A DNA stretch of 64,000 nt from Sphingomonas jaspsi DSM 18422 (GTDB lineage: Bacteria > Pseudomonadota > Alphaproteobacteria > Sphingomonadales > Sphingomonadaceae). This document shows, piece by piece, positions 1-64,000 of this stretch. The notes beneath the pieces are model-generated. The model was not told where the DNA came from and searched no databases. It saw only the letters and a program-made list of their open reading frames with translations. A program made the position numbers and the translations under genes. Positions within the stretch are counted from its first letter, which is position 1. The number at the start of each line of letters is the position of its first letter. The stretch is taken from contig NZ_KK073876.1 in the NCBI RefSeq assembly GCF_000585415.1, forward strand, positions 2,291,810-2,355,809. The letters run 5' to 3'.

Positions 1-1143
1 GCTGAGCCAGGCGTTGGTCTGATGCCCGTCGACGACGCGATGGTCGATGGTCAGCGTGACATAGGCCATCGGGCGAATGAGGATTGCGTCCTGACCGCCC
101 ACCGTCCGCACGACCACGCGCTTTTCCAGCTTGCCGACGCCGAGGATCGCCGCCTGTCCCGCGTGGAGGATGATGGGGCTGGCGAGCAGGCTGCCCGACA
201 CGCCATGGTTGGAAATGGTGAAGCTGCCGCCGCTGACGTCCGCGCCGGTCAGTTGCCCCGCCCGGGCGCGGCTGGTGAGATCGTCGAGCTTGCGGCCGAT
301 GTCTTCGAGGCTGAGCGAACCTGCATCCTTGACCACCGGGACGACCAACCCCTTGTCGCCAAGCGCGGTGCCGACGCCGACGTTGATCGTCGGCGATACC
401 GCGATGCGGTCGTCTTCCCAGCGGCCGTTGATGGCCGGGGCGACCGCCATCGCTTCGGCCGCCGCCTTGATGAGGTAGGCGGTGTAGCTGAGCTTCACCC
501 CCTTGGCCGCAAGCGCTGCCTTGTGCGCGGCGATGGCGCTGAAATCGGCTTCGAACAGCGCGGTGACGTGCGGCGCCTCGCTGACCGCGCGGACCATATT
601 CTCGGCGATCTTGAGCCGCATCCGGTCGTGCGGAATGTCGGCGCCCTCGAAATGACGCGGCTGCGCGGTGGTCGGTTCACCGACATGCGTCACCGTCGCC
701 ATTTCGACGAAGCGGTCGACGTCGTCACGGGTGATACGCCCGTCGCGCCCGGTACCGGTGATGCGCGATGGGTCGATGTCGTGCTGCAGGATCGCGCGCT
801 TGACCGCCGGCGACAGGCGCAACTCGCGCGCTGCGTCGGCATCGACCTTCGGCGATTCGACCTTGGGCGCTTCCGCAACAGACTTCGCTTCCGCCACCCG
901 CTGCGCGGCGCCCTGCGGGTCGATCCGCGCCAACACTGCGCCCGGCAAGGCTTCGTCGTCCGTCGTCAGCAGCACTTCGGCCAGCACGCCTGCGGCGGGT
1001 GACGGTACCTCCTGCGTGACCTTGTCGGTTTCCAGCTCGACCAGCGGATCGTTGACCGCGACCGCCTCGCCGATCTTTTTCAGCCAGGCGCGGACGACCG
1101 CCTTGGTGCCTTCCTGCTCGTCGGGAACGCGGACGTCGATCAT
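1..1143 (-). CDS. bkdB: Branched-chain 2-oxoacid dehydrogenase E2 (dihydrolipoamide acyltransferase), C-terminus cut by window edge
   Basis: The frame is open from an ATG at 1143 to base 1, giving 381 residues with no stop, so the last few residues lie outside the window. The N-terminus is a lipoyl domain with the lipoylated lysine in ETDK (Lys41). A peripheral subunit-binding domain follows around residues 105-140 (LSPAVKRAI, GTGRDGRITRDDV). The rest is the acyltransferase core, ending in the catalytic DHRVVDG motif about 10 residues before the edge. It transfers the acyl group from E1 to CoA in the cytoplasm. The start lies 4 bases after the stop of the fused E1, so the two are co-transcribed. 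Branched-chain specificity is inferred from the fused E1 partner; a pyruvate or acetoin complex is less likely. Confidence 0.9.
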   Translation of the reverse strand, partial: MIDVRVPDEQEGTKAVVRAWLKKIGEAVAVNDPLVELETDKVTQEVPSPAAGVLAEVLLTTDDEALPGAVLARIDPQGAAQRVAEAKSVAEAPKVESPKVDADAARELRLSPAVKRAILQHDIDPSRITGTGRDGRITRDDVDRFVEMATVTHVGEPTTAQPRHFEGADIPHDRMRLKIAENMVRAVSEAPHVTALFEADFSAIAAHKAALAAKGVKLSYTAYLIKAAAEAMAVAPAINGRWEDDRIAVSPTINVGVGTALGDKGLVVPVVKDAGSLSLEDIGRKLDDLTSRARAGQLTGADVSGGSFTISNHGVSGSLLASPIILHAGQAAILGVGKLEKRVVVRTVGGQDAILIRPMAYVTLTIDHRVVDGHQTNAWLS

Positions 1144-1147
1144 GCTC

Positions 1148-3196
1148 TTAAAACCCCACCAGCCGGTCGATTTCGGCCCGGATTTTCTCGACGCTCGGAA
1201 CCGCCCAGTCGAGCAGCTTGGGGTGATGCGGGCTCGGAATATCGGGCATCGTCACGCGCGCGACCGGCGCGTCGAGGTCGAGGAAGGCTTCGTCCGCGAC
1301 CACCGCCGCGATCTCCGCGCCGAAACCTCCGGTGCGAAGGTCTTCGTGGACGATCAGGCAACGCCGCGTCTTGCGTACGCTGTCGAGCACCATGTCGCGA
1401 TCCCACGGGTTGAGCGTGCGCAGGTCGATGACGTCCGCGCTGATACCGTCGACCGCCGCTTCGCAGCGCGGAACCATCGCGCCCCAAGTGACGATGGTTA
1501 TCCTGTCGCCTTCGCGCGTCTTCTTGGCTTTGCCGAACGGCACGACAAAGTCGTCGCCCGGCCACGGCCGCCGCGCCCAGCTGTCGTCGAGCATCGCGCG
1601 ATGTTCGAAGAACAGCACCGGGTCGTGACCGCGCAAGGACATGCGCAGCAGCCCGACCGCGTCCTCGGCGTTCGACGGCACCGCGACCTTCCAGCCGGGA
1701 TTGTGGACGAACTGCACCTCGTTGGTCTGGCTGTGCCACGGGTCGCCGCATTTGAAGAAGCCGCCGGGCACGCGCAGCACCATCGGTGCGGCGAAGCGGT
1801 TAGCGGTGCGCCAGCGCATCGTGCCGCAATCGTTGATCTGCTCGGTCGCAGGCTCGGCATATTTGCGGAACTGGATTTCGGGGACCGGCAGCAGCCCGGC
1901 CAGTGCCATGCCGACCGCGCGGCCGACGATGCCTTCTTCATTGAGCGAGGTGTCGAACACGCGATCGACGCCATATTTGTCCTGCAGGCCGAGCGTCACG
2001 GCATGGACGCCGCCCTTCGGCCCGACATCCTCGCCGAACACGCACATCTTCGGGTTCGCGGCCAGTTCCTGGTCGAGCACGCGGCGGATGGCGGTGACCA
2101 TGTTGATGCGCTGGCCGTCGGGCCGCGCTTCTTCGGTCGTGCCGTCGAGGCTCAGCCCCGCCTGCCCGCCGACACCGGCATGGGCGCCCTCGAAAAAGAC
2201 GTTGGCCGTGACCTTGTCGGGAGACGAGACGCCGCGCGCTTCAGCTTCGGCGCGAGCGGCCTCCACCTCATGATCGACGCGCGTTTCAAGCTCATCCCAT
2301 GCCATGCCGCCCAGCTGACGCTGCTCGACAAAGGCCTTGAGCTTGGGCAGCGGGTCGCGCGCCCATTCGGCCTCGATCTGATCGGGCGACTTGTAGGTCT
2401 GGGTGTCCTGGTAGCTATGGCCTTCGAGCCGCGGGACGGTAAGGCGGATCAGCGCCGGCCCCTTGCGCCCGCGCACATGCGCCACCGCTTCGCCGATCAG
2501 CCGCGCCGCTTCATCCGGTTCGGTGCCGTCCCCATTCCAGATCGCGAGGTTCTTGAAGCTGGCGAGGTTGGCGGCAATGTCGCGGCCCGGCGTCTGGTAA
2601 TCCGAGGTGGTCGAGATGCCGTAGCCATTGTCCTCGATGTAAAACAACAGTGGCAATTGTTGCGTCGTGGCAATTGTTAGCGCCGACCAAAATCCGCCGG
2701 TAGCGCAGCTCGCGTCGCCGCCGAGCACCACCGCGATAGCGCCCTCATCGCGCTCGCCCAGCACCTTGGCCTTGTACGTGATCGCCTGCGCCCAGCCGGC
2801 CGACGGCGCATATTGCGCGCCCACCCCGCCGCACATCGGCAGCGCATGGGCACCGCCGGGATTGGGGTAGTTGAAAACCACGCCGATATCGCGACCGTCG
2901 GAATAACCGCCTTCGCGCCCCATGCCCGAACCGAGCGCGTCAGCCAGCGGCACGCCCAGCGCCAGCAGCATCGGGCGCGAACGATAATAGCCGCAGGCGG
3001 CATCGCCGTCGCGCAGGTGCAGGCCGAGGATAATCTGGGCCATGTCGTGGCCGCGCGCCGAAAATTGGTAGAGCACCTTCTTTTCGGGAACGAGCACCTG
3101 CTCTTCCAGCGCATCGAGCGCCCGGCTGGTCAGCACCAACCTGGAAACGTCCCGCCAGTCGAGATCGGCCTTCGGTCTAAAGTCCGCGTCGGCCAC
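1148..3196 (-). CDS. 2-oxoacid dehydrogenase E1, fused alpha and beta subunits (branched-chain type)
   Basis: This 682-residue thiamine-diphosphate enzyme decarboxylates branched-chain 2-oxoacids and passes the acyl group to E2. The alpha part covers about residues 15-320, with the ThDP/Mg motif starting GGDASC at 159-164 and ending in EDN near residue 190. The beta part begins near residue 360 (NMVTAIRRVLDQEL, FGEDVGPKGG) and runs to the end, including the transketolase C-terminal domain. In many bacteria these are two genes, so a single chain is notable though seen elsewhere. It sits 5 bases downstream of the aminotransferase gene and 4 bases upstream of E2. The substrate is inferred; leucine-degradation genes elsewhere in the window agree with it. 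Confidence 0.9.
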   Translation of the reverse strand: MADADFRPKADLDWRDVSRLVLTSRALDALEEQVLVPEKKVLYQFSARGHDMAQIILGLHLRDGDAACGYYRSRPMLLALGVPLADALGSGMGREGGYSDGRDIGVVFNYPNPGGAHALPMCGGVGAQYAPSAGWAQAITYKAKVLGERDEGAIAVVLGGDASCATGGFWSALTIATTQQLPLLFYIEDNGYGISTTSDYQTPGRDIAANLASFKNLAIWNGDGTEPDEAARLIGEAVAHVRGRKGPALIRLTVPRLEGHSYQDTQTYKSPDQIEAEWARDPLPKLKAFVEQRQLGGMAWDELETRVDHEVEAARAEAEARGVSSPDKVTANVFFEGAHAGVGGQAGLSLDGTTEEARPDGQRINMVTAIRRVLDQELAANPKMCVFGEDVGPKGGVHAVTLGLQDKYGVDRVFDTSLNEEGIVGRAVGMALAGLLPVPEIQFRKYAEPATEQINDCGTMRWRTANRFAAPMVLRVPGGFFKCGDPWHSQTNEVQFVHNPGWKVAVPSNAEDAVGLLRMSLRGHDPVLFFEHRAMLDDSWARRPWPGDDFVVPFGKAKKTREGDRITIVTWGAMVPRCEAAVDGISADVIDLRTLNPWDRDMVLDSVRKTRRCLIVHEDLRTGGFGAEIAAVVADEAFLDLDAPVARVTMPDIPSPHHPKLLDWAVPSVEKIRAEIDRLVGF

Positions 3197-3201
3197 GTTG
3201 A

Positions 3202-4416
3202 TTAGTCCCCGAGCACCGAGACGATGGCGGCGATGAAGCGGTCGATGTCGCGATCGGCCATGCCAAGCACGTTGAACCGGCCGCTGTCAGCCATGTAGAT
3301 TGCGTCGCTGTCGCGCAGCGCCCGCACTTGGCTCACTTCCAGCGGCAGCATCGAAAACATGCCATACTGCTGGCCAATGTAGGCAAGGCGCGGATCGGCC
3401 TCTGCGATCCTGGAGCGGACGCGATTGACGCGGTCCCGCATCTCGCCAAGCTCGGCCTGCCAGTCGGCTGCAAGCGCTTCGTCTTCGAGCACCAGCCGAA
3501 TCGCGGCCGCACCATGATCGGGCGGCATCGACCACATCGCCCGGGCGATCTGCGACACATGGTCCATCGCCAGCTTGGTCGTGGCGGCGCGCGCCGTCTT
3601 GACCCACAGCGATCCGACGCGGTCGCGATAAACGCCGAAATTCTTGTCGTTGCTGTGCGCAATGATGACTTCGTCGCAGGCGTCGAGCAGCAGGCGGATA
3701 CCTTCGGCATCCTCGTGCCAGCCCCGGCCAAGACCCTGATAGGCGAGGTCGACCATCGGCAGCAGCCCGCGCTGGGCGACGACCCGAGTGACGTCGCGCC
3801 ACTGGTCGATGTCGAGGTCGGCGCCGGTCGGATTATGGCAGCAGCCATGCAGCAGCACCACATCGCCGGCCCTGGCACCGTCGAGCATCGTCAGCATCTC
3901 GTCGAAGCGGATGCGGTGACTGTCGCGGTCGTAGAAACCGTAGCGGACGATCTCGAGCCCGGCGGTCTCGATCACCGGGATATGGTTGGGCCAGGTCGGG
4001 GTCCCGACCAGCACCCGGGCACCCGGGTTGGCGGCGGCGATTAGTTTGAACGCGAGACTAAGCGCACCGCAACCGCCCGGCGTCTGCAGACCCATGATCC
4101 GATCATCGCCGGCATGATGGCCCAGCACCCACGGACGCAGAAGTTCGGCAAACCGGACATCGCCCTTACCGCCCAAATAGCTTTTGGTTTCCTGCGTCTC
4201 CCACAACCGAAGTTCGGCAGCCTTCAGCGCGCGCAAGATGGGCGTGCGTCCCTCGCCGTCGCGATAGACGCCGACGCCGACATCGATCTTGGTCGGCCGC
4301 GTATCGGCATTGGCCGCCGCGATCAGTGCGAGCAGCGAATCGCTCTCGATCGGCCCAAGCTTTTCAAGGAGTTGGGCGCCCCCGCCCGAGGTGGTGTTGG
4401 TCGGACTATCCAGCAT
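3202..4416 (-). CDS. Aromatic amino acid / aspartate aminotransferase, class I
   Basis: This 404-residue PLP enzyme has fold type I features: the N-terminal IDVGVGVYRD motif, LHGCCHNPTG for the cofactor pocket, and the Schiff-base lysine in SNDKNFGVYRDRVGS. The residue just before the lysine is Asp, where AspC/TyrB enzymes usually have Ser; the lysine and the arginine eight residues after it are kept. It would move amino groups between aspartate or aromatic amino acids and 2-oxoglutarate. It is the first gene of the run into the 2-oxoacid dehydrogenase, 5 bases away, which suggests it may feed 2-oxoacids to that complex. Exact specificity cannot be read from the sequence. Confidence 0.88.
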   Translation of the reverse strand: MLDSPTNTTSGGGAQLLEKLGPIESDSLLALIAAANADTRPTKIDVGVGVYRDGEGRTPILRALKAAELRLWETQETKSYLGGKGDVRFAELLRPWVLGHHAGDDRIMGLQTPGGCGALSLAFKLIAAANPGARVLVGTPTWPNHIPVIETAGLEIVRYGFYDRDSHRIRFDEMLTMLDGARAGDVVLLHGCCHNPTGADLDIDQWRDVTRVVAQRGLLPMVDLAYQGLGRGWHEDAEGIRLLLDACDEVIIAHSNDKNFGVYRDRVGSLWVKTARAATTKLAMDHVSQIARAMWSMPPDHGAAAIRLVLEDEALAADWQAELGEMRDRVNRVRSRIAEADPRLAYIGQQYGMFSMLPLEVSQVRALRDSDAIYMADSGRFNVLGMADRDIDRFIAAIVSVLGD

Positions 4417-4448
4417 GGGCGCCGGACTAGCCGATTAGGGCGCAACAG

Positions 4449-5522
4449 TCACGCATCATAGTCGAGCGCGACATCGTCGCCGACCGGGACCGACTGGCAG
4501 GTCAGCACATAGCCCGCCGCGATTTCCTCGTCGGTGAGGCCATATCGCGCCGCCATCTCGACCTTCCCGCGCATCACCTTGGCACGGCAGGTGGCGCAGA
4601 CGCCGGCCTTGCAGGCGAAGGGGGCCGGCAGCCCCGCCTCGCGCGCGCTGTCGAGGATGTTCTTTCCATCGAACTCGACCTTGCGGGTGCGGCCGTCGAG
4701 GGTGACGCTCATGGTCAGGCCCTTCGCCTCTTCTTGTGCCGCCTGCATCGCAGCCGCTGCCGCCGCCGATGGCCGGCCCGCGGTGAAGCGTTCGATGTGG
4801 ATGCGGTCCTTGGCCACACCCTTGTCGACCAGCGCCGCTTCCGCGGCATCCATCATCGGCCCGGGGCCACAGATGAACCAGCCGTCGATGTCGGACGGAT
4901 CGGCGACGAAGGCGTCGATCGCGGCGTCGCAGGTGTCGCGGTCGAGCATGCCGTTCAACAGCTCGAAATCGCCCTCTTCGTCGCTCAGGAAATGATAGAG
5001 GTCGAACCGCCCCATGTAGCGGTCCTTAAGGTCGGCGAGCGCCTCGAGGAAGATCACCGACTGACTGTCGCGGTTGCCATAGAACAAAGTGAATCGGCTG
5101 TCGGGTTCGGTGCTCAGCGCAGTGCGGATGAGGCTCATCACGGGCGTGATGCCGCTGCCACCCGCGAAGCCGACGTAGCGGCGCGACGCGGCAGGGTCGA
5201 AATCGGTGGTGAAGCTGCCATGCGGCGTCATGACGTCGAGCGTGTCACCGGACTTCAGACTATCGCCGACCCAGTTGGAGAATACGCCGCCCGCGATCCG
5301 CTTCACGGTGACTTTCAACTCGCCGTCCGACGGCGCGACGCACAGCGAATAGTTGCGCCGCACTTCCTCGCCTCCGATGTCGGCGCGCAGCGTTAGATGC
5401 TGGCCCGCCTTGAAGTTGAAGGCGTCGGCAAGCTCAGCCGGAACCTCGAAGCGGATCGAATTGGCGTCCTCGGTCTCGGGGACGATTTCCGCCACCTTCA
5501 GCGCATGGAAATGCTCGGCCAT
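4449..5522 (-). CDS. paaE: Phenylacetyl-CoA epoxidase reductase subunit PaaE
   Basis: This 357-residue reductase passes electrons from NADPH through FAD and a 2Fe-2S centre to the PaaAC oxygenase. The FAD domain shows RRNYSLC and the NAD-binding domain GFAGGSGITPVMS and FICGPGPMM. The C-terminal plant-type ferredoxin domain has ACKAGVCATC plus a distal cysteine in VLTCQS. I chose the ATG at 5522, which lies one base after the paaC stop. An ATG 15 bases upstream would overlap paaC and has no ribosome binding site. It is the last gene of the paaABCE run; no paaD lies between paaC and paaE. Confidence 0.93.
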   Translation of the reverse strand: MAEHFHALKVAEIVPETEDANSIRFEVPAELADAFNFKAGQHLTLRADIGGEEVRRNYSLCVAPSDGELKVTVKRIAGGVFSNWVGDSLKSGDTLDVMTPHGSFTTDFDPAASRRYVGFAGGSGITPVMSLIRTALSTEPDSRFTLFYGNRDSQSVIFLEALADLKDRYMGRFDLYHFLSDEEGDFELLNGMLDRDTCDAAIDAFVADPSDIDGWFICGPGPMMDAAEAALVDKGVAKDRIHIERFTAGRPSAAAAAAMQAAQEEAKGLTMSVTLDGRTRKVEFDGKNILDSAREAGLPAPFACKAGVCATCRAKVMRGKVEMAARYGLTDEEIAAGYVLTCQSVPVGDDVALDYDA

Positions 5523-5523
5523 C

Positions 5524-6348
5524 TTACCAGGTCGCATCCGGGTAAGTGCGCGGCAGATACTGCATCACCGCCAGCAGGTGCCCGAGATGCTCGCTATGGT
5601 GGCCGCGACGGCCGCCCAGGATCGGTCGCTGGTCCGGCGGCGCGCACAGCTGCGCTTCGTCGAGCACCTTGCCGATCGCGGCGCGATAGTCGTCGTAAAA
5701 GCTCATCGGATCGATCGCGACGCCGCGTTCGATCAGCCCGCACAGCACCTCGTCGACCTCGAACAGTTCGGGGACGAAGCGCCAGCACCAGTCGAGCCCG
5801 TCGCGCATGCGCTGCGCGCTTTCCTCCGTCCCGTCGCCGAGGCGGATGGTCCAGTCGGCGGCGAGCTCGCGGTGATAGGCGACTTCCTTGACGCCTTTGG
5901 CCGCGACGGCGGCGATGCCTTCATGACTCGACGCCTGAAGTCTTTCGTAAAGCATATGCTGCCAGGTCGAAAACAGCAGCTGGCGCGCGATGGTTTGCGC
6001 GAAATCGCCATTGGGCTGCTCGACAAGAATGCAGTTCTTGTAATCGAGCACGTCGCGGTGGAACGCCAGCTTGTCGGCATCACCCGCCAGCCCGAGCAGG
6101 TTGGTCCCCTGCCCGATCAGGTCGAGCGCGAGATTGGCAAGGCTGAGGTCAACCTCCAGCGCCGGAGCGTGTCCGCACCATTCGCTGAGCCGCTGGCCGA
6201 GGACCAACGCATCGTCGCCAAGCCGGCAGAGATAATCGAACAGCGGCGGGTCGTCGTGCTGGACGGCGGGCGCGTCGAACGCGCCATGGTCGCTCGCGGT
6301 CGCCGCCTTGCGTTCGACGTCTTTCTCGATGGTCGGAAGGCTCGGCAT
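5524..6348 (-). CDS. paaC: Phenylacetyl-CoA epoxidase structural subunit PaaC
   Basis: A 274-residue ferritin-like protein that pairs with PaaA in the ring-1,2-epoxidase. It shows the family signatures DDALVLGQRLSEWCGHAP, ALDLIGQ, a segment around FSTWQHMLYERL, and VKEVAYHRELAADW. PaaC has lost the iron ligands of PaaA and has a structural role in the known complex. The start ATG shares bases with the paaB stop (ATGA), so translation is coupled. The stop is followed after one base by the paaE start. Confidence 0.95.
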   Translation of the reverse strand: MPSLPTIEKDVERKAATASDHGAFDAPAVQHDDPPLFDYLCRLGDDALVLGQRLSEWCGHAPALEVDLSLANLALDLIGQGTNLLGLAGDADKLAFHRDVLDYKNCILVEQPNGDFAQTIARQLLFSTWQHMLYERLQASSHEGIAAVAAKGVKEVAYHRELAADWTIRLGDGTEESAQRMRDGLDWCWRFVPELFEVDEVLCGLIERGVAIDPMSFYDDYRAAIGKVLDEAQLCAPPDQRPILGGRRGHHSEHLGHLLAVMQYLPRTYPDATW

Positions 6349-6635
6349 CAGATGTGCTTCACCACGTCCGGGATGTCGTAGAAGGTCGGGTGGCGATAGA
6401 CCTTGTCGGCCGCCGGCTCGAACGTTGGGCCGCTATCGGCCGGGTCGGAGGCGACAATGTCGGTCGACTTCACCACCCACAGCGACACGCCTTCCATGCG
6501 CCGCGTGTAAGTGTCGCGCGCATGCTTCAGTGCCATTTCCGGGTCGGGTGCATGGACGCTACCCGCGTGGCGGTGGCTGAGCCCGCCCTTGGAGCGCACG
6601 AACACTTCCCACAGCGGCCAGTCGTGACCGGACAT
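6348..6635 (-). CDS. paaB: Phenylacetyl-CoA epoxidase subunit PaaB
   Basis: A 95-residue subunit starting MSGHDWPLWEVF, the usual PaaB opening, followed by VRSKGGLSHRHAGS and the signature YTRRMEGVSLWVV. PaaB bridges the PaaAC heterodimers of the epoxidase. The ATG at 6635 has a clear ribosome binding site (GAGGGGAAAG). The frame stays open upstream, but that part is not PaaB-like. It follows paaA by 25 bases and overlaps paaC as ATGA. Confidence 0.95.
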   Translation of the reverse strand: MSGHDWPLWEVFVRSKGGLSHRHAGSVHAPDPEMALKHARDTYTRRMEGVSLWVVKSTDIVASDPADSGPTFEPAADKVYRHPTFYDIPDVVKHI

Positions 6636-6660
6636 AGTCTTTCCCCTCTTCAACCGTCGG

Positions 6661-7644
6661 TCAGGCCGCGGCGCGCTTCCTGCGCTTTTCTTCATAGGCG
6701 GCGGCGGCATCGCGGACCCAGGCGCCATTGTCCCAGGCGTCGCGGCGCGCTTTCATCCGTTCCTTGGCGACCGGGCCTTCACCGCGGACGACCGCGTAAA
6801 ATTCTTCCCAGTCGACCTCGCCGAAATCGTAGCCGCCTTTGGCCTCGTTCCACGCCAGCGCCTCATCCGGGACGGTGAGGCCGAGATATTCGGCCTGCGG
6901 AACGGTGATGTCGACGAACTTCTGCCTGAGCTCGTCATTGGTCTCACGCTTGATCCGCCAGCGCATCGAGCGCGCGGTGTTGGGCGAATCCTCGTCCGGC
7001 GGGCCGAACATCATCAGCGACGGCCACCACCAGCGGTTGAGCGCGTCCTGCGCCATCCGCTTCTGCTCCGGCGTGCCCTGGGCAAGGAACATCATCGCCT
7101 CATAGCCCTGGCGCTGGTGGAAACTTTCTTCCTTGCACACGCGGATCATGGCGCGGGCATAGGGACCGTAACTGGTGCGCTGCAGCGGCACCTGGTTCAT
7201 GATGGCGGCGCCATCGACCAGCCAGCCGATGGCGGCAATGTCCGCCCAGGTCAGCGTCGGATAGTTGAAGATGGTGCTGTACTTGGCCTTGCCGCTGTGC
7301 AGCGCCTCGACCATTTCCTCGCGGCTGGTACCGAGCGTTTCCGCCGCGCAATAAAGGTAGAGGCCGTGGCCGCCCTCGTCCTGCACCTTGGCAAGCAGGA
7401 TCGCCTTGCGGCGCAGCGACGGCGCGCGGGTAATCCAATTGCCTTCGGGCAGCATGCCGACGATTTCGCTGTGCGCATGCTGGCTGATCTGCCGCACAAG
7501 CGTCTTGCGATAGGCTTCGGGCATCCAGTCCTTGGGCTCGATGAACTCGTCGGCGGCAACGCGCGCCTCGAAGGCCTCGAGGAGCGCCGGATCCTCGGCG
7601 GTCTCGATAGGCTGGACGGACTTGTTGAGCTCGGTCGTATACAT
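6661..7644 (-). CDS. paaA: Phenylacetyl-CoA epoxidase catalytic subunit PaaA
   Basis: A 327-residue di-iron oxygenase subunit that epoxidises the ring of phenylacetyl-CoA. The iron-binding carboxylate and histidine motifs are intact: [24 protein letters not shown] and [11 protein letters not shown]. It is about 15 residues longer at the N-terminus than the E. coli protein. The ATG at 7644 has no recognisable Shine-Dalgarno sequence; instead a short inverted repeat abuts it (7645-7672). It is the first gene of paaABCE. Confidence 0.96.
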
Positions 7645-7672
7645 GGGGGCGATGTAGCGATTTAACGCCCCC
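7645..7672. promoter_or_regulatory. Inverted repeat abutting the paaA start
   Basis: Perfect 7-base arms GGGGGCG (7645-7651) and CGCCCCC (7666-7672) are separated by 14 AT-richer bases and end directly at the paaA initiation codon. This could be an operator, for example for a PaaR-type repressor, or an mRNA hairpin limiting translation. The role is unproven. Confidence 0.4.
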
Positions 7673-7689
7673 GCTTCAAACCCCGAGCG

Positions 7690-8199
7690 TCACTGATAGT
7701 CGGCCGTCACCTGCAGAGTGCCGCTGTACACGCCGTCGGCCGTGGTCGGGCTGACCGTGATCGACCCGCCAACCCCGAAGTCCGATCCCGGGAAGCCGGA
7801 ATTGGTCAGCGTGAAATTGGACGGCACGATCGGCGTGAAGACGAGCACATTGCCCGCTGCGTTGGTCAGGTTGACCGGGGCGGCCGTCACGCGAACGACC
7901 TGCTGGTTCGACCCTTGGGCATTGAAAATCGCGGGCTTCGGCGTTCCAGAGCAAATCAACGGCGCCGGACAGGTGACGACACCGGTGGTGCTGATCGACA
8001 TGGTCACAGCGCTGCCCGATGACGGGAGCAGTATCTGCCCGAAGTCGAAATCCTGCTTGGCAGCAAGCGTCAGCGTTTTGAGCAGGGTAGCCTTGACCGT
8101 TACGTTGGTTGTCGCCGCCGCAGCGGGCATTGGGGCCGCGAACACGGCAACAGCCGCAATCGCTGCAAGGCGTGTCTTGAAGGTGGGGTGGATCACCAT
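7690..8199 (-). CDS. DUF4402 family secreted protein
   Basis: A 169-residue exported protein with a signal peptide (hydrophobic AAIAAVAVFAAP, cleavage likely after AAA near residue 28). The mature part is a DUF4402-type beta-rich domain: it opens with NVTVKATLLKTLTL, contains DFGQILLPSSGSAVTM, and closes with GGSITVSPTTADGVYSGTLQVTADY. DUF4402 proteins are common in sphingomonads and resemble pilin or spore-coat subunits; the exact role is unknown. The start has a CCGGAG ribosome binding site. It reads the same way as paaA but lies upstream of it, separated by 45 bases. Confidence 0.85.
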   Translation of the reverse strand: MVIHPTFKTRLAAIAAVAVFAAPMPAAAATTNVTVKATLLKTLTLAAKQDFDFGQILLPSSGSAVTMSISTTGVVTCPAPLICSGTPKPAIFNAQGSNQQVVRVTAAPVNLTNAAGNVLVFTPIVPSNFTLTNSGFPGSDFGVGGSITVSPTTADGVYSGTLQVTADYQ

Positions 8200-8258
8200 T
8201 GAACTCCGGCAAATTCATCCAATCCGGACCGGAATAGCTCCGCATGGTGAAAAAGCCG

Positions 8259-8639
8259 TTAACTACGAGCAGCGTCGAAATCGTCGCGCGCACGCTCGAC
8301 CTTGGCCAGGTTCTGCTCCGCCCAGCGCCATACTCCGCAGAAACTTTCGCCGAGCCCGTGGCCGAGGTCGGTCAGGCAGTAATCGACATGTGGCGGGATA
8401 ACGGGATGAACGGTGCGCCTGACCAGGCCGTCGCGCTCCATCGCCCTCAGCGTCTGGGTCAGCATCTTCTGGCTAACCTTGGGGATGGCCCGCGATAATT
8501 GGGTAAAGCGCAGCGTGCCGGCCTCGGACAATTCCTCGATCACCAGCATGGTCCATTTGTCGGCAACGCGCCCAATTAGATCGTGCACGAGCGCCTCGAC
8601 GCGAGGATCGACGTGGGAGTAGGCGGGGCTGTCGGACAT
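8259..8639 (-). CDS. HxlR-family winged-helix transcriptional regulator
   Basis: A 126-residue HxlR/DUF24 regulator: DLIGRVADKWTMLVIEEL (first helix), then FTQLSRAIPKVSQKMLTQTLRAMERDGL (recognition region) and a wing with a conserved TDLG. There is no N-terminal cysteine of the redox-sensing kind. I chose the ATG at 8639, preceded by AAAAGAGAG; a GTG one codon earlier is possible. It is divergent from an SDR gene, the classic arrangement in which the regulator represses its neighbour and itself. Confidence 0.9.
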   Translation of the reverse strand: MSDSPAYSHVDPRVEALVHDLIGRVADKWTMLVIEELSEAGTLRFTQLSRAIPKVSQKMLTQTLRAMERDGLVRRTVHPVIPPHVDYCLTDLGHGLGESFCGVWRWAEQNLAKVERARDDFDAARS

Positions 8640-8748
8640 CACACTCTCTTTTCGGTAAGTATAAATCTTTTGGGTGCCTTCTTTCGAACGGGTAGCACGG
8701 AACTAAATCACCTGTCTCCCCTTACCCACGCATCCCTTGGAGACAGAC
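8640..8748. promoter_or_regulatory. Divergent promoter region between HxlR regulator and SDR
   Basis: A 109-base intergenic gap between two divergent starts. It contains an AT-rich near-palindrome, AAGTATAAATCTT (about 8656-8668), unlike the GC-rich surroundings, which is a candidate HxlR operator overlapping a -10-like TATAAA. The SDR start at 8749 has a GGAGA ribosome binding site. Confidence 0.4.
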
Positions 8749-9492
8749 ATGAAGACTAGCGGAAACACCATTCTCGTCACCGGCGGCGGGTCCGGCATCG
8801 GCCGGGCCTTGGCGCGCCGATGGCACGACGCCGGCAACACCGTCATCGTCGCCGGCCGGCGGCTGGACGCGCTGGAAGAAACCATCGCGGGTCGCGACAA
8901 GATGCATGCCATCGTACTCGACGTTGAATCGCCCGACGCGATCAAGGAATTCGCTCGCGATTTGCTTGCCGACCATCCCGACCTCAATGTGCTGGTCAAC
9001 AACGCCGGCATCATGCGGCGCGAAGACCCGACGGCAGCGCGCGACCTTGGCGATGCCGAAGCGACCATCGTCACCAACCTGCTCGGACCCATCCGCCTCA
9101 CCGACGCGCTGGTCGACCACCTCAAGCAGCAAGCCGACGCGGCGATCGTGAACGTGACCTCCGGGCTGGCGTTCGTGCCGCTGCCCGCCACCGCGACATA
9201 TTCGGCGACCAAAGCGGCCATGCACAGCTACACCCAGTCTCTGCGCGAGCAGCTGCGTGGACAGATCGAGGTCATCGAGCTCGCGCCGCCCGGTGTGCAG
9301 ACCGATCTTACGCCCGGCCAGGCAACGCGCGAGGGTTACCAGCCGCTGGACGAGTTCGCTGACGAGGTGATGAACTTGTTCGCCCAGCAGCCGACGCCGC
9401 CGGAAATTCTCGTCGAGCGCGTCAAATTCCTGCGCTTTGCCGAGCGTGACGGAACCGTGCAGCAGGCGCTCGACGCCTTCCGCGCCTATTAA
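8749..9492 (+). CDS. Short-chain dehydrogenase/reductase (DltE-like)
   Basis: A 247-residue classical SDR: cofactor motif TGGGSGIG at residues 13-20, NNAGIM, and the catalytic Ser with YSATK. The DltE-type C-terminus includes APPGVQTDLTPGQ. It is an NAD(P)-dependent oxidoreductase of unknown substrate. The ATG at 8749 with GGAGA just upstream is preferred over a TTG 12 bases earlier. Its divergent HxlR neighbour suggests induction by an electrophile or aldehyde, but that is inference from similar pairs. Confidence 0.88.
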   Translation: MKTSGNTILVTGGGSGIGRALARRWHDAGNTVIVAGRRLDALEETIAGRDKMHAIVLDVESPDAIKEFARDLLADHPDLNVLVNNAGIMRREDPTAARDLGDAEATIVTNLLGPIRLTDALVDHLKQQADAAIVNVTSGLAFVPLPATATYSATKAAMHSYTQSLREQLRGQIEVIELAPPGVQTDLTPGQATREGYQPLDEFADEVMNLFAQQPTPPEILVERVKFLRFAERDGTVQQALDAFRAY

Positions 9493-9503
9493 AGCCGCTT
9501 GGC

Positions 9504-9538
9504 CTGCCCGCGCCCCGCTTGCTAAGCGGCGCGGGCAG
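9504..9538. terminator. Strong stem-loop between SDR gene and paaG
   Basis: An 11-base perfect stem, CTGCCCGCGCC (9504-9514) with GGCGCGGGCAG (9528-9538). There is no T-run on either side. It lies directly before the paaG ribosome binding site, so it could reduce read-through from the SDR gene or affect paaG translation. Confidence 0.45.
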
Positions 9539-9551
9539 AAAGGCGGCGCGC

Positions 9552-10334
9552 ATGACTTACGAGACCATCCTGTTCGAGGCGACGGACGGCGTTGCCCGGA
9601 TTACGCTCAACCGGCCCGACCGACTCAACAGCTTCACCCGCGCCATGCATGCGGAGTTGCGCGACGCGCTGGCCAAGCTTGGTGAGGCCAGAGTGGTAAT
9701 CCTGACCGGCGCGGGGCGCGGTTTCTGCGCGGGGCAGGACCTTAACGACCGGGCGGTGAGTGCAGATGCGGGGCCGACCGACCTTGGATCGACCGTCGAA
9801 GAATGCTGGAACCCGCTCGTCCGGACGATCGCCGCCTTGCCGCAGCCGGTCATCGCCAAGGTCAATGGCGTCGCCGCCGGCGCTGGTGCCAGCATCGCGC
9901 TGGCCTGCGACATCGTCATCGCCGCCTCGACCGCGAAATTCATCCAGAGCTTTTCCGCACTCGGCCTCGTACCCGATACGGGCGGCAGCTGGCACCTCAC
10001 CCGCCACTTGGGCCAGGCGCGGGCGATGGGCCTGGCGCTGACCGGCGAACCGCTGGACGCCGAAAAGGCTGCCGAATGGGGCCTGATCTGGAAATGTGTA
10101 GGCGGCGAATGGCTCGATGCCGAAGTCGACCAGCTGGCGACCAAGCTGGCGTCGCTGCCCCCGCTCGGCCTTGCCGCGATCAAGTCGATGGTCCGCACCA
10201 GCTGGGACCGCAGTCTCGATGAGGAGCTCGACCTGCAGCGCGACGAAATGCGCCGCCTCGGCTACACCGACGATTATCGCGAAGGCGTCGCCGCTTTCCT
10301 CGAAAAGCGGCCCGCGACCTTCAAGGGCCGCTAG
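9552..10334 (+). CDS. paaG: Ring-1,2-epoxyphenylacetyl-CoA isomerase PaaG (enoyl-CoA hydratase family)
   Basis: A 260-residue crotonase-fold enzyme that isomerises the PaaABCE epoxide product to oxepin-CoA. It has ITLNRPDRLNSF, an oxyanion-hole segment AGRGFCAGQDL, and GLVPDTGGSW carrying the PaaG-type catalytic aspartate instead of the glutamates of true hydratases. The C-terminus has the usual TDDYREGVAAFLEKR. The ATG at 9552 has AAAGGCGG upstream. Its stop shares the bases CTAG with the stop of the convergent Nramp gene. Confidence 0.92.
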   Translation: MTYETILFEATDGVARITLNRPDRLNSFTRAMHAELRDALAKLGEARVVILTGAGRGFCAGQDLNDRAVSADAGPTDLGSTVEECWNPLVRTIAALPQPVIAKVNGVAAGAGASIALACDIVIAASTAKFIQSFSALGLVPDTGGSWHLTRHLGQARAMGLALTGEPLDAEKAAEWGLIWKCVGGEWLDAEVDQLATKLASLPPLGLAAIKSMVRTSWDRSLDEELDLQRDEMRRLGYTDDYREGVAAFLEKRPATFKGR

Positions 10335-11596
10335 GACAGCAGGAACAGCAATGCCACCCCGCTCATGACGGCGGTCGAGGCCCAGCCGAGCGCCTTTAAA
10401 ATCGGCGATATGGTAAGTCTGCCCATCACCTTGGGGTTCGACGCCAGCAGCATCAGCAGCAGCATCAACGGCGGCGCGAGCAGGCCGTTGACCACTGCCG
10501 TCCAGTAGAGCGCCTTCATCGGATCGATTCCGATCAAGTTTAGCGCCACCCCGCCGATCGTCGCGACCATGATGACGGCGTAGAAACCCTTGGCCTCCCC
10601 CGGCTTCTTGTCCAGCCCCTCGCACCAGCCCATCGTTTCGCTGACCGCATAGGCAGCGCTGCCTGCCAGTACCGGGATCGCGAGCAGGCCAGTGCCGATG
10701 ATGCCGCACGCGAACAGCGCGAACGCGAGGTCGCCCGCGACCGGCCGCAGCGCCTCCGCTGCCTGCGCCGCCGATTGAATGTCGGTCACGCCGCTCTGGT
10801 GAAGCGTTGCTGCCGTCGCCAGCACGATCGCCAACGCCACGCCGTGTGAAAAGGCCATGCCGACCAGCGTGTCGGTACGGATCTGCTTCAAGGAGCGCTG
10901 CGAGCGGGCGAGGCCGAGGCGACGCAGCGGGCTGGTGTGATGGGCGTGCTGTTCCTCCACCTCTTGCCCGGCCTGCCAAAAGAAAAGATAGGGACTGATG
11001 GTCGTTCCGAACACCGCGACCAGCGCCATCGCCTCTTCGCGGGTGAAGGAGAAGCTGGGAACGACGAGGTCGTGCAGCGCCAGCGGCCAATCGACCTTGG
11101 CGACCAGCAGCACACCGACATAGGCGAAAAGCGACAGCGTCGCCCATTTTAGGAGGTGCGCATAGCGGGCATAGCTGATCCAGATTTCCAGCCCCGCGCA
11201 AAGGAGGCCGAACGCCAAGGTGAAGGCGATCGCGGGGCCGGGCACCAGCATTGCCACAACCGCCCCCATGGCGCCAAGATCGGCGCCGAGATTGATGATG
11301 TTGGCGACCAGCAGCAGCAGCACCGCGCCCTGCAGGACCGCGCGCGGGTAATGGTCTTTCAGGTTGGCGGCGATGCCCTTGCCCGTGACCGCCCCCACCT
11401 CGCCGCAGATCAGCTGCGTCGCTGCCAGGAACGGATAGGCGAAGGGCATGGTCCAGCCGAGCTTGTAGCCGAACTCCGCGCCGACCTGGCTGTAGGTACC
11501 GATGCCGCTGGGGTCGTCGTCCGCCGCGCCGGTGACCAGCCCGGGGCCGAGGACTTCGAAGACCGATCGTTTTTCCTTCGCCTTGCGCTCGGTCAT
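10331..11596 (-). CDS. Nramp-family divalent metal transporter, atypical metal-site motifs
   Basis: A 421-residue polytopic membrane protein with about 11 helices. It matches Nramp/SLC11 in length and in ANIINLGADLGAMGA. The first-helix metal motif, usually DPGN in Mn/Fe transporters, reads DPSG here (DDPSGIGTYSQVG), and the sixth-helix MPH-type motif is replaced by ISPY (GTTISPYLFFWQA). The substrate may therefore be Mg or another ion, as in the Nramp-related Mg transporters. The ATG at 11596 has a GAGGAG ribosome binding site. It is convergent with paaG and divergent from paaZ. Confidence 0.85.
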   Translation of the reverse strand: MTERKAKEKRSVFEVLGPGLVTGAADDDPSGIGTYSQVGAEFGYKLGWTMPFAYPFLAATQLICGEVGAVTGKGIAANLKDHYPRAVLQGAVLLLLVANIINLGADLGAMGAVVAMLVPGPAIAFTLAFGLLCAGLEIWISYARYAHLLKWATLSLFAYVGVLLVAKVDWPLALHDLVVPSFSFTREEAMALVAVFGTTISPYLFFWQAGQEVEEQHAHHTSPLRRLGLARSQRSLKQIRTDTLVGMAFSHGVALAIVLATAATLHQSGVTDIQSAAQAAEALRPVAGDLAFALFACGIIGTGLLAIPVLAGSAAYAVSETMGWCEGLDKKPGEAKGFYAVIMVATIGGVALNLIGIDPMKALYWTAVVNGLLAPPLMLLLMLLASNPKVMGRLTISPILKALGWASTAVMSGVALLFLLS

Positions 11597-11675
11597 GGTC
11601 GCTCCTCGCCCGCCGACATGGCTGCCACCGCAAAAGGGCTTGGGCAAGTGGGCCCGCAGTCGTAAGCAGCGTGCC

Positions 11676-13697
11676 ATGAAGACCCAGCAGCTGTTGAACT
11701 ATGCCCGCGACCAATGGATCGCCGGCAGCGGAACCCTCGCCGACATTCATAGCGCGATCGACGGATCGCTCGTCACCCGCACCGGCAGCGGCGGGCTCGA
11801 TTTCGGCGCGATGCTCGACCATGCGCGGACCGTCGGCGGCCCGGCGCTGCGCAAGATGACGTTCCATGAGCGGGCGCGGATGCTGAAGGGGCTCGGCCTC
11901 GCGATCATGGAACGCAAGGAAGAGCTTTACGCGCTCAACCCGCTAACCGGTGCGACGCGCAAGGACGGCTGGATCGATATCGAGGGCGGGGCGATGACGC
12001 TGCTCAGCTTCTCGTCCAAGGGGCGTCGCGAACTGCCCGACGCGCATGTGCTGCTCGACGGCGAACTCGAACAGCTCAGCAAGGGCGGCAGCTTCGTCGG
12101 CCAGCATATCTACACGCCGCTGCAGGGCGCGGCGGTGCATATCAACGCGTTCAATTTCCCGGTTTGGGGGATGCTGGAAAAGCTGGCACCGACGCTGCTC
12201 GCGGGTGTTCCGGCGATCGTGAAGCCCGCGACCTCGACCGCTTATCTGTGCGAAGCGGCATTCCGGGTGATGATCGACACCGGGCTGCTTCCCGACGGTG
12301 CGGTGCAGTTGATCGTCGGCGGAGTCGGCGACCTGTTCGATCATCTGACCGGGCAGGATGTGGTCAGCTTCACCGGCTCCGCCTCGACCGCCGCCAAGCT
12401 GCGCAACCACCCGACCCTATTGCGCGAAAGCGTCCGCTTCGTCGCCGAACAGGACAGCCTCAACGCCTCGCTGCTCGGCCCCGACGCCGCGCCGGGCACG
12501 CCCGAATTCGACCTTTTCGTGAAAGAGGTGGTCAATGAAATGACGGTCAAGGCGGGGCAGAAGTGCACCGCCATCCGCCGCGCCATGGCGCCCGCCCAGC
12601 ATCTCGACGCGGTCGAGGCGGCGATCCGCGACAGGCTCGCGACCATGACCGTTGGCGACCCGCGCGAGGACGGCAGCCGCGTCGGTGCGCTGGTGTCATG
12701 CAGTCAGCGCGAAGATGTCCGCGGCCAGATCAAGAAACTCGTCGCCGCCGGTGCGCGCGTCGTGGCTGGGGAGCCCGACAAGGACATCGGCATCGAAGGC
12801 GGGGCCTTCATGACCCCCACCCTGCTGCGCGCCGACGATCCGTGGGGCGCCAGCGCGGTCCACGACGTCGAAGCATTCGGCCCGGTCAGCACCATCATGC
12901 CCTACAGGGACATGGCCGACGCCATCGCGCTCGCCAATCGCGGCATGGGCAGCCTCGCGTTGTCGCTGTTCACCTATTCAGCGGACGCGGCACGTGAGTT
13001 CATCCAGGGCGCCGCCGCCTTCCACGGCCGCATGCTCGTTCTCAACCGCGACAACGCGAAGGAATCGACCGGCCATGGCAGCCCCCTGCCCGTCCTTGTC
13101 CACGGCGGACCCGGCCGCGCCGGCGGCAGCGAGGAAATGGGCGGCATCCGCGGGGTGAAGCATTACATGCAGCGCACCGCGATCCAGTCGACGCCGACCA
13201 TGATCGCCGCGATCAGCGAGCAATATATTCCTGGCGGGCCGAAATGCTTCCTCGACGCCCACCCCTTCCGCAAGCGGATGAGCGAGCTCAACATCGGCGA
13301 CACGCTCAAGACCAAGAGCCGCACCGTCACTATCGAGGACATCGAGCATTTCGCCCATTTCACCGGCGACACTTTCTACGCCCATATGGACGAGGAAGCG
13401 GCCAAGGCATCGCCGATCTTCGAAGGGCGGGTCGCGCACGGCTACCTGATTCTGAGCTTTGCCGCCGGCCTGTTCGTCGATCCCGATCCCGGCCCCGTCC
13501 TGGCCAACACCGGGCTTGAGAATCTCCGCTTCCTGACCCCACTTTATCCGGGCGACAGCATGCGGGTCGAACTCACCGTCCGTTCGAAATCGCTCAAGAG
13601 CGAGGAAACCGGCGTCGTTCGCTGGGCGGTCGAGATCTTCAACCAGAAGGACGAACTGGTCGCGACCTACGACCTCCTGACCGAGAACGTGCCCTAG
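11676..13697 (+). CDS. paaZ: Bifunctional oxepin-CoA hydrolase / semialdehyde dehydrogenase PaaZ
   Basis: A 673-residue fusion that opens the oxepin-CoA ring and oxidises the resulting aldehyde. The N-terminal aldehyde dehydrogenase domain (about 1-520) has the catalytic Glu258 in AEQDSLN and Cys297 in GQKCTAIRR. The C-terminal R-specific hydratase (MaoC) domain starts near [10 protein letters not shown], with Asp and His in [10 protein letters not shown]. Length and order match E. coli PaaZ (681 residues). The frame is open further upstream, but the ATG at 11676 gives the family N-terminus MKTQQLLNY. Confidence 0.96.
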
Positions 13698-13702
13698 GAA
13701 CC

Positions 13703-13728
13703 GGAACGCGACTCTAGCGCCATTCGTT
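13703..13728 (+). promoter_or_regulatory. EcfG-type (general stress sigma factor) promoter for the CBS gene
   Basis: GGAAC (13703-13707), a 17-base spacer, then CGTT (13725-13728). This matches the consensus GGAAC-N16/17-CGTT used by the alphaproteobacterial general stress sigma factor EcfG, and lies 35 bases before the CBS-protein start. A second GGAAC at 13697-13701 has the wrong spacing. Confidence 0.65.
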
Positions 13729-13762
13729 GATGCACCGTTCCAATTCAAAAGGGAGAGCGGGC

Positions 13763-14197
13763 ATGGCCCAGATTCGCGACTTGATGACCAGCAATATTGA
13801 AACGCTTGGCCCGGACGCCACGGCGCAGGAAGCGGCCACCGCGATGCGGCGCGCCGATACCGGCTCGATCCCGGTGGTCGAGGGAAATCGCGTGGTCGGC
13901 CTGATCACCGACCGCGATATCGCCATCAGGGCGGTTGCCGAAGGTCGCGGACCCGATTGTTCGATACGCGACCTGATGAGCGCCGACCCGGTCTGCGCCT
14001 ATGAAAGCGACGACGTCGAGTCCATCGCGCAGCGGATGGCCGAAGCGCAGGTACGTCGCCTACCGGTGGTCGACCAGAATGAGCAATTGATCGGCATGAT
14101 CAGCCTCGGCGACCTGAGCCGCGAAGGCAAGGAGCAGGCCGCGTCCGAAGCGCTGCAGGGCGTATCGGCCGACACCAACGCGCTGCTCGACGCCTGA
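13763..14197 (+). CDS. CBS-domain protein
   Basis: A 144-residue protein made of two CBS motifs (about residues 5-60 and 68-125). Each ends in the adenosine-nucleotide-binding type of strand: VVGLITDRDIAIRA in the first and LIGMISLGDLSRE in the second. Stand-alone CBS pairs bind ATP, AMP or NAD-type ligands; the output is unknown. The ATG at 13763 has GGGAGAG upstream. The general-stress-type promoter in front suggests it belongs to that regulon. A strong terminator separates it from the atp operon. Confidence 0.9.
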   Translation: MAQIRDLMTSNIETLGPDATAQEAATAMRRADTGSIPVVEGNRVVGLITDRDIAIRAVAEGRGPDCSIRDLMSADPVCAYESDDVESIAQRMAEAQVRRLPVVDQNEQLIGMISLGDLSREGKEQAASEALQGVSADTNALLDA

Positions 14198-14219
14198 CCA
14201 CATTCCACCTGCAAACAAA

Positions 14220-14247
14220 AAGGCCCGGGAAGCGATTCCCGGGCCTT
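14220..14247 (-). terminator. Rho-independent terminator of the atp operon
   Basis: A 12-base perfect stem (14220-14231 with 14236-14247) and a GCGA loop. On the minus strand it is followed by a T-rich run (TTTTGTTTGC), so it ends the atp transcript. It may also stop the convergent CBS gene. Confidence 0.85.
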
Positions 14248-14276
14248 GTTGCGTTCGGCACGCTGATGAGCGCGGC

Positions 14277-14813
14277 TTAGAGCCCGGCGATGGCCTGGTC
14301 GACCAGAGCCTTATCCGATTTGGCGTCGGACTGCTCCGCGATGAGCTTCGCAGCGGCAGCGGTCGCGGCGCGGGCGGTACGGGCGCGAAGTTCGTCGACG
14401 GCGGCGCGTTCTTCCGCCGCAATCTTGGCTTCCGCCATCGCCTGGCGGCGTTCGACCAGCGCCTTGGCGTCGACTTCGGCCTTGGCGACGATGGCTTCGG
14501 CGTCGGTCTTGGCGCGGGCGAGCATCGCCTGCGCTTCCTCGCCGGCGGCCTGCGCCTTGGCTTCATATTCGGCCTTCAGCGCTTCGGCATCCTTGCGCAG
14601 CGATTCGGCTTCCGCCAGCTGCTCGCGAATGGCGTCGATCTTCTTGTCGAGGCTCTTGCCGATCGCGCCCGGCACCTTCTTCCAGATGAGAAGAACGATA
14701 ACCAAGGTCATCGCGAAGGCGACGACGAACGGCGCGGTCGCAAAGCCGGCGATCGACGGTTCGGCGTGATGCCCTTCAGCGGGCACTTCGACGTGCGTGG
14801 TGGGCTCAGCCAT
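14277..14813 (-). CDS. atpF: ATP synthase F0 subunit b
   Basis: 178 residues. After about 25 polar residues there is one membrane helix (PFVVAFAMTLVIVLLIW), then a long alanine-, glutamate- and lysine-rich coiled coil, as expected of the peripheral stalk. It is the last gene of the F0 operon, overlaps the b' gene by 8 bases, and ends 30 bases before a strong terminator. Which of the two b-type genes is b and which b' is assigned by gene order as in other Alphaproteobacteria. Confidence 0.92.
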   Translation of the reverse strand: MAEPTTHVEVPAEGHHAEPSIAGFATAPFVVAFAMTLVIVLLIWKKVPGAIGKSLDKKIDAIREQLAEAESLRKDAEALKAEYEAKAQAAGEEAQAMLARAKTDAEAIVAKAEVDAKALVERRQAMAEAKIAAEERAAVDELRARTARAATAAAAKLIAEQSDAKSDKALVDQAIAGL

Positions 14814-15300
14814 TGGCCAGTTCCTTGGTCACGGCAGCCTTGGCCGCCGCTTCGGTGACGTTGAGGCCCGACACGCGGGCGACCAGCGCCTGCGCAGCAT
14901 CGGCAGCAACGCCTTCGATTTCGGCCAGCGCGGCGGCGCGGGCTTCGGCGATCTTGGCGGTCGCCTTGTCGATCTTGGTGGCGATCGCCTTGTCGGCCTT
15001 GGCCACCGACTTTTCGGTCGCCTTGGCGGCTTCGGCCTTGGCGTCGGCAGCGGCCTTGGCCGCTTCGGCGCGCGCCTTGTCCATCGCCGCGCGATAATCT
15101 TCCTCCAGCGCGTCGGCATGCTGCCGGGCGCTTTCGGCGACCTTGAGGTCGGCTGCGATCTTGGCATCGCGCTCGTCGACCGTCTTCTGGATCTTGGGCA
15201 GCATGCCCATCCCGATGACGGTGAAAATCAAGCCGAAGAAGATCGCCAGCCAGAATAGCTGCGATGCGTAGACTTCACCCAGTTGGGCAATCTGCGGCAT
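14806..15300 (-). CDS. atpG: ATP synthase F0 subunit b'
   Basis: 164 residues. The N-terminal membrane helix (SQLFWLAIFFGLIFTVIGM) is followed by the LPKIQKTVDERDAKIAADL motif typical of b/b', then an Ala/Lys-rich coiled coil. With AtpF it forms the heterodimeric stator stalk found in photosynthetic and many alphaproteobacterial lineages. It follows atpE by 49 bases and overlaps atpF by 8 bases. Confidence 0.92.
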   Translation of the reverse strand: MPQIAQLGEVYASQLFWLAIFFGLIFTVIGMGMLPKIQKTVDERDAKIAADLKVAESARQHADALEEDYRAAMDKARAEAAKAAADAKAEAAKATEKSVAKADKAIATKIDKATAKIAEARAAALAEIEGVAADAAQALVARVSGLNVTEAAAKAAVTKELANG

Positions 15301-15349
15301 GGCCGACCCCTAAAGTCCTGTCAGTTCGTGATCTGCGAATTCGAAGCGG

Positions 15350-15577
15350 TTAGGCGACGAACAGCAGGATCATGGCAACGACGAACGCCAGCAGGCCGAG
15401 AAGTTCGGCGGCGGCGAAGCCGATGAAGAGGCGGCCCTGCTGGCCGTCAGCGGCCGCCGGGTTGCGCAGCGCGCTTTCGAGGAACGAGCCGAAAACGTTG
15501 CCGACGCCGATGGCGGCCATGCCGACACCGATGGCAGCCAGACCGGCACCGAGAAGCTTCGCAGCAGTTGCGTCCAT
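15350..15577 (-). CDS. atpE: ATP synthase F0 subunit c
   Basis: A 75-residue double-helix proteolipid: GAGLAAIGVGMAAIGVGNVFG, a polar loop with ALRNPAA, then the second helix AAAELLGLLAFVVAMILLF. The proton-carrying Glu lies in FAAAELLG. It forms the rotor ring. The ATG at 15577 has an AAGGGAG ribosome binding site; an in-frame TTG two codons earlier is less likely. It lies between atpB and atpG. Confidence 0.96.
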   Translation of the reverse strand: MDATAAKLLGAGLAAIGVGMAAIGVGNVFGSFLESALRNPAAADGQQGRLFIGFAAAELLGLLAFVVAMILLFVA

Positions 15578-15610
15578 GTTCAAAACTCCCTTGGGTAACT
15601 GTTAAAACGC

Positions 15611-16396
15611 TTAGTGAAGGTTGATCGCGTCGTTGAGGTACAGCGACGTGAGCAAGGCGAAAACATAGGCCTGGATGGCACTCACCAGGATTTCGAGCAG
15701 GGTGATGCCGATCATCAGCGCGAAGCTGAGGAACGACACGACCGGACCCAGCACCGACGCCGAATTGGCGCCGTTGATGACGAAACCGGCAAGCACTTCC
15801 ATCAGGATGTGACCGGCGGTGATGGCGACGAACAGTCGCAGGCCGAGGCTGAACGGGCGCATCAGGAAACTGATGAGCTCGATCGGCGCGATCGCGGCGG
15901 CCATCGGGCCTTTCACGCCGTGCGGCACGAACAGGCTGAAGAAGTGGAAGCCATGCTTGGCGAAGCCGACGATCAGCACGATCGCGAAGGTCGCGAGCGC
16001 AAGGACGCCGGTGATGGTGAGGTGGCTGGTGACCGCAAACGGGTGCGCCCCGACCAGCGCCACCGGCAGCATGCCGAGCAGGTTGGCGAACAGGATGAAC
16101 ATGAACAGCGAGAAGACCCACGGCGTGAACTTGCGTCCGGCCGGGCCGATGTTGGTGTCCATCAAATTGGTGATGAAGCCGGTGAAGCCTTCGACGGCCA
16201 TCTGCCAGCGGCCCGGAACCAGGTCGCGCTTCATGCCGCCGAGCATGAACAGCCAGATGGCAAGGAAGGTCAGCGCCATCCACAGCGCCGAGTTGGTGAA
16301 GGCGATATTGTGACCGGCAACGGTCCAGTCCTGACCGAACAGCGGTTCGATCTTGAACTGGTGCATCGGATCGATTTTGCCCGATTCTGCGGCCAC
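15611..16396 (-). CDS. atpB: ATP synthase F0 subunit a
   Basis: A 261-residue membrane protein with five or six helices. The essential arginine lies in SLGLRLFVAITAGH. Further signatures are NLLGMLPVALVG and LEILVSAIQAYVFALLT. It forms the proton half-channels against the c ring. The start is a GTG at 16396 preceded by AGAGGGACAAG; it gives VAAESGKIDPMHQF, the usual alphaproteobacterial N-terminus. An ATG ten codons later would cut this. Confidence 0.95.
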   Translation of the reverse strand: MAAESGKIDPMHQFKIEPLFGQDWTVAGHNIAFTNSALWMALTFLAIWLFMLGGMKRDLVPGRWQMAVEGFTGFITNLMDTNIGPAGRKFTPWVFSLFMFILFANLLGMLPVALVGAHPFAVTSHLTITGVLALATFAIVLIVGFAKHGFHFFSLFVPHGVKGPMAAAIAPIELISFLMRPFSLGLRLFVAITAGHILMEVLAGFVINGANSASVLGPVVSFLSFALMIGITLLEILVSAIQAYVFALLTSLYLNDAINLH

Positions 16397-16431
16397 TATC
16401 TTGTCCCTCTAGTCCAAACGCCCGGACGGCC

Positions 16432-16746
16432 TCAGGGCCGCCGGTTCACCAGCTTGAAGATGCTCCAGAAGGCGCCGACGACCCCAAGGACCATCATCAC
16501 CACCAGAAGCACATGCCCCGTTCCCAGCCAGCGGTCGAACAGCCAGCCGAACAAAGCACCGCCCAGAAGGCCGCCGAGCAAGGTCGAAAGCACGCGGTTG
16601 CCGAGCTGTTCGCTCGCATCCGCCTTTGGTGCTTCGCCCTTTCGTTCCGCTTCCTTCGCCTGCACTCTCGCGAGCCGCTCTTCGAGCGAATCGAGCCGTG
16701 CATCCTGCGGAGACTGCGGAACCTGCCCGGTCTCGTCTTCAGCCAT
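16432..16746 (-). CDS. atpI: AtpI-family ATP synthase assembly protein
   Basis: 104 residues: a charged N-terminus with a short coiled coil (LDSLEERLARVQAKEAER), then two membrane helices (LLGGLLGGALFGWLFD and LLVVMMVLGVVGAFWSIFK). This matches the AtpI/AtpZ accessory protein that precedes the F0 genes and has been linked to c-ring assembly or Mg handling. The ATG at 16746 has GAGGAGA upstream. F1 genes are not in the window, as expected of the split operons in this class. Confidence 0.88.
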   Translation of the reverse strand: MAEDETGQVPQSPQDARLDSLEERLARVQAKEAERKGEAPKADASEQLGNRVLSTLLGGLLGGALFGWLFDRWLGTGHVLLVVMMVLGVVGAFWSIFKLVNRRP

Positions 16747-16834
16747 GGTCCGTCTCCTCATGCTAAGCGCCAACCCGTTGAAAAGCTGGGCGCGAAGGGT
16801 GTGGAACATGGCGGCCGACAAGCCCGCCAAGGCG

Positions 16835-16857
16835 CCGCCCCTTTATGAAGGGGGCGG
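16835..16857. terminator. Stem-loop between ydbL and the atp operon
   Basis: CCGCCCCTT (16835-16843) pairs with AAGGGGGCGG (16848-16857) with one bulged base and a TATG loop. There is no T-run. It may lessen read-through from ydbL into atpI. Confidence 0.4.
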
Positions 16858-16892
16858 TTCCAAGTCAACCGCTGTCGCGCCCTGAAACGGGC

Positions 16893-17267
16893 TTATTGGG
16901 TGCAATAGGCCGGGACCGGTGCCGCCTGCCCTGCGTCGCGGCGGCGCCAGCCGCCCGACTGGGTGAAATAAAGCTCGCCAATCGCAACACGCGAGAGCGT
17001 CGTGCAAGCGGCCGTAAGTCCCACTTCCTGTGGCGACACGCCCTTGCGTGCTGCGAGCGACGAATAGAGCGAACGACGCTTGATGTTGATGGCCGCGACT
17101 TGCCGACGGACGCTATCGCCGGGGTCGCCGACGATCCCCAGATAGCCGTCGAACCGCTCGCCGACCGTGCCACCGCTGCGCGCCGCCGCCACCGGGTCCT
17201 GCGCATGGCCCGATACCGCGGTCGCTGCCGCCGTCGCGGCCAACGCCACCCAGATGATTCGCGTCAC
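16893..17267 (-). CDS. ydbL: YdbL family (DUF1318) periplasmic protein
   Basis: 124 residues with a signal peptide (IIWVALAATAAATAVSGHA) and the DUF1318 core, including VRRQVAAINIKRRSLYSSLAARKGVS and QEVG. The start is a GTG at 17267 that overlaps the ynbE stop by four bases (GTGA). In E. coli YdbL works with the YdbH-YnbE bridge, where it is thought to modulate YnbE. The C-terminus runs through GELYFTQSGGWRR. The order ydbH-ynbE-ydbL supports the call. Confidence 0.88.
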   Translation of the reverse strand: MTRIIWVALAATAAATAVSGHAQDPVAAARSGGTVGERFDGYLGIVGDPGDSVRRQVAAINIKRRSLYSSLAARKGVSPQEVGLTAACTTLSRVAIGELYFTQSGGWRRRDAGQAAPVPAYCTQ

Positions 17268-17476
17268 TGTTTGGGCGCCTGTTGCGGGAATGCGTCGGGA
17301 TTCTGGTTGATCAGGTCCTCGACGTCCTTCTGCAGTCGGACGACCACTTCCTGGCGGATGGTGACGTTGAGGTTGATTTCGATCGGCTTGTCCGGCGTGT
17401 CGACGCTGATGCAGCCGGCCAGCGGCACGGCAAGGCTCGCGGCGCCGGCGAAGGCGATCAATCGTTGGCGGGTCAT
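17264..17476 (-). CDS. ynbE: YnbE family outer-membrane lipoprotein
   Basis: A 70-residue lipoprotein with lipobox LAGC (about residue 22) and a short mature part with the YnbE motif IEINLNVTIRQEVVVRLQKDVEDL. YnbE pairs by beta-strand augmentation with the C-terminus of YdbH to form a continuous groove across the envelope in E. coli. I chose the ATG at 17476, with GGGAGAAG upstream; an ATG at 17491 overlapping the ydbH stop is also possible. Confidence 0.9.
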   Translation of the reverse strand: MTRQRLIAFAGAASLAVPLAGCISVDTPDKPIEINLNVTIRQEVVVRLQKDVEDLINQNPDAFPQQAPKQ

Positions 17477-17487
17477 CGGCTTCTCCC

Positions 17488-20400
17488 TCATGGGTTGGGT
17501 TTCGGCTTGGTGGATACATCGACCTTCTGGTCGACCGGGGTCTGGGTCTGCTGCTGGCTTTCTTCGCGGCGGCGGGTTTCGACGACGATGCCGGGCACCT
17601 CGTCGAGCGGGCGCGGCAGCGCCGGGCTGATGACGTCGGTCGCGTCGTTGAAGCTCTTGGCGGTCGCGATCAGGGCACGGAAGGGCCCCTTGATGCTGAC
17701 GTTGAACTTGAACGGGATCTTGTTGACCGACTTCAGGAAGCGCTGCGTGCTGGTGTTGCCCAGCCCGACCTGGTCAATTGTCAGCCGCGTCGCGAACTCG
17801 CCGTCGAGATAGCCGTCGAGGCGGATGATCATCGACTTGAAGCGAAGGTCGCGCAATGCGTCGAACGCCAGCCCTCCGAACATGCCCAGGTTCGCGCGAT
17901 TGACGACGCCGTTGTAAGACAGCGTGCCCCCGTCCTCGCGGCTGTCGAGGCGCCCGCCGACGATCCGACCGCCTTCGTCATCGAAGATCATCGGCAGCAC
18001 GCCGTCGAAGATGCCGGTCGCCTGGATTTCCTTGAAGCCCATCGAATCGACGAACTGCTTGGCGTCGAGCCCGACCACTTCGAAGGTCAGTCGCTTGGGC
18101 GCGTCGCGGCCGAAGTTGAGGATGGTTTCCTGCAAAATCAGGCGCCCGCCCATGAACGGCCATTCGCCGCGTTCGATCTTGACGAGGTTCTCCGGCAGCA
18201 GCTGGTAACGCACGACGCCGTCTTCGACGAGGATACCCGGGTTGACCGATTCCAGTGTCAGCGTCTGGCCCGGATCGGTGGTTAGACCGAGCAGGTCGCT
18301 GAAATGGATGGTGCCCTTCATCCCGGTCACCGGACCGAATGGCGCCGCGAAATTGAGGTTGCCGGTCGTGAAGTCGCCGGTCGACACGACCTTTCCGTCT
18401 CCGTTCCACGCAATGTGTCCCTGTCCGCTGACAGTGCCCACGACCAGCGCGACCACACCTTCGGTCAGGCGGGTCAATTCTTCCGGCTGCAGGCCCTTTC
18501 CGAAATTGATGCCGGGCACGTCGAGGCGGGCGCTGCCGTCGCCGCTGCGCAGATTGTGGTCGATTACCACGTTGCTGACCAATGCACCGCTGTACGGATG
18601 CTTAAGGCCGCCGGTAGCGTGAATCTTGGAATTTGCCAGCGAGAAGCGGACATTGTCGCTACGCAGCGGATAGAATTTTGGCGGATCCGCAGCGTCCGAC
18701 AGGGTGAGCCCGCCGTCGATGTCGAGGTCGCCATTGTGCACCCGCCAGTTCCCGGACGCGTCGCTGACCTTCAACGGTACCTTGCCGATCAGCGCGTCGG
18801 CGCCGCTGAACCGGCCGTTGGTGCCGGACCCGGCGAAGCGGCCGCTGACGCTGGCCGCGTTGATCAGCACGGGCGCGTCGGGCTTGCCCATCCGCACCTT
18901 GGCCCGATCGATCAGGAAGCCGCTGCCGATCGCGAAGCGCGCCCTGGTCGCATCAAGTGCGAACGGCGAATTGCCGAGGCGACCGCGCAAGGCCACCGGC
19001 CCGCGGGAGGCGAGCGAGACTGCCAACTGGCCGCCTGCGCCCTTGCGGACGATCGCTCCGTCGGTCGCGCAAAGCGGCACCCGGCTGGGCCCAAGACGCA
19101 GCGATCCGGCCTGCAAACTTGTGAAGCGCGCGTCGATGCAGCCTTCACCGAAGCGCAGCGCACCGCCCCGCCCGAAACGCCCCTGAATCGGTAGCCGCAG
19201 CCCGGTGATCCGCCCACCGTCAAACGGCCCGTCCACGACCGCAACGGTGCTGACGTCGGTCCAGCCGTCGCGGCGACCCGCGAAGCGCACGGGAGCCAAG
19301 GCCAGACGTGCGCTGCCGGCCGAATAGGGCGCGATGTCGGCGGTACCATTCAACGGCGCGCCGCTACGCGATTGGGACAGGCGCACACCGGCGGTCGGAA
19401 GACCGCCGCCCCGCGTTTCGACCATGCCGTCAATGCGCAAGCGACTGTCGGGCCAATAATAGGTGATTCCGTCGCCGCCACTGACGCGGATGGACGCGCC
19501 GCTCGTGGTCGTGGCGTCGGCACGCTCGATGCGGACACCGCCGCCGCCGCGCCCGTTGACGAGGCGCAGGCTGCCGCTGGCATCGACGCTGCGTGCGGCG
19601 CGATCGACGCCGACGGCTATGGCGCGCAAGATCGGCGTCAACGGCGTCCCGCCGATCGAACGGAGCGGGTCGGTAATCGTCGCGACCAGGCCCGAGCGGA
19701 TCGCGACGCGCTCGACGCGATAATCGCTGACCAGTGCCAGCCTGCCCTTTGTCGCATCGAGGCGGTAGCGGCCGTCGAGCCGGGTACGCTGGGACAGGAC
19801 GTCGCCCAGTCGCGCCTGCTGCGCTGCCAAGTCGACACCACCTGCTAGATCGGGCGGCCGGCCGGCAAAGGTCAGGTTGGAGATGACGCCGGACAGACCA
19901 TTGTCGCCGGCAGTCGCCGCGGCCAGCGACATGCGGGCCTTGCCCTTCACCTGGTCGAACGCCTCGGCGAAGTTGGCATCGAGTTCGACCCGCGGCTGGA
20001 CGAACGCAAGGCGGCTGGACGGGCAAGCGAAGCGCTGTGCGGCGACAGGCCCTTTAACGTCGGGCCGCCGGGCCGTAACGCCGATCGCGACATAGGCACG
20101 CACGACGTCGATCGAACATGCGCCCATTCGCAGAGCGGGCGCCGACGCGGCCAGCCGTCCCTTGAACCCGCCTGAAAGATTTCCCCGCCCTTCCAGCGCG
20201 AAGCCGACGGGGCCGTAGGGGCTGCGCAGTGCGATGGTCGAGTCCTTGAGATCGACCGACAGGTTGGGCAGCGTGAACGGCTTGCCGCTGGGCGGCGGGA
20301 GCAGCTTGTCGATGTCGCCGAACGTGACCTTGCGCCCGACCACCGCAGCATTCAGGCGCACACCGCGCGCCGCGACCCGATAGACCTGCACGCTGCCGTC

Positions 20401-20796
20401 GACCTTGATCCGGATCTGCACCACCGCTTTGCGGACGGTAAGGTCGGGATGGGCCGGATCGCCGATGACGAGGTTGCTGATTTCCTGCGTCCTGAGGCCG
20501 ACCCGGTCGAGCGTGTAGGTGGCGCGAACGCCCCGCTTGGCCATTTCGTCAGCCAGAATGCGATTGGCGATGGGCTTGCGCGACAGCCAGGCCACGGTGG
20601 CAGCCGCAAGGATGACGGCGAGCAAAGCGACGAAGACCCAGCCGACGACGCGGGCGGTGCGCGACGCGCGCGTCCGCGCGGCTTCCGGCGGAGATGCCGA
20701 TAATCGTCCGCCATCCTCGTTGCGCCACGCCACCATCGGCTGATTAACCCGTCGCGTTGAAAGCCGTTCCACCAACGACATGAACAGCCGTTGCAT
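17488..20796 (-). CDS. ydbH: YdbH-type AsmA-like intermembrane phospholipid transport protein
   Basis: A very long (1102-residue) protein anchored by one N-terminal helix (VVGWVFVALLAVILAAATVA, about residues 50-69). The rest is repetitive beta-rich sequence of the AsmA-like type, with the YdbH C-terminal motifs VNRANLGMFGGLAF, LDGYLDGEFATRLTID and FKFNVSIKGPFRALI. YdbH is one of the redundant bridge proteins (with TamB and YhdP) thought to carry phospholipids to the outer membrane. The start is uncertain: ATGs at 20796, 20781 and 20736 are all possible. It leads the ydbH-ynbE-ydbL operon. Confidence 0.88.
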   Translation of the reverse strand: MQRLFMSLVERLSTRRVNQPMVAWRNEDGGRLSASPPEAARTRASRTARVVGWVFVALLAVILAAATVAWLSRKPIANRILADEMAKRGVRATYTLDRVGLRTQEISNLVIGDPAHPDLTVRKAVVQIRIKVDGSVQVYRVAARGVRLNAAVVGRKVTFGDIDKLLPPPSGKPFTLPNLSVDLKDSTIALRSPYGPVGFALEGRGNLSGGFKGRLAASAPALRMGACSIDVVRAYVAIGVTARRPDVKGPVAAQRFACPSSRLAFVQPRVELDANFAEAFDQVKGKARMSLAAATAGDNGLSGVISNLTFAGRPPDLAGGVDLAAQQARLGDVLSQRTRLDGRYRLDATKGRLALVSDYRVERVAIRSGLVATITDPLRSIGGTPLTPILRAIAVGVDRAARSVDASGSLRLVNGRGGGGVRIERADATTTSGASIRVSGGDGITYYWPDSRLRIDGMVETRGGGLPTAGVRLSQSRSGAPLNGTADIAPYSAGSARLALAPVRFAGRRDGWTDVSTVAVVDGPFDGGRITGLRLPIQGRFGRGGALRFGEGCIDARFTSLQAGSLRLGPSRVPLCATDGAIVRKGAGGQLAVSLASRGPVALRGRLGNSPFALDATRARFAIGSGFLIDRAKVRMGKPDAPVLINAASVSGRFAGSGTNGRFSGADALIGKVPLKVSDASGNWRVHNGDLDIDGGLTLSDAADPPKFYPLRSDNVRFSLANSKIHATGGLKHPYSGALVSNVVIDHNLRSGDGSARLDVPGINFGKGLQPEELTRLTEGVVALVVGTVSGQGHIAWNGDGKVVSTGDFTTGNLNFAAPFGPVTGMKGTIHFSDLLGLTTDPGQTLTLESVNPGILVEDGVVRYQLLPENLVKIERGEWPFMGGRLILQETILNFGRDAPKRLTFEVVGLDAKQFVDSMGFKEIQATGIFDGVLPMIFDDEGGRIVGGRLDSREDGGTLSYNGVVNRANLGMFGGLAFDALRDLRFKSMIIRLDGYLDGEFATRLTIDQVGLGNTSTQRFLKSVNKIPFKFNVSIKGPFRALIATAKSFNDATDVISPALPRPLDEVPGIVVETRRREESQQQTQTPVDQKVDVSTKPKPNP

Positions 20797-20862
20797 GATG
20801 CCGTCGCCTTGCCTAGCCTCGACGACGCTCGGTCAACGCCTCGTCAAGGGGAGGAGTGGCAT

Positions 20863-21543
20863 TTGGCCGACCAATCGACCGGCGCATCCGGTCACCGCGC
20901 GCGTTTGCGCCAGCGCCTGTTCGACGGCGGCGGAACGGCGCTGCTCGATCACGAACTGGTCGAATATCTGCTGGCGCTGGCCATCCCGCGGCGCGACACC
21001 AAGGAACAGGCAAGGCAGCTAATCGCCCGGTTCGGCGGCATCGGCCCGCTTCTGGGCGCGGACGCGGAGGTCCTCAGGCGCGAAGGCCTGACCGACGGCG
21101 TGATCGGCGCCTTGAAGATCGCCGAAGCGACCGCGCTGCGCCTGCTGGAGACCCGCGTCGAAGGGCGCCCGATACTGTCCAGCTGGGATGCGCTGGGCGA
21201 CTATCTGCAGGCGGCGATGGGTCATTCGGCGGTCGAGGAAGTGCGCATCCTGTTCCTCAATGCCCGCAACATGCTCATCGCCAACGAGGCAATGTGGCGG
21301 GGCAGCGTCGACGAGGCTTCGGTCCATGTCCGCGAAGTCATCGCCCGCGCGATCGCCCTTGGCGCGACCGCGATCATCATCGTCCACAATCACCCCAGCG
21401 GCGACCCGTCACCGAGCCAACAGGACATCCGCCTGACCCGCGACCTGATTGACGCGGGCCGCCATATGAAGATCATGGTCCACGACCATGTCATCGTCGG
21501 CAGCCAGGGCCGGTCGAGCATGAAGGCGATGGGACTGATCTAA
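20863..21543 (+). CDS. radC: RadC family JAB/MPN+ protein
   Basis: 226 residues with a helix-hairpin-helix-like N-terminus (DTKEQARQLIARFGGIGPLL) and a JAMM metalloprotease-type site HNHPSGDPSPSQQD near the C-terminus. RadC was once linked to DNA repair, but its true role is unsettled. I chose a TTG at 20863, since GGGGAGGAG sits seven bases upstream. An ATG at 20791 would overlap the divergent ydbH start and lacks a binding site. The stop is followed after 11 bases by a GTG-started gene. Confidence 0.88.
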   Translation: MADQSTGASGHRARLRQRLFDGGGTALLDHELVEYLLALAIPRRDTKEQARQLIARFGGIGPLLGADAEVLRREGLTDGVIGALKIAEATALRLLETRVEGRPILSSWDALGDYLQAAMGHSAVEEVRILFLNARNMLIANEAMWRGSVDEASVHVREVIARAIALGATAIIIVHNHPSGDPSPSQQDIRLTRDLIDAGRHMKIMVHDHVIVGSQGRSSMKAMGLI

Positions 21544-21554
21544 GGGGGGGTAGA

Positions 21555-22046
21555 GTGGACGTCGCATTACATGCGGTTGGGCAGGCGATGAGCTGGGCCG
21601 TGGGTGCGGCGACCGTTTGGGCGCTGTTGTTTTGGTTGGCCAAGTCCAATGCGGGCATGTGGAGCCAAGTGGCGGCGCGCTATTCCGGCGTGTCGCGGGA
21701 AGCCCGCGTTGGCCGTAAAGTCCCGGAGACGATTGTCATTGCCGAGCGCGGCCCGGCCGACCGGACCTGGGTCGCGAGACTGCGCTACCGCCAATATGCC
21801 ACAACTATCCTGTCGGTGCATGATGACGGTATCGCCCTCACCCAAATCCCGCCGTTCGGCGCCTTCTGCAGGCCGCTGTTCCTGCCGTTCGTCGAGATGG
21901 AGCTGGCACCCACCGACTGGATGCTGTGGCGCGAGCCAATGGCGATCCGGATGCATGAATTGCCGACGACCGACATCATCTTGGGCCGTGATACGATCCG
22001 CTGGATTCGCAGCCAGACGGACGTGTTCCCTTTTGGCTTGGACTAG
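21555..22046 (+). CDS. Single-pass membrane protein of unknown function
   Basis: 163 residues, not recognised. There is one N-terminal helix (AVGAATVWALLFWLA), then a soluble part rich in beta strands (TILSVHDDGIALTQIPPFGAFCRPLFLPFVEMEL) and a tryptophan-rich tail. The start is a GTG at 21555 with a GGGGGGG run just upstream as ribosome binding site. It probably shares a transcript with radC, 11 bases away. The PF-rich core suggests a bacterial PH-like fold, but this is a guess. Confidence 0.7.
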   Translation: MDVALHAVGQAMSWAVGAATVWALLFWLAKSNAGMWSQVAARYSGVSREARVGRKVPETIVIAERGPADRTWVARLRYRQYATTILSVHDDGIALTQIPPFGAFCRPLFLPFVEMELAPTDWMLWREPMAIRMHELPTTDIILGRDTIRWIRSQTDVFPFGLD

Positions 22047-22051
22047 GCCTG

Positions 22052-22309
22052 TCAGGCCCGCTGAGCGCGACCCGTACGTGCCGGAAGCAGCTTGAGCTTT
22101 CGGGCTGCATAGACCGGCACGATCACCGACAGGGCGATGCCGCCGAGCGAACAGGCCGCCAGGTAGATCGCCATGGCCGTACCGCCCGAGGTGTAGACGC
22201 CGTAGAGCACCGGCGCGGCAAGGACGAAGCCGCGAACCTCGTTCGCCACGATCGCGAAAATGCCTGCTTTCACGAGCCAGGTGCCAAGCATCGAGAGAAA
22301 TTCGGTCAT
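22052..22309 (-). CDS. Small integral membrane protein, unknown function
   Basis: 85 residues with two or three hydrophobic segments (WLVKAGIFAIVA, FVLAAPVLYGVY, AIYLAACSLGGIALSVIVPVY) and a basic tail. Not recognised. It converges with the preceding gene (6 bases between stops) and is divergent from purB. The ribosome binding site is weak. Confidence 0.6.
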   Translation of the reverse strand: MTEFLSMLGTWLVKAGIFAIVANEVRGFVLAAPVLYGVYTSGGTAMAIYLAACSLGGIALSVIVPVYAARKLKLLPARTGRAQRA

Positions 22310-22394
22310 GGCGACTCGTTTAGCCGAAATGGGTTAGCGAACCGTTGATGCCGTCGGATTGCCCTTGACGCCCACCCCTGCTAGCGGCGCGGCC

Positions 22395-23714
22395 ATGGTT
22401 CCTCGCTATTCCCGCCCCGCCATGACCGCCATCTGGTCCGCCGAAAACCGCTACCGCATTTGGTGGGCGATCGAAGTCTTTGCCGCCGAAGCGATGGGCA
22501 AGATCGGCATGATCCCGGCCGACGACGCCGCGACCATCCGCAAGGCCTATGACGCCAATGTGCTGGGCGAAATCGATGTCCCAGCAATCGACGCGATCGA
22601 GGCGGTGACCAAGCATGACGTCATCGCCTTCCTTACCTGGGCGGGCGAGAAATTGGGGCCGGAACGGCGCTGGCTGCACCAGGGCATGACGTCGAGCGAC
22701 GTGCTCGACACCAGCCTTGCGGTCCAGCTGAAGCAAAGCGCCGACCTGCTGCTCGAAGACATCGACGCGCTGCTCGAAGTGTTGAAGCGCCGCGCTTACG
22801 AACATAAGCTGACCCCGACCATCGGCCGCAGCCACGGCATCCATGCCGAACCGGTGACCTTCGGCCTCAAGCTGGCGCAGGCCTATGCAGAGTTCGACCG
22901 CAACCGCGCCCGCCTGAAGGCCGCGCGTGACGACATCGCCACTTGCGCCATCTCGGGCGCTGTCGGCACCTTCGCCAACATCGACCCGGCGATCGAGGAG
23001 CATGTCGCCAAGGAACTGGGCCTGACGCCGGAACCGACCAGCACGCAGGTAATCCCGCGCGACCGGCACGCCCATTTCTTCGCCATCCTCGGTGTCATCG
23101 CCAGTTCGATCGAGCGGCTCGCCGTCGAGGTGCGCCACCTGCAGCGCACCGAGGTGCTCGAGGCCGAGGAATATTTCTCCCCTGGCCAGAAGGGCTCGTC
23201 GGCGATGCCGCACAAGCGCAACCCTGTGCTGACCGAAAACCTCACCGGCCTCGCCCGCGTCGTGCGCAGCGCGGTGGTCCCGGCGATGGAGAATGTCGCG
23301 CTGTGGCATGAGCGCGATATTTCACATTCGTCGGTCGAGCGTTTCATCGGCCCCGACGCTTGCATCACGCTCGACTTCGCGCTGGCCCGCCTCACCGGCG
23401 TCATCGACAAACTCTTGGTCTATCCCGACCGGATGCAGCGAAACATGGATCGAATGGGCGGGCTCATCCATTCTCAGCGCGTGCTCCTCGCCCTTACTCA
23501 AGCCGGTCTAAGCCGCGAAGACAGCTATGCGCTGGTCCAGCGCAACGCCATGAAGGTGTGGGAGAGCGACGGCCAACTCCAGCTGCTCGACCTGCTAAAG
23601 GCCGACCCGCAGGTGACCGACAAGCTCGGCGTCGAGCAGCTCGAAGACTTGTTCGATCTCGGCTATCACCTCAAGCGAGTGGACACGATCTTCGGACGCG
23701 TGTTCGGGGCTTGA
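22395..23714 (+). CDS. purB: Adenylosuccinate lyase
   Basis: A 439-residue enzyme of purine biosynthesis that cleaves SAICAR and adenylosuccinate. It has TSSDVLDTS, GRSHGIHAEPVTFG (catalytic His), and the fumarase/aspartase signature GSSAMPHKRNP. The ATG at 22395 gives the usual start MVPRYSRPAMTAIWS; upstream in-frame sequence is not PurB-like. Its TGA overlaps the TTG start of the following heme oxygenase gene. Confidence 0.97.
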   Translation: MVPRYSRPAMTAIWSAENRYRIWWAIEVFAAEAMGKIGMIPADDAATIRKAYDANVLGEIDVPAIDAIEAVTKHDVIAFLTWAGEKLGPERRWLHQGMTSSDVLDTSLAVQLKQSADLLLEDIDALLEVLKRRAYEHKLTPTIGRSHGIHAEPVTFGLKLAQAYAEFDRNRARLKAARDDIATCAISGAVGTFANIDPAIEEHVAKELGLTPEPTSTQVIPRDRHAHFFAILGVIASSIERLAVEVRHLQRTEVLEAEEYFSPGQKGSSAMPHKRNPVLTENLTGLARVVRSAVVPAMENVALWHERDISHSSVERFIGPDACITLDFALARLTGVIDKLLVYPDRMQRNMDRMGGLIHSQRVLLALTQAGLSREDSYALVQRNAMKVWESDGQLQLLDLLKADPQVTDKLGVEQLEDLFDLGYHLKRVDTIFGRVFGA

Positions 23715-24241
23715 GCGCCCGCGCCTATCTTCGCGCATTGACGCGCGACGCGCACGACCGGGTAGACGCGCTGTTTACCGACCATGATTTGTCCAACCCA
23801 GATCATTACCGCCGCTTCCTGACCGTCCAGGCGGCCGCCTATCTGCCCATCGAGGCCGCGCTCGACGCGGCCGGGGTGCATCGATTGATCGACGATTGGG
23901 CGGAGCGACGGCGCGGCGACCTGCTTCGCGCCGACCTCGCCAACCTTGGCATGGACGTGCCGGAGCCGGTCTTGCCGCCGCGGCTCGCCGATGACGCGGC
24001 CATTGCGGGAGCGGCCTACGTCCTCGAGGGTTCAAGGCTGGGCGGTGCCCTGCTAAAGCGGCAACTGTTGCCAGATGTCCCCCAGCAATTCCTAAATGCG
24101 CCTGCAGCGCACGGCGCTTGGGCGCAATTCGTTGCGGCCGTTGAACGAATTCTTTATTCGGACGTTCGTCAGGAGTCGGCGGGGAAGGCAGCCATCGCAA
24201 CCTTTGCATGTTTCGAAGAAGCGGCCCGATCGCGAGTGTAG
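23711..24241 (+). CDS. bphO: Heme oxygenase (biliverdin-producing, BphO-type)
   Basis: 176 residues of the heme oxygenase fold. The proximal haem ligand is probably His15 in LTRDAHDRVD, and the distal helix glycines are in YVLEGSRLGGALLKRQL. It would open haem to biliverdin for the bacteriophytochrome that starts 12 bases downstream. The start appears to be a TTG at 23711 that shares four bases with the purB stop (TTGA); no in-frame ATG gives a full-length protein. This makes it translationally coupled to purB. Confidence 0.85.
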   Translation: MSARAYLRALTRDAHDRVDALFTDHDLSNPDHYRRFLTVQAAAYLPIEAALDAAGVHRLIDDWAERRRGDLLRADLANLGMDVPEPVLPPRLADDAAIAGAAYVLEGSRLGGALLKRQLLPDVPQQFLNAPAAHGAWAQFVAAVERILYSDVRQESAGKAAIATFACFEEAARSRV

Positions 24242-24252
24242 GTGGTGAGTTG

Positions 24253-26835
24253 ATGAATTGGACCGATCCGCAACAGTCGGTGGACCTTACCAATTGCGAC
24301 CGCGAACCGATCCACCTACTCGGCGCAATCCAGCCGATCGGATTTCTGCTCGCCGTTTCGACCGATTGGATCATTTCCCGCGCGTCGGCCAATATCGAAC
24401 AGTTCTTCGGCCGCAGCCATGACTCGCTGATCGGCCGTCCGGCGTCCGAAATCATCACCGGCGACGCCATCCACGCGCTTCGCAATCGGCTCGCGCTCCT
24501 GCGCGGCGCCGATGCGGTCGAGCGCCTTTTCCGCTGCGCACTGGCTGGCGACGACAAATATTACGACGTCGCGATCCACACATCTGGCGCCCATGTCATC
24601 ATCGAGGGCGAACCGTCGACTGAGCATAATTACGGCGATGCCACCGGCACCGTCCGCGGCATGATCGGTCGGCTCGACAGTGCGGCCACCCTTAGCGCTT
24701 TTTTCAACGAGGGTGCCCGCCAGGTTCGCGCATTGACCGGGTTCGACCGGGTAATGGTCTACAAGTTCGACCAGGACGGCAGCGGCGAGGTCGTGTCCGA
24801 AAGCGCCAAGAGCGGGATCGGCAGTTTCCTTGGCCTCCATTATCCCGCCACGGATATCCCCAAGCAAGCGCGCGAATTGTACAAGCGCAACCTGCTGCGC
24901 GTTATCACCGATATCGACGCGGAGCCGGTGCCGATCCTTCCCGTCCTCGACGAACTCAAACAGCCGATCGACCTGTCACTGTCCGTGCTCCGATCGGTCT
25001 CTCCGATCCACATCGAATATCTGCGCAACATGGGCGTGCGCGCGTCGATGTCGGTATCGATCATCGTCGCCGGGGAATTGTGGGGTCTGGTCGCTTGTCA
25101 CCACTACAGCCCGCGCTGTCCCAGCTTCGAACGGCGGTCGGTGGCCGAGCTGTTCGCACAGATGTTCGCGATGCGGATCGAAAGTCGCGAGCGGCAGGAA
25201 GTGGTCGAATATGAGCGACGCGCCCGTGACATCTCGGACCAGCTGCTCGGGGCGGTCGCGAGCGACGATACGCTCCTCCGCGATCCCAATTGGCTGAGCG
25301 AAATCCTGACCAATGCCATCCCCGCCGACGGCGTCGGTGTCTGGATCAACGGCAATTATGCCTTTTCGGGGCAGACGCCCGATACCCCCGGTTTCGCCGA
25401 ACTCGTGCAGAAGCTTTACGGAACGGCTGCTGGCCGCGTGTTCGCCACCGACCGCATTGCCGATCTGGTGCCGGGTGCCGGCCGGTATGCCAGCAAGGCG
25501 GCCGGGATGCTGGCGATCCCGATCAGTCGCACCCCGCGCGACTATGTCGTGCTGTTCCGGCAGGAGATCATCCGCTCGGTCCGCTGGGCCGGCGATCCGC
25601 ACAAGCCCGTCGAATTGGGCCCCAACGGCCCGCGCCTTACCCCCCGCCAGAGCTTTGAAGAGTGGAAGGAGCTGGTCGAGGGCCGTTCGACGCGCTTCAC
25701 GCCGTCCGAACTGCGCGTCGCCGAAACGCTGCGCGCCACCCTTATCGAAGTCGTCCTGCGCATGTCGGACGAGGCCAGCCTCGAACGGCAGGCGGCAAGC
25801 GATCGGCAGGAATTGCTGATCGCCGAACTTAACCACCGCGTACGCAATATCCTGTCGCTGATCCGCGGACTCATTCGCCAGTCGCGGCCCGAAGAGGGCA
25901 CGCCCATCGAGGATTTCGTCAAGACCATCGACCAGCGCGTCCATGCGCTCGCCCGAGCACACAACCAGATCACCGACGACCACTGGGGCCCGGCACCGCT
26001 GAAAGCGCTGATCGACGCCGAAGCGGCGGCCTTCCTGACGACCCAGAAGGACCGCATATCGACGCAGGGCAAGCCGGTACTGCTCAATCCTCAGGCCTAT
26101 TCGACCATTGCGCTGGTCATTCACGAGTTGGTCACGAACAGTGCCAAATATGGCGGCCTCAGCGACAGCGGACGGGTCGACATCAGTTGGCAAAAGGACA
26201 ACGTCGGCGCCCTGGTCATCGAATGGACAGAACATGACGGACCGACGGTGAAGCCGCCGACCCGGAAGGGCTTCGGCACTACCATCATCGAACACAGCGT
26301 TCCTTATGACCTGGGTGGTAGTGCCGACGTCGATTTCGATCCGGAAGGCCTGAAAGCCCGCTTCGTCATTCCGGCAAGGCATATCGCCGATACGCCGCTA
26401 ACCGAAATGCCCTCGATCACCGCAGCGCCGCTGCCGCAGACTCACGTACCCGTGAATAGCGATCTGCTGCTCGAACAAAGGATCCTGCTGGTCGAAGACA
26501 GCCTAATTATCGCGCTGGATGCCGAGGACATTCTGAAGCGCTTGGGTGCGAAAGCCGTCTTTACCGACGCCACGGTCGCCGGCGCAATTTCGACCATCGA
26601 GACGGAACGGCCGACGATGGCCGTCCTCGATATCAACCTGGGCGACGCCAACAGCTTCCCGATCGCCGATCGGTTGAACGATCTCGGAATCCCGTTCCTG
26701 TTCGCGACCGGTTACGGCGAGCAGTCGAAGCTGCCTGAACGCCACATGTCACGAATCGTTATCCAGAAGCCCTACACGCTGGCGACGATGACCCGCCGCC
26801 TGCCCGAGTTGTTCGACGACACGCACAACGCCTAG
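24253..26835 (+). CDS. bphP: Bacteriophytochrome histidine kinase with C-terminal receiver domain
   Basis: An 860-residue red/far-red light sensor. In order: PAS with the biliverdin-attaching Cys15; GAF with YPATDIPKQARELY; PHY with the tongue motif PRQSFEEW; an HWE/HisKA2-type kinase whose phospho-acceptor is His528 in ELNHRVRNI; an ATPase domain; and a receiver domain with Asp793 in VLDINLGD. The hybrid layout with no DNA-binding output suggests signalling through another protein. The biliverdin enzyme gene lies just upstream. The ATG at 24253 has AGGTGGTGA upstream. Its stop shares CTAG with the dnaJ stop. Confidence 0.95.
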   Translation: MNWTDPQQSVDLTNCDREPIHLLGAIQPIGFLLAVSTDWIISRASANIEQFFGRSHDSLIGRPASEIITGDAIHALRNRLALLRGADAVERLFRCALAGDDKYYDVAIHTSGAHVIIEGEPSTEHNYGDATGTVRGMIGRLDSAATLSAFFNEGARQVRALTGFDRVMVYKFDQDGSGEVVSESAKSGIGSFLGLHYPATDIPKQARELYKRNLLRVITDIDAEPVPILPVLDELKQPIDLSLSVLRSVSPIHIEYLRNMGVRASMSVSIIVAGELWGLVACHHYSPRCPSFERRSVAELFAQMFAMRIESRERQEVVEYERRARDISDQLLGAVASDDTLLRDPNWLSEILTNAIPADGVGVWINGNYAFSGQTPDTPGFAELVQKLYGTAAGRVFATDRIADLVPGAGRYASKAAGMLAIPISRTPRDYVVLFRQEIIRSVRWAGDPHKPVELGPNGPRLTPRQSFEEWKELVEGRSTRFTPSELRVAETLRATLIEVVLRMSDEASLERQAASDRQELLIAELNHRVRNILSLIRGLIRQSRPEEGTPIEDFVKTIDQRVHALARAHNQITDDHWGPAPLKALIDAEAAAFLTTQKDRISTQGKPVLLNPQAYSTIALVIHELVTNSAKYGGLSDSGRVDISWQKDNVGALVIEWTEHDGPTVKPPTRKGFGTTIIEHSVPYDLGGSADVDFDPEGLKARFVIPARHIADTPLTEMPSITAAPLPQTHVPVNSDLLLEQRILLVEDSLIIALDAEDILKRLGAKAVFTDATVAGAISTIETERPTMAVLDINLGDANSFPIADRLNDLGIPFLFATGYGEQSKLPERHMSRIVIQKPYTLATMTRRLPELFDDTHNA

Positions 26836-27956
26836 GCGTCGAAGAATTCCTTCAGCCGACTGAAGAAGCCCTTCGAGGCGGGGCATTCGTCCCCGGTCTC
26901 GGTCTCGCGGAATTGTTCGAGGATCGCCTTCTGCTCCTTGCTGAGCTTGGTCGGCGTTTCGACCAGGATGCGCACCATCATGTCGCCGCGGCCGCGACCA
27001 TTGATGATGCTCATTCCCGCCCCGCGATGGCGCAGCGTTTCGCCCGACTGGATGCCGGCCGGGATCTTGATGTCGATCTTTTCGCCGTCGATGCCGGGAA
27101 TGGCGATGTTGCCGCCCAGCGCCGCAGCGGTGAAGCTGATGGGCGCTTCCGCAATCAGCGTCGTGCCGTCGCGCTGGAAAATGGCGTGGCGCTTCAAATG
27201 AACGAACAGGTAGAGGTCGCCTGCCGCCGCGCCGCGCACCCCGGCCTCGCCTTCACCGGCAACGCGGATGCGAGTGCCTTCGTCGACGCCGGCCGGGATA
27301 TTGACGCTGAGCTTGCGGTTCTTGAGCGCACGCCCTTCACCGTCGCAGGTCGGGCAAGGATCGGCGACCGTTTCGCCCGACCCGCCGCACGACGGACAAC
27401 CGCGTTCGACCACGAAAAAGCCTTGCTGCGCGCGGACCTTGCCCGCCCCGCCGCAGGTGCCGCAGGTCTTGGGTGCGCTATTGCCCTTCGATCCCGTCGC
27501 ATTGCAGCTTTCACAGCCGGCCAGCGCCTGCACGGCGATGGTCTTTTCGACGCCCTGGAACGCCTCTTCCAGCGTCAGTTCGAGGTCGTAACGTAGGTCG
27601 CTGCCGCGGGCCGCGCTCTGGCGCTGGGCGCGCGGGTCCATGAATTCGCCGAAAATCGACGAGAAAATATCGGAAAAGCCTTCGAAGCCCTGGCCTTGCC
27701 CGAACGGGTTGCCCCCGCCCCCGCCCTGCTGGAAGGCGGCATGGCCGAACCGGTCGTACGCCGCGCGCTTCTGCGGGTCCTTGAGGCAGTCATAGGCCTC
27801 GTTCAGCGCCTTGAACTTGGCTTCCTTGTCCGTGCAGCCGCCATGCCGGTCGGGATGGCAGTCCATCGCGGCTTTGCGGAAGGCAGCCTTGATCGTCTTG
27901 TCGTCGGCGCCGCGATCGACGCCGAGCAGTTCATAATAATCGGTTTGAGTGGCCAT
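26832..27956 (-). CDS. dnaJ: Chaperone DnaJ
   Basis: A 374-residue type I Hsp40. The J domain has the HPD motif (DCHPDRHGG), followed by a Gly/Phe-rich linker (GGGGGNPFGQGQGFEGF). Four zinc-binding repeats follow: CESCNATG, CGTCGGAG, CPSCGGSG and CPTCDGEG. Then come the substrate-binding domains. It stimulates DnaK ATPase and delivers unfolded proteins. It lies 70 bases downstream of dnaK on the same transcript, with a stem-loop between them. Confidence 0.97.
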   Translation of the reverse strand: MATQTDYYELLGVDRGADDKTIKAAFRKAAMDCHPDRHGGCTDKEAKFKALNEAYDCLKDPQKRAAYDRFGHAAFQQGGGGGNPFGQGQGFEGFSDIFSSIFGEFMDPRAQRQSAARGSDLRYDLELTLEEAFQGVEKTIAVQALAGCESCNATGSKGNSAPKTCGTCGGAGKVRAQQGFFVVERGCPSCGGSGETVADPCPTCDGEGRALKNRKLSVNIPAGVDEGTRIRVAGEGEAGVRGAAAGDLYLFVHLKRHAIFQRDGTTLIAEAPISFTAAALGGNIAIPGIDGEKIDIKIPAGIQSGETLRHRGAGMSIINGRGRGDMMVRILVETPTKLSKEQKAILEQFRETETGDECPASKGFFSRLKEFFDA

Positions 27957-27982
27957 CAGCGGTCATCCCCACGCATGACAAG

Positions 27983-28010
27983 CGGCACCGGCCGTTTCCA
28001 GCCGATGCCG
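27983..28010 (-). other. Stem-loop in the dnaK-dnaJ intergenic gap
   Basis: CGGCACCGGC (27983-27992) pairs with GCCGATGCCG (28001-28010) with one mismatch and an 8-base loop. It has no T-run, so it is more likely a partial terminator or mRNA-processing element that sets the DnaK to DnaJ ratio. Confidence 0.45.
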
Positions 28011-28026
28011 CGATTTGCCATGACCC

Positions 28027-29955
<1,929 letters not shown>

Positions 29956-30024
29956 AACTTATGCCCTCTAAATGCCCTCTGGCCCGCGCGTTCAACGCAA
30001 GCCCGAAATTCGATTATGAAGGCG

Positions 30025-30054
30025 ATATAGGGGCCGCTTTTGCAGCGACAAGGG
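30025..30054 (-). promoter_or_regulatory. RpoH (sigma-32 type) heat-shock promoter of dnaK
   Basis: On the minus strand, CCCTTGTCG (-35, bases 30054-30046), a 12-base spacer, then CCCCTATAT (-10, bases 30033-30025). This closely matches the heat-shock consensus CTTGAAA and CCCCATNT. It leaves a leader of roughly 60 bases before the dnaK ATG. Confidence 0.75.
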
Positions 30055-30067
30055 CAACAATGTGCCC

Positions 30068-30808
30068 TTACGGCATCACCATCCCGCCGTTGACGTGCAG
30101 TGTCTGGCCGGTGACATATCCGGCCTCGTCCGACGCGAGATAAACTACCGCCGCACCGATGTCGTCGCCGGTGCCCATCGCGCCCATCGGAATCTTGGCG
30201 AAAATGCCTTCCTTCTGGGCATCGGTGAGCGCGTCGGTCATCGCCGAGACCATGAAGCCCGGGGCGACGCAGTTGACGGTGATGTTGCGGCTGGCGACTT
30301 CCTGCGCGAACGCCTTGGACATGCCGATCAGGCCGGCCTTCGACGCGACGTAATTGGCCTGGCCCGGATTGCCGGTGACGCCGACCACGCTGGTGACGTT
30401 GATGATGCGGCCGTGACGCGCCTTCATCATCGGCTTCATCGCCGCGCGCATGATGCGGAAGGCGGCTTCGAGGTTGACCTTGAGGACGTCGGCGAATTCT
30501 TCGTCCTTCATCCGCATCGCGAGGTTGTCGCGGGTGATGCCGGCATTGTTGACGATGATGTCGAGCTTGCCGCCCAACGCCTCGACCGCGCGTGGCACGA
30601 GCTGGTCGACGTCGGCGGCATCGCTGAGGTTGCAGACCAGCGTCACATGATCGCCGCCCAGTTCCTTGGCGAAGGCGTCGAGCTTGGCCGCATTCGATCC
30701 CGACAGCGCAAGCTTCGCGCCGCGCGCCGCGAGCGCCTTGGCGATGGCCGATCCAAGGCCGCCCGAAGCGCCTGTCACGAGCGCGGTCTTTCCGGTCAAA
30801 TCAAACAT
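30068..30808 (-). CDS. fabG: 3-oxoacyl-[acyl-carrier-protein] reductase FabG
   Basis: A 246-residue SDR reducing 3-oxoacyl-ACP with NADPH in fatty acid synthesis. It shows TGASGGLG, NNAGITRDNL, the catalytic Ser in NVTSVVGVTG, and YVASKAGL. The C-terminus GYVTGQTLHVNGGMVMP is typical of FabG. Its ATG overlaps the fabD stop (ATGA), which supports a fabD-fabG operon. Confidence 0.96.
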   Translation of the reverse strand: MFDLTGKTALVTGASGGLGSAIAKALAARGAKLALSGSNAAKLDAFAKELGGDHVTLVCNLSDAADVDQLVPRAVEALGGKLDIIVNNAGITRDNLAMRMKDEEFADVLKVNLEAAFRIMRAAMKPMMKARHGRIINVTSVVGVTGNPGQANYVASKAGLIGMSKAFAQEVASRNITVNCVAPGFMVSAMTDALTDAQKEGIFAKIPMGAMGTGDDIGAAVVYLASDEAGYVTGQTLHVNGGMVMP

Positions 30809-31731
30809 CAGAGTTCCTTCGCGAAAGCTTCGATATCATCCATCGAGACGAGGCTGACGGTCGTCGCGTCGGGCGCGATCTTCTTGATCATGGGCCCGAG
30901 CACCTTGCCGCCGACTTCGACGAATTGAGTGACACCCGCGTTGGCCATGGCGGAGACGCTTTCGCGCCAGCGCACCCGGCCGATGATCTGGGCGACCAGC
31001 TGGTCGCGGATGGTGGCGGCGTCGCGGGTCGGTGCAGCGGTGACATTGGCGAACAGCGTCACCGCCGGATCGGCCATGGCTGCCGCCGCCAACGCCTCGG
31101 CCATGCGGTCGGCGGCGGGCTGCATCAGGCTGCAGTGGAAGGGTGCGGAGACCGGAAGCGACACGGCGCGCTTGGCACCCATTTCCTTGGCGCGCTCGAC
31201 CACGCGGGCGATGGCGCCCGCATGGCCCGACAGGACAACCTGGGTCGGGTCATTGTCGTTGGCGACCTCGCACACTTCGCCCTCGGCGCAGGCGGCAGCG
31301 ATCTGTTCGGCCAGTGCAATATCGACACCCAGCAACGCGGCCATCGCACCGACGCCAACCGGCACCGCGGCCTGCATCGCGTCGCCGCGAATGCGCAGCA
31401 GCTTGGCGGTTTCGGCCAGCCCGAACGTTCCCGCCGCCGCCAGCGCGCTATATTCGCCAAGGCTGTGTCCGGCGACATATTCGGCCTTTGATGGCAGGTC
31501 GATGCCGAGCGTCCGAAGCACAGCAATGCAATGCGCCATGATCGCTGGCTGGGCGTTGGCGGTGAGGCGCAGATCCTCGTCCGGGCCTTCGCTCATCAGC
31601 TTGAACAGGTGCTGGCCGAGCGCCTCGTCGACTTCACCGAACACGTCGCGCGCGGCGCGGCTCGCGCCCGCCAGCGCCTGGCCCATGCCAACCGACTGGC
31701 TGCCCTGACCCGGAAATACAAAAGCGCGCAT
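30808..31731 (-). CDS. fabD: Malonyl-CoA:ACP transacylase FabD
   Basis: A 307-residue acyltransferase that loads malonyl onto ACP. It has FPGQGSQSVGMG at the N-terminus, the nucleophile elbow GHSLGEYSAL, and the catalytic His in PVSAPFHCSLM. The ATG at 31731 has GGGGAGAG upstream. It is first of fabD-fabG and divergent from the permease gene. Confidence 0.97.
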   Translation of the reverse strand: MRAFVFPGQGSQSVGMGQALAGASRAARDVFGEVDEALGQHLFKLMSEGPDEDLRLTANAQPAIMAHCIAVLRTLGIDLPSKAEYVAGHSLGEYSALAAAGTFGLAETAKLLRIRGDAMQAAVPVGVGAMAALLGVDIALAEQIAAACAEGEVCEVANDNDPTQVVLSGHAGAIARVVERAKEMGAKRAVSLPVSAPFHCSLMQPAADRMAEALAAAAMADPAVTLFANVTAAPTRDAATIRDQLVAQIIGRVRWRESVSAMANAGVTQFVEVGGKVLGPMIKKIAPDATTVSLVSMDDIEAFAKEL

Positions 31732-31816
31732 CGCTCTCCCCTATTTGCTTGGTGGCGCGGTTAGGCCCGTCGTCCGCGATTGCCAAGCCCGCACTTTGCT
31801 GCAAAGCCCCTGGCTT

Positions 31817-33118
31817 ATGACCGACGAACCCTTGCCGCCGCCCAATCCCGCCAACCAGCGCCTCGGCCGCTTCATGAGCCTGGCGATGGTCGTCGGCACC
31901 GTCATCGGGTCGGGCATCTACCTGTTGCCCTCGACCCTTGCGCCCTATGGGCCGAACCTGGTGTGGGCCTTCCTGCTGACGGGCTTTGGAACGATGTGCC
32001 TGGCGCTGGTGCTGGCGAAACTGTCGGCGCAAATGCCTGGCGGGCCTTTCGCCTATGTCGGCAAGGCGTTCGGCGACGTGACAGCGTCGGTGACGATGTG
32101 GAGTTACTTGGTCTCGCAATGGACCGCGGTTGCCGCGGTCGCCATCGCCGTATCGGGGGCCATCGGTTTCGTCGTACCTTGGGCCAGCAGCGGATCGGGC
32201 ATCATCGTCACGTCGCTCGCCGTCATTGCGATCCTGCTGGCGGTCAACCTCAGCGGCGTTCGGAAGGCGGGCAATCTTCAGGTAGTGACCACCCTTATCA
32301 AGGTGATCCCGCTGCTCGCCGTCATCTTGCTGGTCCTCGGCCGGTTTACGACAGGGACCCCGACGGAAAGCCTCGATCCGGTCCCGGTCACCATCGGCGG
32401 CGTGACGGCGGCAGCGGCGCTCATGCTATTCTCGCTGACCGGCTTCGAAGCCGCCACGGTCACGGCCAACGTTACCGAAGATGCGACCCACACGGTGCCG
32501 ACCGCAACCATCGTCGGCACGGGTTTCACCGCCATCATCTACCTCGCCGCGACCGTCGCCACCCTGTGGCTGCTGCCGAGCGCTGTCGCCGCCAAGTCGA
32601 GCGCCCCTTTTGCCGACGCCATCGCGCCGTTGCTGGGCGATGCCGCGGGTGCACTCGTCGCGGCGATCGCGGCGGTCAGCGCCTTTGGCACGTGCAACGC
32701 CCTGCTGCTGCTGTCGGGCGAAGTCGCACGGTCGATCGCCACCGCTGGCGACATGCCGCCGATGTTCGCCAAGGTGAACCGCAACGGCGTGCCCGTTGGC
32801 TCGCTCTGCACCGGCGCGGCCATCGCCTCGTTGCTGGTGCTGGCCAGTGCGTCGGAAAGCTTCGTTCCGATTTACGTCTTCATCTCGCTCTTGTCGGCGG
32901 TGTCGAGCCTGATACTCTATCTCGCCTGCGCTGGTGCCGCGCTGAAGCTGCGGTCGGGCGCCCTGATCGTTGCGCTGCTCGCCTTCGCCTATTCGATCGC
33001 AATGTTCGTCGGCGCGGGGATGGAAGCGACGCTGTGGGGTATCGCCCTTGCCCTCGTCGCCATCCCGATCCGCTGGATCAGCCGGCGCGTTTGGCCCAGC
33101 CCGGCGGCGGCGGACTAG
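31817..33118 (+). CDS. APC-family amino acid permease/antiporter (AdiC/PotE-like)
   Basis: A 433-residue transporter with about 12 helices. The first-helix substrate motif VVGTVIGSGIYLLP and the segment MPGGPFAYVGKAFG place it in the basic amino acid/polyamine antiporter group near AdiC. The sixth-helix region reads LFSLTGFEAATVTANV. The substrate cannot be told. I start at the ATG at 31817 (MTDEPLPPP). Its last 41 bases overlap the 3' end of the convergent Rieske gene. Confidence 0.87.
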   Translation: MTDEPLPPPNPANQRLGRFMSLAMVVGTVIGSGIYLLPSTLAPYGPNLVWAFLLTGFGTMCLALVLAKLSAQMPGGPFAYVGKAFGDVTASVTMWSYLVSQWTAVAAVAIAVSGAIGFVVPWASSGSGIIVTSLAVIAILLAVNLSGVRKAGNLQVVTTLIKVIPLLAVILLVLGRFTTGTPTESLDPVPVTIGGVTAAAALMLFSLTGFEAATVTANVTEDATHTVPTATIVGTGFTAIIYLAATVATLWLLPSAVAAKSSAPFADAIAPLLGDAAGALVAAIAAVSAFGTCNALLLLSGEVARSIATAGDMPPMFAKVNRNGVPVGSLCTGAAIASLLVLASASESFVPIYVFISLLSAVSSLILYLACAGAALKLRSGALIVALLAFAYSIAMFVGAGMEATLWGIALALVAIPIRWISRRVWPSPAAAD

Positions 33119-34283
33119 GCTTCCGCGCTTCGGGAATGAAGGTCCGGACCTTTGCCGCGAAGCTGCGCAGGCTGACCTCGCTGACGCCCAGCGGACCGGC
33201 TTCGTAGGATGGGCTCTGCATGCCTTCCTGCACCCGGCTGATCAGCTCGGTATCCTCGGCATTGACGCGGCGGTTAATGCGCCAGTTGAGGTAGCGCGCC
33301 ACCTTCATCTCGCGGCGCCAAGGATAATCAGGGGCGTCGGGTAGCGCATAGCTGATTTCGCGGATGACGCTGGTGGTCGGACCGGTTGGCAGCCACTGCA
33401 TGAAATCGACCTGGTCGGGGTAGATGTCGAAGGCGACGCAGGGGAACAGCTTGTAATAGAGCCACTTTCTCTGGTGCGTGTCGGGCAGATGGTCGGCGCG
33501 GGGCAGCAGGCGCTGGTAGGCGCGTTCGCTGGGGTTGCTGCTCTCGTCTTCCCGAAGTTCGCCTTCCATCCGGTCGACCCATTCGTTCGCCTCGACCGAA
33601 TAGCTGCGGCCGAACAGGCGTGTCAGGCCCGGATGGCCGATCGGGATGTGGAGGTGGTCGCTGTAATTGTCGGCGATGGTCTTCCAGTTAAGCGCGCGCG
33701 GGCGGTTCACCACCTGCCCCGTCGCGCGCAGATCCTCGAACCGATAAGGCGCGACCTCATGGTCGTAGGGCGCCATCATCTCGGCGACGCTCGGCAGTCC
33801 GTCTTCCAGCCTGACGAACAGGAAACCGCGCCACCGTTCGAGCGCGACCGGCTTCAGGCCGAGCTGGTCGGTCTGGAGGTCGGGATATTCATGGCGATGC
33901 GGCACGCCGACCAGCTTGCCGTCGCGGGCGTAGCTCCAGGCATGGTAGGGGCAGGTCAGCACCTTGGCGCAGCCGCCCGTCCCGTCGACCAGCCGCGACC
34001 CGCGATGGCGGCAGACGTTGGAAAAAGCGCGCACCTCGCGATCGTCCCCGCGCATGACGATGATGCTCTCGCCGAGGTAATCGAGGCTGCGCCATTCGCC
34101 GGCTTCCGCGATTTCGCTTTCATGGCAGACCACCTGCGGCGACGCGCGGAGGAAGGCCGCCTTCTCCGCCTCGAAGAATTCGGGATCGTGATAGAGCCAG
34201 CCGGGCAGGCTCATCCCCGCCAGTTCGTCAGGAATCGGTGCTACTGTCTTCAATCGCGTCGCCATGGGACAAGGGCTTGCCAT
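33078..34283 (-). CDS. Rieske non-haem iron aromatic ring-hydroxylating oxygenase, alpha subunit
   Basis: About 401 residues. The N-terminal Rieske domain has the 2Fe-2S ligands CRHRGSRL and CPYHAW. The catalytic domain has the mononuclear iron motif DNYSDHLHIPIGHPG. It needs a separate reductase, not present nearby, and no small beta subunit is seen. The substrate is unknown. The start is uncertain: ATG at 34283 has AAAGG upstream, while one at 34265 gives MATRLKTVAP with no clear binding site. Its 3' end overlaps the permease gene by 41 bases on the other strand. Confidence 0.87.
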   Translation of the reverse strand: MASPCPMATRLKTVAPIPDELAGMSLPGWLYHDPEFFEAEKAAFLRASPQVVCHESEIAEAGEWRSLDYLGESIIVMRGDDREVRAFSNVCRHRGSRLVDGTGGCAKVLTCPYHAWSYARDGKLVGVPHRHEYPDLQTDQLGLKPVALERWRGFLFVRLEDGLPSVAEMMAPYDHEVAPYRFEDLRATGQVVNRPRALNWKTIADNYSDHLHIPIGHPGLTRLFGRSYSVEANEWVDRMEGELREDESSNPSERAYQRLLPRADHLPDTHQRKWLYYKLFPCVAFDIYPDQVDFMQWLPTGPTTSVIREISYALPDAPDYPWRREMKVARYLNWRINRRVNAEDTELISRVQEGMQSPSYEAGPLGVSEVSLRSFAAKVRTFIPEARKPSPPPPGWAKRAG

Positions 34284-34416
34284 TTCCGGCCTTTTCCGGC
34301 AATGGGCCGCCAGCCGCGACCGGACTCCGCTCGCGGCTTGATTGCTTTGAGACGATAGCCGGAGGGGCGTTCGCATGGTGCGGCGTCAGCGATCGGCCAA
34401 CATAGGTGCATGGATT

Positions 34417-34821
34417 ATGCCGCTTTACGAGCATATTTTCCTCGCGCGTCAGGACCTGGCCCAAGCCCAGGTCGATGCGATCGCGGAAAATGCGACGAAG
34501 ATCATCACCGACAACGGTGGTAAGGTCGTCAAGACCGAAACCTGGGGCCTCAAGAGCCTCGCCTACAAGATCCAGAAGAACCGCAAGGCGCATTATGTCA
34601 TGATGGACATCGATGCCCCGGCCGCGGCGCTTGCGGAACTCGAACGCCAGACCGGCATCAACGAAGACGTCATCCGTTACATGACCATCCGCGTCGACGA
34701 ACTCGAAAAGGGTCCGTCGGTGATGATGCGCAAGTCGGAACGCGCCGAGCGTGGCGACCGTGGTGACCGTGGCGGCGATCGTGGCGAACGTCGCTCGCGC
34801 CGCGAAGAAGTGGAGGCTTAA
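34417..34821 (+). CDS. rpsF: 30S ribosomal protein S6
   Basis: 134 residues, starting [14 protein letters not shown], the family N-terminus, with GVKSLAY-like [13 protein letters not shown] and a central MMDIDAPA. The C-terminal tail after residue 108 is long and made of [22 protein letters not shown] arginine/glycine/aspartate repeats, beyond the roughly 100-residue S6 core. It starts the rpsF-rpsR-rplI operon; the spacing to rpsR is 3 bases. Confidence 0.95.
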
Positions 34822-34824
34822 TCC

Positions 34825-35049
34825 ATGGCCCGTCCGTTTTTCCGCCGCCGCAAGAGCTGCCCGTTCTCGGCCAAGGATGCCCCGCGCATCGATTATAAGG
34901 ACACGCGCCTGCTGCAGGGCTTCGTGTCCGAACGCGGCAAGATCGTGCCGTCCCGTATCACCGCCGTGTCGGCGAAGAAGCAGCGCGAGCTGGCCAAGGC
35001 GATCAAGCGCGCCCGCCACATCGGCCTTCTGCCGTACGTCGTGAAGTAA
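34825..35049 (+). CDS. rpsR: 30S ribosomal protein S18
   Basis: 74 residues, starting [15 protein letters not shown], with [19 protein letters not shown] and the S18 signature [25 protein letters not shown] (seen from residue 36 onward). S18 binds S6 on the 30S platform, in keeping with the gene order. It lies between rpsF and rplI, 12 bases from the latter. Confidence 0.97.
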
Positions 35050-35061
35050 GGAGCAGACACC

Positions 35062-35676
35062 ATGGAAGTCATCCTGCTCGAACGCGTCGAAAAGCTCGGC
35101 CAGATCGGTGACGTCGTCACCGTGAAGAACGGCTTTGCGCGCAACTACCTCCTTCCCAACAAGAAGGCTCTCCGCGCCAACGAAGCCAACAAGAAGGTCT
35201 TCGAAGCCAACCGCGCCAAGATCGAAGCGGACAACGTTTCGAAGCGCAGCGAAGCTGAAAAGGCTTCGGGCGGCATCGAAGGCAAGACCGTTGTCCTCAT
35301 CCGCCAGGCGTCGAACACCGGCCAGCTTTACGGTTCGGTTTCGGCCCGCGACCTCGCCGAAGCGCTGGTCGAAGACGGCGTGAAGGTGGCCAAGAGCCAG
35401 ATCGCGATCAAGGCCCCGATCAAGACCATCGGCATGCACGAAGTGAAGGTCGTCCTTCACCCGGAAGTCAGCGTCACGGTCAAGGCCAACGTCGCTCGTT
35501 CGCCGGAAGAAGCCGAACTGCAGGCGCAGGGCGTCGACGTAATGGCGTCGATGTTCGAACGCGACGAAGCCGGCTTCACCGAGGAATATGATCCCAACGC
35601 CGAACCGGGCGCGACGGCCGAAGTCGCCGCCGACGAAGGCGCGGAAGAAGCTGCGATCGACGGCCAGGACGCTTAA
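35062..35676 (+). CDS. rplI: 50S ribosomal protein L9
   Basis: 204 residues. The N-terminal domain reads [17 protein letters not shown], with the L9 signature [14 protein letters not shown], then the long connecting helix and the C-terminal RNA-binding domain ([22 protein letters not shown] in part). An acidic tail of about 50 residues after the normal end ([27 protein letters not shown]) makes it longer than the roughly 150-residue norm. A good terminator follows. Confidence 0.96.
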
Positions 35677-35707
35677 GCGTTCAAGCCGACCGCTACGGTC
35701 AAAGGAC

Positions 35708-35740
35708 GGGGTCGCCGGGGAAACTCGGCGGCCCCGTTTC
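35708..35740 (+). terminator. Rho-independent terminator after rplI
   Basis: GGGGTCGCCG (35708-35717) pairs with CGGCGGCCCC (35726-35735), including one G-T pair, with an 8-base loop, followed by GTTTCATTTG. Confidence 0.75.
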
Positions 35741-35846
35741 ATTTGGGTGACACGGCTCGTCGCAAAGACCTCATGGCATTTCCGGCTCGGTTGGCCGATC
35801 GTTTCGGCGGCGAACGACGCTTCGTCGCAAACGCCGCTGCACCGCC

Positions 35847-35871
35847 GGAACGCCAGTCGCGCCAAGACATT
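35847..35871 (+). promoter_or_regulatory. Weak EcfG-like promoter before the small acidic protein
   Basis: GGAAC (35847-35851), 16 bases, then CATT in place of the consensus CGTT. It lies 42 bases before the next start. The rest of the 35741-35913 gap shows only two copies of TCGTCGCAAA. Confidence 0.25.
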
Positions 35872-35913
35872 CAAGCCATGGGAGCAAGGGGCCAGTAGAG
35901 AAGGATTCGGACC

Positions 35914-36195
35914 ATGGAAAATTACGAACAGAAGAACCCGGAACTCGACCAGACCAAGGCGCAGCCGGAACAGGCCCAGCAGCAACAGCAGCCCGAAACG
36001 GGCGAAAGCCAGTCCTTCGAAACCGGCCAGGCCGATTATGGCAGCGCGGGCGACTTGGCGGTCGAACAGCGCCAGGATTCGGAAAGCGGCGACACGCTGC
36101 GCCAGCCGGAAACCGGCGAAGCGCAGGACAGCTTCATCGGCAGCCAGTCGGACGACGACAGCAGCGAAGATCTGATCGAGCGCGACGCCGAATAA
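35914..36195 (+). CDS. Small acidic, glutamine-rich protein of unknown function
   Basis: 93 residues, low complexity and strongly acidic, with no predicted fold or membrane segment. It contains a run of glutamines (QAQQQQQPETGE) and a repeated QPETGE unit (about residues 26 and 69). The ribosome binding site is GAGAAGGA. Its composition suggests an intrinsically disordered stress protein; nothing more can be said. A terminator follows directly. Confidence 0.65.
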   Translation: MENYEQKNPELDQTKAQPEQAQQQQQPETGESQSFETGQADYGSAGDLAVEQRQDSESGDTLRQPETGEAQDSFIGSQSDDDSSEDLIERDAE

Positions 36196-36218
36196 GCGTC
36201 ACCTCGCGACATGACATG

Positions 36219-36250
36219 GGCCGCGTCCGCCGCTGCGGGCGCGGCCATTT
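36219..36250. terminator. Bidirectional terminator
   Basis: GGCCGCGTCCGC (36219-36230) pairs with GCGGGCGCGGCC (36235-36246), with one G-T pair and a CGCT loop, followed by ATTTGTTC. It lies between two convergent genes. Confidence 0.65.
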
Positions 36251-36252
36251 GT

Positions 36253-36900
36253 TCAGGCAGGCTGGGCGAACAGGGCGGTTTCGCGTTCGACCATCTTGGC
36301 AAAGCTCGGCCGCGACAGGATGGCGTCGAGGTAGGCGGCAAGTTTGGGAAAGCGGTTCGCGTCGACCGCGAGGCCGAGATGCTTCATGTTGACGAACGGG
36401 CTGGCCACCGAAATGTCTGCGATCGTCAGCCGGCCACCGACGAGATAGCCGCTGTCGGGGATCACGCCCTCCAGATAGTCGAGCAATGGCGGCAGTTCAT
36501 CGCGCTCGGCGATGTCGGCGGCTGCAAGGTCGCCCTCACGACCCAGGAAGCGCGGTGCGACGATGCGGTTGAAGAACATCTTCGCCGCGCAGGACGTGAA
36601 CAGCGTGTCCGACCATTCATCGAACCAGATCGCCGTGCCGCGCTCGCGCGGGTCGGACGGGATCAGCGCGGGCTCGGGATATTTGGCTTCGAGATAGTGG
36701 ATGATCGCTGACGAATCCGCGACGCTGTAATCGCCGTCGACGAGGGCCGGCATCTTCTTGGCCGGACTGGCCGCGACGAACGCCGGATCCAGCGGGCCCG
36801 GCAGGCCGGTCGGTCGCACCTCCAACTCGATCCCCTTTTCGGCGGCGTATGCCGCGACCTTGCGGACGAAGGGGGAAATGCTGACACCGTAGAGGATCAT
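36253..36900 (-). CDS. Glutathione S-transferase family protein
   Basis: 215 residues with a thioredoxin-like N-terminal domain (ILYGVSISPFVRKVAAYAAEKG), the cis-proline and substrate-binding stretch KKMPALVDGDYSVADSSAIIHYLEAKYP, and an all-helical C-terminal domain with GRLTIADISVASPFV. The catalytic residue near Ser8/Ser10 suggests a serine-type enzyme. The substrate is unknown. It is alone on its strand. Confidence 0.9.
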   Translation of the reverse strand: MILYGVSISPFVRKVAAYAAEKGIELEVRPTGLPGPLDPAFVAASPAKKMPALVDGDYSVADSSAIIHYLEAKYPEPALIPSDPRERGTAIWFDEWSDTLFTSCAAKMFFNRIVAPRFLGREGDLAAADIAERDELPPLLDYLEGVIPDSGYLVGGRLTIADISVASPFVNMKHLGLAVDANRFPKLAAYLDAILSRPSFAKMVERETALFAQPA

Positions 36901-36952
36901 CGCGGCTATCCTGTTATTTCCCGTTGCTCATAGCAACCCAAATGCGTCGCGC

Positions 36953-37444
36953 CTAGCGGATGCGGTAATAGTCGGCGACGCGGTCGAGCGCGATGGTGAG
37001 GACCAGCTTGCCGGCGCGCGCGGGCCAGCCGAGCGCGCTTTCGGCATCGCGCATCCCCTCGCCCGCGCAAACGATGCGCCACAGTATGTCGCTGAGGCCC
37101 GGGCCCGCTTCGGCCACGGCGTCGTTGAAGCGGCGCTTGGCATCGATCTGCGAACCGCCGAGGTCGGGGCCGAGGCTGGCCCCGCCGCGCGACCTGGCCA
37201 CCGGCGCCGCGCTCCACGACATGGTGACGCGCGGATCGAGCTGGGCCCGTTCCCAATCGGCGCGAAGCCGTTCGCCCGCCTCATATTGGCGGCGGGACAC
37301 ATGACCACGCGCAAGCAGCCAGCCGAGCGGACTTTCGGCCGCGTTGACCGTGACCGTCCGCGGGGCAGCCCGGCCCGGTTTCCGGCCCACTACGCCATCT
37401 TCGAGCCGGCGTTCTTCCAACAACCGCTTCGCACCACCCGTCAT
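36953..37444 (-). CDS. DUF6456 domain protein
   Basis: 163 residues. The conserved domain covers residues 45-163: NAAESPLGWLLARG, QYEAGERLRADWERAQLDPRVTMSWSA (in part), RRFNDAVAEAGPGLSDILWRIVC and GWPARAGKLVLTIALDRVADYY. The end resembles DNA-binding or replication-initiation-like helices, but the function is not known. The ATG at 37444 has GGGAGAAGG upstream. It is divergent from the XRE-S24 regulator, 76 bases away. Confidence 0.75.
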   Translation of the reverse strand: MTGGAKRLLEERRLEDGVVGRKPGRAAPRTVTVNAAESPLGWLLARGHVSRRQYEAGERLRADWERAQLDPRVTMSWSAAPVARSRGGASLGPDLGGSQIDAKRRFNDAVAEAGPGLSDILWRIVCAGEGMRDAESALGWPARAGKLVLTIALDRVADYYRIR

Positions 37445-37520
37445 GTCCTTCTCCCGATCGAGTCGGTCAGGGCTTGCCACATGGGGAAATCTGTAGGACA
37501 GAGTAAAACCGATTTGGTTC

Positions 37521-38096
37521 ATGGGGGCAACGTTGATTACTCGCGTTCGTGAAGTGCGCCGGGCGCGCGGAATGACTTTGCAGGATGTCGCCGACGCCTG
37601 CGACCCGCCGACGACGCCGCAGACGATCGGTCGACTCGAAACGGGGACGAGGACGGTATCGGTCGGCTGGCTTAACCGCATCGCCGCTGCATTGAAGGTC
37701 GATGCCGCCGACTTGGTCGATCACCCCGACAAGGCCGAGCTACCGGTCGCGGCAGTCCTTGGCAGCGGCGGCGCGGTCGCGCCGCGCAAGACCGCGATCG
37801 TCGTTCCTCCGCGCCCTGACGGCGGCCTCATTGCCATGACGGTGTCGGCCAGCGTAGGCGACTATCGCGCCGGCGACGAAATCTGGTGCGAGCGGCTGGA
37901 GCCCGAGGCCTATGCCCGCGCTCTCAACCGAGACGTCCTCGTCCCCCGCCCCGCCGGTCGCTTCCTGTTCGGCCGCCTGATCGGGCGCGAAGACGGCAAG
38001 CTCCACATCCTTCCACCCGGCGCAGGCGGCCGCCAGCATGTCGTGACGGACCCGGCGTGGGCGGCAATGGCTGTGCGACTGGTCCGGGCGTTGTAA
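37521..38096 (+). CDS. XRE-family regulator with LexA/S24-like C-terminal domain
   Basis: 191 residues. The N-terminal HTH is about residues 6-60 (ITRVREVRRARGMTLQDVADAC, QTIGRLETGTR), then a linker and a C-terminal peptidase S24-like domain (AMTVSASVGDYRAGDEIWCERL, FGRLIGREDGKLHILPPGAGG). The S24-type catalytic Ser and Lys cannot be placed with confidence, so it may be a non-cleaving sensor. It is divergent from the DUF6456 gene; regulation across the shared gap is likely. Confidence 0.83.
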   Translation: MGATLITRVREVRRARGMTLQDVADACDPPTTPQTIGRLETGTRTVSVGWLNRIAAALKVDAADLVDHPDKAELPVAAVLGSGGAVAPRKTAIVVPPRPDGGLIAMTVSASVGDYRAGDEIWCERLEPEAYARALNRDVLVPRPAGRFLFGRLIGREDGKLHILPPGAGGRQHVVTDPAWAAMAVRLVRAL

Positions 38097-38106
38097 GTCG
38101 TCCGAC

Positions 38107-38262
38107 ATGGGGCTGCTTGATCTAATTTTGGACATCTTGGCCTTCCCCTATCCGCGTGGCGGCCGTTTCCACCGATCACAACGGATCGGTTGTATCATCG
38201 GCCTGCTGGGTGGCGCGCTAGTAGGGGGCCTTGCGGCGCTGATCGCCATCGGCACCAAATAG
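38107..38262 (+). CDS. Very small membrane protein
   Basis: A 51-residue reading frame from ATG 38107 to TAG 38262. An amphipathic start (MGLLDLILDILAFP) is followed by a basic patch and a glycine-rich membrane helix (IGCIIGLLGGALVGGLAALIAIG). It lies 10 bases after the XRE-S24 stop. There is no strong ribosome binding site, so it is a plausible but unproven gene. Confidence 0.5.
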   Translation: MGLLDLILDILAFPYPRGGRFHRSQRIGCIIGLLGGALVGGLAALIAIGTK

Positions 38263-38341
38263 CCAAACCGCGAAAAGCTATCCAACTCAACCTTGCCCTT
38301 CGCGCCGTGTCGTGGCATCGGCGCGCCTTCCGCGAACGCGC

Positions 38342-38417
38342 GGGCGCTTAGCTCAGTTGGTAGAGCATCTCGTTTACACCGAGAGGGTCGGCGGTTCGAG
38401 CCCGTCAGCGCCCACCA
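38342..38417 (+). tRNA. tRNA-Val (anticodon TAC)
   Basis: 76 bases fold into a full cloverleaf. The acceptor stem is GGGCGCT/AGCGCCC with an encoded CCA end, the D arm GCTCAGTTGGTAGAGC, and the anticodon stem TCTCG/CGAGA with loop TTTACAC (anticodon TAC). The T arm carries TTCGAGC. No second tRNA is adjacent. Confidence 0.97.
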
Positions 38418-38477
38418 CGCGACGAAGCGCGGCCGGACGATGGTGGCATCCGACCGCGCTGTCGCCAGCTCCTATCC

Positions 38478-38870
38478 CTATCGACGCGCGACCGCGATGC
38501 GGATCGACATCGGCCCCGACGCCGTTCCGTTCAACGCTGCCAGCTGCGCAGCCTCGATCACCTTGGCGATCTGAGGGCGCGCATCCCGCCACGCTGTCCG
38601 TTGGCAACTATACTCCGCCCAATCGAGCGGGTTTGGCCCGGTCGCTTCAAGGCAGACCCCGCGCACCGCAGTGCCGACCCGTTGATGGAACTGCTTGGCA
38701 CCTTGCGCCGTCGTCAGGTTGAGGTCGTCGAACCGGACCCGGCGACTGATGGTGTTTTCATCAGGTTGCGCGGTGACCACCGCCAGGTTCGGATCCCGTT
38801 CCGGCTCCGCCGCCGTCAATCCGCTCGACGCCAGCAAGGCTGCCGCCGCGATCGAAAGTCGAATATGCAT
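38478..38870 (-). CDS. UrcA-family protein (copy 1)
   Basis: 130 residues with a signal peptide (LSIAAAALLASSGLTAAE). The UrcA core includes SRRVRFDDLNLTTAQGAKQFHQRVGTA, CLEATG and CQRTAWRDARPQIAKVIEAAQ (in part), with two cysteines that could pair. UrcA proteins are small periplasmic proteins of sphingomonads and Caulobacter of unknown function. It lies 63 bases downstream of a second copy on the same strand. Confidence 0.85.
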   Translation of the reverse strand: MHIRLSIAAAALLASSGLTAAEPERDPNLAVVTAQPDENTISRRVRFDDLNLTTAQGAKQFHQRVGTAVRGVCLEATGPNPLDWAEYSCQRTAWRDARPQIAKVIEAAQLAALNGTASGPMSIRIAVARR

Positions 38871-38892
38871 GTCATTACCCCCTAGAAGGTGC

Positions 38893-38919
38893 GGGCTGCC
38901 CCGACAGGCGGGACAGCCC
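38893..38919 (-). terminator. Stem-loop between the two UrcA genes
   Basis: GGGCTGCCCCG (38893-38903) pairs with CGGGACAGCCC (38909-38919), with one mismatch. There is no T-run on the minus strand, so it may be a weak terminator or a stability element. Confidence 0.4.
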
Positions 38920-38933
38920 TGCCCATCGATCGA

Positions 38934-39314
38934 TCACCGGGCGGCGATCATGATGGCGACCGGTGCGATGTTCGTCGTTCCGTTGGCCGCCAGTTCCTGC
39001 GCCCGCTGGATCGCAAGCTTCATCTGCGGCCGTGCGCCGCTCCAGGCGAAGCTGCGGCAACGCTGCATCTCGATCGACGCGCTGTCGTGGCCGGTGCAAA
39101 CGTAGCGCACGGCACCGCTCACCCGATAGAAGAGCGTTTTTTCACCAGCCTTGGATGCCAGGTTGAGGTCGGCGTAGCTGACCCGGCGGGTCGGAAGGAA
39201 TTCGTCCGGCTGTGCCCGCACGATGACCGGCTCGTCCGATTGGCCGGCAGCCTGCGCTACCCCAGTCCCGCTCACGCAAGCCGACACGACGCACAATGCA
39301 GTAATGATTTTCAT
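38934..39314 (-). CDS. UrcA-family protein (copy 2)
   Basis: 126 residues: signal peptide (IITALCVVSACVSGTGVAQA), then the same layout as its neighbour: TRRVSYADLNLASKAGEK, one cysteine in YVCTGHDS and one in MQRCRSFAWSGARPQM. The ATG at 39314 has AAGG upstream. It lies 47 bases downstream of a LytTR-family regulator gene. The pair are diverged paralogues, not a recent duplication. Confidence 0.85.
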   Translation of the reverse strand: MKIITALCVVSACVSGTGVAQAAGQSDEPVIVRAQPDEFLPTRRVSYADLNLASKAGEKTLFYRVSGAVRYVCTGHDSASIEMQRCRSFAWSGARPQMKLAIQRAQELAANGTTNIAPVAIMIAAR

Positions 39315-39361
39315 GGCCTTGGCCCCTTTTTGATTGCCCCCGATGGGCGAGCAAGGGGATG

Positions 39362-40075
39362 TCAAAGGACCGGTGGTGACGCGCTTTCTTTTCGGTCAAT
39401 CGGGCGAACGGGTCTGTCGGACGGACCATTGTTCGACGAAATGGCACGCGGTGCGTCGGCAGGGCCCCCGATGAGTCGGTTGATCTCGCCGGCGCGCCCT
39501 TTCGCGATCCGATGGGTCGATCCGTCGGCCAGTTGGACGAACCAGCGACGACCTTCGCTGAATAGCCTGCGGATGCTCTGGGTGTTGACCAGGGTCGACC
39601 GGTGAATCTGGACGAACGGCAAGCCGGCAAGCCGCTCGGCGATCGAATGTAGCGTGGCGTGAATGAGGGTCGCCTCGCCGTCGATGCACACGCGAACGTA
39701 ATCGCCTTCGGCCGACAGCCACTGGGCACGGTCGAGGTCGACGCGGCGCATGCCATGGGCTGACTGAGCCCAAATCTGGCGCGACTCCTCTTCGTGGCAC
39801 ACGACATGGCGCGACACGAAATTGCTTTCGAAATGGCTGATCAGCCGCCGCGCGGGATCGATGACGTTGATGACGAAGTCATGGAAAGCGGCGAGGTTGG
39901 GTAATTCCGCCTCGATCAGGAAATCGCTCGGCCCCTCCAGTTCGGCGCAGTGCCGAACCTGAGGAAGCGACATCAACATTAGCTTGAAGTCTTCAAGGCA
40001 CGACCGCTTGGCCTGACGTTCGAAGGTAAAGCTGACAATGACGTCCAGCTGCGATGGCATGACCGTACGAACCAT
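39362..40075 (-). CDS. Regulator with AsnC-type RAM domain fused to a LytTR DNA-binding domain
   Basis: About 237 residues. The N-terminal part (about 5-90) matches the Lrp/AsnC ligand-binding fold: LDVIVSFTF, then LPQVRHCAELEGPSDFLIEAE, LAAFHDFVINVI and ISHFESNFVSRHVV. The middle and C-terminal part is a LytTR domain: WLSAEGDYVRVCI, LPFVQIHRSTLVNTQSIRRL and WFVQLADGSTHRIAKGR. There is no HTH of the Lrp type and no receiver. It lies upstream of two UrcA genes and may control them. The start is the ATG at 40075; a TTG 39 bases earlier and an ATG 15 bases later are alternatives. Confidence 0.8.
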   Translation of the reverse strand: MVRTVMPSQLDVIVSFTFERQAKRSCLEDFKLMLMSLPQVRHCAELEGPSDFLIEAELPNLAAFHDFVINVIDPARRLISHFESNFVSRHVVCHEEESRQIWAQSAHGMRRVDLDRAQWLSAEGDYVRVCIDGEATLIHATLHSIAERLAGLPFVQIHRSTLVNTQSIRRLFSEGRRWFVQLADGSTHRIAKGRAGEINRLIGGPADAPRAISSNNGPSDRPVRPIDRKESASPPVL

Positions 40076-40301
40076 GGACCGAGCGCCCCCTAGTTCCGTT
40101 TCCCATCTCCGCAATACTGAACGTCCGGAGCTTCGATTCGGCTTGCCGCCAGTCCCAACCCGGCGACCGCACCTTTAACGTTCACAAATCGTTTACCACA
40201 GCGGACGTCGCGTTGAAAGCGGCCGGCGCAACGCCCACCGGTTTCCCAAGCACAATTGGGGCGCCAGTTGTGGGCAGTTGCGACGCCGTCCGTGATTTTG
40301 C

Positions 40302-41216
40302 CTAGCCCAGAGCCGCCGGCCCGACTTGGGCAAAATAGCTGCGCATCGCCCCGCTGGCGGCCGGCGCAAGCTCGACGAACACCCGGCGGCCGTCATGCGG
40401 GTCGGCCCGCCGCCGAAACAGGCCGGAATCGGTCATCGTCTTGATCCAGCGCAGCGCGGTCGTCGGCGGAACGGCCGCCGCAATGCACAGGGACGAAACC
40501 GGCACGCGATGCTGAGCGATTTCGGCCTGGAAGAGGTCGAGCAGCATGTCCCAGGCCGGATCGGCGAAAAGCTCGGCATCGAAAAAGCGGGCGCGCAGGC
40601 GACGGGCGCGGATGACCGCGCGCACCTGTTCGCCGCTGACCTTCGCGTCGCTGCCGCCGCTTGCCGGCGTAGGCAATTCGACGGTCGAGGAACCGGGCCC
40701 GCTCGACAAGCGCGCCAACGTCGCGGCAATCCGGCCGACCTCGTCGCTCAACTGGCGCAGGCGCACCGCGCTCGGCTCGGCGGACACGTCATGTACTGTG
40801 GCTTGCCCACTGCGCTGCGCCGTAACCAGCGAAAGCGTCGCGACACGTTCCACCGGATCGGGTTCGACCAGCAGTTCGACCGCGCGATTGCCGATGGCCG
40901 CCACTATCGGGTCGATTGCCGTCGCAGGTGCGGACACGATGACGGGAAAGCGGCTTTCCAACAGCGTGTTGCCGACCAATTCTTCGAACGCGGGCGCCTT
41001 GTCCGCGTCCACCTCAATCCACACCGCGGACGCACTGCCTTGCAGGGCTAGACGATCGGCAGCGTCGGCCACCGCTACAGGAACGGTTCGCCAGCCGGCG
41101 GCGCCGATGACGCCTGTGGCATGGTTCAATGCCCGATCGCTCGACGCGATGACCAGAACAGGCGGCAAGTCGGACGCCGAAGCAGACGATGGCAGGTAGG
41201 ACAAAGGCACGGTCAT
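40302..41216 (-). CDS. Winged-helix (MarR-like) regulator with an N-terminal receiver-like domain
   Basis: 304 residues. The first 125 look like a receiver fold (PPVLVIASSDRALNHA, RFPVIVSAPATAID, VELLVEPDPVERVATLSL), but I see no clear phospho-acceptor Asp or conserved Lys, so it is a pseudo-receiver. The C-terminal 90 residues form a MarR-like winged helix (VSSLCIAAAVPPTTALRWI, SGLFRRRADPHDGRRVFVEL). Its target is unknown. The ATG at 41216 has GAGGTG upstream. The 226-base gap to the RAM-LytTR gene shows nothing clear. Confidence 0.75.
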   Translation of the reverse strand: MTVPLSYLPSSASASDLPPVLVIASSDRALNHATGVIGAAGWRTVPVAVADAADRLALQGSASAVWIEVDADKAPAFEELVGNTLLESRFPVIVSAPATAIDPIVAAIGNRAVELLVEPDPVERVATLSLVTAQRSGQATVHDVSAEPSAVRLRQLSDEVGRIAATLARLSSGPGSSTVELPTPASGGSDAKVSGEQVRAVIRARRLRARFFDAELFADPAWDMLLDLFQAEIAQHRVPVSSLCIAAAVPPTTALRWIKTMTDSGLFRRRADPHDGRRVFVELAPAASGAMRSYFAQVGPAALG

Positions 41217-41358
41217 ACAGACACCTCGCGGCGTGACGATAGAACCGAGCAGGAGGTTGTTAGCCACGGAAGCGGACCAATGTCAGCCCCCTGAAGCATC
41301 CATTGCGGACCGGTTCGCAAATGCTTGGAAACCTGCTTGCGCTATCGGACCTTCAACC

Positions 41359-41619
41359 ATGCCCGATAATCAAAGTTTGCGCGCGACGAGCCGGTCGATC
41401 TGGCTCGCCGAACTGGCGGCTGCCCTTGCTGACGCTCATCGCCTGGTGGTCAAACAGGCCCAGTGGGACGCCGGCAGCGCGGAAAATGCCGCCCTTCGCA
41501 ATCGATTGCTAGCAGCGATGGCTGAGGTCGACGCGCTACGCCGCGGGCTCCCGAAATCGTCGGCACCATTAAATCCGAAAAGGACCGATCGTCGCGTTCG
41601 GCGACCGCTTTCGCGCTAG
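41359..41619 (+). CDS. Small coiled-coil protein, unknown function
   Basis: 86 residues: a short N-terminus, then an alanine-rich helix (SIWLAELAAALADAHRLV) with heptad-like spacing (ENAALRNRLLAAMAEVDALRR), and a basic tail (RTDRRVRRPLSR). Not recognised. The frame is open upstream from a GTG at 41233, so a longer form is possible. Its stop shares CTAG with the convergent cysQ stop. Confidence 0.55.
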   Translation: MPDNQSLRATSRSIWLAELAAALADAHRLVVKQAQWDAGSAENAALRNRLLAAMAEVDALRRGLPKSSAPLNPKRTDRRVRRPLSR

Positions 41620-42416
41620 GCGCGATCGACCGACATGAAGGGTGCGATCGCGGGTGCGGGCCATCCGCCGGTCGCGCAAAATCCCGAATTGAGGAATTTG
41701 GGCTTGCCGTACAGAAGCGGCTGCCCATCGAGACCATCGACGCGACCGCCGGCAGCCAGCAGCACCGCATGGCCCGCCGCCGTGTCCCATTCGCTGGTCG
41801 GCGACAGGCGTGGATAGATGTCGGCCTTCCCTTCGGCGACGATGCAGAATTTTAGGCTGGAGCCGATGGAAACATAGTCGTCGCCGGCGCGGACGGCCGC
41901 CAGATAGTCGGCCGTGCGCTGCGAGAAATGCGACTTGGATGCGACCGCTGTCGGCCGATCCGACGTAGGACGAGTGGCAATCGCTACGCGCTTGCCGCTT
42001 TCCTCCAGGAACGCCTCGGCACCGACGATACCGCCCCAAAGCTTGTCGCAAGCGGGCTGGTAGACCACGCCCAGACGCGGGTTCCCGCCATCGATGAGTC
42101 CGATGTTGACCGTATAGTCATCGCCGCCGCGAATGAATTCCTTCGTCCCGTCGAGCGGATCGACGAGGAAATAGGTTTCGCCATGTTCAGGGATGCGACC
42201 GGCCGCAACCTCTTCCTCGGCAATGATCGGGATAGCGGGGGCGGCCGCGGCCAGCGCGTCGAGGATCAACCGTTCCGCTGCTCGGTCGCAGATGGTGACC
42301 GGAGACTCATCTCCCTTGGCTTCGACCTCGAAACCCTTGGCGACCAGTTTCAATATTTCCGCCCCGGCGTCGCGCGCGGCGACGACCAAGGCTTCAAGCA
42401 ACGCGGCGTCGTCCAT
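41616..42416 (-). CDS. cysQ: 3'(2'),5'-bisphosphate nucleotidase CysQ
   Basis: A 266-residue member of the inositol monophosphatase fold. It has metal sites VTICDRAAE, IIAEEE and DPLDGTKEF, and the closing WDTAAGHAVLLAAGG. CysQ removes the phosphate from PAP formed in sulfate assimilation. The ATG at 42416 overlaps the stop of the SDR (ATGA), so it is coupled. Another inositol-phosphatase function is possible but less likely. Confidence 0.9.
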   Translation of the reverse strand: MDDAALLEALVVAARDAGAEILKLVAKGFEVEAKGDESPVTICDRAAERLILDALAAAAPAIPIIAEEEVAAGRIPEHGETYFLVDPLDGTKEFIRGGDDYTVNIGLIDGGNPRLGVVYQPACDKLWGGIVGAEAFLEESGKRVAIATRPTSDRPTAVASKSHFSQRTADYLAAVRAGDDYVSIGSSLKFCIVAEGKADIYPRLSPTSEWDTAAGHAVLLAAGGRVDGLDGQPLLYGKPKFLNSGFCATGGWPAPAIAPFMSVDRA

Positions 42417-43198
42417 CAACGCGGGGCCATGCGGATGCCGCCGTCGAGGCGGATCGCTTCGGCATTCAGATAGACGTTTTCGACGATGAACACCGCCAAG
42501 CGGCCATATTCTTCGGCCATGCCGAGGCGCTTCGGGAAAGGCACCTGCGCGCCCAGCGCATCCTGCACCTGCGGCGGCATCATCGCCACCATCGGCGTCT
42601 TGAACACGCCCGGAAGGATGGTGTTGACGCGCACCCCGTCGTTCATCAGGTCGCGCGCGATCGGCAGGGCCATGCCCAACACCCCGCCCTTCGACGCCGA
42701 ATAGGCGGCCTGGCCGATCTGCCCGTCCTGCGCCGCGACCGACGCGGTGTTGATAATCACGCCGCGCTCGCCATCGGCGTTCATCGGCTCCGCCCCGACC
42801 ATGCCGTAGGCCGAGTGCGCGATGCAGCGGAAAGTGCCGACAAGGTTGATGCCGATCGCCAGTTCGAACTGGTGCATCGGATATTTCTTGAGCTCACCGG
42901 TGGCCTTGTCCTTGCCGACCGTCTTCACCGCATTGGCGACGCCCGCACAGTTGACGAGAATACGTTCCTGACCGTGCGCCGCGCGCGCCTTTTCAAAGGC
43001 GGCCGCGACCTTTTCATCGCTGGTCACATCGACTTCGCAGAAGATGCCGCCCAGTTCGGCAGCGACCTTCTCACCGCGCTCGACGTCGCGGTCGAAGATG
43101 GCGACCTTGGCGCCCTTCGCGGCCAGCGCGCGAGCGGTCGCTTCGCCCAGGCCCGATGCGCCACCGGTGACGACCGCCGGGGTTCCGTTGATGTCCAT
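42416..43198 (-). CDS. SDR, 3-hydroxyacyl-CoA dehydrogenase type
   Basis: A 260-residue SDR near the type II 3-hydroxyacyl-CoA dehydrogenases (HSD17B10-like). It has TGGASGLGEATARAL, VNCAGVANAVKTVGK, an active Ser in NTASVAAQDGQIG, and YSASKGGVLGM. The C-terminal segment FPKRLGMAEEYGRLAVFIVEN supports this subgroup. It probably acts in branched-chain or fatty acyl-CoA oxidation, which fits its place downstream of the mcc genes. The start has GGGAGAGG upstream. Confidence 0.88.
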   Translation of the reverse strand: MDINGTPAVVTGGASGLGEATARALAAKGAKVAIFDRDVERGEKVAAELGGIFCEVDVTSDEKVAAAFEKARAAHGQERILVNCAGVANAVKTVGKDKATGELKKYPMHQFELAIGINLVGTFRCIAHSAYGMVGAEPMNADGERGVIINTASVAAQDGQIGQAAYSASKGGVLGMALPIARDLMNDGVRVNTILPGVFKTPMVAMMPPQVQDALGAQVPFPKRLGMAEEYGRLAVFIVENVYLNAEAIRLDGGIRMAPR

Positions 43199-43266
43199 GA
43201 AATCCTCTCCCTATCGCGCGAATTGCTTGGCGTGCCCTTCCAACAATCTGCGCCAGAGCGCAACCG

Positions 43267-43785
43267 TCACTGCGGGGGCGCGAGAACCGCGCAGGCGACG
43301 CGCGCGCCGCTGTTGCCGCTGGGATCGGTTTTGAGGTCGTCGGCATCGGCGTGGATCACCAGCGATGTGCCGTCGGCGTCCTTGAAACTGTAAGGAAGCG
43401 AATTCACCAGCCCGGCCTGCGTTTCCTTGTCGGTGAAAACGATAAGGTTGCCCCAGTCGCCGACGTGCCCGCCCCCCGGCGAAAGCTGGCCGTGCTTCAT
43501 ATGGGTCGGGTTCCAGTGGCCGCCTGCGCTTTTGAAATCCGGCGGATCGCAGCGACCGATTTCGTGGAAATGCATGCCGTGGTTGCCGCCCGAGACGAAG
43601 CCTGGGCGAAGGTGCAAGGCAATCTGGCTCCTGCCTTGAGCCTCCCAGCTGTCGACATAGCCGATTTCGACGCCGCGCGTGTCGATCAGCAGCGAGCGGG
43701 TGGTGCCGGGCGTAAGGTGGGGCGCGGTGGCGCAACCGGCGACGAGCAGCGCGGCCAACGGCATGATGGTCATCAACTTGTGCAT
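43267..43785 (-). CDS. sodC: Cu-Zn superoxide dismutase, periplasmic lipoprotein
   Basis: 172 residues with a lipoprotein signal (MPLAALLVAGC). Copper and zinc ligands are visible: HFHEIGRC, HWNP, a Zn-type HMKHG region, then DDLKTDPSGNSGARVAC with the disulfide cysteine. Two cysteines (in GRCDPP and RVAC) should form the conserved disulfide. It removes superoxide in the periplasm. It lies 30 bases after mccA. A GAGGAGGG site precedes the ATG at 43785. Confidence 0.9.
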   Translation of the reverse strand: MHKLMTIMPLAALLVAGCATAPHLTPGTTRSLLIDTRGVEIGYVDSWEAQGRSQIALHLRPGFVSGGNHGMHFHEIGRCDPPDFKSAGGHWNPTHMKHGQLSPGGGHVGDWGNLIVFTDKETQAGLVNSLPYSFKDADGTSLVIHADADDLKTDPSGNSGARVACAVLAPPQ

Positions 43786-43815
43786 CGGGGAAACCCTCCT
43801 CGATGCGACCAACGG

Positions 43816-45701
<1,886 letters not shown>

Positions 45702-45705
<4 letters not shown>

Positions 45706-46178
45706 TGGCCGGGGCATCCCGTCACGCGCGAGGAAAAGGTGACGTTCATGACTTTCCACGCCCCATCCTGCCGAACCATGTCGAAATGATCGTAGCCGCA
45801 GGCGACGACCTTGCCGCCCTGTTCGATCGTGAAGGGCGCCCACACCAGCGCGACGTCGCCGTCGATTTCGACCGCGGGGTTGGTAATGCTTTCCTTGAAG
45901 CCGTTGCCCGGTTTCATCCGCGCGACCCATTCCGCCCAGCTTGACCGGCGCACGCCGCTGAACCCGCTCGCCAGCGTGCCGACCGCCGTCACGCGCCCAT
46001 CGGGATAAACCAGCCGCAGGACAGCGGCGCTATCCTGCGCTTCGAACGCGCGGAAAGCCTCGTAGATCGGCGCGAGGACCGCCGCTTCCTCGAACTGCGG
46101 CGCGGGGATCGGGCCCGCTGGCGGAAGCTTCTCCGGCGACTGGAGCGCAAGGGCGGCGAGGATCAGGCTGGCGGTCAT
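45702..46178 (-). CDS. NTF2-like (SnoaL/DUF4440-type) protein
   Basis: 158 residues. A short signal-like start ([17 protein letters not shown]) is followed by an NTF2-like cone fold: [71 protein letters not shown] (in part). No catalytic set is clear. It overlaps bioB by four bases on one side and mccA on the other, so it is firmly in the carboxylase operon. Its role there is unknown. Confidence 0.78.
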
Positions 46179-47173
46179 CGGGCGGCCTCCATAGCACGCA
46201 TCGGCTCTTCCGCTTCCATCGGCCTTAAGCCCAGCTTGGCGAACAGCGCCGCGTCCTTGCTGTCGCCGGCGTTGGCGGTGGTGAGCAGCTTGTCACCGGT
46301 GAAGATGCTGTTGGCGCCGGCAAGGAAGCAGAGCGCCTGGGTCGCCTCGCTCATGCTTTCGCGGCCCGCGCTGAGGCGCACCATCGATTTCGGCATGGTG
46401 ATGCGCGCGACCGCGACAGTGCGGACGAATTCGATGTCGTCGATCATCCGCTCGCCCGCGAACATGTCGCCCAGCACCGTGCCCTTGACCGGCACCAGCG
46501 CGTTGACCGGCAAGCTCTCGGGATGGCGCGGCAGGGTCGCGAGCGCGTGGATGAAGCCGACCCGGTCGGCGCGGCTTTCGCCCATGCCGACGATGCCGCC
46601 GCAGCACACGCTGATCCCCGCCTGCCGCACTTCCTCCAGCGTATCCAGCCGCTCGGCGAAGGTGCGGGTGGTGATGATGTCGCCATAATGTTCGGGCGAG
46701 GTGTCGATGTTGTGGTTGTAATAGTCGAGGCCCGCGTCCTTCAGCGCCCGCGCCTGATCGCCGCTCAGCATGCCGAGCGTCATGCAGGTTTCGAGGCCCA
46801 TCACCTTCACGCCCGCGACCATGTCGCAGACAGCGGCCATGTCGCGGTCCTTGGGGCTACGCCACGCCGCGCCCATGCAGAAACGCTGCGAGCCCGCCGC
46901 CTTGGCCTCCGCCGCCGCCGCGAGCACCGCGTCGACGTCCATCAGCTTCTCGGCCTTCAGCCCGCTGTCGGCGTGCGCGGATTGCGAGCAATAGCCGCAG
47001 TCCTCGGGGCACCCGCCGGTCTTGATCGACAGCAGGGTGCAAAGCTGCACCTCCGCGTGCGCATGGTGCGCGCGATGCACCTCCGCCGCGCGGAACACGA
47101 GGTCGGTGAAAGGAAGGTCGAAGAGGTCCGCGATCTCTGCGCGGGTCCAGTCGGTGCGGGTCATGGTCGTCAT
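46175..47173 (-). CDS. bioB: Biotin synthase BioB
   Basis: A 332-residue radical SAM enzyme that inserts sulfur into dethiobiotin. The SAM cluster cysteines are Cys55, Cys59 and Cys62 in [12 protein letters not shown]. The family motifs [20 protein letters not shown] and [12 protein letters not shown] are present, as is [12 protein letters not shown]. It lies between mccB and an NTF2-like gene, overlapping both. Being inside a biotin-dependent carboxylase operon suggests co-supply of the cofactor. No bioA, F or D is near. Confidence 0.96.
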
Positions 47174-48774
47174 TACATCCTAAAAACGCCGAACTGCGGC
47201 TTCTCAGGTATCGGTGCATTCAGACACGCCGCGAACGCCAGCCCCAGCACATCCCGCGTCTGCGCCGGGTCGATGATGCCGTCGTCCCACAGGCGGGCGG
47301 TGGCGTGCCACGGGTTGCCCTGCGCTTCATAATCCTCGCGGATCGGTTGCTTGAAGGCTTCGGCCTGTTCGGGAGTCCATGTCTCGGCGTCGCGGTGGAC
47401 GGTGGCCAGAACGCTGGCCGCCTGCTCGCCGCCCATCACGCTGATGCGGCTGTTGGGCCAAGTGAACAGGAAGCGTGGCGAATAGGCGCGGCCGCACATG
47501 CCGTAATTGCCCGCGCCGAAGCTGCCGCCGATGAGGATGGTGACCTTCGGCACCGACGCAGTGGCAACGGCGGTAACCAGCTTGGCGCCATGCTTGGCGA
47601 TGCCTTCCGCCTCATATTTGCCGCCGACCATGAAGCCCGAAATGTTCTGCAGGAACAGCAGCGGGATGCGGCGCTGGCAGGCCAGTTCGATGAAGTGCGC
47701 GCCCTTCACCGCGCTTTCGCTGAACAGCACGCCGTTGTTGGCGAGGATCGCGACCGGCATACCCCAGATGTGGGCGAAGCCGCAGACCAGGCTCGGCCCA
47801 TAGTGCGCCTTGAATTCGTGGAACTCGCTGCCGTCGACCAGCCGGGCGATCACCTCATGCACGTCATAGGGCGCGCGCACGTCCTCGGGGATGATCGAGT
47901 AAAGCTCTTCGGCGTCATAAAGCGGCGGGCGCGGTTCGCGGGTTTCGATTTGCGCCCCCGCTTCGCCGCCCAGATGCGAGACGATGTCGCGAACGATGGT
48001 CAGCGCATGTTCGTCATTCTCGGCGAGGTGGTCGACCACGCCCGACTTCTTGGCGTGGAGGTCGCCGCCGCCCAGGTCCTCGGCGCTGATGACTTCGCCC
48101 GTCGCCGCCTTCACCAATGGCGGGCCGGCGAGGAAGATGGTGCCCTGGTTGCGGACGATCACGCTCTCGTCGCTCATCGCCGGCACGTAAGCACCGCCGG
48201 CGGTGCAGCTGCCCATGACGCACGCGATCTGCGGGATGCCGAGCGAGCTCATTTGCGCCTGGTTGAAGAAGATGCGGCCGAAATGTTCACGGTCGGGGAA
48301 GACCTCGGCCTGGTGCGGCAGGTTCGCCCCGCCGCTGTCGACCAGGTAGATGCACGGCAGCCGGTTCTCCCGCGCGATTTCCTGCGCGCGGAGGTGCTTC
48401 TTCACCGTCATCGGGTAATAGGTGCCGCCCTTCACCGTGGCGTCGTTGCAAACGATCATCGCCTGGCGGCCCGACACGCGCCCGATCCCCGCGATCATGC
48501 CCGCGCCCGGCACTTCGCCGTCATAGAGGTCGCAAGCGGCCAGCTGGCCGATTTCGAGGAAGGGCGAGCCGGGATCGAGCAGCCGTTCGACGCGGTCGCG
48601 GGGCAGCAGCTTGCCGCGCGAGACATGGCGCTCGCGGCTCTTTTCGTTGCCGCCGAGCGCGGCGGTCGCGACGTCGGCGCGCAGTTTCTCGGCAAGCGCG
48701 CGATTGTGCGCCGCCCTCGCCTTCGCCTCGGGTCCGGTGAGGTCGATCTTGCTGTCCAGCCGCGGTGCGCTCAT
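47173..48774 (-). CDS. mccB: Methylcrotonyl-CoA carboxylase beta subunit (carboxyltransferase)
   Basis: A 533-residue carboxyltransferase. It shows [45 protein letters not shown] (in part), [13 protein letters not shown], and [17 protein letters not shown]. The C-terminal half has [26 protein letters not shown] (in part). It transfers CO2 from biotin to methylcrotonyl-CoA. It is first in mccB-bioB-NTF2-mccA. The stop overlaps the bioB start (TAATG). Confidence 0.95.
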
Positions 48775-48917
48775 GCCTGTATCGCTATCCCTGTTGTGTC
48801 CCGCCGCCTAGCCCGCCCGGCGCCGCTTGCAAAGCCGTCACCTGTACGACGCCCACCGATTTGGGCCGACTCCGCTCCCACTGCTATTGCGCGGTGACAT
48901 AAGCCTAGGAGGACGAC

Positions 48918-49550
48918 ATGACCTACTGGCGACTGACCGGACGCGAACTGGTCAATTGCAGTTGTGATTATGGCTGCAACTGCCAATTCGGCGGTCTGCC
49001 CGACAAGGGCCATTGCCACGCCGCCTTTTCGATGGTGATCGACAGCGGCAAGCATGGAGACACCGACCTTTCCGGCCTGCACATCGGCGCAGTGTTCAAA
49101 TGGCCCGGGCCGATCCACGAGGGCAGGGGGGAGGCTGCGGCGTTCGTCGACGAGCGTGCCAGTGACGCCCAGCGTGAAGCGCTGCTGAAGATCATGACCG
49201 GGCAGGACACCGATCCCTTCGCCACCGTCTTCGCCGTCTTCGCGACCACCATTGAAAGGATGCACGAGCCGCAATTCGTACCGGCCGACATGACCGTCGA
49301 CATCGACGGCCGTCGCGGCAAATCGGTGTTCGGCGACCAACTGGAAATTACCGGCGAGCCGATCAGGAGCCCGGTCGACGGGCGTGAAATCCGCGCTCGC
49401 ATCGACCTGCCCGACGGGTTCGAATATACGCTGGCGGAAATCGGTTCGGCATCGAGCGAGGCCAGCCGACCGATGGAGTTGAGACTGGCCAACAGCTACG
49501 CCCAGTTCGCGCATATCGACCTCGACAGCCACGGTATCGTCCGCGCCTGA
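48918..49550 (+). CDS. DUF1326 protein (cysteine-rich N-terminus)
   Basis: 210 residues. The N-terminal half carries NCSCDYGCNCQFGG and a later Cys-His (KGHCHAAFSM), a set that could bind metal. The rest is a beta-rich domain with FATVFAVFATTIERMHEPQ. The function of DUF1326 is unknown. Its TGA overlaps the start of the DUF2182 gene (TGATG), and the two families are commonly paired. The ribosome binding site AGGAGG is strong. Confidence 0.88.
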   Translation: MTYWRLTGRELVNCSCDYGCNCQFGGLPDKGHCHAAFSMVIDSGKHGDTDLSGLHIGAVFKWPGPIHEGRGEAAAFVDERASDAQREALLKIMTGQDTDPFATVFAVFATTIERMHEPQFVPADMTVDIDGRRGKSVFGDQLEITGEPIRSPVDGREIRARIDLPDGFEYTLAEIGSASSEASRPMELRLANSYAQFAHIDLDSHGIVRA

Positions 49551-50317
49551 TGCGCCACCTCGCCGAAGCCGCGCTGAAGCGGCACCGTCTGGTCACGCTG
49601 TCGGGTTTGGCGGCCCTGACCGTGTTGGCATGGGTCTGGATATGGCTCGGCGCCGGAATGGAACGCGCGACACCGGCACCGATGCCCGACATGGCGATGC
49701 CGGTTTCGTGGGACCTGCCACGCTTTGCACTCACGCTGTCGATGTGGTGGGTGATGATGGTGGCGATGATGACACCATCGGCTGCGCCCGTCGTGCTTCT
49801 CTACGCCCGCGCCGCGGCAGATCGCGACGTGAAGGGCCTTCACAGTGCGGCATTCTTTGCGGGCTACCTCCTGGCATGGCTCTGTTTCTCGCTGGCGGCC
49901 GCCAGCCTGCAGGTCGCACTCGCAAAATTAGGGTGGAGCGACGAGATGGCGATGCGGCTGGCCAGCGGCCGGATTAGCGGCGTCCTGCTTATCGCTGCTG
50001 GCCTCTACCAGCTCAGTGCGCTCAAGGACGCTTGCCTGTCGCGCTGCCGCCAGCCGGCCCAGCTGCTGTCCCGCCTTTACCGGCCGGGGATCGCGGGCGC
50101 GCTGCGCATGGGACTGATCCACGGTGCGATCTGCGTGGGATGCTGCTGGCTTTTGATGCTGCTGCTGTTCGTCGGCGGGGTGATGAACCTGCTGTGGGTT
50201 GCAGGCCTGACGCTGCTGGTGGCGGCCGAAAAGCTGCTGCCCTACGGATCATGGCTGGCGAAGCTGGCCGGCATGACCGCGATCGGCTGGGGCTTTGCGA
50301 TGCTGATGGGCTTTTGA
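49550..50317 (+). CDS. DUF2182 integral membrane protein
   Basis: 255 residues with about six helices. It has MWWVMMVAMMTPSAAPVVLLYARAAA, a methionine-rich helix typical of DUF2182, then LSALKDACLSRCRQP with two cysteines and GMTAIGWGFAML at the end. DUF2182 is annotated as a predicted metal-binding membrane protein; no function is established. Coupled to DUF1326 by a TGATG overlap. The last cysteine cluster is GAICVGCCWLLM. Confidence 0.88.
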   Translation: MRHLAEAALKRHRLVTLSGLAALTVLAWVWIWLGAGMERATPAPMPDMAMPVSWDLPRFALTLSMWWVMMVAMMTPSAAPVVLLYARAAADRDVKGLHSAAFFAGYLLAWLCFSLAAASLQVALAKLGWSDEMAMRLASGRISGVLLIAAGLYQLSALKDACLSRCRQPAQLLSRLYRPGIAGALRMGLIHGAICVGCCWLLMLLLFVGGVMNLLWVAGLTLLVAAEKLLPYGSWLAKLAGMTAIGWGFAMLMGF

Positions 50318-50438
50318 TCCTGCCAGCGGCGCCGTTTATCGAAAGTCGGGTGCGCCGCGCGCGCGACCTCGCCAATCCGCTGCATCAATAGGCGGACCGG
50401 CAATAGCCAGCCGCAAAGCGTTCCAGCGGAGACCATCG

Positions 50439-52520
50439 ATGAAGACCAGCAAGACCATGATCGCCCTGATGGCGAGTGTCAGCCTCGCGCTCGGCACCGC
50501 CGCGTGCAGCAAGGGCGGGACCGACACCGAAGTGGCGGCCGCGTCGAACCCCGCGGGCATCAACCTCGCCGCGATGGACAAGTCCGCCAAGCCGGGTGAC
50601 GACTTCTATTCCTACGCCAACGGCAACTGGCAGAAGACCACCGAAATTCCCGCCGACCGCAGCAATGTCGGCGCCTTCTACACCGCCCAGAAAGAGCTGG
50701 AAAAGCGCAGCGACGATCTGTTCGCAGGGCTCGCCAAGAGCGACGCTAAGGCTGGCAGCGACGAGCGCCGCCTGGCCGATTATGCCAAGGCCTTCCTCGA
50801 CCAGCCGGGCATCGACCAGCGCTCGCTGCCGTCGCTGAAGGCCGACATCGCAAAATATGAAGCGATCGCCGACAAGACCGCGCTGGCCGCCGCGATCGGC
50901 GGGACGGTCCGCGCCGACGTCGATCCGCTGAACGCGACCGACCTGCAGACCGAAAATCTGTTCGGCATCTTCGTCACTTCGTCGCTGACCGACCCGTCGA
51001 AGAATGTCCCCTACCTGATGCAGGGCGGCATCGGCCTTCCCGACCGCGACTATTATCTATCGGCCGAACCGGAAATGGCGAAGATCCGTGCCGCCTATAA
51101 ACCGTTCATTGCCAAGATGCTGGCCAGCGCCGGGTTGGACAAGGCCGACGAGCGCGCCGCGCGGATCCTTGCGCTTGAAACCAAGATCGCACAGGCCCAC
51201 GCGTCGATCGTCGAGACCGAAGACGCCGGCAAGGTCCAGACCTGGAAGCAATCCGACTTCGCCGCAAAGGCGCCGGGCCTCGACTGGAACGCCTTCTTCG
51301 GCGCTGCCCAGCTGTCGACCGTTCCCGAAATCGCCGTGTGGCAGGTCGAGCCGGCGAAGAAGCTGTCCGCGCTGGTCGCCAGCGAACCGCTCGACGCGTG
51401 GAAGGACTGGCTGGCGTTCCACCAGATCATCCAGTCGGGCCCGGTCCTGCCGACCCAGATGCACGCCGACGACTTCGCCTTCTTCGGCACCACGCTCAAT
51501 GGCCAGCCGACCGAGCAAGCGCGGGCCAAGCAGCTGCAGCGCGTGGTAAACGAACAGCTCGGCGATGCGATGGGCCAGCTCTACGTCGCCAAATATTTCC
51601 CGGCATCGTCCAAGGAAGCGATCGGGAAGATGGTCGACAATATCAAGGCCGCCTTCGACAAGCGGATCGCCGCGCTGCCGTGGATGGCGGATCCGACCAA
51701 GGCCGAGGCGCGCAAGAAGGTCACATCGATGCACGTCGGCATCGGCTACCCCGACAGCTGGCGCGATTATTCGTCGCTCGAGATCAAGCCCGACGATGCC
51801 TATGGCAACTACCATCGTGCCCAGCTGGCCGAATATCGCCACCAGATCGCGAAGCTAGAGCAGGCGCCGGACAAGAATGAATGGTGGATGGTGCCGCAGA
51901 TCGTCAACGCGGTGAACCTGCCGGCGCAGAATGCGCTCAACTTCCCCGCCGGCATCCTGCAGCCGCCCTTCTTCACCCCGGGCAGCGACGCCGCTGCGAA
52001 TTACGGCGCAATCGGCGCGGTGATCGGGCACGAGATCAGCCACGGTTTCGACAATTTGGGTTCGACCTTCGATGCCGATGGCCGGATGCGCAACTGGTGG
52101 ACCCCTGCCGACCTCACCAAGTTCAACGCCGCGGGCCAAGCGCTGGTCGATCAGTATAATGGCTATGAAGCGCTGCCGGGCCTGAAGCTCAACGGCCGCC
52201 AGACGCTGGCCGAGAACATCGCCGACGTTGCGGGCCTCGCTGCCGCCTACGATGCCTATCGCGCTTCGCTGAACGGCAAGGAAGCGCCGGTGATCGACGG
52301 GCTGACGGGCGATCAGCGCTTCTTCATCGCCTATGCGCAAACCTGGGCAACGAAGTTCCGCGACGCCGCCCTGCGTGGCCGCGTTGCGACCGACGGCCAC
52401 TCGCCCGGCAACTTCCGCGCGCTGACCGTCCGCAACATCGACGCCTGGTACAAGGCGTTCGACGTCAAGCCCGGCGACAAGCTCTACCTCGCGCCGGAAA
52501 AGCGCGTGAAGGTGTGGTGA
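50439..52520 (+). CDS. M13-family zinc metallopeptidase (neprilysin-like), lipoprotein
   Basis: A 693-residue endopeptidase. A lipoprotein-type signal ends near GTAACSKGG. The zinc site is HEISH at residues 531-535 with the third ligand in ENIAD (Glu592). The substrate-binding NAVNLPAQNALNFPAGIL is typical. The C-terminus DKLYLAPEKRVKVW is a little unlike the usual CRVW ending, with no cysteine. It would cut peptides in the periplasm. GGAGA precedes the start. A group of hairpins follows the stop. Confidence 0.93.
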   Translation: MKTSKTMIALMASVSLALGTAACSKGGTDTEVAAASNPAGINLAAMDKSAKPGDDFYSYANGNWQKTTEIPADRSNVGAFYTAQKELEKRSDDLFAGLAKSDAKAGSDERRLADYAKAFLDQPGIDQRSLPSLKADIAKYEAIADKTALAAAIGGTVRADVDPLNATDLQTENLFGIFVTSSLTDPSKNVPYLMQGGIGLPDRDYYLSAEPEMAKIRAAYKPFIAKMLASAGLDKADERAARILALETKIAQAHASIVETEDAGKVQTWKQSDFAAKAPGLDWNAFFGAAQLSTVPEIAVWQVEPAKKLSALVASEPLDAWKDWLAFHQIIQSGPVLPTQMHADDFAFFGTTLNGQPTEQARAKQLQRVVNEQLGDAMGQLYVAKYFPASSKEAIGKMVDNIKAAFDKRIAALPWMADPTKAEARKKVTSMHVGIGYPDSWRDYSSLEIKPDDAYGNYHRAQLAEYRHQIAKLEQAPDKNEWWMVPQIVNAVNLPAQNALNFPAGILQPPFFTPGSDAAANYGAIGAVIGHEISHGFDNLGSTFDADGRMRNWWTPADLTKFNAAGQALVDQYNGYEALPGLKLNGRQTLAENIADVAGLAAAYDAYRASLNGKEAPVIDGLTGDQRFFIAYAQTWATKFRDAALRGRVATDGHSPGNFRALTVRNIDAWYKAFDVKPGDKLYLAPEKRVKVW

Positions 52521-52542
52521 GTCCGAGCGCCGAGCGTAGCGA

Positions 52543-52643
52543 AGCGGTCGGCAATCCGACCGCTAGCAGCGCGAAGAGACAGCGAGGGCCGGCCGACCGG
52601 CGCGAAGCGACCGGATCGACGTCACGGGATTAACTCCCGTGAC
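52543..52643. repeat. REP-like hairpin cluster after the M13 peptidase gene
   Basis: Two perfect 9-base stems. AGCGGTCGG/CCGACCGCT (52543-52564, loop CAAT) is followed by GTCACGGGA/TCCCGTGAC (52621-52643, loop TTAAC). Between them lie GC-rich palindromic stretches and copies of GCGAAG (also one at 52539). No T-run follows, so this is more a REP-type element or complex terminator than a classical one. Confidence 0.5.
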
Positions 52644-52646
52644 GGC

Positions 52647-53051
52647 CTAGCGCGCATTGCGGCGTCCTCTCCTTATAATTAGCCACGCCAGCCCCGCCGC
52701 CGCGACAACATCGTAAGCCCCACAAAAGGCTGGCCACCAATCGGGCGCGCCAGGCGCGGCCAGATAGTCGTGCCTCAGCAGGTCGAACAGGCCATGCAGC
52801 GCCAACCCCGCCGCGACAAACCATAAGCTCCTTCGAAATCCGATTGCCGCCAGTGCGGCAAACAGGGCGAAGAAAGCGATCTCCAACTTGAGCCCATTCC
52901 CCCCGCCCATTACCGCGAACAGGACGTACATCGACCCCACGACCGTCAGTACCGCGGCGTAGAAGGAACGATCCCGGTCGTAGCCGACCACATGCGCGAA
53001 CACGCCGACCGCGACCGCCAGCGTAGCGCCAACCACCAGAGCCAGGTTCAT
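52647..53051 (-). CDS. Four-helix membrane protein, unknown function
   Basis: 134 residues with four or five helices (LALVVGATLAVAVGVFAHVVG, SFYAAVLTVVGSMYVLFAV, LEIAFFALFAALAAIG, LWFVAAGLALHGLFDLL), then PDWWPAFCGAYDVVAAAGLAWLII (in part). The LHGLFDLLRHDYL motif is reminiscent of DUF6010-like membrane proteins. It lies 5 bases downstream of the di-heme cytochrome gene, so it may be co-transcribed. The stop is followed by the hairpin cluster. Confidence 0.65.
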   Translation of the reverse strand: MNLALVVGATLAVAVGVFAHVVGYDRDRSFYAAVLTVVGSMYVLFAVMGGGNGLKLEIAFFALFAALAAIGFRRSLWFVAAGLALHGLFDLLRHDYLAAPGAPDWWPAFCGAYDVVAAAGLAWLIIRRGRRNAR

Positions 53052-53056
53052 CGCCC

Positions 53057-53917
53057 CTAATCCCGCTCCCCGCCATGTGCGGGCTGGTCTTCCTCGGCCT
53101 CCAGCCGATCCCGCAGGAAGCCGATCAGCTCCTCCCGCTCATGCTGGGTCATCTTGGCAGTGCGATGCCTCGCAGTACCGCTCATGAGGCCGAGGTCTTT
53201 CTTCGTCTTTCCCTCGCCGGTCATGAACATGTGCATCAGCTCGGCGTCATTATAGGTTCCGACGATGTCGAGGTTGGGGCTGAAATCCTCATAGCCCTGA
53301 AGCTCGCTATTATGGCACTCCGCGCAGACCGTTTGCGCGATATAATGGCCGAGCGGATGCCGGCCGCCGTAATCGGACAGCGCGTTGGCGCGGAACCGCG
53401 CGGCCATCTGCTTGGCGGGGAGGAAATCCGCATCGGGTGATTTGTCAGCCCACACGGTGCCCAGTCGAACCGGCGGCGTTTCTTTCCCGGCTTTGGGCAC
53501 GGTGCGCAGGTAAGCGGTCAGCGCGGCGACGTCGGCATCGCTGAGATACTGGAAGGTCTCAATCGGCATGAACACCAGCGCGCGGCCGTCATGCACCTCG
53601 CCCTTGCGCAGGAAGTCGGCGAACTGGGCGTCGTTGTAATTGGCCATGCGCAGGGTGATGTTGGACGCCCACATATCGCCTTGGGCCTTGTCGCCGGGCG
53701 TCACGTTTTCGCCCTGAAGATTTTCGCCGTGGCAGCCCTTGCAGCCGAGGATGAAGCTCAGCCGCTCGCCATGTGCCACCTTGGCCGTGGGATCGGTCGT
53801 GGTCGCACCGTCATAGGTGATCGCGGCGGGCTTGGTCGGCTCTTCCGCCGCCACTTCCTTACGCTGATGACAGGCCGTCAGGCTGGTCATCGCCAGCAGC
53901 AAACCCAAAACGCGCAT
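53057..53917 (-). CDS. Di-haem cytochrome c lipoprotein
   Basis: 286 residues. A lipoprotein signal (LGLLLAMTSLTAC) is followed by two cytochrome c domains with CKGCHGENLQG and CAECHNSELQG, each binding one haem. Axial methionines could be in the VFMPIETFQYLSD and LMSGTARHRTAKM stretches. It is likely an electron carrier in the periplasm. It leads the small membrane gene downstream. The donor and acceptor are unknown. Confidence 0.87.
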   Translation of the reverse strand: MRVLGLLLAMTSLTACHQRKEVAAEEPTKPAAITYDGATTTDPTAKVAHGERLSFILGCKGCHGENLQGENVTPGDKAQGDMWASNITLRMANYNDAQFADFLRKGEVHDGRALVFMPIETFQYLSDADVAALTAYLRTVPKAGKETPPVRLGTVWADKSPDADFLPAKQMAARFRANALSDYGGRHPLGHYIAQTVCAECHNSELQGYEDFSPNLDIVGTYNDAELMHMFMTGEGKTKKDLGLMSGTARHRTAKMTQHEREELIGFLRDRLEAEEDQPAHGGERD

Positions 53918-53970
53918 AGAAGCCCCCGTCCTCGCAGGGTCGGAGGCTTAACATGGATTTGGCTGAAGGC

Positions 53971-55125
53971 CTAAGCGCCGATAATCTCGCGCCCGATCAG
54001 CATGCGGCGGATTTCGTTCGTTCCTGCGCCGATGTCGAGCAGCTTGGCGTCGCGCATGTAGCGTTCGACCGGCCAGTCCTTGGTGTAGCCTGCGCCGCCC
54101 AGCGCCTGGACGGCTTCGCCCGCGACCTTGAACGCGCTTTCGGATGCCAGCAGGATCGCACCCGCCGCGTCGAAGCGGGTGGTCTTGCCCGCGTCGCAGG
54201 CCTTGGCGACCTGGTAGACGTAGGCGCGGGCGCTGTTCAGCGCGACATACATGTCGGCGATCTTGGCCTGCATCAGCTGGAAGCTGCCGATGGGCTTGCC
54301 GAATTGCTTGCGCTCGCGGACATAAGGGATGACGACGTCGAGGCAGGCCTGCATGATGCCGAGCTGGATGCCGGCAAGCACGGTGCGCTCATAATCCAGC
54401 CCGCTCATCAGCACCGCGACCCCGCCATTTTCCGGGCCCATGATCTGTTCGGCGGGGACAAAGCAGTCGTTGAACACCAGCTCGGCGGTCGGCGATCCGC
54501 GCATCCCGCACTTGTCGATCTTCTGCCCGATCGAAAAGCCTTCCATGCCCTTTTCGATGAGGAAGGTGGTGATGCCGCGGCTGCCTTCGCCGGTCTTGGC
54601 GTAGACCACCAGCGTGTCGGCGTGGGTGGCGTTGGTGATCCAGAATTTGGTGCCGTTGAGGACGTAACCGTTGCCCGATTTCTCGGCCTTCAGCTTCATC
54701 GACACGACGTCGCTGCCCGCGCTCGCCTCGCTCATCGCCAGCGATCCGACATGTTCGCCGCTGATCAGCTTGGGGAGGTATTTCGCCTTCTGCTCCGGAT
54801 TGGCCCAACGCCGGATCTGGTTGACGCACAGGTTCGAATGCGCGCCGTAGCTGAGGCCGACCGAAGCCGAGGCCCGCGCTACCTCTTCCTGCGCCACGAC
54901 ATGTTCGAGATAGCCGAGGCCGAGGCCGCCCCATTCTTCCTCGACGGTAATGCCGTGGAGGCCAAGCTCGCCCATCTGCGGCCACAACTCGACCGGGAAG
55001 CGGTCCTTCTCGTCGATCTCGGCAGCAAGCGGCAGGATCTTGTCGGTGGCGAAGCGCTGGGTCGTGTCGCGGATGGCATCGGCCATCTCGCCCAGGTTGA
55101 AATCCATGCCCGGCATATCGCTCAT
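53971..55125 (-). CDS. ivd: Isovaleryl-CoA dehydrogenase
   Basis: A 384-residue FAD acyl-CoA dehydrogenase of leucine breakdown. It has [31 protein letters not shown] and the loop [19 protein letters not shown]. The glutamate in that loop is the catalytic base of isovaleryl-CoA dehydrogenases, unlike most other family members. The C-terminal flavin-binding region has [22 protein letters not shown] (in part). It lies 56 bases after the small membrane gene. Its product feeds mccAB. Confidence 0.93.
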
Positions 55126-55181
55126 CGAAACTCTCTCCTGTTTGCCGGCGCGCCTAGCATCGGCGGGGTCGGACAGACAAG

Positions 55182-55430
55182 TTAGGGATTGGGTGGATCA
55201 TTCGGCGGCGAAGCCCCGCTGGAGCGGATCAGCGACCGTCCGAGAAGCATCAGTCCGATGCCGCCCGCCAAGGGAATACCACCGAAAAGCGCGACGATCG
55301 GAAAAACGCTGAAATCGATCTGAGACACGTTGCTCACCCCGGCGAAAAAGACGGCGGCCGAGCAAAGTCCGCTTGCGCCGGCGATCAACAGTCCAATTGC
55401 GAACAGGATGCCGCCCAGCAATTTGCTCAT
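55182..55430 (-). CDS. Small two-helix membrane protein (copy A)
   Basis: 82 residues. The opening [27 protein letters not shown] is nearly the same as in the next gene, then a short loop, a second helix ([20 protein letters not shown]) and a hydrophilic Pro-rich tail. It is a paralogue of the neighbour, 17 bases away. No known family. It may be the last gene of the cassette that includes the radical SAM enzyme. Confidence 0.7.
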
Positions 55431-55447
55431 GCGTCATTCCCTCCCGA

Positions 55448-55669
55448 TCAGATGCGCCCGCCCGGACCGCGGGCGACGCGGCGACCCAATATCACGAGCC
55501 CAACCCCAATTAGCAAAGAAGGCACGAAGGCGCTGAGGATGTCGACGAGGCCCCTGATGGTGAAATTGGTAGCCGTCAGGTCCAGCAGGAACAACGCCGA
55601 ACAAATCCCGCTAAGACCGGCAATCAGCACACCCGCCGCGACAAGGATGCCACCGAGGAGTTTCCTCAT
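55448..55669 (-). CDS. Small two-helix membrane protein (copy B)
   Basis: 73 residues, opening RKLLGGILVAAGVLIAGLSGICSALFLL, a loop, then a helix (FVPSLLIGVGLVILGRRVARG). It shares the KLLGGIL-x4-G-x-LIAG-x-SG-x-CSA pattern with copy A. The start overlaps the radical SAM stop (ATGA), which ties it to that gene. The cysteine in SGxCSA is kept in both copies. Confidence 0.75.
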   Translation of the reverse strand: MRKLLGGILVAAGVLIAGLSGICSALFLLDLTATNFTIRGLVDILSAFVPSLLIGVGLVILGRRVARGPGGRI

Positions 55670-57135
55670 TCGGCTACCCCTGCCCGTGCTCTGCCCCGCC
55701 GCAGCACGTCCGCCCCCTCCGCGCCATCGCGGTAGAAGGTGTTGTAGGTGTCGAACGGAATGATTTGCCCCTCACCCGTGACGAAATGGACGCAGCTGCG
55801 CTTCACCGTGCCGAGGTCGAAATTGTAACGGTCGAGGAATTGCAGGATGACGACGCGGAAGCTGTCGGCATAGCTCAATTGCTCCGGCACCATCGCCTGC
55901 GGCAGGCAGCAGAGCAGGCCCGCCAGCTTCTCCTCGGTATTGGCCTGCGCGGTGGCGAGCGACAGCAGGTCCAGAATGCGTTCGCGCAGGGCGGGATAGG
56001 CTTCGTAGCTGATCGTGTTCGGCCCGTTCAGCATCAGTTCGCGCGGCAGCAGGCTGGTGATCGGCGTCACCTTGTCACCGTCGCGCAGGCCATAGGCGAT
56101 ACAGATCTGGTCGGGGTTGCACGGCAGCGGGATGAGGTCGTCGAGGGCGAAGGCTTTCGACTTCGCCACCTCGCGGCGGATTTGCGCCAAGACGATGCGG
56201 TTGGCCTTGGCGTCGAAGCCTTCGTTTCGCCCCGCATCCTGCACCGGCTGGAAGGTGACGCCGCGCACGCATTTCCAGGTCAGGGCATGGTCGACGATGG
56301 CCGCGACTTCCTTATCGTTGACCCCGCGCTTCACCACCGCGACCAGCGTGGTCGACAGGCCGACCCGTTCCAACGCTTCGAGCGCGGCCTGGCGGATGCG
56401 CGAGAGCTTGGCGCCGCGCAGGTTGACCAGCGCGTCGTCGTTGAGGCTGTCGAACTGGAGATAAACTTCGAGGCGGGGCGCATAGGTCGCCAGCCGCTCG
56501 ACGAACTCGGGTTCCTGCGCGATGCGGACGCCGTTGGTGTTGATCATGACATGGCGGATCGGCCGCCGCTTCACCGCGTCGAGGATGTCGAAGAATTGCG
56601 GGTGGATGGTCGGCTCGCCGCCCGACAATTGCAGCAGGTCGGGCTCGCCCTCGCTCGCGACCAGCGCGTCGAGCATCGCCTCGATCTCGGCCAGCGGGCG
56701 GTGGCTGCCATGGAGGTCCTGCGCGGATGCGAAACAGACCGGGCAGGCCAGGTTACAGGCCTGGTTGACCTCGATCAGCGCGAGGCAGCTATGCTGTTCA
56801 TGGTCGGGGCACAGGCCGCAATCGAACGGGCAGCCGGCCTCGGTCCGGGTCTGGGCGGTGAGCGGTCGGTCGCCCGGCTTCAGCCAATCCTGCTGCGAAC
56901 GCCAATAGGCGACGTCGTCGCTGATCAGCGTTTTCTGCACGCCATGGTCGCGGCAGCGCTTGAGGTAGAACACGCCGCCCGCCTCGACGATGACCTTGGC
57001 GGGGACCAGTTCGAGGCAGGTCTCGCACAAGCTCGTCGTCTGGTGATGGAAGATGTAGGGCGCTGCCTTGCGTTCCGCCGCTATGTCAGGCGGGTTGTCG
57101 ATCGCGTCCGCTTCGGTTCCACCAACATAGTCCAT
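55666..57135 (-). CDS. Radical SAM enzyme, tetraether synthase (Tes)/MJ0619-like
   Basis: 489 residues. The SAM cluster cysteines are 127, 131 and 134 in CNLACPVC, followed by LQLSGGEPT. The N-terminal part carries more cysteines: LCETC (37, 40), CRDHG (61) and CPFDCGLC (102, 106, 109), a layout of the archaeal Tes/MJ0619 group in which extra clusters bind there. A PLPCNPDQICIAYG segment and a C-terminal IPFDTYNTFYRD also fit. Those enzymes act on lipids or pterins; the substrate here is unknown. The start is the ATG at 57135, which overlaps the Lgt-like gene by 50 bases. Confidence 0.85.
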   Translation of the reverse strand: MDYVGGTEADAIDNPPDIAAERKAAPYIFHHQTTSLCETCLELVPAKVIVEAGGVFYLKRCRDHGVQKTLISDDVAYWRSQQDWLKPGDRPLTAQTRTEAGCPFDCGLCPDHEQHSCLALIEVNQACNLACPVCFASAQDLHGSHRPLAEIEAMLDALVASEGEPDLLQLSGGEPTIHPQFFDILDAVKRRPIRHVMINTNGVRIAQEPEFVERLATYAPRLEVYLQFDSLNDDALVNLRGAKLSRIRQAALEALERVGLSTTLVAVVKRGVNDKEVAAIVDHALTWKCVRGVTFQPVQDAGRNEGFDAKANRIVLAQIRREVAKSKAFALDDLIPLPCNPDQICIAYGLRDGDKVTPITSLLPRELMLNGPNTISYEAYPALRERILDLLSLATAQANTEEKLAGLLCCLPQAMVPEQLSYADSFRVVILQFLDRYNFDLGTVKRSCVHFVTGEGQIIPFDTYNTFYRDGAEGADVLRRGRARAGVAE

Positions 57136-57808
57136 AGACAACCAGCCCCATCATCAACAGGTGGAAGAGATTAAGCGGCCCCACCAACGGCGGATAGGGC
57201 TTCAGAAACTCCCACGCGAACCGCTGGGCAGCATAGAAGATAATCATCGCGTGGAAAGCGTGATGGGTGGCCCAGTTCATGCCCGCCAAACGCGCACGGA
57301 CATAGGTGATCGCGAAGACGGCCATCGACACGCCTTCGTATAGCTGGACCGGATGGCGACCGATTCCGTCGCCAAGGTCGACCGCCCACGGCAGGCCGGT
57401 CGGCACGCCATAGGTCGCATCGGCGAGCCCGGTGAAAAAGCAGCCCAGCCGACCCACCGCGATGCCCACCGCGATCGGCAGGACGAAGGCACCGCCGGTC
57501 GATACCGTGATGCCGCGCCGCCATTTCCACAGCTCGACCCCGGCAATCCCGCCCGCAAGCGCGCCGGCAACGCTGTGCGACGGCGCGGCGACCAGCATCC
57601 GCAGCGAATTGGCGCTGCCCAGCAGCCACGCCCCCGCAAGCGCCCCGACGGCAAGACTGATGAAGTAACTGGTGTCGGTAATCCGGGACAAGCGTTCGGC
57701 CTCGGCGGGCCAGCGCCGATGCTGCAAGCGCGCGGCCAGCGCCGCTGCCAGCCAAGCGCAAAGGTCGCCGACATAATGGGCCCACAGGGCCGTCGGGACA
57801 TGGATCAT
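57086..57808 (-). CDS. Prolipoprotein diacylglyceryl transferase (Lgt)-like membrane protein
   Basis: 240 residues with about seven helices. The Lgt motifs are partly kept: a histidine in SHSVAGALAGG, GRLGCFFTGLADATYG in place of GR-x-GNF-x-NGE, then HPVQLYEG. The Asn and Glu of the usual motif are Cys and Leu, so it is probably not a normal Lgt. It starts at ATG 57808, 4 bases after the cytochrome gene, and its end overlaps the radical SAM gene. A true lgt should exist elsewhere. Confidence 0.82.
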   Translation of the reverse strand: MIHVPTALWAHYVGDLCAWLAAALAARLQHRRWPAEAERLSRITDTSYFISLAVGALAGAWLLGSANSLRMLVAAPSHSVAGALAGGIAGVELWKWRRGITVSTGGAFVLPIAVGIAVGRLGCFFTGLADATYGVPTGLPWAVDLGDGIGRHPVQLYEGVSMAVFAITYVRARLAGMNWATHHAFHAMIIFYAAQRFAWEFLKPYPPLVGPLNLFHLLMMGLVVYGLCWWNRSGRDRQPA

Positions 57809-57812
57809 GAGG

Positions 57813-58268
57813 TCAGGGCTTGGGGGGAGCGGCCGTCGCTGCCGGGTCGGCAGGCGGCGGCACAATCAGCGGATGCGCCGCGCCCCGATGGCAGGTGTAG
57901 CAGGTTACCGCCGGATTGTTCATGTCGACCTCGAACTTCTGGTTGAGGTCGTGGGTCACCCGCATCATCCAGCGCGCCATTTCCTTTTCACGCTTGGCGT
58001 CAGATGCGAAGTTCAGGCCCGCTCCGTTCGACGCCGGCGCATGGCAATAAGCGCAATTCACCCCCAGGGCGGACGACATGTTGCGCATGATGCCGATCAG
58101 TTGTTCGCGCGGCATGTCGGGCGGCAGCGCCTGAAGGTTCCTTGCTTTCCACGAAGACGGCGGCGGGGGTGGCGGCACGTCCGCGTTGGCCGCGCCATGA
58201 CCGACGGCGATCGCCAACGTCGCGGCCGCGGCGGCGAATAGCAGCTTGCTCGACAGGGCCCTGTTCAT
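57813..58268 (-). CDS. Secreted c-type cytochrome (reaction-centre cytochrome-like)
   Basis: 151 residues. A signal peptide (LLFAAAAATLAIAVGHGAANA) is followed by a Pro-rich linker, then NMSSALGVNCAYCHAPA and VTCYTCHRGAAHP, two CxxCH haem sites. The helix between them has FASDAKREKEMARWMMRVTHDLN (in part). This matches the small cytochromes of the photosynthetic reaction-centre cytochrome family, found also in non-phototrophs. It starts the cassette with the Lgt-like and radical SAM genes. GGAGG precedes the ATG at 58268. Confidence 0.85.
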   Translation of the reverse strand: MNRALSSKLLFAAAAATLAIAVGHGAANADVPPPPPPSSWKARNLQALPPDMPREQLIGIMRNMSSALGVNCAYCHAPASNGAGLNFASDAKREKEMARWMMRVTHDLNQKFEVDMNNPAVTCYTCHRGAAHPLIVPPPADPAATAAPPKP

Positions 58269-58370
58269 GCCCCGCAGCCTCCACCCGCGAGCGGGCTTCG
58301 TCAATGGCGAATTGAACGCGGGCCCGCCCACGCCTATGTCGCCAGCAACCTCATTCATCCGGAGTCATCC

Positions 58371-59558
58371 ATGTCCGCCGATCCGATCGTCATCCTGTCC
58401 TACGCCCGCACGCCGATGGGCAGCTTCCAGGGAAGCCTGTCCGGCGCCACCGCGCCGCAGCTGGGCGCGACGGCGGTCAAGGCGGCGGTCGAACGCGCCG
58501 GCATCGACGGCGATCTGGTCGAGAAAATCTACATGGGCTGCGTCCTGCCCGCCGGCCTCGGCCAGGCCCCGGCGCGTCAGGCGGCGCTGTTCGCCGGCCT
58601 CCCCCGTTCGGTCGAAGCGACCACGGTCAACAAGATGTGCGGATCGGGCATGCAGGCGGCGATCATGGCCGCCGACACGCTGGCGGCGGGCAGCGCCGAC
58701 GTCGTCATCGCGGGCGGCATGGAATCGATGACCAACGCCCCATACCTCAGCCACAAGCATCGCGGCGGCGCACGCATCGGCCATGATGTGCTGAAGGACC
58801 ATATGTTCCTCGACGGGCTGGAAGACGCCTATGAGCCGGGCCGGCTGATGGGCAGCTTCGCCGAGGAAGCGAGCACCGAATATCAGTTCACCCGCGAAGC
58901 GCAGGACGGTTACGCGATCGAAAGCCTTTCGCGAGCCAACGCCGCGATCCAGTCGGGCGCGTTCAAGAAGGAAATCGCGCCCGTCACCATTTCGGGCCGC
59001 AAGGGCGACGAGATCGTCGACACCGACGAACAGCCGGGCAAGGCCAATCCGGGCAAGATCCCGACGCTGAAGCCCGCCTTCGCCAAGGACGGCACCATTA
59101 CCGCCGCGAACGCCTCGTCGATTTCGGATGGCGCCGCCGCGCTGGTGCTGACCCGCCAAAGCGTCGCCGACAGGCTGGGCGTGAAGCCGGTGGCGCGGAT
59201 CGTGTCGCATGCCGCCCACGCCCACGAACCTGCCAAGTTCACTACCGCTCCCGTTCCCGCGCTGCAGAAGGCGATGGCCAAGGCTGGCTGGAGCAAGGAC
59301 GACATCGACCTGTTCGAAGTCAACGAAGCCTTCGCCTGCGTCGCGATGATCGCGATGAAGGACCTCGGCATCGATCACGCCAAGATCAACGTCAACGGCG
59401 GCGCGACCGCACTCGGCCACCCGATCGGCGCAAGCGGCGCACGCATCCTCGCGACCCTGCTCGGCGCGCTCGAGACCCGCGGCCTGAAGCGCGGCATCGC
59501 CAGCCTGTGCATCGGCGGCGGCGAAGCCACCGCGATGGCAGTCGAGCTGGTCGACTGA
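58371..59558 (+). CDS. Acetyl-CoA C-acetyltransferase (thiolase)
   Basis: A 395-residue thiolase with active-site Cys90 in [10 protein letters not shown], the histidine in [15 protein letters not shown] and the second cysteine in CIGGGEATA. It cleaves or forms acetoacetyl-CoA. As leucine breakdown ends in acetoacetate and acetyl-CoA, it fits ivd and mcc, but may serve polyhydroxyalkanoate or beta-oxidation instead. It is divergent from the cytochrome gene. Confidence 0.93.
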
Positions 59559-59562
59559 CGCG

Positions 59563-60225
59563 TCAGGGGTGCTGCAGCATCCCCCGGCGCCACGCCACCC
59601 AATAGGCCGCGACCAGGATCAGGCCGTAGCATCCAGCAAGGAATGCCAGCGGCGTGAACATTGGGGCGTAGGCCAGATGCGACAGCGCGGCCCATGAACC
59701 GAAAACGGTCAGGATCAGTATCATCCCGACCTCGGACGCCTGCGCCCCGACGACGCGCCGGAATTCATCGGTTGTTCGCTGCATCCGGCGCCAGACGACG
59801 GCCATGACGACCGTGGCCAGAACGAGTACCGCCAACGCACCGGCCGGCGCAATCATGCCGTTGGCGCCGCCGACCGCCAGCGCAACGAGGGACAGGCCGA
59901 CCAACAGGCAGGCCAGCGCCGACATCGTGAGATAGCCCCGGTCGTCACGCAGCTCATCCTCGTCGGCAACGTTCAACAGCTTCGACCCGGTCGACGGGTT
60001 GAGCGTGCCTAGTCCGACGAACAGCGCCATCAGCGAATAAATCAGACCTACACCGATCGCGACGACCTGGTCGATTTCCGGTCGCCCGCCAAGGCCTTGT
60101 TCGAGGCCCCGCATGGCCAACATCATGCCTGCCCCGCCGGCCAGCCCACCAAGCACCAGCTGGATCAGCATCTTCACGGTTCGCGACTTGCGCGCGGCAG
60201 GGTCGAGGGTTCGTAGGCCGGTCAT
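59563..60225 (-). CDS. Membrane protein paired with XRE regulator
   Basis: 220 residues with about six helices ([63 protein letters not shown] and others). The loop has [21 protein letters not shown] (in part), seen in similar membrane proteins of sphingomonads. The function is unknown. The ATG at 60225 overlaps the XRE stop (ATGA), so it is translationally coupled. Confidence 0.8.
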
Positions 60226-60428
60226 GCGTTGGGTTCCCATTGATCGAGGAAAAGGTCGGTCACGGGCACTGCAAAAATCTTCGCCATTCGCAGCGCCAGT
60301 GGGAGGCTGGGATCATATTTGTCGGTCTCGACTGCGTTGACCGTCTGGCGCGAAACGCCGAGCCGGCGGGCAAGCTCGCCCTGGCTCCAGCCTTTCGCTT
60401 CCCGATAATCGCGGATCCGATTCTCCAT
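60222..60428 (-). CDS. Small XRE-family regulator
   Basis: A 68-residue helix-turn-helix protein: RIRDYREAKGWSQGELARRLGVSRQTVNAVETDKYDP (in part), then LRMAKIFAVPVTDLF. It is like YozG/Cro-type regulators that are often coupled to a membrane protein. It has no ribosome binding site: the predicted transcript would start at or next to the ATG. The large palindrome just upstream is probably its own operator. Confidence 0.9.
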   Translation of the reverse strand: MENRIRDYREAKGWSQGELARRLGVSRQTVNAVETDKYDPSLPLALRMAKIFAVPVTDLFLDQWEPNA

Positions 60429-60434
60429 GCGTGA

Positions 60435-60475
60435 ATCATGTGTAAAGAGTTCTTGACTGTCAAGAGCTCTTTACA
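60435..60475 (-). promoter_or_regulatory. Promoter with nested palindromic operator of the XRE gene
   Basis: A 35-base palindrome (60441-60475) with 17-base arms that have a single mismatch. Outer arms TGTAAAGAG/CTCTTTACA flank inner TCTTGAC/GTCAAGA. On the minus strand it holds a -35 TTGACA (60463-60458), a 17-base spacer and a -10-like CATGAT (60440-60435), six bases before the ATG. Confidence 0.75.
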
Positions 60476-60539
60476 GGACGTCGTCGACGAATGAAATTTC
60501 TGCTATGACGCGGGCCTCAACGAAAACAGGGAGAGAGAT

Positions 60540-60986
60540 ATGCGTGTCGTGATGACCTCACTGGCCGTGCTGGCGCTGATGGCGTGCAGCAAGCCTGCCG
60601 ACGCACCGGCCAACGACATCAACTCCGACATGGCCGACACCAATGCGACAATGATGGACGCGAACGCGACCGCGGCGGCCACGCCGGCGGCGCTGGCGGA
60701 CATCAAGTCGACGTCGTGGGAGTTCACGGACAAGGATGGCCAGGCAATCCAGGAATCGGTCGACGAAAACGGCAACTACGTCGCCGTATCGGGCACCAAG
60801 CATATCGACCATGGGACCGCCATAATGAAGGACGGCAAAGCCTGCTTCACCAGCGCCATGACCAAGGAAGGCGAAGTCTGCTGGACGGACCCGATGGCGG
60901 CCATCGGCAATTCGGGTGAAACCACCAGCGACAAGGGCGAAAAGCTGACCGTCAAGCGCGTCGAATATAAAGCGCTGACCATGTAG
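60540..60986 (+). CDS. Small lipoprotein, unknown function
   Basis: 148 residues. The lipoprotein signal ends with lipobox LMAC. The N-terminal mature part is rich in Asn, Asp, Ala and Thr (a linker), then a domain with STSWEFTDKDGQAIQESVDENG, CFTSAMTKEGEVCWTD (two cysteines, likely paired) and KGEKLTVKRVEY. The family is not recognised. GGGAGAGAG precedes the ATG. It is divergent from the XRE gene. Confidence 0.75.
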   Translation: MRVVMTSLAVLALMACSKPADAPANDINSDMADTNATMMDANATAAATPAALADIKSTSWEFTDKDGQAIQESVDENGNYVAVSGTKHIDHGTAIMKDGKACFTSAMTKEGEVCWTDPMAAIGNSGETTSDKGEKLTVKRVEYKALTM

Positions 60987-60999
60987 CGGACGAGGCGTC

Positions 61000-61021
61000 G
61001 GGCGCGGGTCAACCCGCGTCC
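61000..61021. terminator. Stem-loop between convergent genes
   Basis: GGGCGCGGGT (61000-61009) pairs with ACCCGCGTCC (61012-61021) with one G-T pair and a tight loop. There is no T-run. It is placed between the lipoprotein and SH3 genes. Confidence 0.45.
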
Positions 61022-61030
61022 GGCGGCTTG

Positions 61031-61501
61031 CTATTCGACGGTTTCGCCGTCGCTGGTGCCCCAGATTTCGCCCTGCGCCACATAGCCCTCGCGGGCGCCG
61101 AACTGGATATGACACCAGTCGCCGTCGCAATGGTCGATACGACCGACCGCGCCGGCTTCAACACGATAGCGGATCGGTGCGCCGCTATTGGGACGGACGC
61201 GGACGTTGCGCGGGTCACCATCCTTGATGACCGCTGTGCGGCGGTCGCTGAGCAGCGTCACCAGCATCCAGCCCTGTGCGCCTTCCATATCCTCGATCTT
61301 GCGCCAGTTTTCGTGACGCTGGAGCACGCGGACGGGAAGGTCGCGCCGCTTGTAGAGCCAGACGCCCGGATAGTTACGCCCCGGCCCGGTGCGGGTCATC
61401 GCCTCGCCACTGGCGATCGACGCCCAATAAGGCACCGGGCGGTCTTGCGCCGCAGCGGTGGCAGCGACGACGATCAGCGATGCAGCGATCAGCCCCCGCA
61501 C
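61031..61501 (-). CDS. Secreted SH3-like domain protein
   Basis: 156 residues. A signal peptide from a GTG start (RGLIAASLIVVAATAAA) is followed by two bacterial SH3-like repeats: ASIASGEAMTRTGPGRNYPGVWLY with WRKIEDMEGAQGWML, and PRNVRVRPNSGAPIRYRVEAG with WCHIQFGAREGYV. Such domains bind peptidoglycan or proteins. It starts 5 bases after the stop of the next gene, so it is co-transcribed with it. Confidence 0.85.
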   Translation of the reverse strand: MRGLIAASLIVVAATAAAQDRPVPYWASIASGEAMTRTGPGRNYPGVWLYKRRDLPVRVLQRHENWRKIEDMEGAQGWMLVTLLSDRRTAVIKDGDPRNVRVRPNSGAPIRYRVEAGAVGRIDHCDGDWCHIQFGAREGYVAQGEIWGTSDGETVE

Positions 61502-61506
61502 CGCGA

Positions 61507-62913
61507 TCAGGCCCCAGTCAGGATCCGGTCGACCAGCTGCTTCACGGTCGGCACGAACCCGTTCGAATAGAAAGGATCCTGCTTGAACCGGAACGCGGCA
61601 TGGCCGGCGAACATGAGGTTCTGCTCGACATCGCCGCCATGGGCGATGTCCTGCAGCGTCTTCTGGATGCAGAAGCTGCGCGGGTCGGCGAGGCGGCCGG
61701 TGCTGTTCTTCTCATTATCCGCCCAGCTTGAAAAGCTGCACTGCGACAGGCAGCCCATGCAGTCGGCCTGGTCCTTGCGGATCTCCTTGAATTCCTCCGG
61801 CGTGACGAAGATCAGCGTGTCGTCCGGCGTCTTCATCGCTTCGGTATAGCCCGCGCCAAACCATTCGCGGGCGTGCTGAAGGTCGCCCTTCGTGACCCAG
61901 AAATTCTTCTTGGTGCCGACGCCGACGTCGAGTTCGAACGCATGGTCGCCGATCGCTTCCTTGGTGAAGGCGAGCTGGCGTTCGCTGCGTGCTTCGAGGT
62001 TGCGCAGGAACGGGTTGCGCACGGCCGACGAATAGAAACCGGTCGGCGAAAAGCGGTGGAGCAGGACGTCGCCTTCCTCCAGCGTCATCAGCCGCGCCTT
62101 CCATGCGGGCGGGATCGGGCTTTCCTGCGTCAGCAGCGGCCGGGTGCCGAACTGGAACATGATCGAGCCCAGTTCGGGATTGTCGATCCAGTCGTTCCAT
62201 TCGTCGAGCCGCCAAACGCCGCCTGCCATGACGATCGGCACTTCGTCCGAAATGCCGCCTTCGCGCATGGTTTCGCGCAATTCCTTGACGCGCGGATAAG
62301 GGTCCTGCGGTGCACGCGGATCTTCAGCATTCGACAGGCCGTTGTGCCCGCCCGCCAGCCACGGGTCTTCGTAAACCACCGCGCCGAGCAGGTGCGCGAC
62401 CTTCGAATAGGCGCGCTTCCATAGCGCGCGGAAGGCGCGGCCGGAGCTGACGATGGGCAGGTAGTGGACGTTATATTGCGCCGCGATTTCGCTGAGCTTG
62501 TAGGGCATGCCCGCGCCGCAGGTGACACCGGTTACCATGCCCTTGGTACGTTCCAGAACGCCGTGCAGCACGCGCTGCGCACCGCCCATTTCCCATAGCA
62601 CGTTGATGTTGATCGCGCCCTTGCCGCCGGCCATGTCGAAGGCCTTCTTGACCTGCGCGACGGCGCCGTCGATCGCATATTGGATCAGCTCTTCATGGCG
62701 ACCGCGGCGGGTCATTTCGCGGTAGATTTGCGGGACGATGCGGCCGTCGGGGTCATAGCTGTCGGCGTTGACCGCGCTGACCGTGCCGATGCCGCCCGCA
62801 GCAGCCCAGGCGCCGCTCGACGCGTGGTTGGTTGCCGATACGCCCTTGCCGCCCTCGACCAGCGGCCAGACTTCGCGGCCGCCATACAGGATGGGCTTCA
62901 AACCCTTGAACAA
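61507..62913 (-). CDS. Nitronate monooxygenase-like FMN oxidoreductase
   Basis: A 468-residue TIM-barrel flavoprotein of the nitronate monooxygenase (2-nitropropane dioxygenase)/FabK group, longer than usual. It shows GGIGTVSAVNADSYD, TGVTCGAGMPYKLSEIA, LPIVSSGRAFRALWKRA and VPIVMAGGVW. Past the barrel there is a cysteine set, DCMGCLSQCSF and SFCIQ. It starts with a TTG at 62913, with GGAGAGGC upstream. The physiological substrate is unknown. Confidence 0.85.
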   Translation of the reverse strand: MFKGLKPILYGGREVWPLVEGGKGVSATNHASSGAWAAAGGIGTVSAVNADSYDPDGRIVPQIYREMTRRGRHEELIQYAIDGAVAQVKKAFDMAGGKGAININVLWEMGGAQRVLHGVLERTKGMVTGVTCGAGMPYKLSEIAAQYNVHYLPIVSSGRAFRALWKRAYSKVAHLLGAVVYEDPWLAGGHNGLSNAEDPRAPQDPYPRVKELRETMREGGISDEVPIVMAGGVWRLDEWNDWIDNPELGSIMFQFGTRPLLTQESPIPPAWKARLMTLEEGDVLLHRFSPTGFYSSAVRNPFLRNLEARSERQLAFTKEAIGDHAFELDVGVGTKKNFWVTKGDLQHAREWFGAGYTEAMKTPDDTLIFVTPEEFKEIRKDQADCMGCLSQCSFSSWADNEKNSTGRLADPRSFCIQKTLQDIAHGGDVEQNLMFAGHAAFRFKQDPFYSNGFVPTVKQLVDRILTGA

Positions 62914-62982
62914 TTGCCTCTCCGTTCTTGTCTTGCGGCCCCTATAGGACGGTCGAACCGCTTTTGCTCGCAGAAATTTCGC

Positions 62983-63852
62983 TTACGCCGTCAGCACATA
63001 GTCGAGGCCGATGTCGACCGCCGGAGCAGACTGGGTGATGCGGCCGACGCTGATATAATCGACGCCGGTTTCGGCGATGGCGCGGATAGTGTCGAGGTTG
63101 ACCCCGCCCGACGCTTCGAGCGGCACCCGACCTGCCACCAGCGCAACGGCCTCGCGCAATGTGTCGGGTTCCATATTGTCGAGCAGGAAGCGTTCCGCCC
63201 CCGCCTCAAGCGCCGGTTCGATCTGCGCGATCCGGTCGACCTCGACTTGGATCTGCAACCCGCTGTCATAGGCCTTGGCGCGCCGCACCGCCTCGGCCAC
63301 GTCGCCCGCGACGCCGACATGATTGTCCTTGATCAGCAGGCCGTCATCCATCCGCATGCGGTGGTTCTGCGCCCCGCCCATCCGCGCCGCATATTTTTCG
63401 AGCAGGCGCAGGCCCGGGATGGTCTTGCGCGTATCGAGCAGCACCGCTCCGGTGCCCTCGATTGTCTCGACATAGCGCCGCGTCAACGTGGCGATTCCGG
63501 ACAGGTGCTGCAGCGTGTTGAGCGCCGATCGCTCCGCCGCCAGCATCGCCCGCGCATTGCCCTCCAGCTTGAGCAAGACGGTGCCCCCCTCGACCTTGTC
63601 GCCGTCCTGCACGCGCTTCTCGATCCGCACTTCACGGTCGAGCGCGCGGAAAAAGGCGATGGCGAGGTGGATGCCCGCCACAACGATCGGTTCGCGGCAG
63701 TTCATCTCGGCGACGAAGCGCTGCTCGGCGCCGATGGTGGCCTTTGACGTGACATCGCCCCCGGTGCCCAGATCCTCGGCCAGCACCCGCTGGACGAAAT
63801 CGCGCAGGTCGAATTGCGGAAGTTCGAGCGCAACCATTTCCGGCGTATCCAT
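62983..63852 (-). CDS. nadC: Nicotinate-nucleotide pyrophosphorylase (quinolinate phosphoribosyltransferase)
   Basis: A 289-residue enzyme that makes nicotinate mononucleotide from quinolinate in NAD synthesis. It has AEDLGTGGDVTSK, ERSALNTLQHLSGIAT, LDTRKTIPGLRLLEKYA, GAQNHRMRMDDGLLIKDNH (in part), QVEVD, and LEASGGVNLDTI. The ATG at 63852 has GGGGAGA upstream. nadA and nadB are not recognised nearby. Confidence 0.95.
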   Translation of the reverse strand: MDTPEMVALELPQFDLRDFVQRVLAEDLGTGGDVTSKATIGAEQRFVAEMNCREPIVVAGIHLAIAFFRALDREVRIEKRVQDGDKVEGGTVLLKLEGNARAMLAAERSALNTLQHLSGIATLTRRYVETIEGTGAVLLDTRKTIPGLRLLEKYAARMGGAQNHRMRMDDGLLIKDNHVGVAGDVAEAVRRAKAYDSGLQIQVEVDRIAQIEPALEAGAERFLLDNMEPDTLREAVALVAGRVPLEASGGVNLDTIRAIAETGVDYISVGRITQSAPAVDIGLDYVLTA

Positions 63853-63917
63853 CGCGCCACCATCTCCCCTGTTTGACGTCACTGCCCTAGGCCGGGACAG
63901 GAAGCGTGCACAAGGCT

Positions 63918-64000
63918 TCAGGCGTCGGCCTGCGCCAATTCGCGACCGTTTTCGGTCTGCCAGTCGCCCGCCTGGCGCAGGAACCGCTGGCGGTGCGCAT
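63918..64000 (-). CDS. C-terminal end of an unidentified gene, cut by the window edge
   Basis: An open frame enters from base 64000 and ends at a TGA at 63918, giving 26 residues (HRQRFLRQAGDWQTENGREL and so on). Its composition is like that of a coding tail and it points into nadC, 65 bases away. I cannot identify it. Confidence 0.35.
   Translation of the reverse strand, partial: AHRQRFLRQAGDWQTENGRELAQADA

Follow-up and report, generated by a model that had tools for sequence, protein, structure and literature searches.

We found that the radical SAM gene at this Sphingomonas jaspsi locus belongs to a self-contained, portable and horizontally moving module of three gene families, which occurs in Pseudomonadota, Bacteroidota and Actinomycetota. 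The partners are LgtL, a divergent member of the Lgt family; rSAM, a radical SAM enzyme resembling Tes and TrsS; and a two-helix membrane microprotein with a constant cysteine. Gene linkage, family membership, predicted folds, catalytic residues kept and lost, the cysteine and portability are established here. With Lgt-family, Tes-superfamily and small membrane partners conserved together, the lipid or lipoprotein modifying role proposed in the original prediction probably remains the best reading of these sequences, and the cassette points to a mode of lipid attachment or modification that may be undescribed. We put at roughly 40% the probability that the module performs a dedicated lipidation, in which LgtL would lipidate the microprotein cysteine and rSAM would alter an acyl tail by radical chemistry.

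Linkage and distribution of the module

In the window (the whole stretch of 64,000 nucleotides that was analysed) five reading frames were found on the minus strand with the spacings claimed originally. A c-type cytochrome gene (57813..58268) is separated by 4 nt from LgtL (57086..57808), LgtL overlaps rSAM (55666..57135) by 50 nt, rSAM and small1 (55448..55669) share an ATGA overlap, and small2 (55182..55430) follows small1 after 17 nt. The two small proteins are indeed paralogous (43% identity). The proposed five-gene unit had to be reduced: the conserved unit comprises three gene families, small2 is a duplication and the cytochrome is no member. Promoter and terminator scans of the locus gave no match.

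LgtL was immediately upstream of rSAM in all 80 named loci, and the two reading frames overlapped in 74 of them (start codons picked by rule). Among 246 genomes of the order, high scores for LgtL and for rSAM fell in the identical nine; carriers reached at least 650 bits for rSAM (next-best 42.4) and at least 315 bits for LgtL (next-best 55.5). The adjacency and the shared nine genomes show that the pairing is beyond chance. When 398 genomes of the phylum were searched, LgtL stood beside rSAM in each of the 12 rSAM-positive genomes (own genome counted), in one with an intervening gene. LgtL adjoins rSAM in Persicobacter too, while in M. branderi, M. avium and Nonomuraea the two are linked with small genes between them. 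The Alphaproteobacterial scope first envisaged was too narrow. Of the five families whose co-occurrence had been suggested, LgtL, rSAM and the small protein were conserved together and the cytochrome was not. Clustering of neighbours in flanks of at most 7 kb to either side of the 80 loci found no family beyond these three in more than 13 loci; an automatic count gave at least two microprotein units in eight. The cassette of genome G190 is distant (65% protein identity). Cultured strains that carry the cassette include Sphingomonas pruni NBRC 15498, S. mali NBRC 15500, Novosphingobium nitrogenifigens DSM 19370 and Reyranella soli NBRC 108950. No cassette match at E 1e-15 was detected in 50,697 phage records, and a viral-contig scan returned nothing but partial matches of 21-41% identity.

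Features of the three protein families

The window rSAM (489 aa) matched Radical_SAM (PF04055) and Zn_ribbon_HMPTM (PF23545). It scored 263.5 bits with the Tes model NF045702 and 300.1 bits, its best NCBIfam score, with the TrsS model NF045646, under the respective cut-offs of 450 and 490; none of 289 genomes of the class exceeded the 450-bit Tes cut-off. The structural comparison suggested originally gave a predicted fold that matched Tes (GDGT-MAS, MJ0619; PDB 7tol, 7tom) over most of its length, with 7tol as the best structure. The cysteines that had been assigned to the Tes/MJ0619 group were confirmed for the N-terminal part. The rubredoxin-like CxxC...CxxH site was present in 39 of 39 rows, the window among them, and the N-terminal auxiliary cluster (Cys73, Cys77, Cys80 and a His) in the window and in 22 of 25 LgtL-linked rows; the three rows without its residues seem to be those of actinomycetes. 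The C-terminal cluster site, where a labile Met439 is named for Tes (PMC9433317), is altered. Cys455 and Cys470, constant in Tes rows, would be ligands of this cluster; Met439 was found in one of the 25 LgtL-linked rows and Cys455 and Cys470 in four each, none of them the window. In place of this site, Cys339 and Cys448 are constant in LgtL-linked enzymes, and Cys409 and Cys410 are present in most. By these sequence tests, namely sub-cut-off Tes and TrsS scores and an altered C-terminal cluster site, rSAM is not Tes.

An adjacent DVU_1556-like methyltransferase, which relatives in this comparison have, may be a defining trait of TrsS; here an Lgt-family protein takes that role at every named locus. 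Methyltransferase-linked rows share Cys117, Cys339, Cys448 and mostly Cys409/410 with rSAM, and among ten plasmid records the partner was the methyltransferase in six and LgtL in four. In a tree of 39 hand-chosen rows (excluding G190 and Halalkalicoccus, whose rSAM is split in two), a 97/87 branch separated LgtL-linked rows from Tes and methyltransferase-linked rows; this split alone was used because the program flagged long branches that meet. Mss, the bacterial membrane-spanning lipid synthase, was compared by description only. It couples lipids, its models retain the architecture of Tes and, unlike for rSAM, no Lgt partner is mentioned in the description considered here (PMC13274423).

LgtL (240 aa, seven TM segments in the model) was identified by family match and residue comparison. 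It scored 57.5 bits with Pfam LGT (PF01790; cut-off 24.9), and distant forms scored 124.7, 63.9 and 84.9 bits. It fell below the NCBIfam Lgt equivalog cut-offs (29.9 vs 428, 28.2 vs 334 and 16.6 vs 118.9 bits). The model has the Lgt fold, with Lgt (phosphatidylglycerol:prolipoprotein diacylglyceryl transferase, PDB 5azb) ranked first by VIA-align at about 20% identity. Foldseek gave no match to the model at E 0.001, Lgt being absent among the best 50 matches listed, and sequence searches of solved structures gave no useful match. Between 12 and 13 of 13 LgtL rows retain Lgt residues Arg143, Tyr235, Arg239, Glu202 and Glu243, together with a basic side chain at position 246; the catalytic Arg143 and Arg239, with Glu202, Tyr235 and Glu243, are invariant in the 47 rows of LgtL alignment A2, and the window protein retains Arg120, Arg196, Glu158, Tyr192 and Glu200. 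Of 89 sequences (window counted), 47 remained in alignments A1 and A2 once redundancy had been removed at 88% identity and L010, L096 and L098 had been dropped for overlong or interrupted ORFs. Alignment to E. coli Lgt bore out the predicted loss of Asn and Glu from the Lgt signature: Asn146 is Cys in 13 of 13 rows (Cys123 in the window, invariant across the 47 rows), and Glu151 is missing in 10 of 13. An equivalent of His103 (HGGL), which is essential in E. coli Lgt (PMC4728403), was found in none of the 13. The Tyr26 position is His, which may or may not stand in for the lost His103, and the TM4-TM5 stretch is shorter than in Lgt. The host genome also encodes an ordinary Lgt of its own.

The constant microprotein cysteine, absent from the original prediction, is the key new clue. 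Cys23 closes helix 1 C-terminally in small1 (SGIC) and is kept in small2 (SGLC). A two-helix ORF with GxC or xGC began within 400 nt downstream of rSAM in 79 of 80 named loci, compared with a shuffled expectation of 29.1 of 79 (the GxC motif alone is frequent by composition, 29 of 79); at the 80th locus a longer ORF carries two of these units. This looser test was adopted after a strict helix-end cysteine test had passed 53 of 80 loci, most of the 27 misses holding a cysteine outside the interval scored; the control set of other two-helix ORFs for the strict test (n = 5, one positive) is too small for use. Cys23 was invariant in 28 of 28 aligned proteins (A3, hand-chosen rows), which are non-independent observations because these proteins are related. 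An HMM count had left 13 of 80 loci without a small protein, but the downstream ORFs proved to be diverged two-helix proteins with the cysteine. Diverged forms carry TLGC in Reyranella, GTGIC in Persicobacter and CTG(L/I)NP in Actinomycetota. In 77 of 79, charge distribution favours a topology with the N- and C-terminus inside. SGLC and SGIC break the lipobox rule [LV][ASTVI][GAS]C (PMC8689077).

Proposed lipidation and its alternatives

From these features we infer a topology, substrates, an order of steps and a product. The microprotein would insert N-in/C-in, which would place its constant cysteine where helix 1 ends on the periplasmic side, much as a prolipoprotein presents its lipobox cysteine. 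LgtL, which has the arginine pocket of Lgt, would take a glycerophospholipid and pass its diacylglyceryl moiety, or something close to it, to the microprotein cysteine; we propose that the microprotein stays uncut because it lacks a proper lipobox. The cytosolic rSAM would pull an acyl tail into the tunnel of its Tes fold, Tes being described as binding phospholipids (PMC9433317), and the 5'-deoxyadenosyl radical would perform C-H activation, giving a tail that is coupled or changed in some other way; this step could precede or follow transfer by LgtL. Tail-tail coupling is not assured, since residues at the [Fe4S4]C site of Tes lack conservation here. Counting against dedicated lipidation are the predicted location of rSAM and the cysteine on opposite membrane faces, the losses of His103 (13/13) and Glu151 (10/13), and the broken lipobox rule.

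A distinctly tentative extension is a second, orthogonal lipidation system, portable among the three phyla, in which a remodelled Lgt with an active-site cysteine would lipidate a never-cleaved microprotein and a Tes-type radical enzyme would forge a C-C (or C-S) bond in the attached tails, yielding a covalently cross-linked or membrane-spanning lipoprotein. If the proposed chemistry is true, it would be a lipidation route alongside Lgt-LspA-Lnt, and the cassette would be the first case, to our knowledge, of radical modification of a protein-bound lipid. Many bacterial Tes homologues lack an assigned function (456 in PMC8941075); one class is now set apart by its constant partners, and the question becomes a three-gene test in culturable strains.

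The module might otherwise make a free membrane lipid, which we consider possible though unlikely. Here rSAM would couple or modify acyl tails, as a bacterial counterpart of membrane-spanning lipid synthesis, LgtL would remodel or hand over phospholipid, and the microprotein would be structural only, its cysteine holding the complex or binding a metal. The extent of the Tes fold fits this, as does binding of phosphatidic acid by Tes at a nonspecific head-group site (PMC9433317); brGDGT synthesis has been proposed for bacterial Tes homologues (PMC8941075), a role described as unconfirmed (PMC11868695). However, 21 to 24 of 25 LgtL-linked rows carry other residues at the Met439, Cys455 and Cys470 positions of Tes, and a free lipid leaves the Lgt-family partner and the constant cysteine unexplained. 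It is improbable that rSAM instead matures the microprotein before insertion, making a thioether or C-C link inside it as in a RiPP, with LgtL adding lipid. Decidedly improbable is a catalytically dead LgtL that serves rSAM as membrane anchor or lipid feeder, with Cys123 and the microprotein cysteine forming a periplasmic disulphide: the invariance of both cysteines, the missing His103 and the Asn146 to Cys change agree with it, but the arginine pair and its partners, important for Lgt catalysis, are retained at about 20% identity. That rSAM is a plain bacterial Tes making GDGT-type lipids beside incidental genes is hardly credible and already weakened, since the 263.5-bit score and the 7tol match are set against a missed cut-off, the 97/87 branch, altered cluster-site residues and constant LgtL linkage.

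The insertion site and the neighbouring cytochrome

The locus is flanked on the left by an acyl-CoA dehydrogenase gene (53971..55125, minus strand) and on the right by a thiolase gene (58371..59558, plus strand). In at least 35 congeners the two flanks lie close together without the cassette, according to a genus-level DNA search that may overlook a cassette diverged as far as the one in G190. The cytochrome, with two CxxCH motifs, scored 105.9 bits with NCBIfam NF033196 (cut-off 70), and its gene is perhaps co-transcribed with the cassette at this locus. As electron donor to rSAM or part of the module it was rejected; its membership had been doubted from the start. It lies outside the module because no homologue was found at E 1e-3 in the DNA examined around the 80 named loci (upstream DNA is short at a few), and because homologues of 39-51% identity occupy cassette-free sites between the same two flanks in at least five congeners (G883, G094, G153, G879 and G216).

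Linkage of LgtL to the radical SAM enzyme

Both the gene listing and the sequence bore out the original prediction of five minus-strand genes: a c-type cytochrome (57813..58268), the Lgt-family protein LgtL (57086..57808), a Tes/TrsS-like radical SAM enzyme (rSAM, 55666..57135) and two small proteins (small1, 55448..55669; small2, 55182..55430), with successive junctions of a 4-nt gap, a 50-nt overlap, an ATGA overlap and a 17-nt gap. LgtL matched PF01790 with 57.5 bits against a cut-off of 24.9. rSAM carries PF04055 and the HMPTM zinc ribbon PF23545; its NCBIfam scores for TrsS (300.1 bits, cut-off 490) and Tes (263.5 bits, cut-off 450) both fall below threshold, so by the curated NCBIfam rules it is classed as neither. 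Searches with domain and family models placed small1 and small2 in no family above cut-off. The host genome is a single contig of 2.55 Mb, and the nearest named relatives of rSAM are sphingomonads.

Species genomes were scanned with rSAM, yielding 136 confirmed loci, the best 80 of which form the named set (mainly Sphingomonadales, Caulobacterales and Rhodospirillales/Reyranella). LgtL was found directly upstream of rSAM in all of these best 80 of 136, and the two genes overlapped in 74/80, by a median of 62 nt with rule-chosen start codons. At order level, rSAM scored at least 650 bits in 9/246 genomes (next score 42.4 bits) and LgtL at least 315 bits in the identical nine (next score 55.5 bits); ignoring the kinship of genomes, the chance of an identical set is one in C(246,9), about 8e15 arrangements. 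The co-occurrence that the original prediction proposed to check was found for LgtL and rSAM, in the named loci and the order-level genomes alike. At phylum level rSAM was present in 12/398 genomes (E 1e-25, own genome counted), all 12 with LgtL nearby on the same strand and one (G679) with a gene in between. A class-level family search gave 4/289 genomes, the three others likewise with LgtL. No further gene family was common to more than 13 of the 80 named neighbourhoods.

The intervening gene in G679 (L218 6835-7653) encodes 272 aa with a lipoprotein-like start (GGTGC). Three loci (L061, L062, L063) lie on contigs labelled Planctomycetes/Candidatus Kuenenia, with rSAM 77-79% identical to the window's; these are probably mis-binned alphaproteobacterial contigs.

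In excerpts, Zeng et al. (PMC8941075) count 456 Tes homologues in bacteria and propose for them a role in making brGDGTs, termed unconfirmed in an excerpt of PMC11868695. Mss, the bacterial membrane-spanning lipid synthase, is treated as the bacterial coupling enzyme in an excerpt of PMC13274423. No account of the cassette was found among the matches listed by a literature search on radical SAM, Tes/TrsS and diacylglyceryl transferase.

Cysteine microproteins downstream of rSAM

An automatic rule for small ORFs required 50-140 aa with two hydrophobic segments, a start no more than 400 nt downstream of rSAM, and GxC or xGC within the first 75 residues. It was passed by 79/80 named loci, with a shuffled expectation of 29.1/79; the remaining locus, L094, has a longer ORF holding two such units (GLC and GMC). 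A stricter first rule was passed by 53/80. In 68/80 loci the start codon of the microprotein and the stop codon of rSAM share the sequence ATGA. Gly13, Gly21, Cys23, Pro53, Gly57 and Gly64 were invariant in 28 aligned microproteins, and poorly aligning forms still have a cysteine at a helix end. Charge patterns put both ends inside in 77/79, and the cysteine is therefore predicted to lie at the periplasmic face. We regard the gene linkage, the portability, the predicted folds and the residue pattern as established, and infer the substrates of the cassette, a lipid adduct and a radical product.

Lengths range from about 57 to 151 aa and motifs vary: LTLGC in Reyranella, PG(I/F/L/A)C in five genomes (6-8 Mb) from a single genus, AGTC and FGTC in a 1.5 Mb alphaproteobacterium (G444), GTGIC in Persicobacter, and a G(L/V/I/Y)CTG(L/I)NP-like end at the last helix in Actinomycetota. 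In one congener, G190, the rSAM frame (L223 6516-8255) exceeds those of relatives by about 100 residues, which reflects either an error in the frame or a genuine extension. It overlaps the candidate small ORF, which is read in a different frame and was left unscored.

Insertion site

The flanking acyl-CoA dehydrogenase (53971..55125, minus strand) and thiolase (58371..59558, plus strand) are 3,245 nt apart. At least 35 congeners have the two flanks on a single contig; there the aligned portions of the flanking genes are separated by about 30-1,920 nt, not enough for the cassette. Five of these cassette-free congeners (G883, G094, G153, G879, G216) have a cytochrome homologue between the same flanks, so the simplest reading of the sequences is that the cytochrome was at the site before the cassette came. 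In G905, LgtL and rSAM sit at a different place together with a small gene, and a short gap separates the dehydrogenase from the thiolase. Among the matches listed, 2/41 genus genomes have the cassette. GC content gives no clear sign of arrival, since rSAM (0.652) and LgtL (0.656) match the window (0.649), with the two small genes below it (0.594, 0.613).

The flanks of the congeners G212 (C1:1214970-1219244) and G908 (C1:318565-322144) are separated by about 1.9 and 1.3 kb, respectively, with no match to the cytochrome; other inserts may therefore also enter this site. Following the dehydrogenase on its strand, 52647-53917 encodes a cytochrome c that has two c-type stretches, and a membrane protein whose similarity to DUF6010 falls below cut-off, with no match in the named loci among the matches listed. 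The 47 bases at 52600-52646, which end in an inverted repeat, recur at 88-98% identity in about 10 congeners among the matches listed, and also elsewhere in their own genome.

Portability and an apparent alternative partner

The cassette is portable. rSAM relatives were found on 10 plasmid records, four with LgtL: Persicobacter (47.5% identity), Mycobacterium branderi, M. avium and Nonomuraea. On the other six, from M. vanbaalenii and five haloarchaea (L214 5971-8339, L215 4893-7171, L229, L230, L231, L232), rSAM is followed by a methyltransferase in place of LgtL; the methyltransferase seems to be the alternative partner for Tes/TrsS-like rSAM. Two of the six methyltransferases were scanned and scored 136 and 132 bits against the DVU_1556 methyltransferase model (cut-off 155). 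In a tree of 39 chosen rows, in which the program flagged long branches, 25 LgtL-linked rSAMs split from 14 rows comprising the methyltransferase-linked enzymes and Tes (support 97/87). The LgtL of G444 has relatives named from Bacteriovoracaceae and Elusimicrobiaceae, as sequences alone without gene context.
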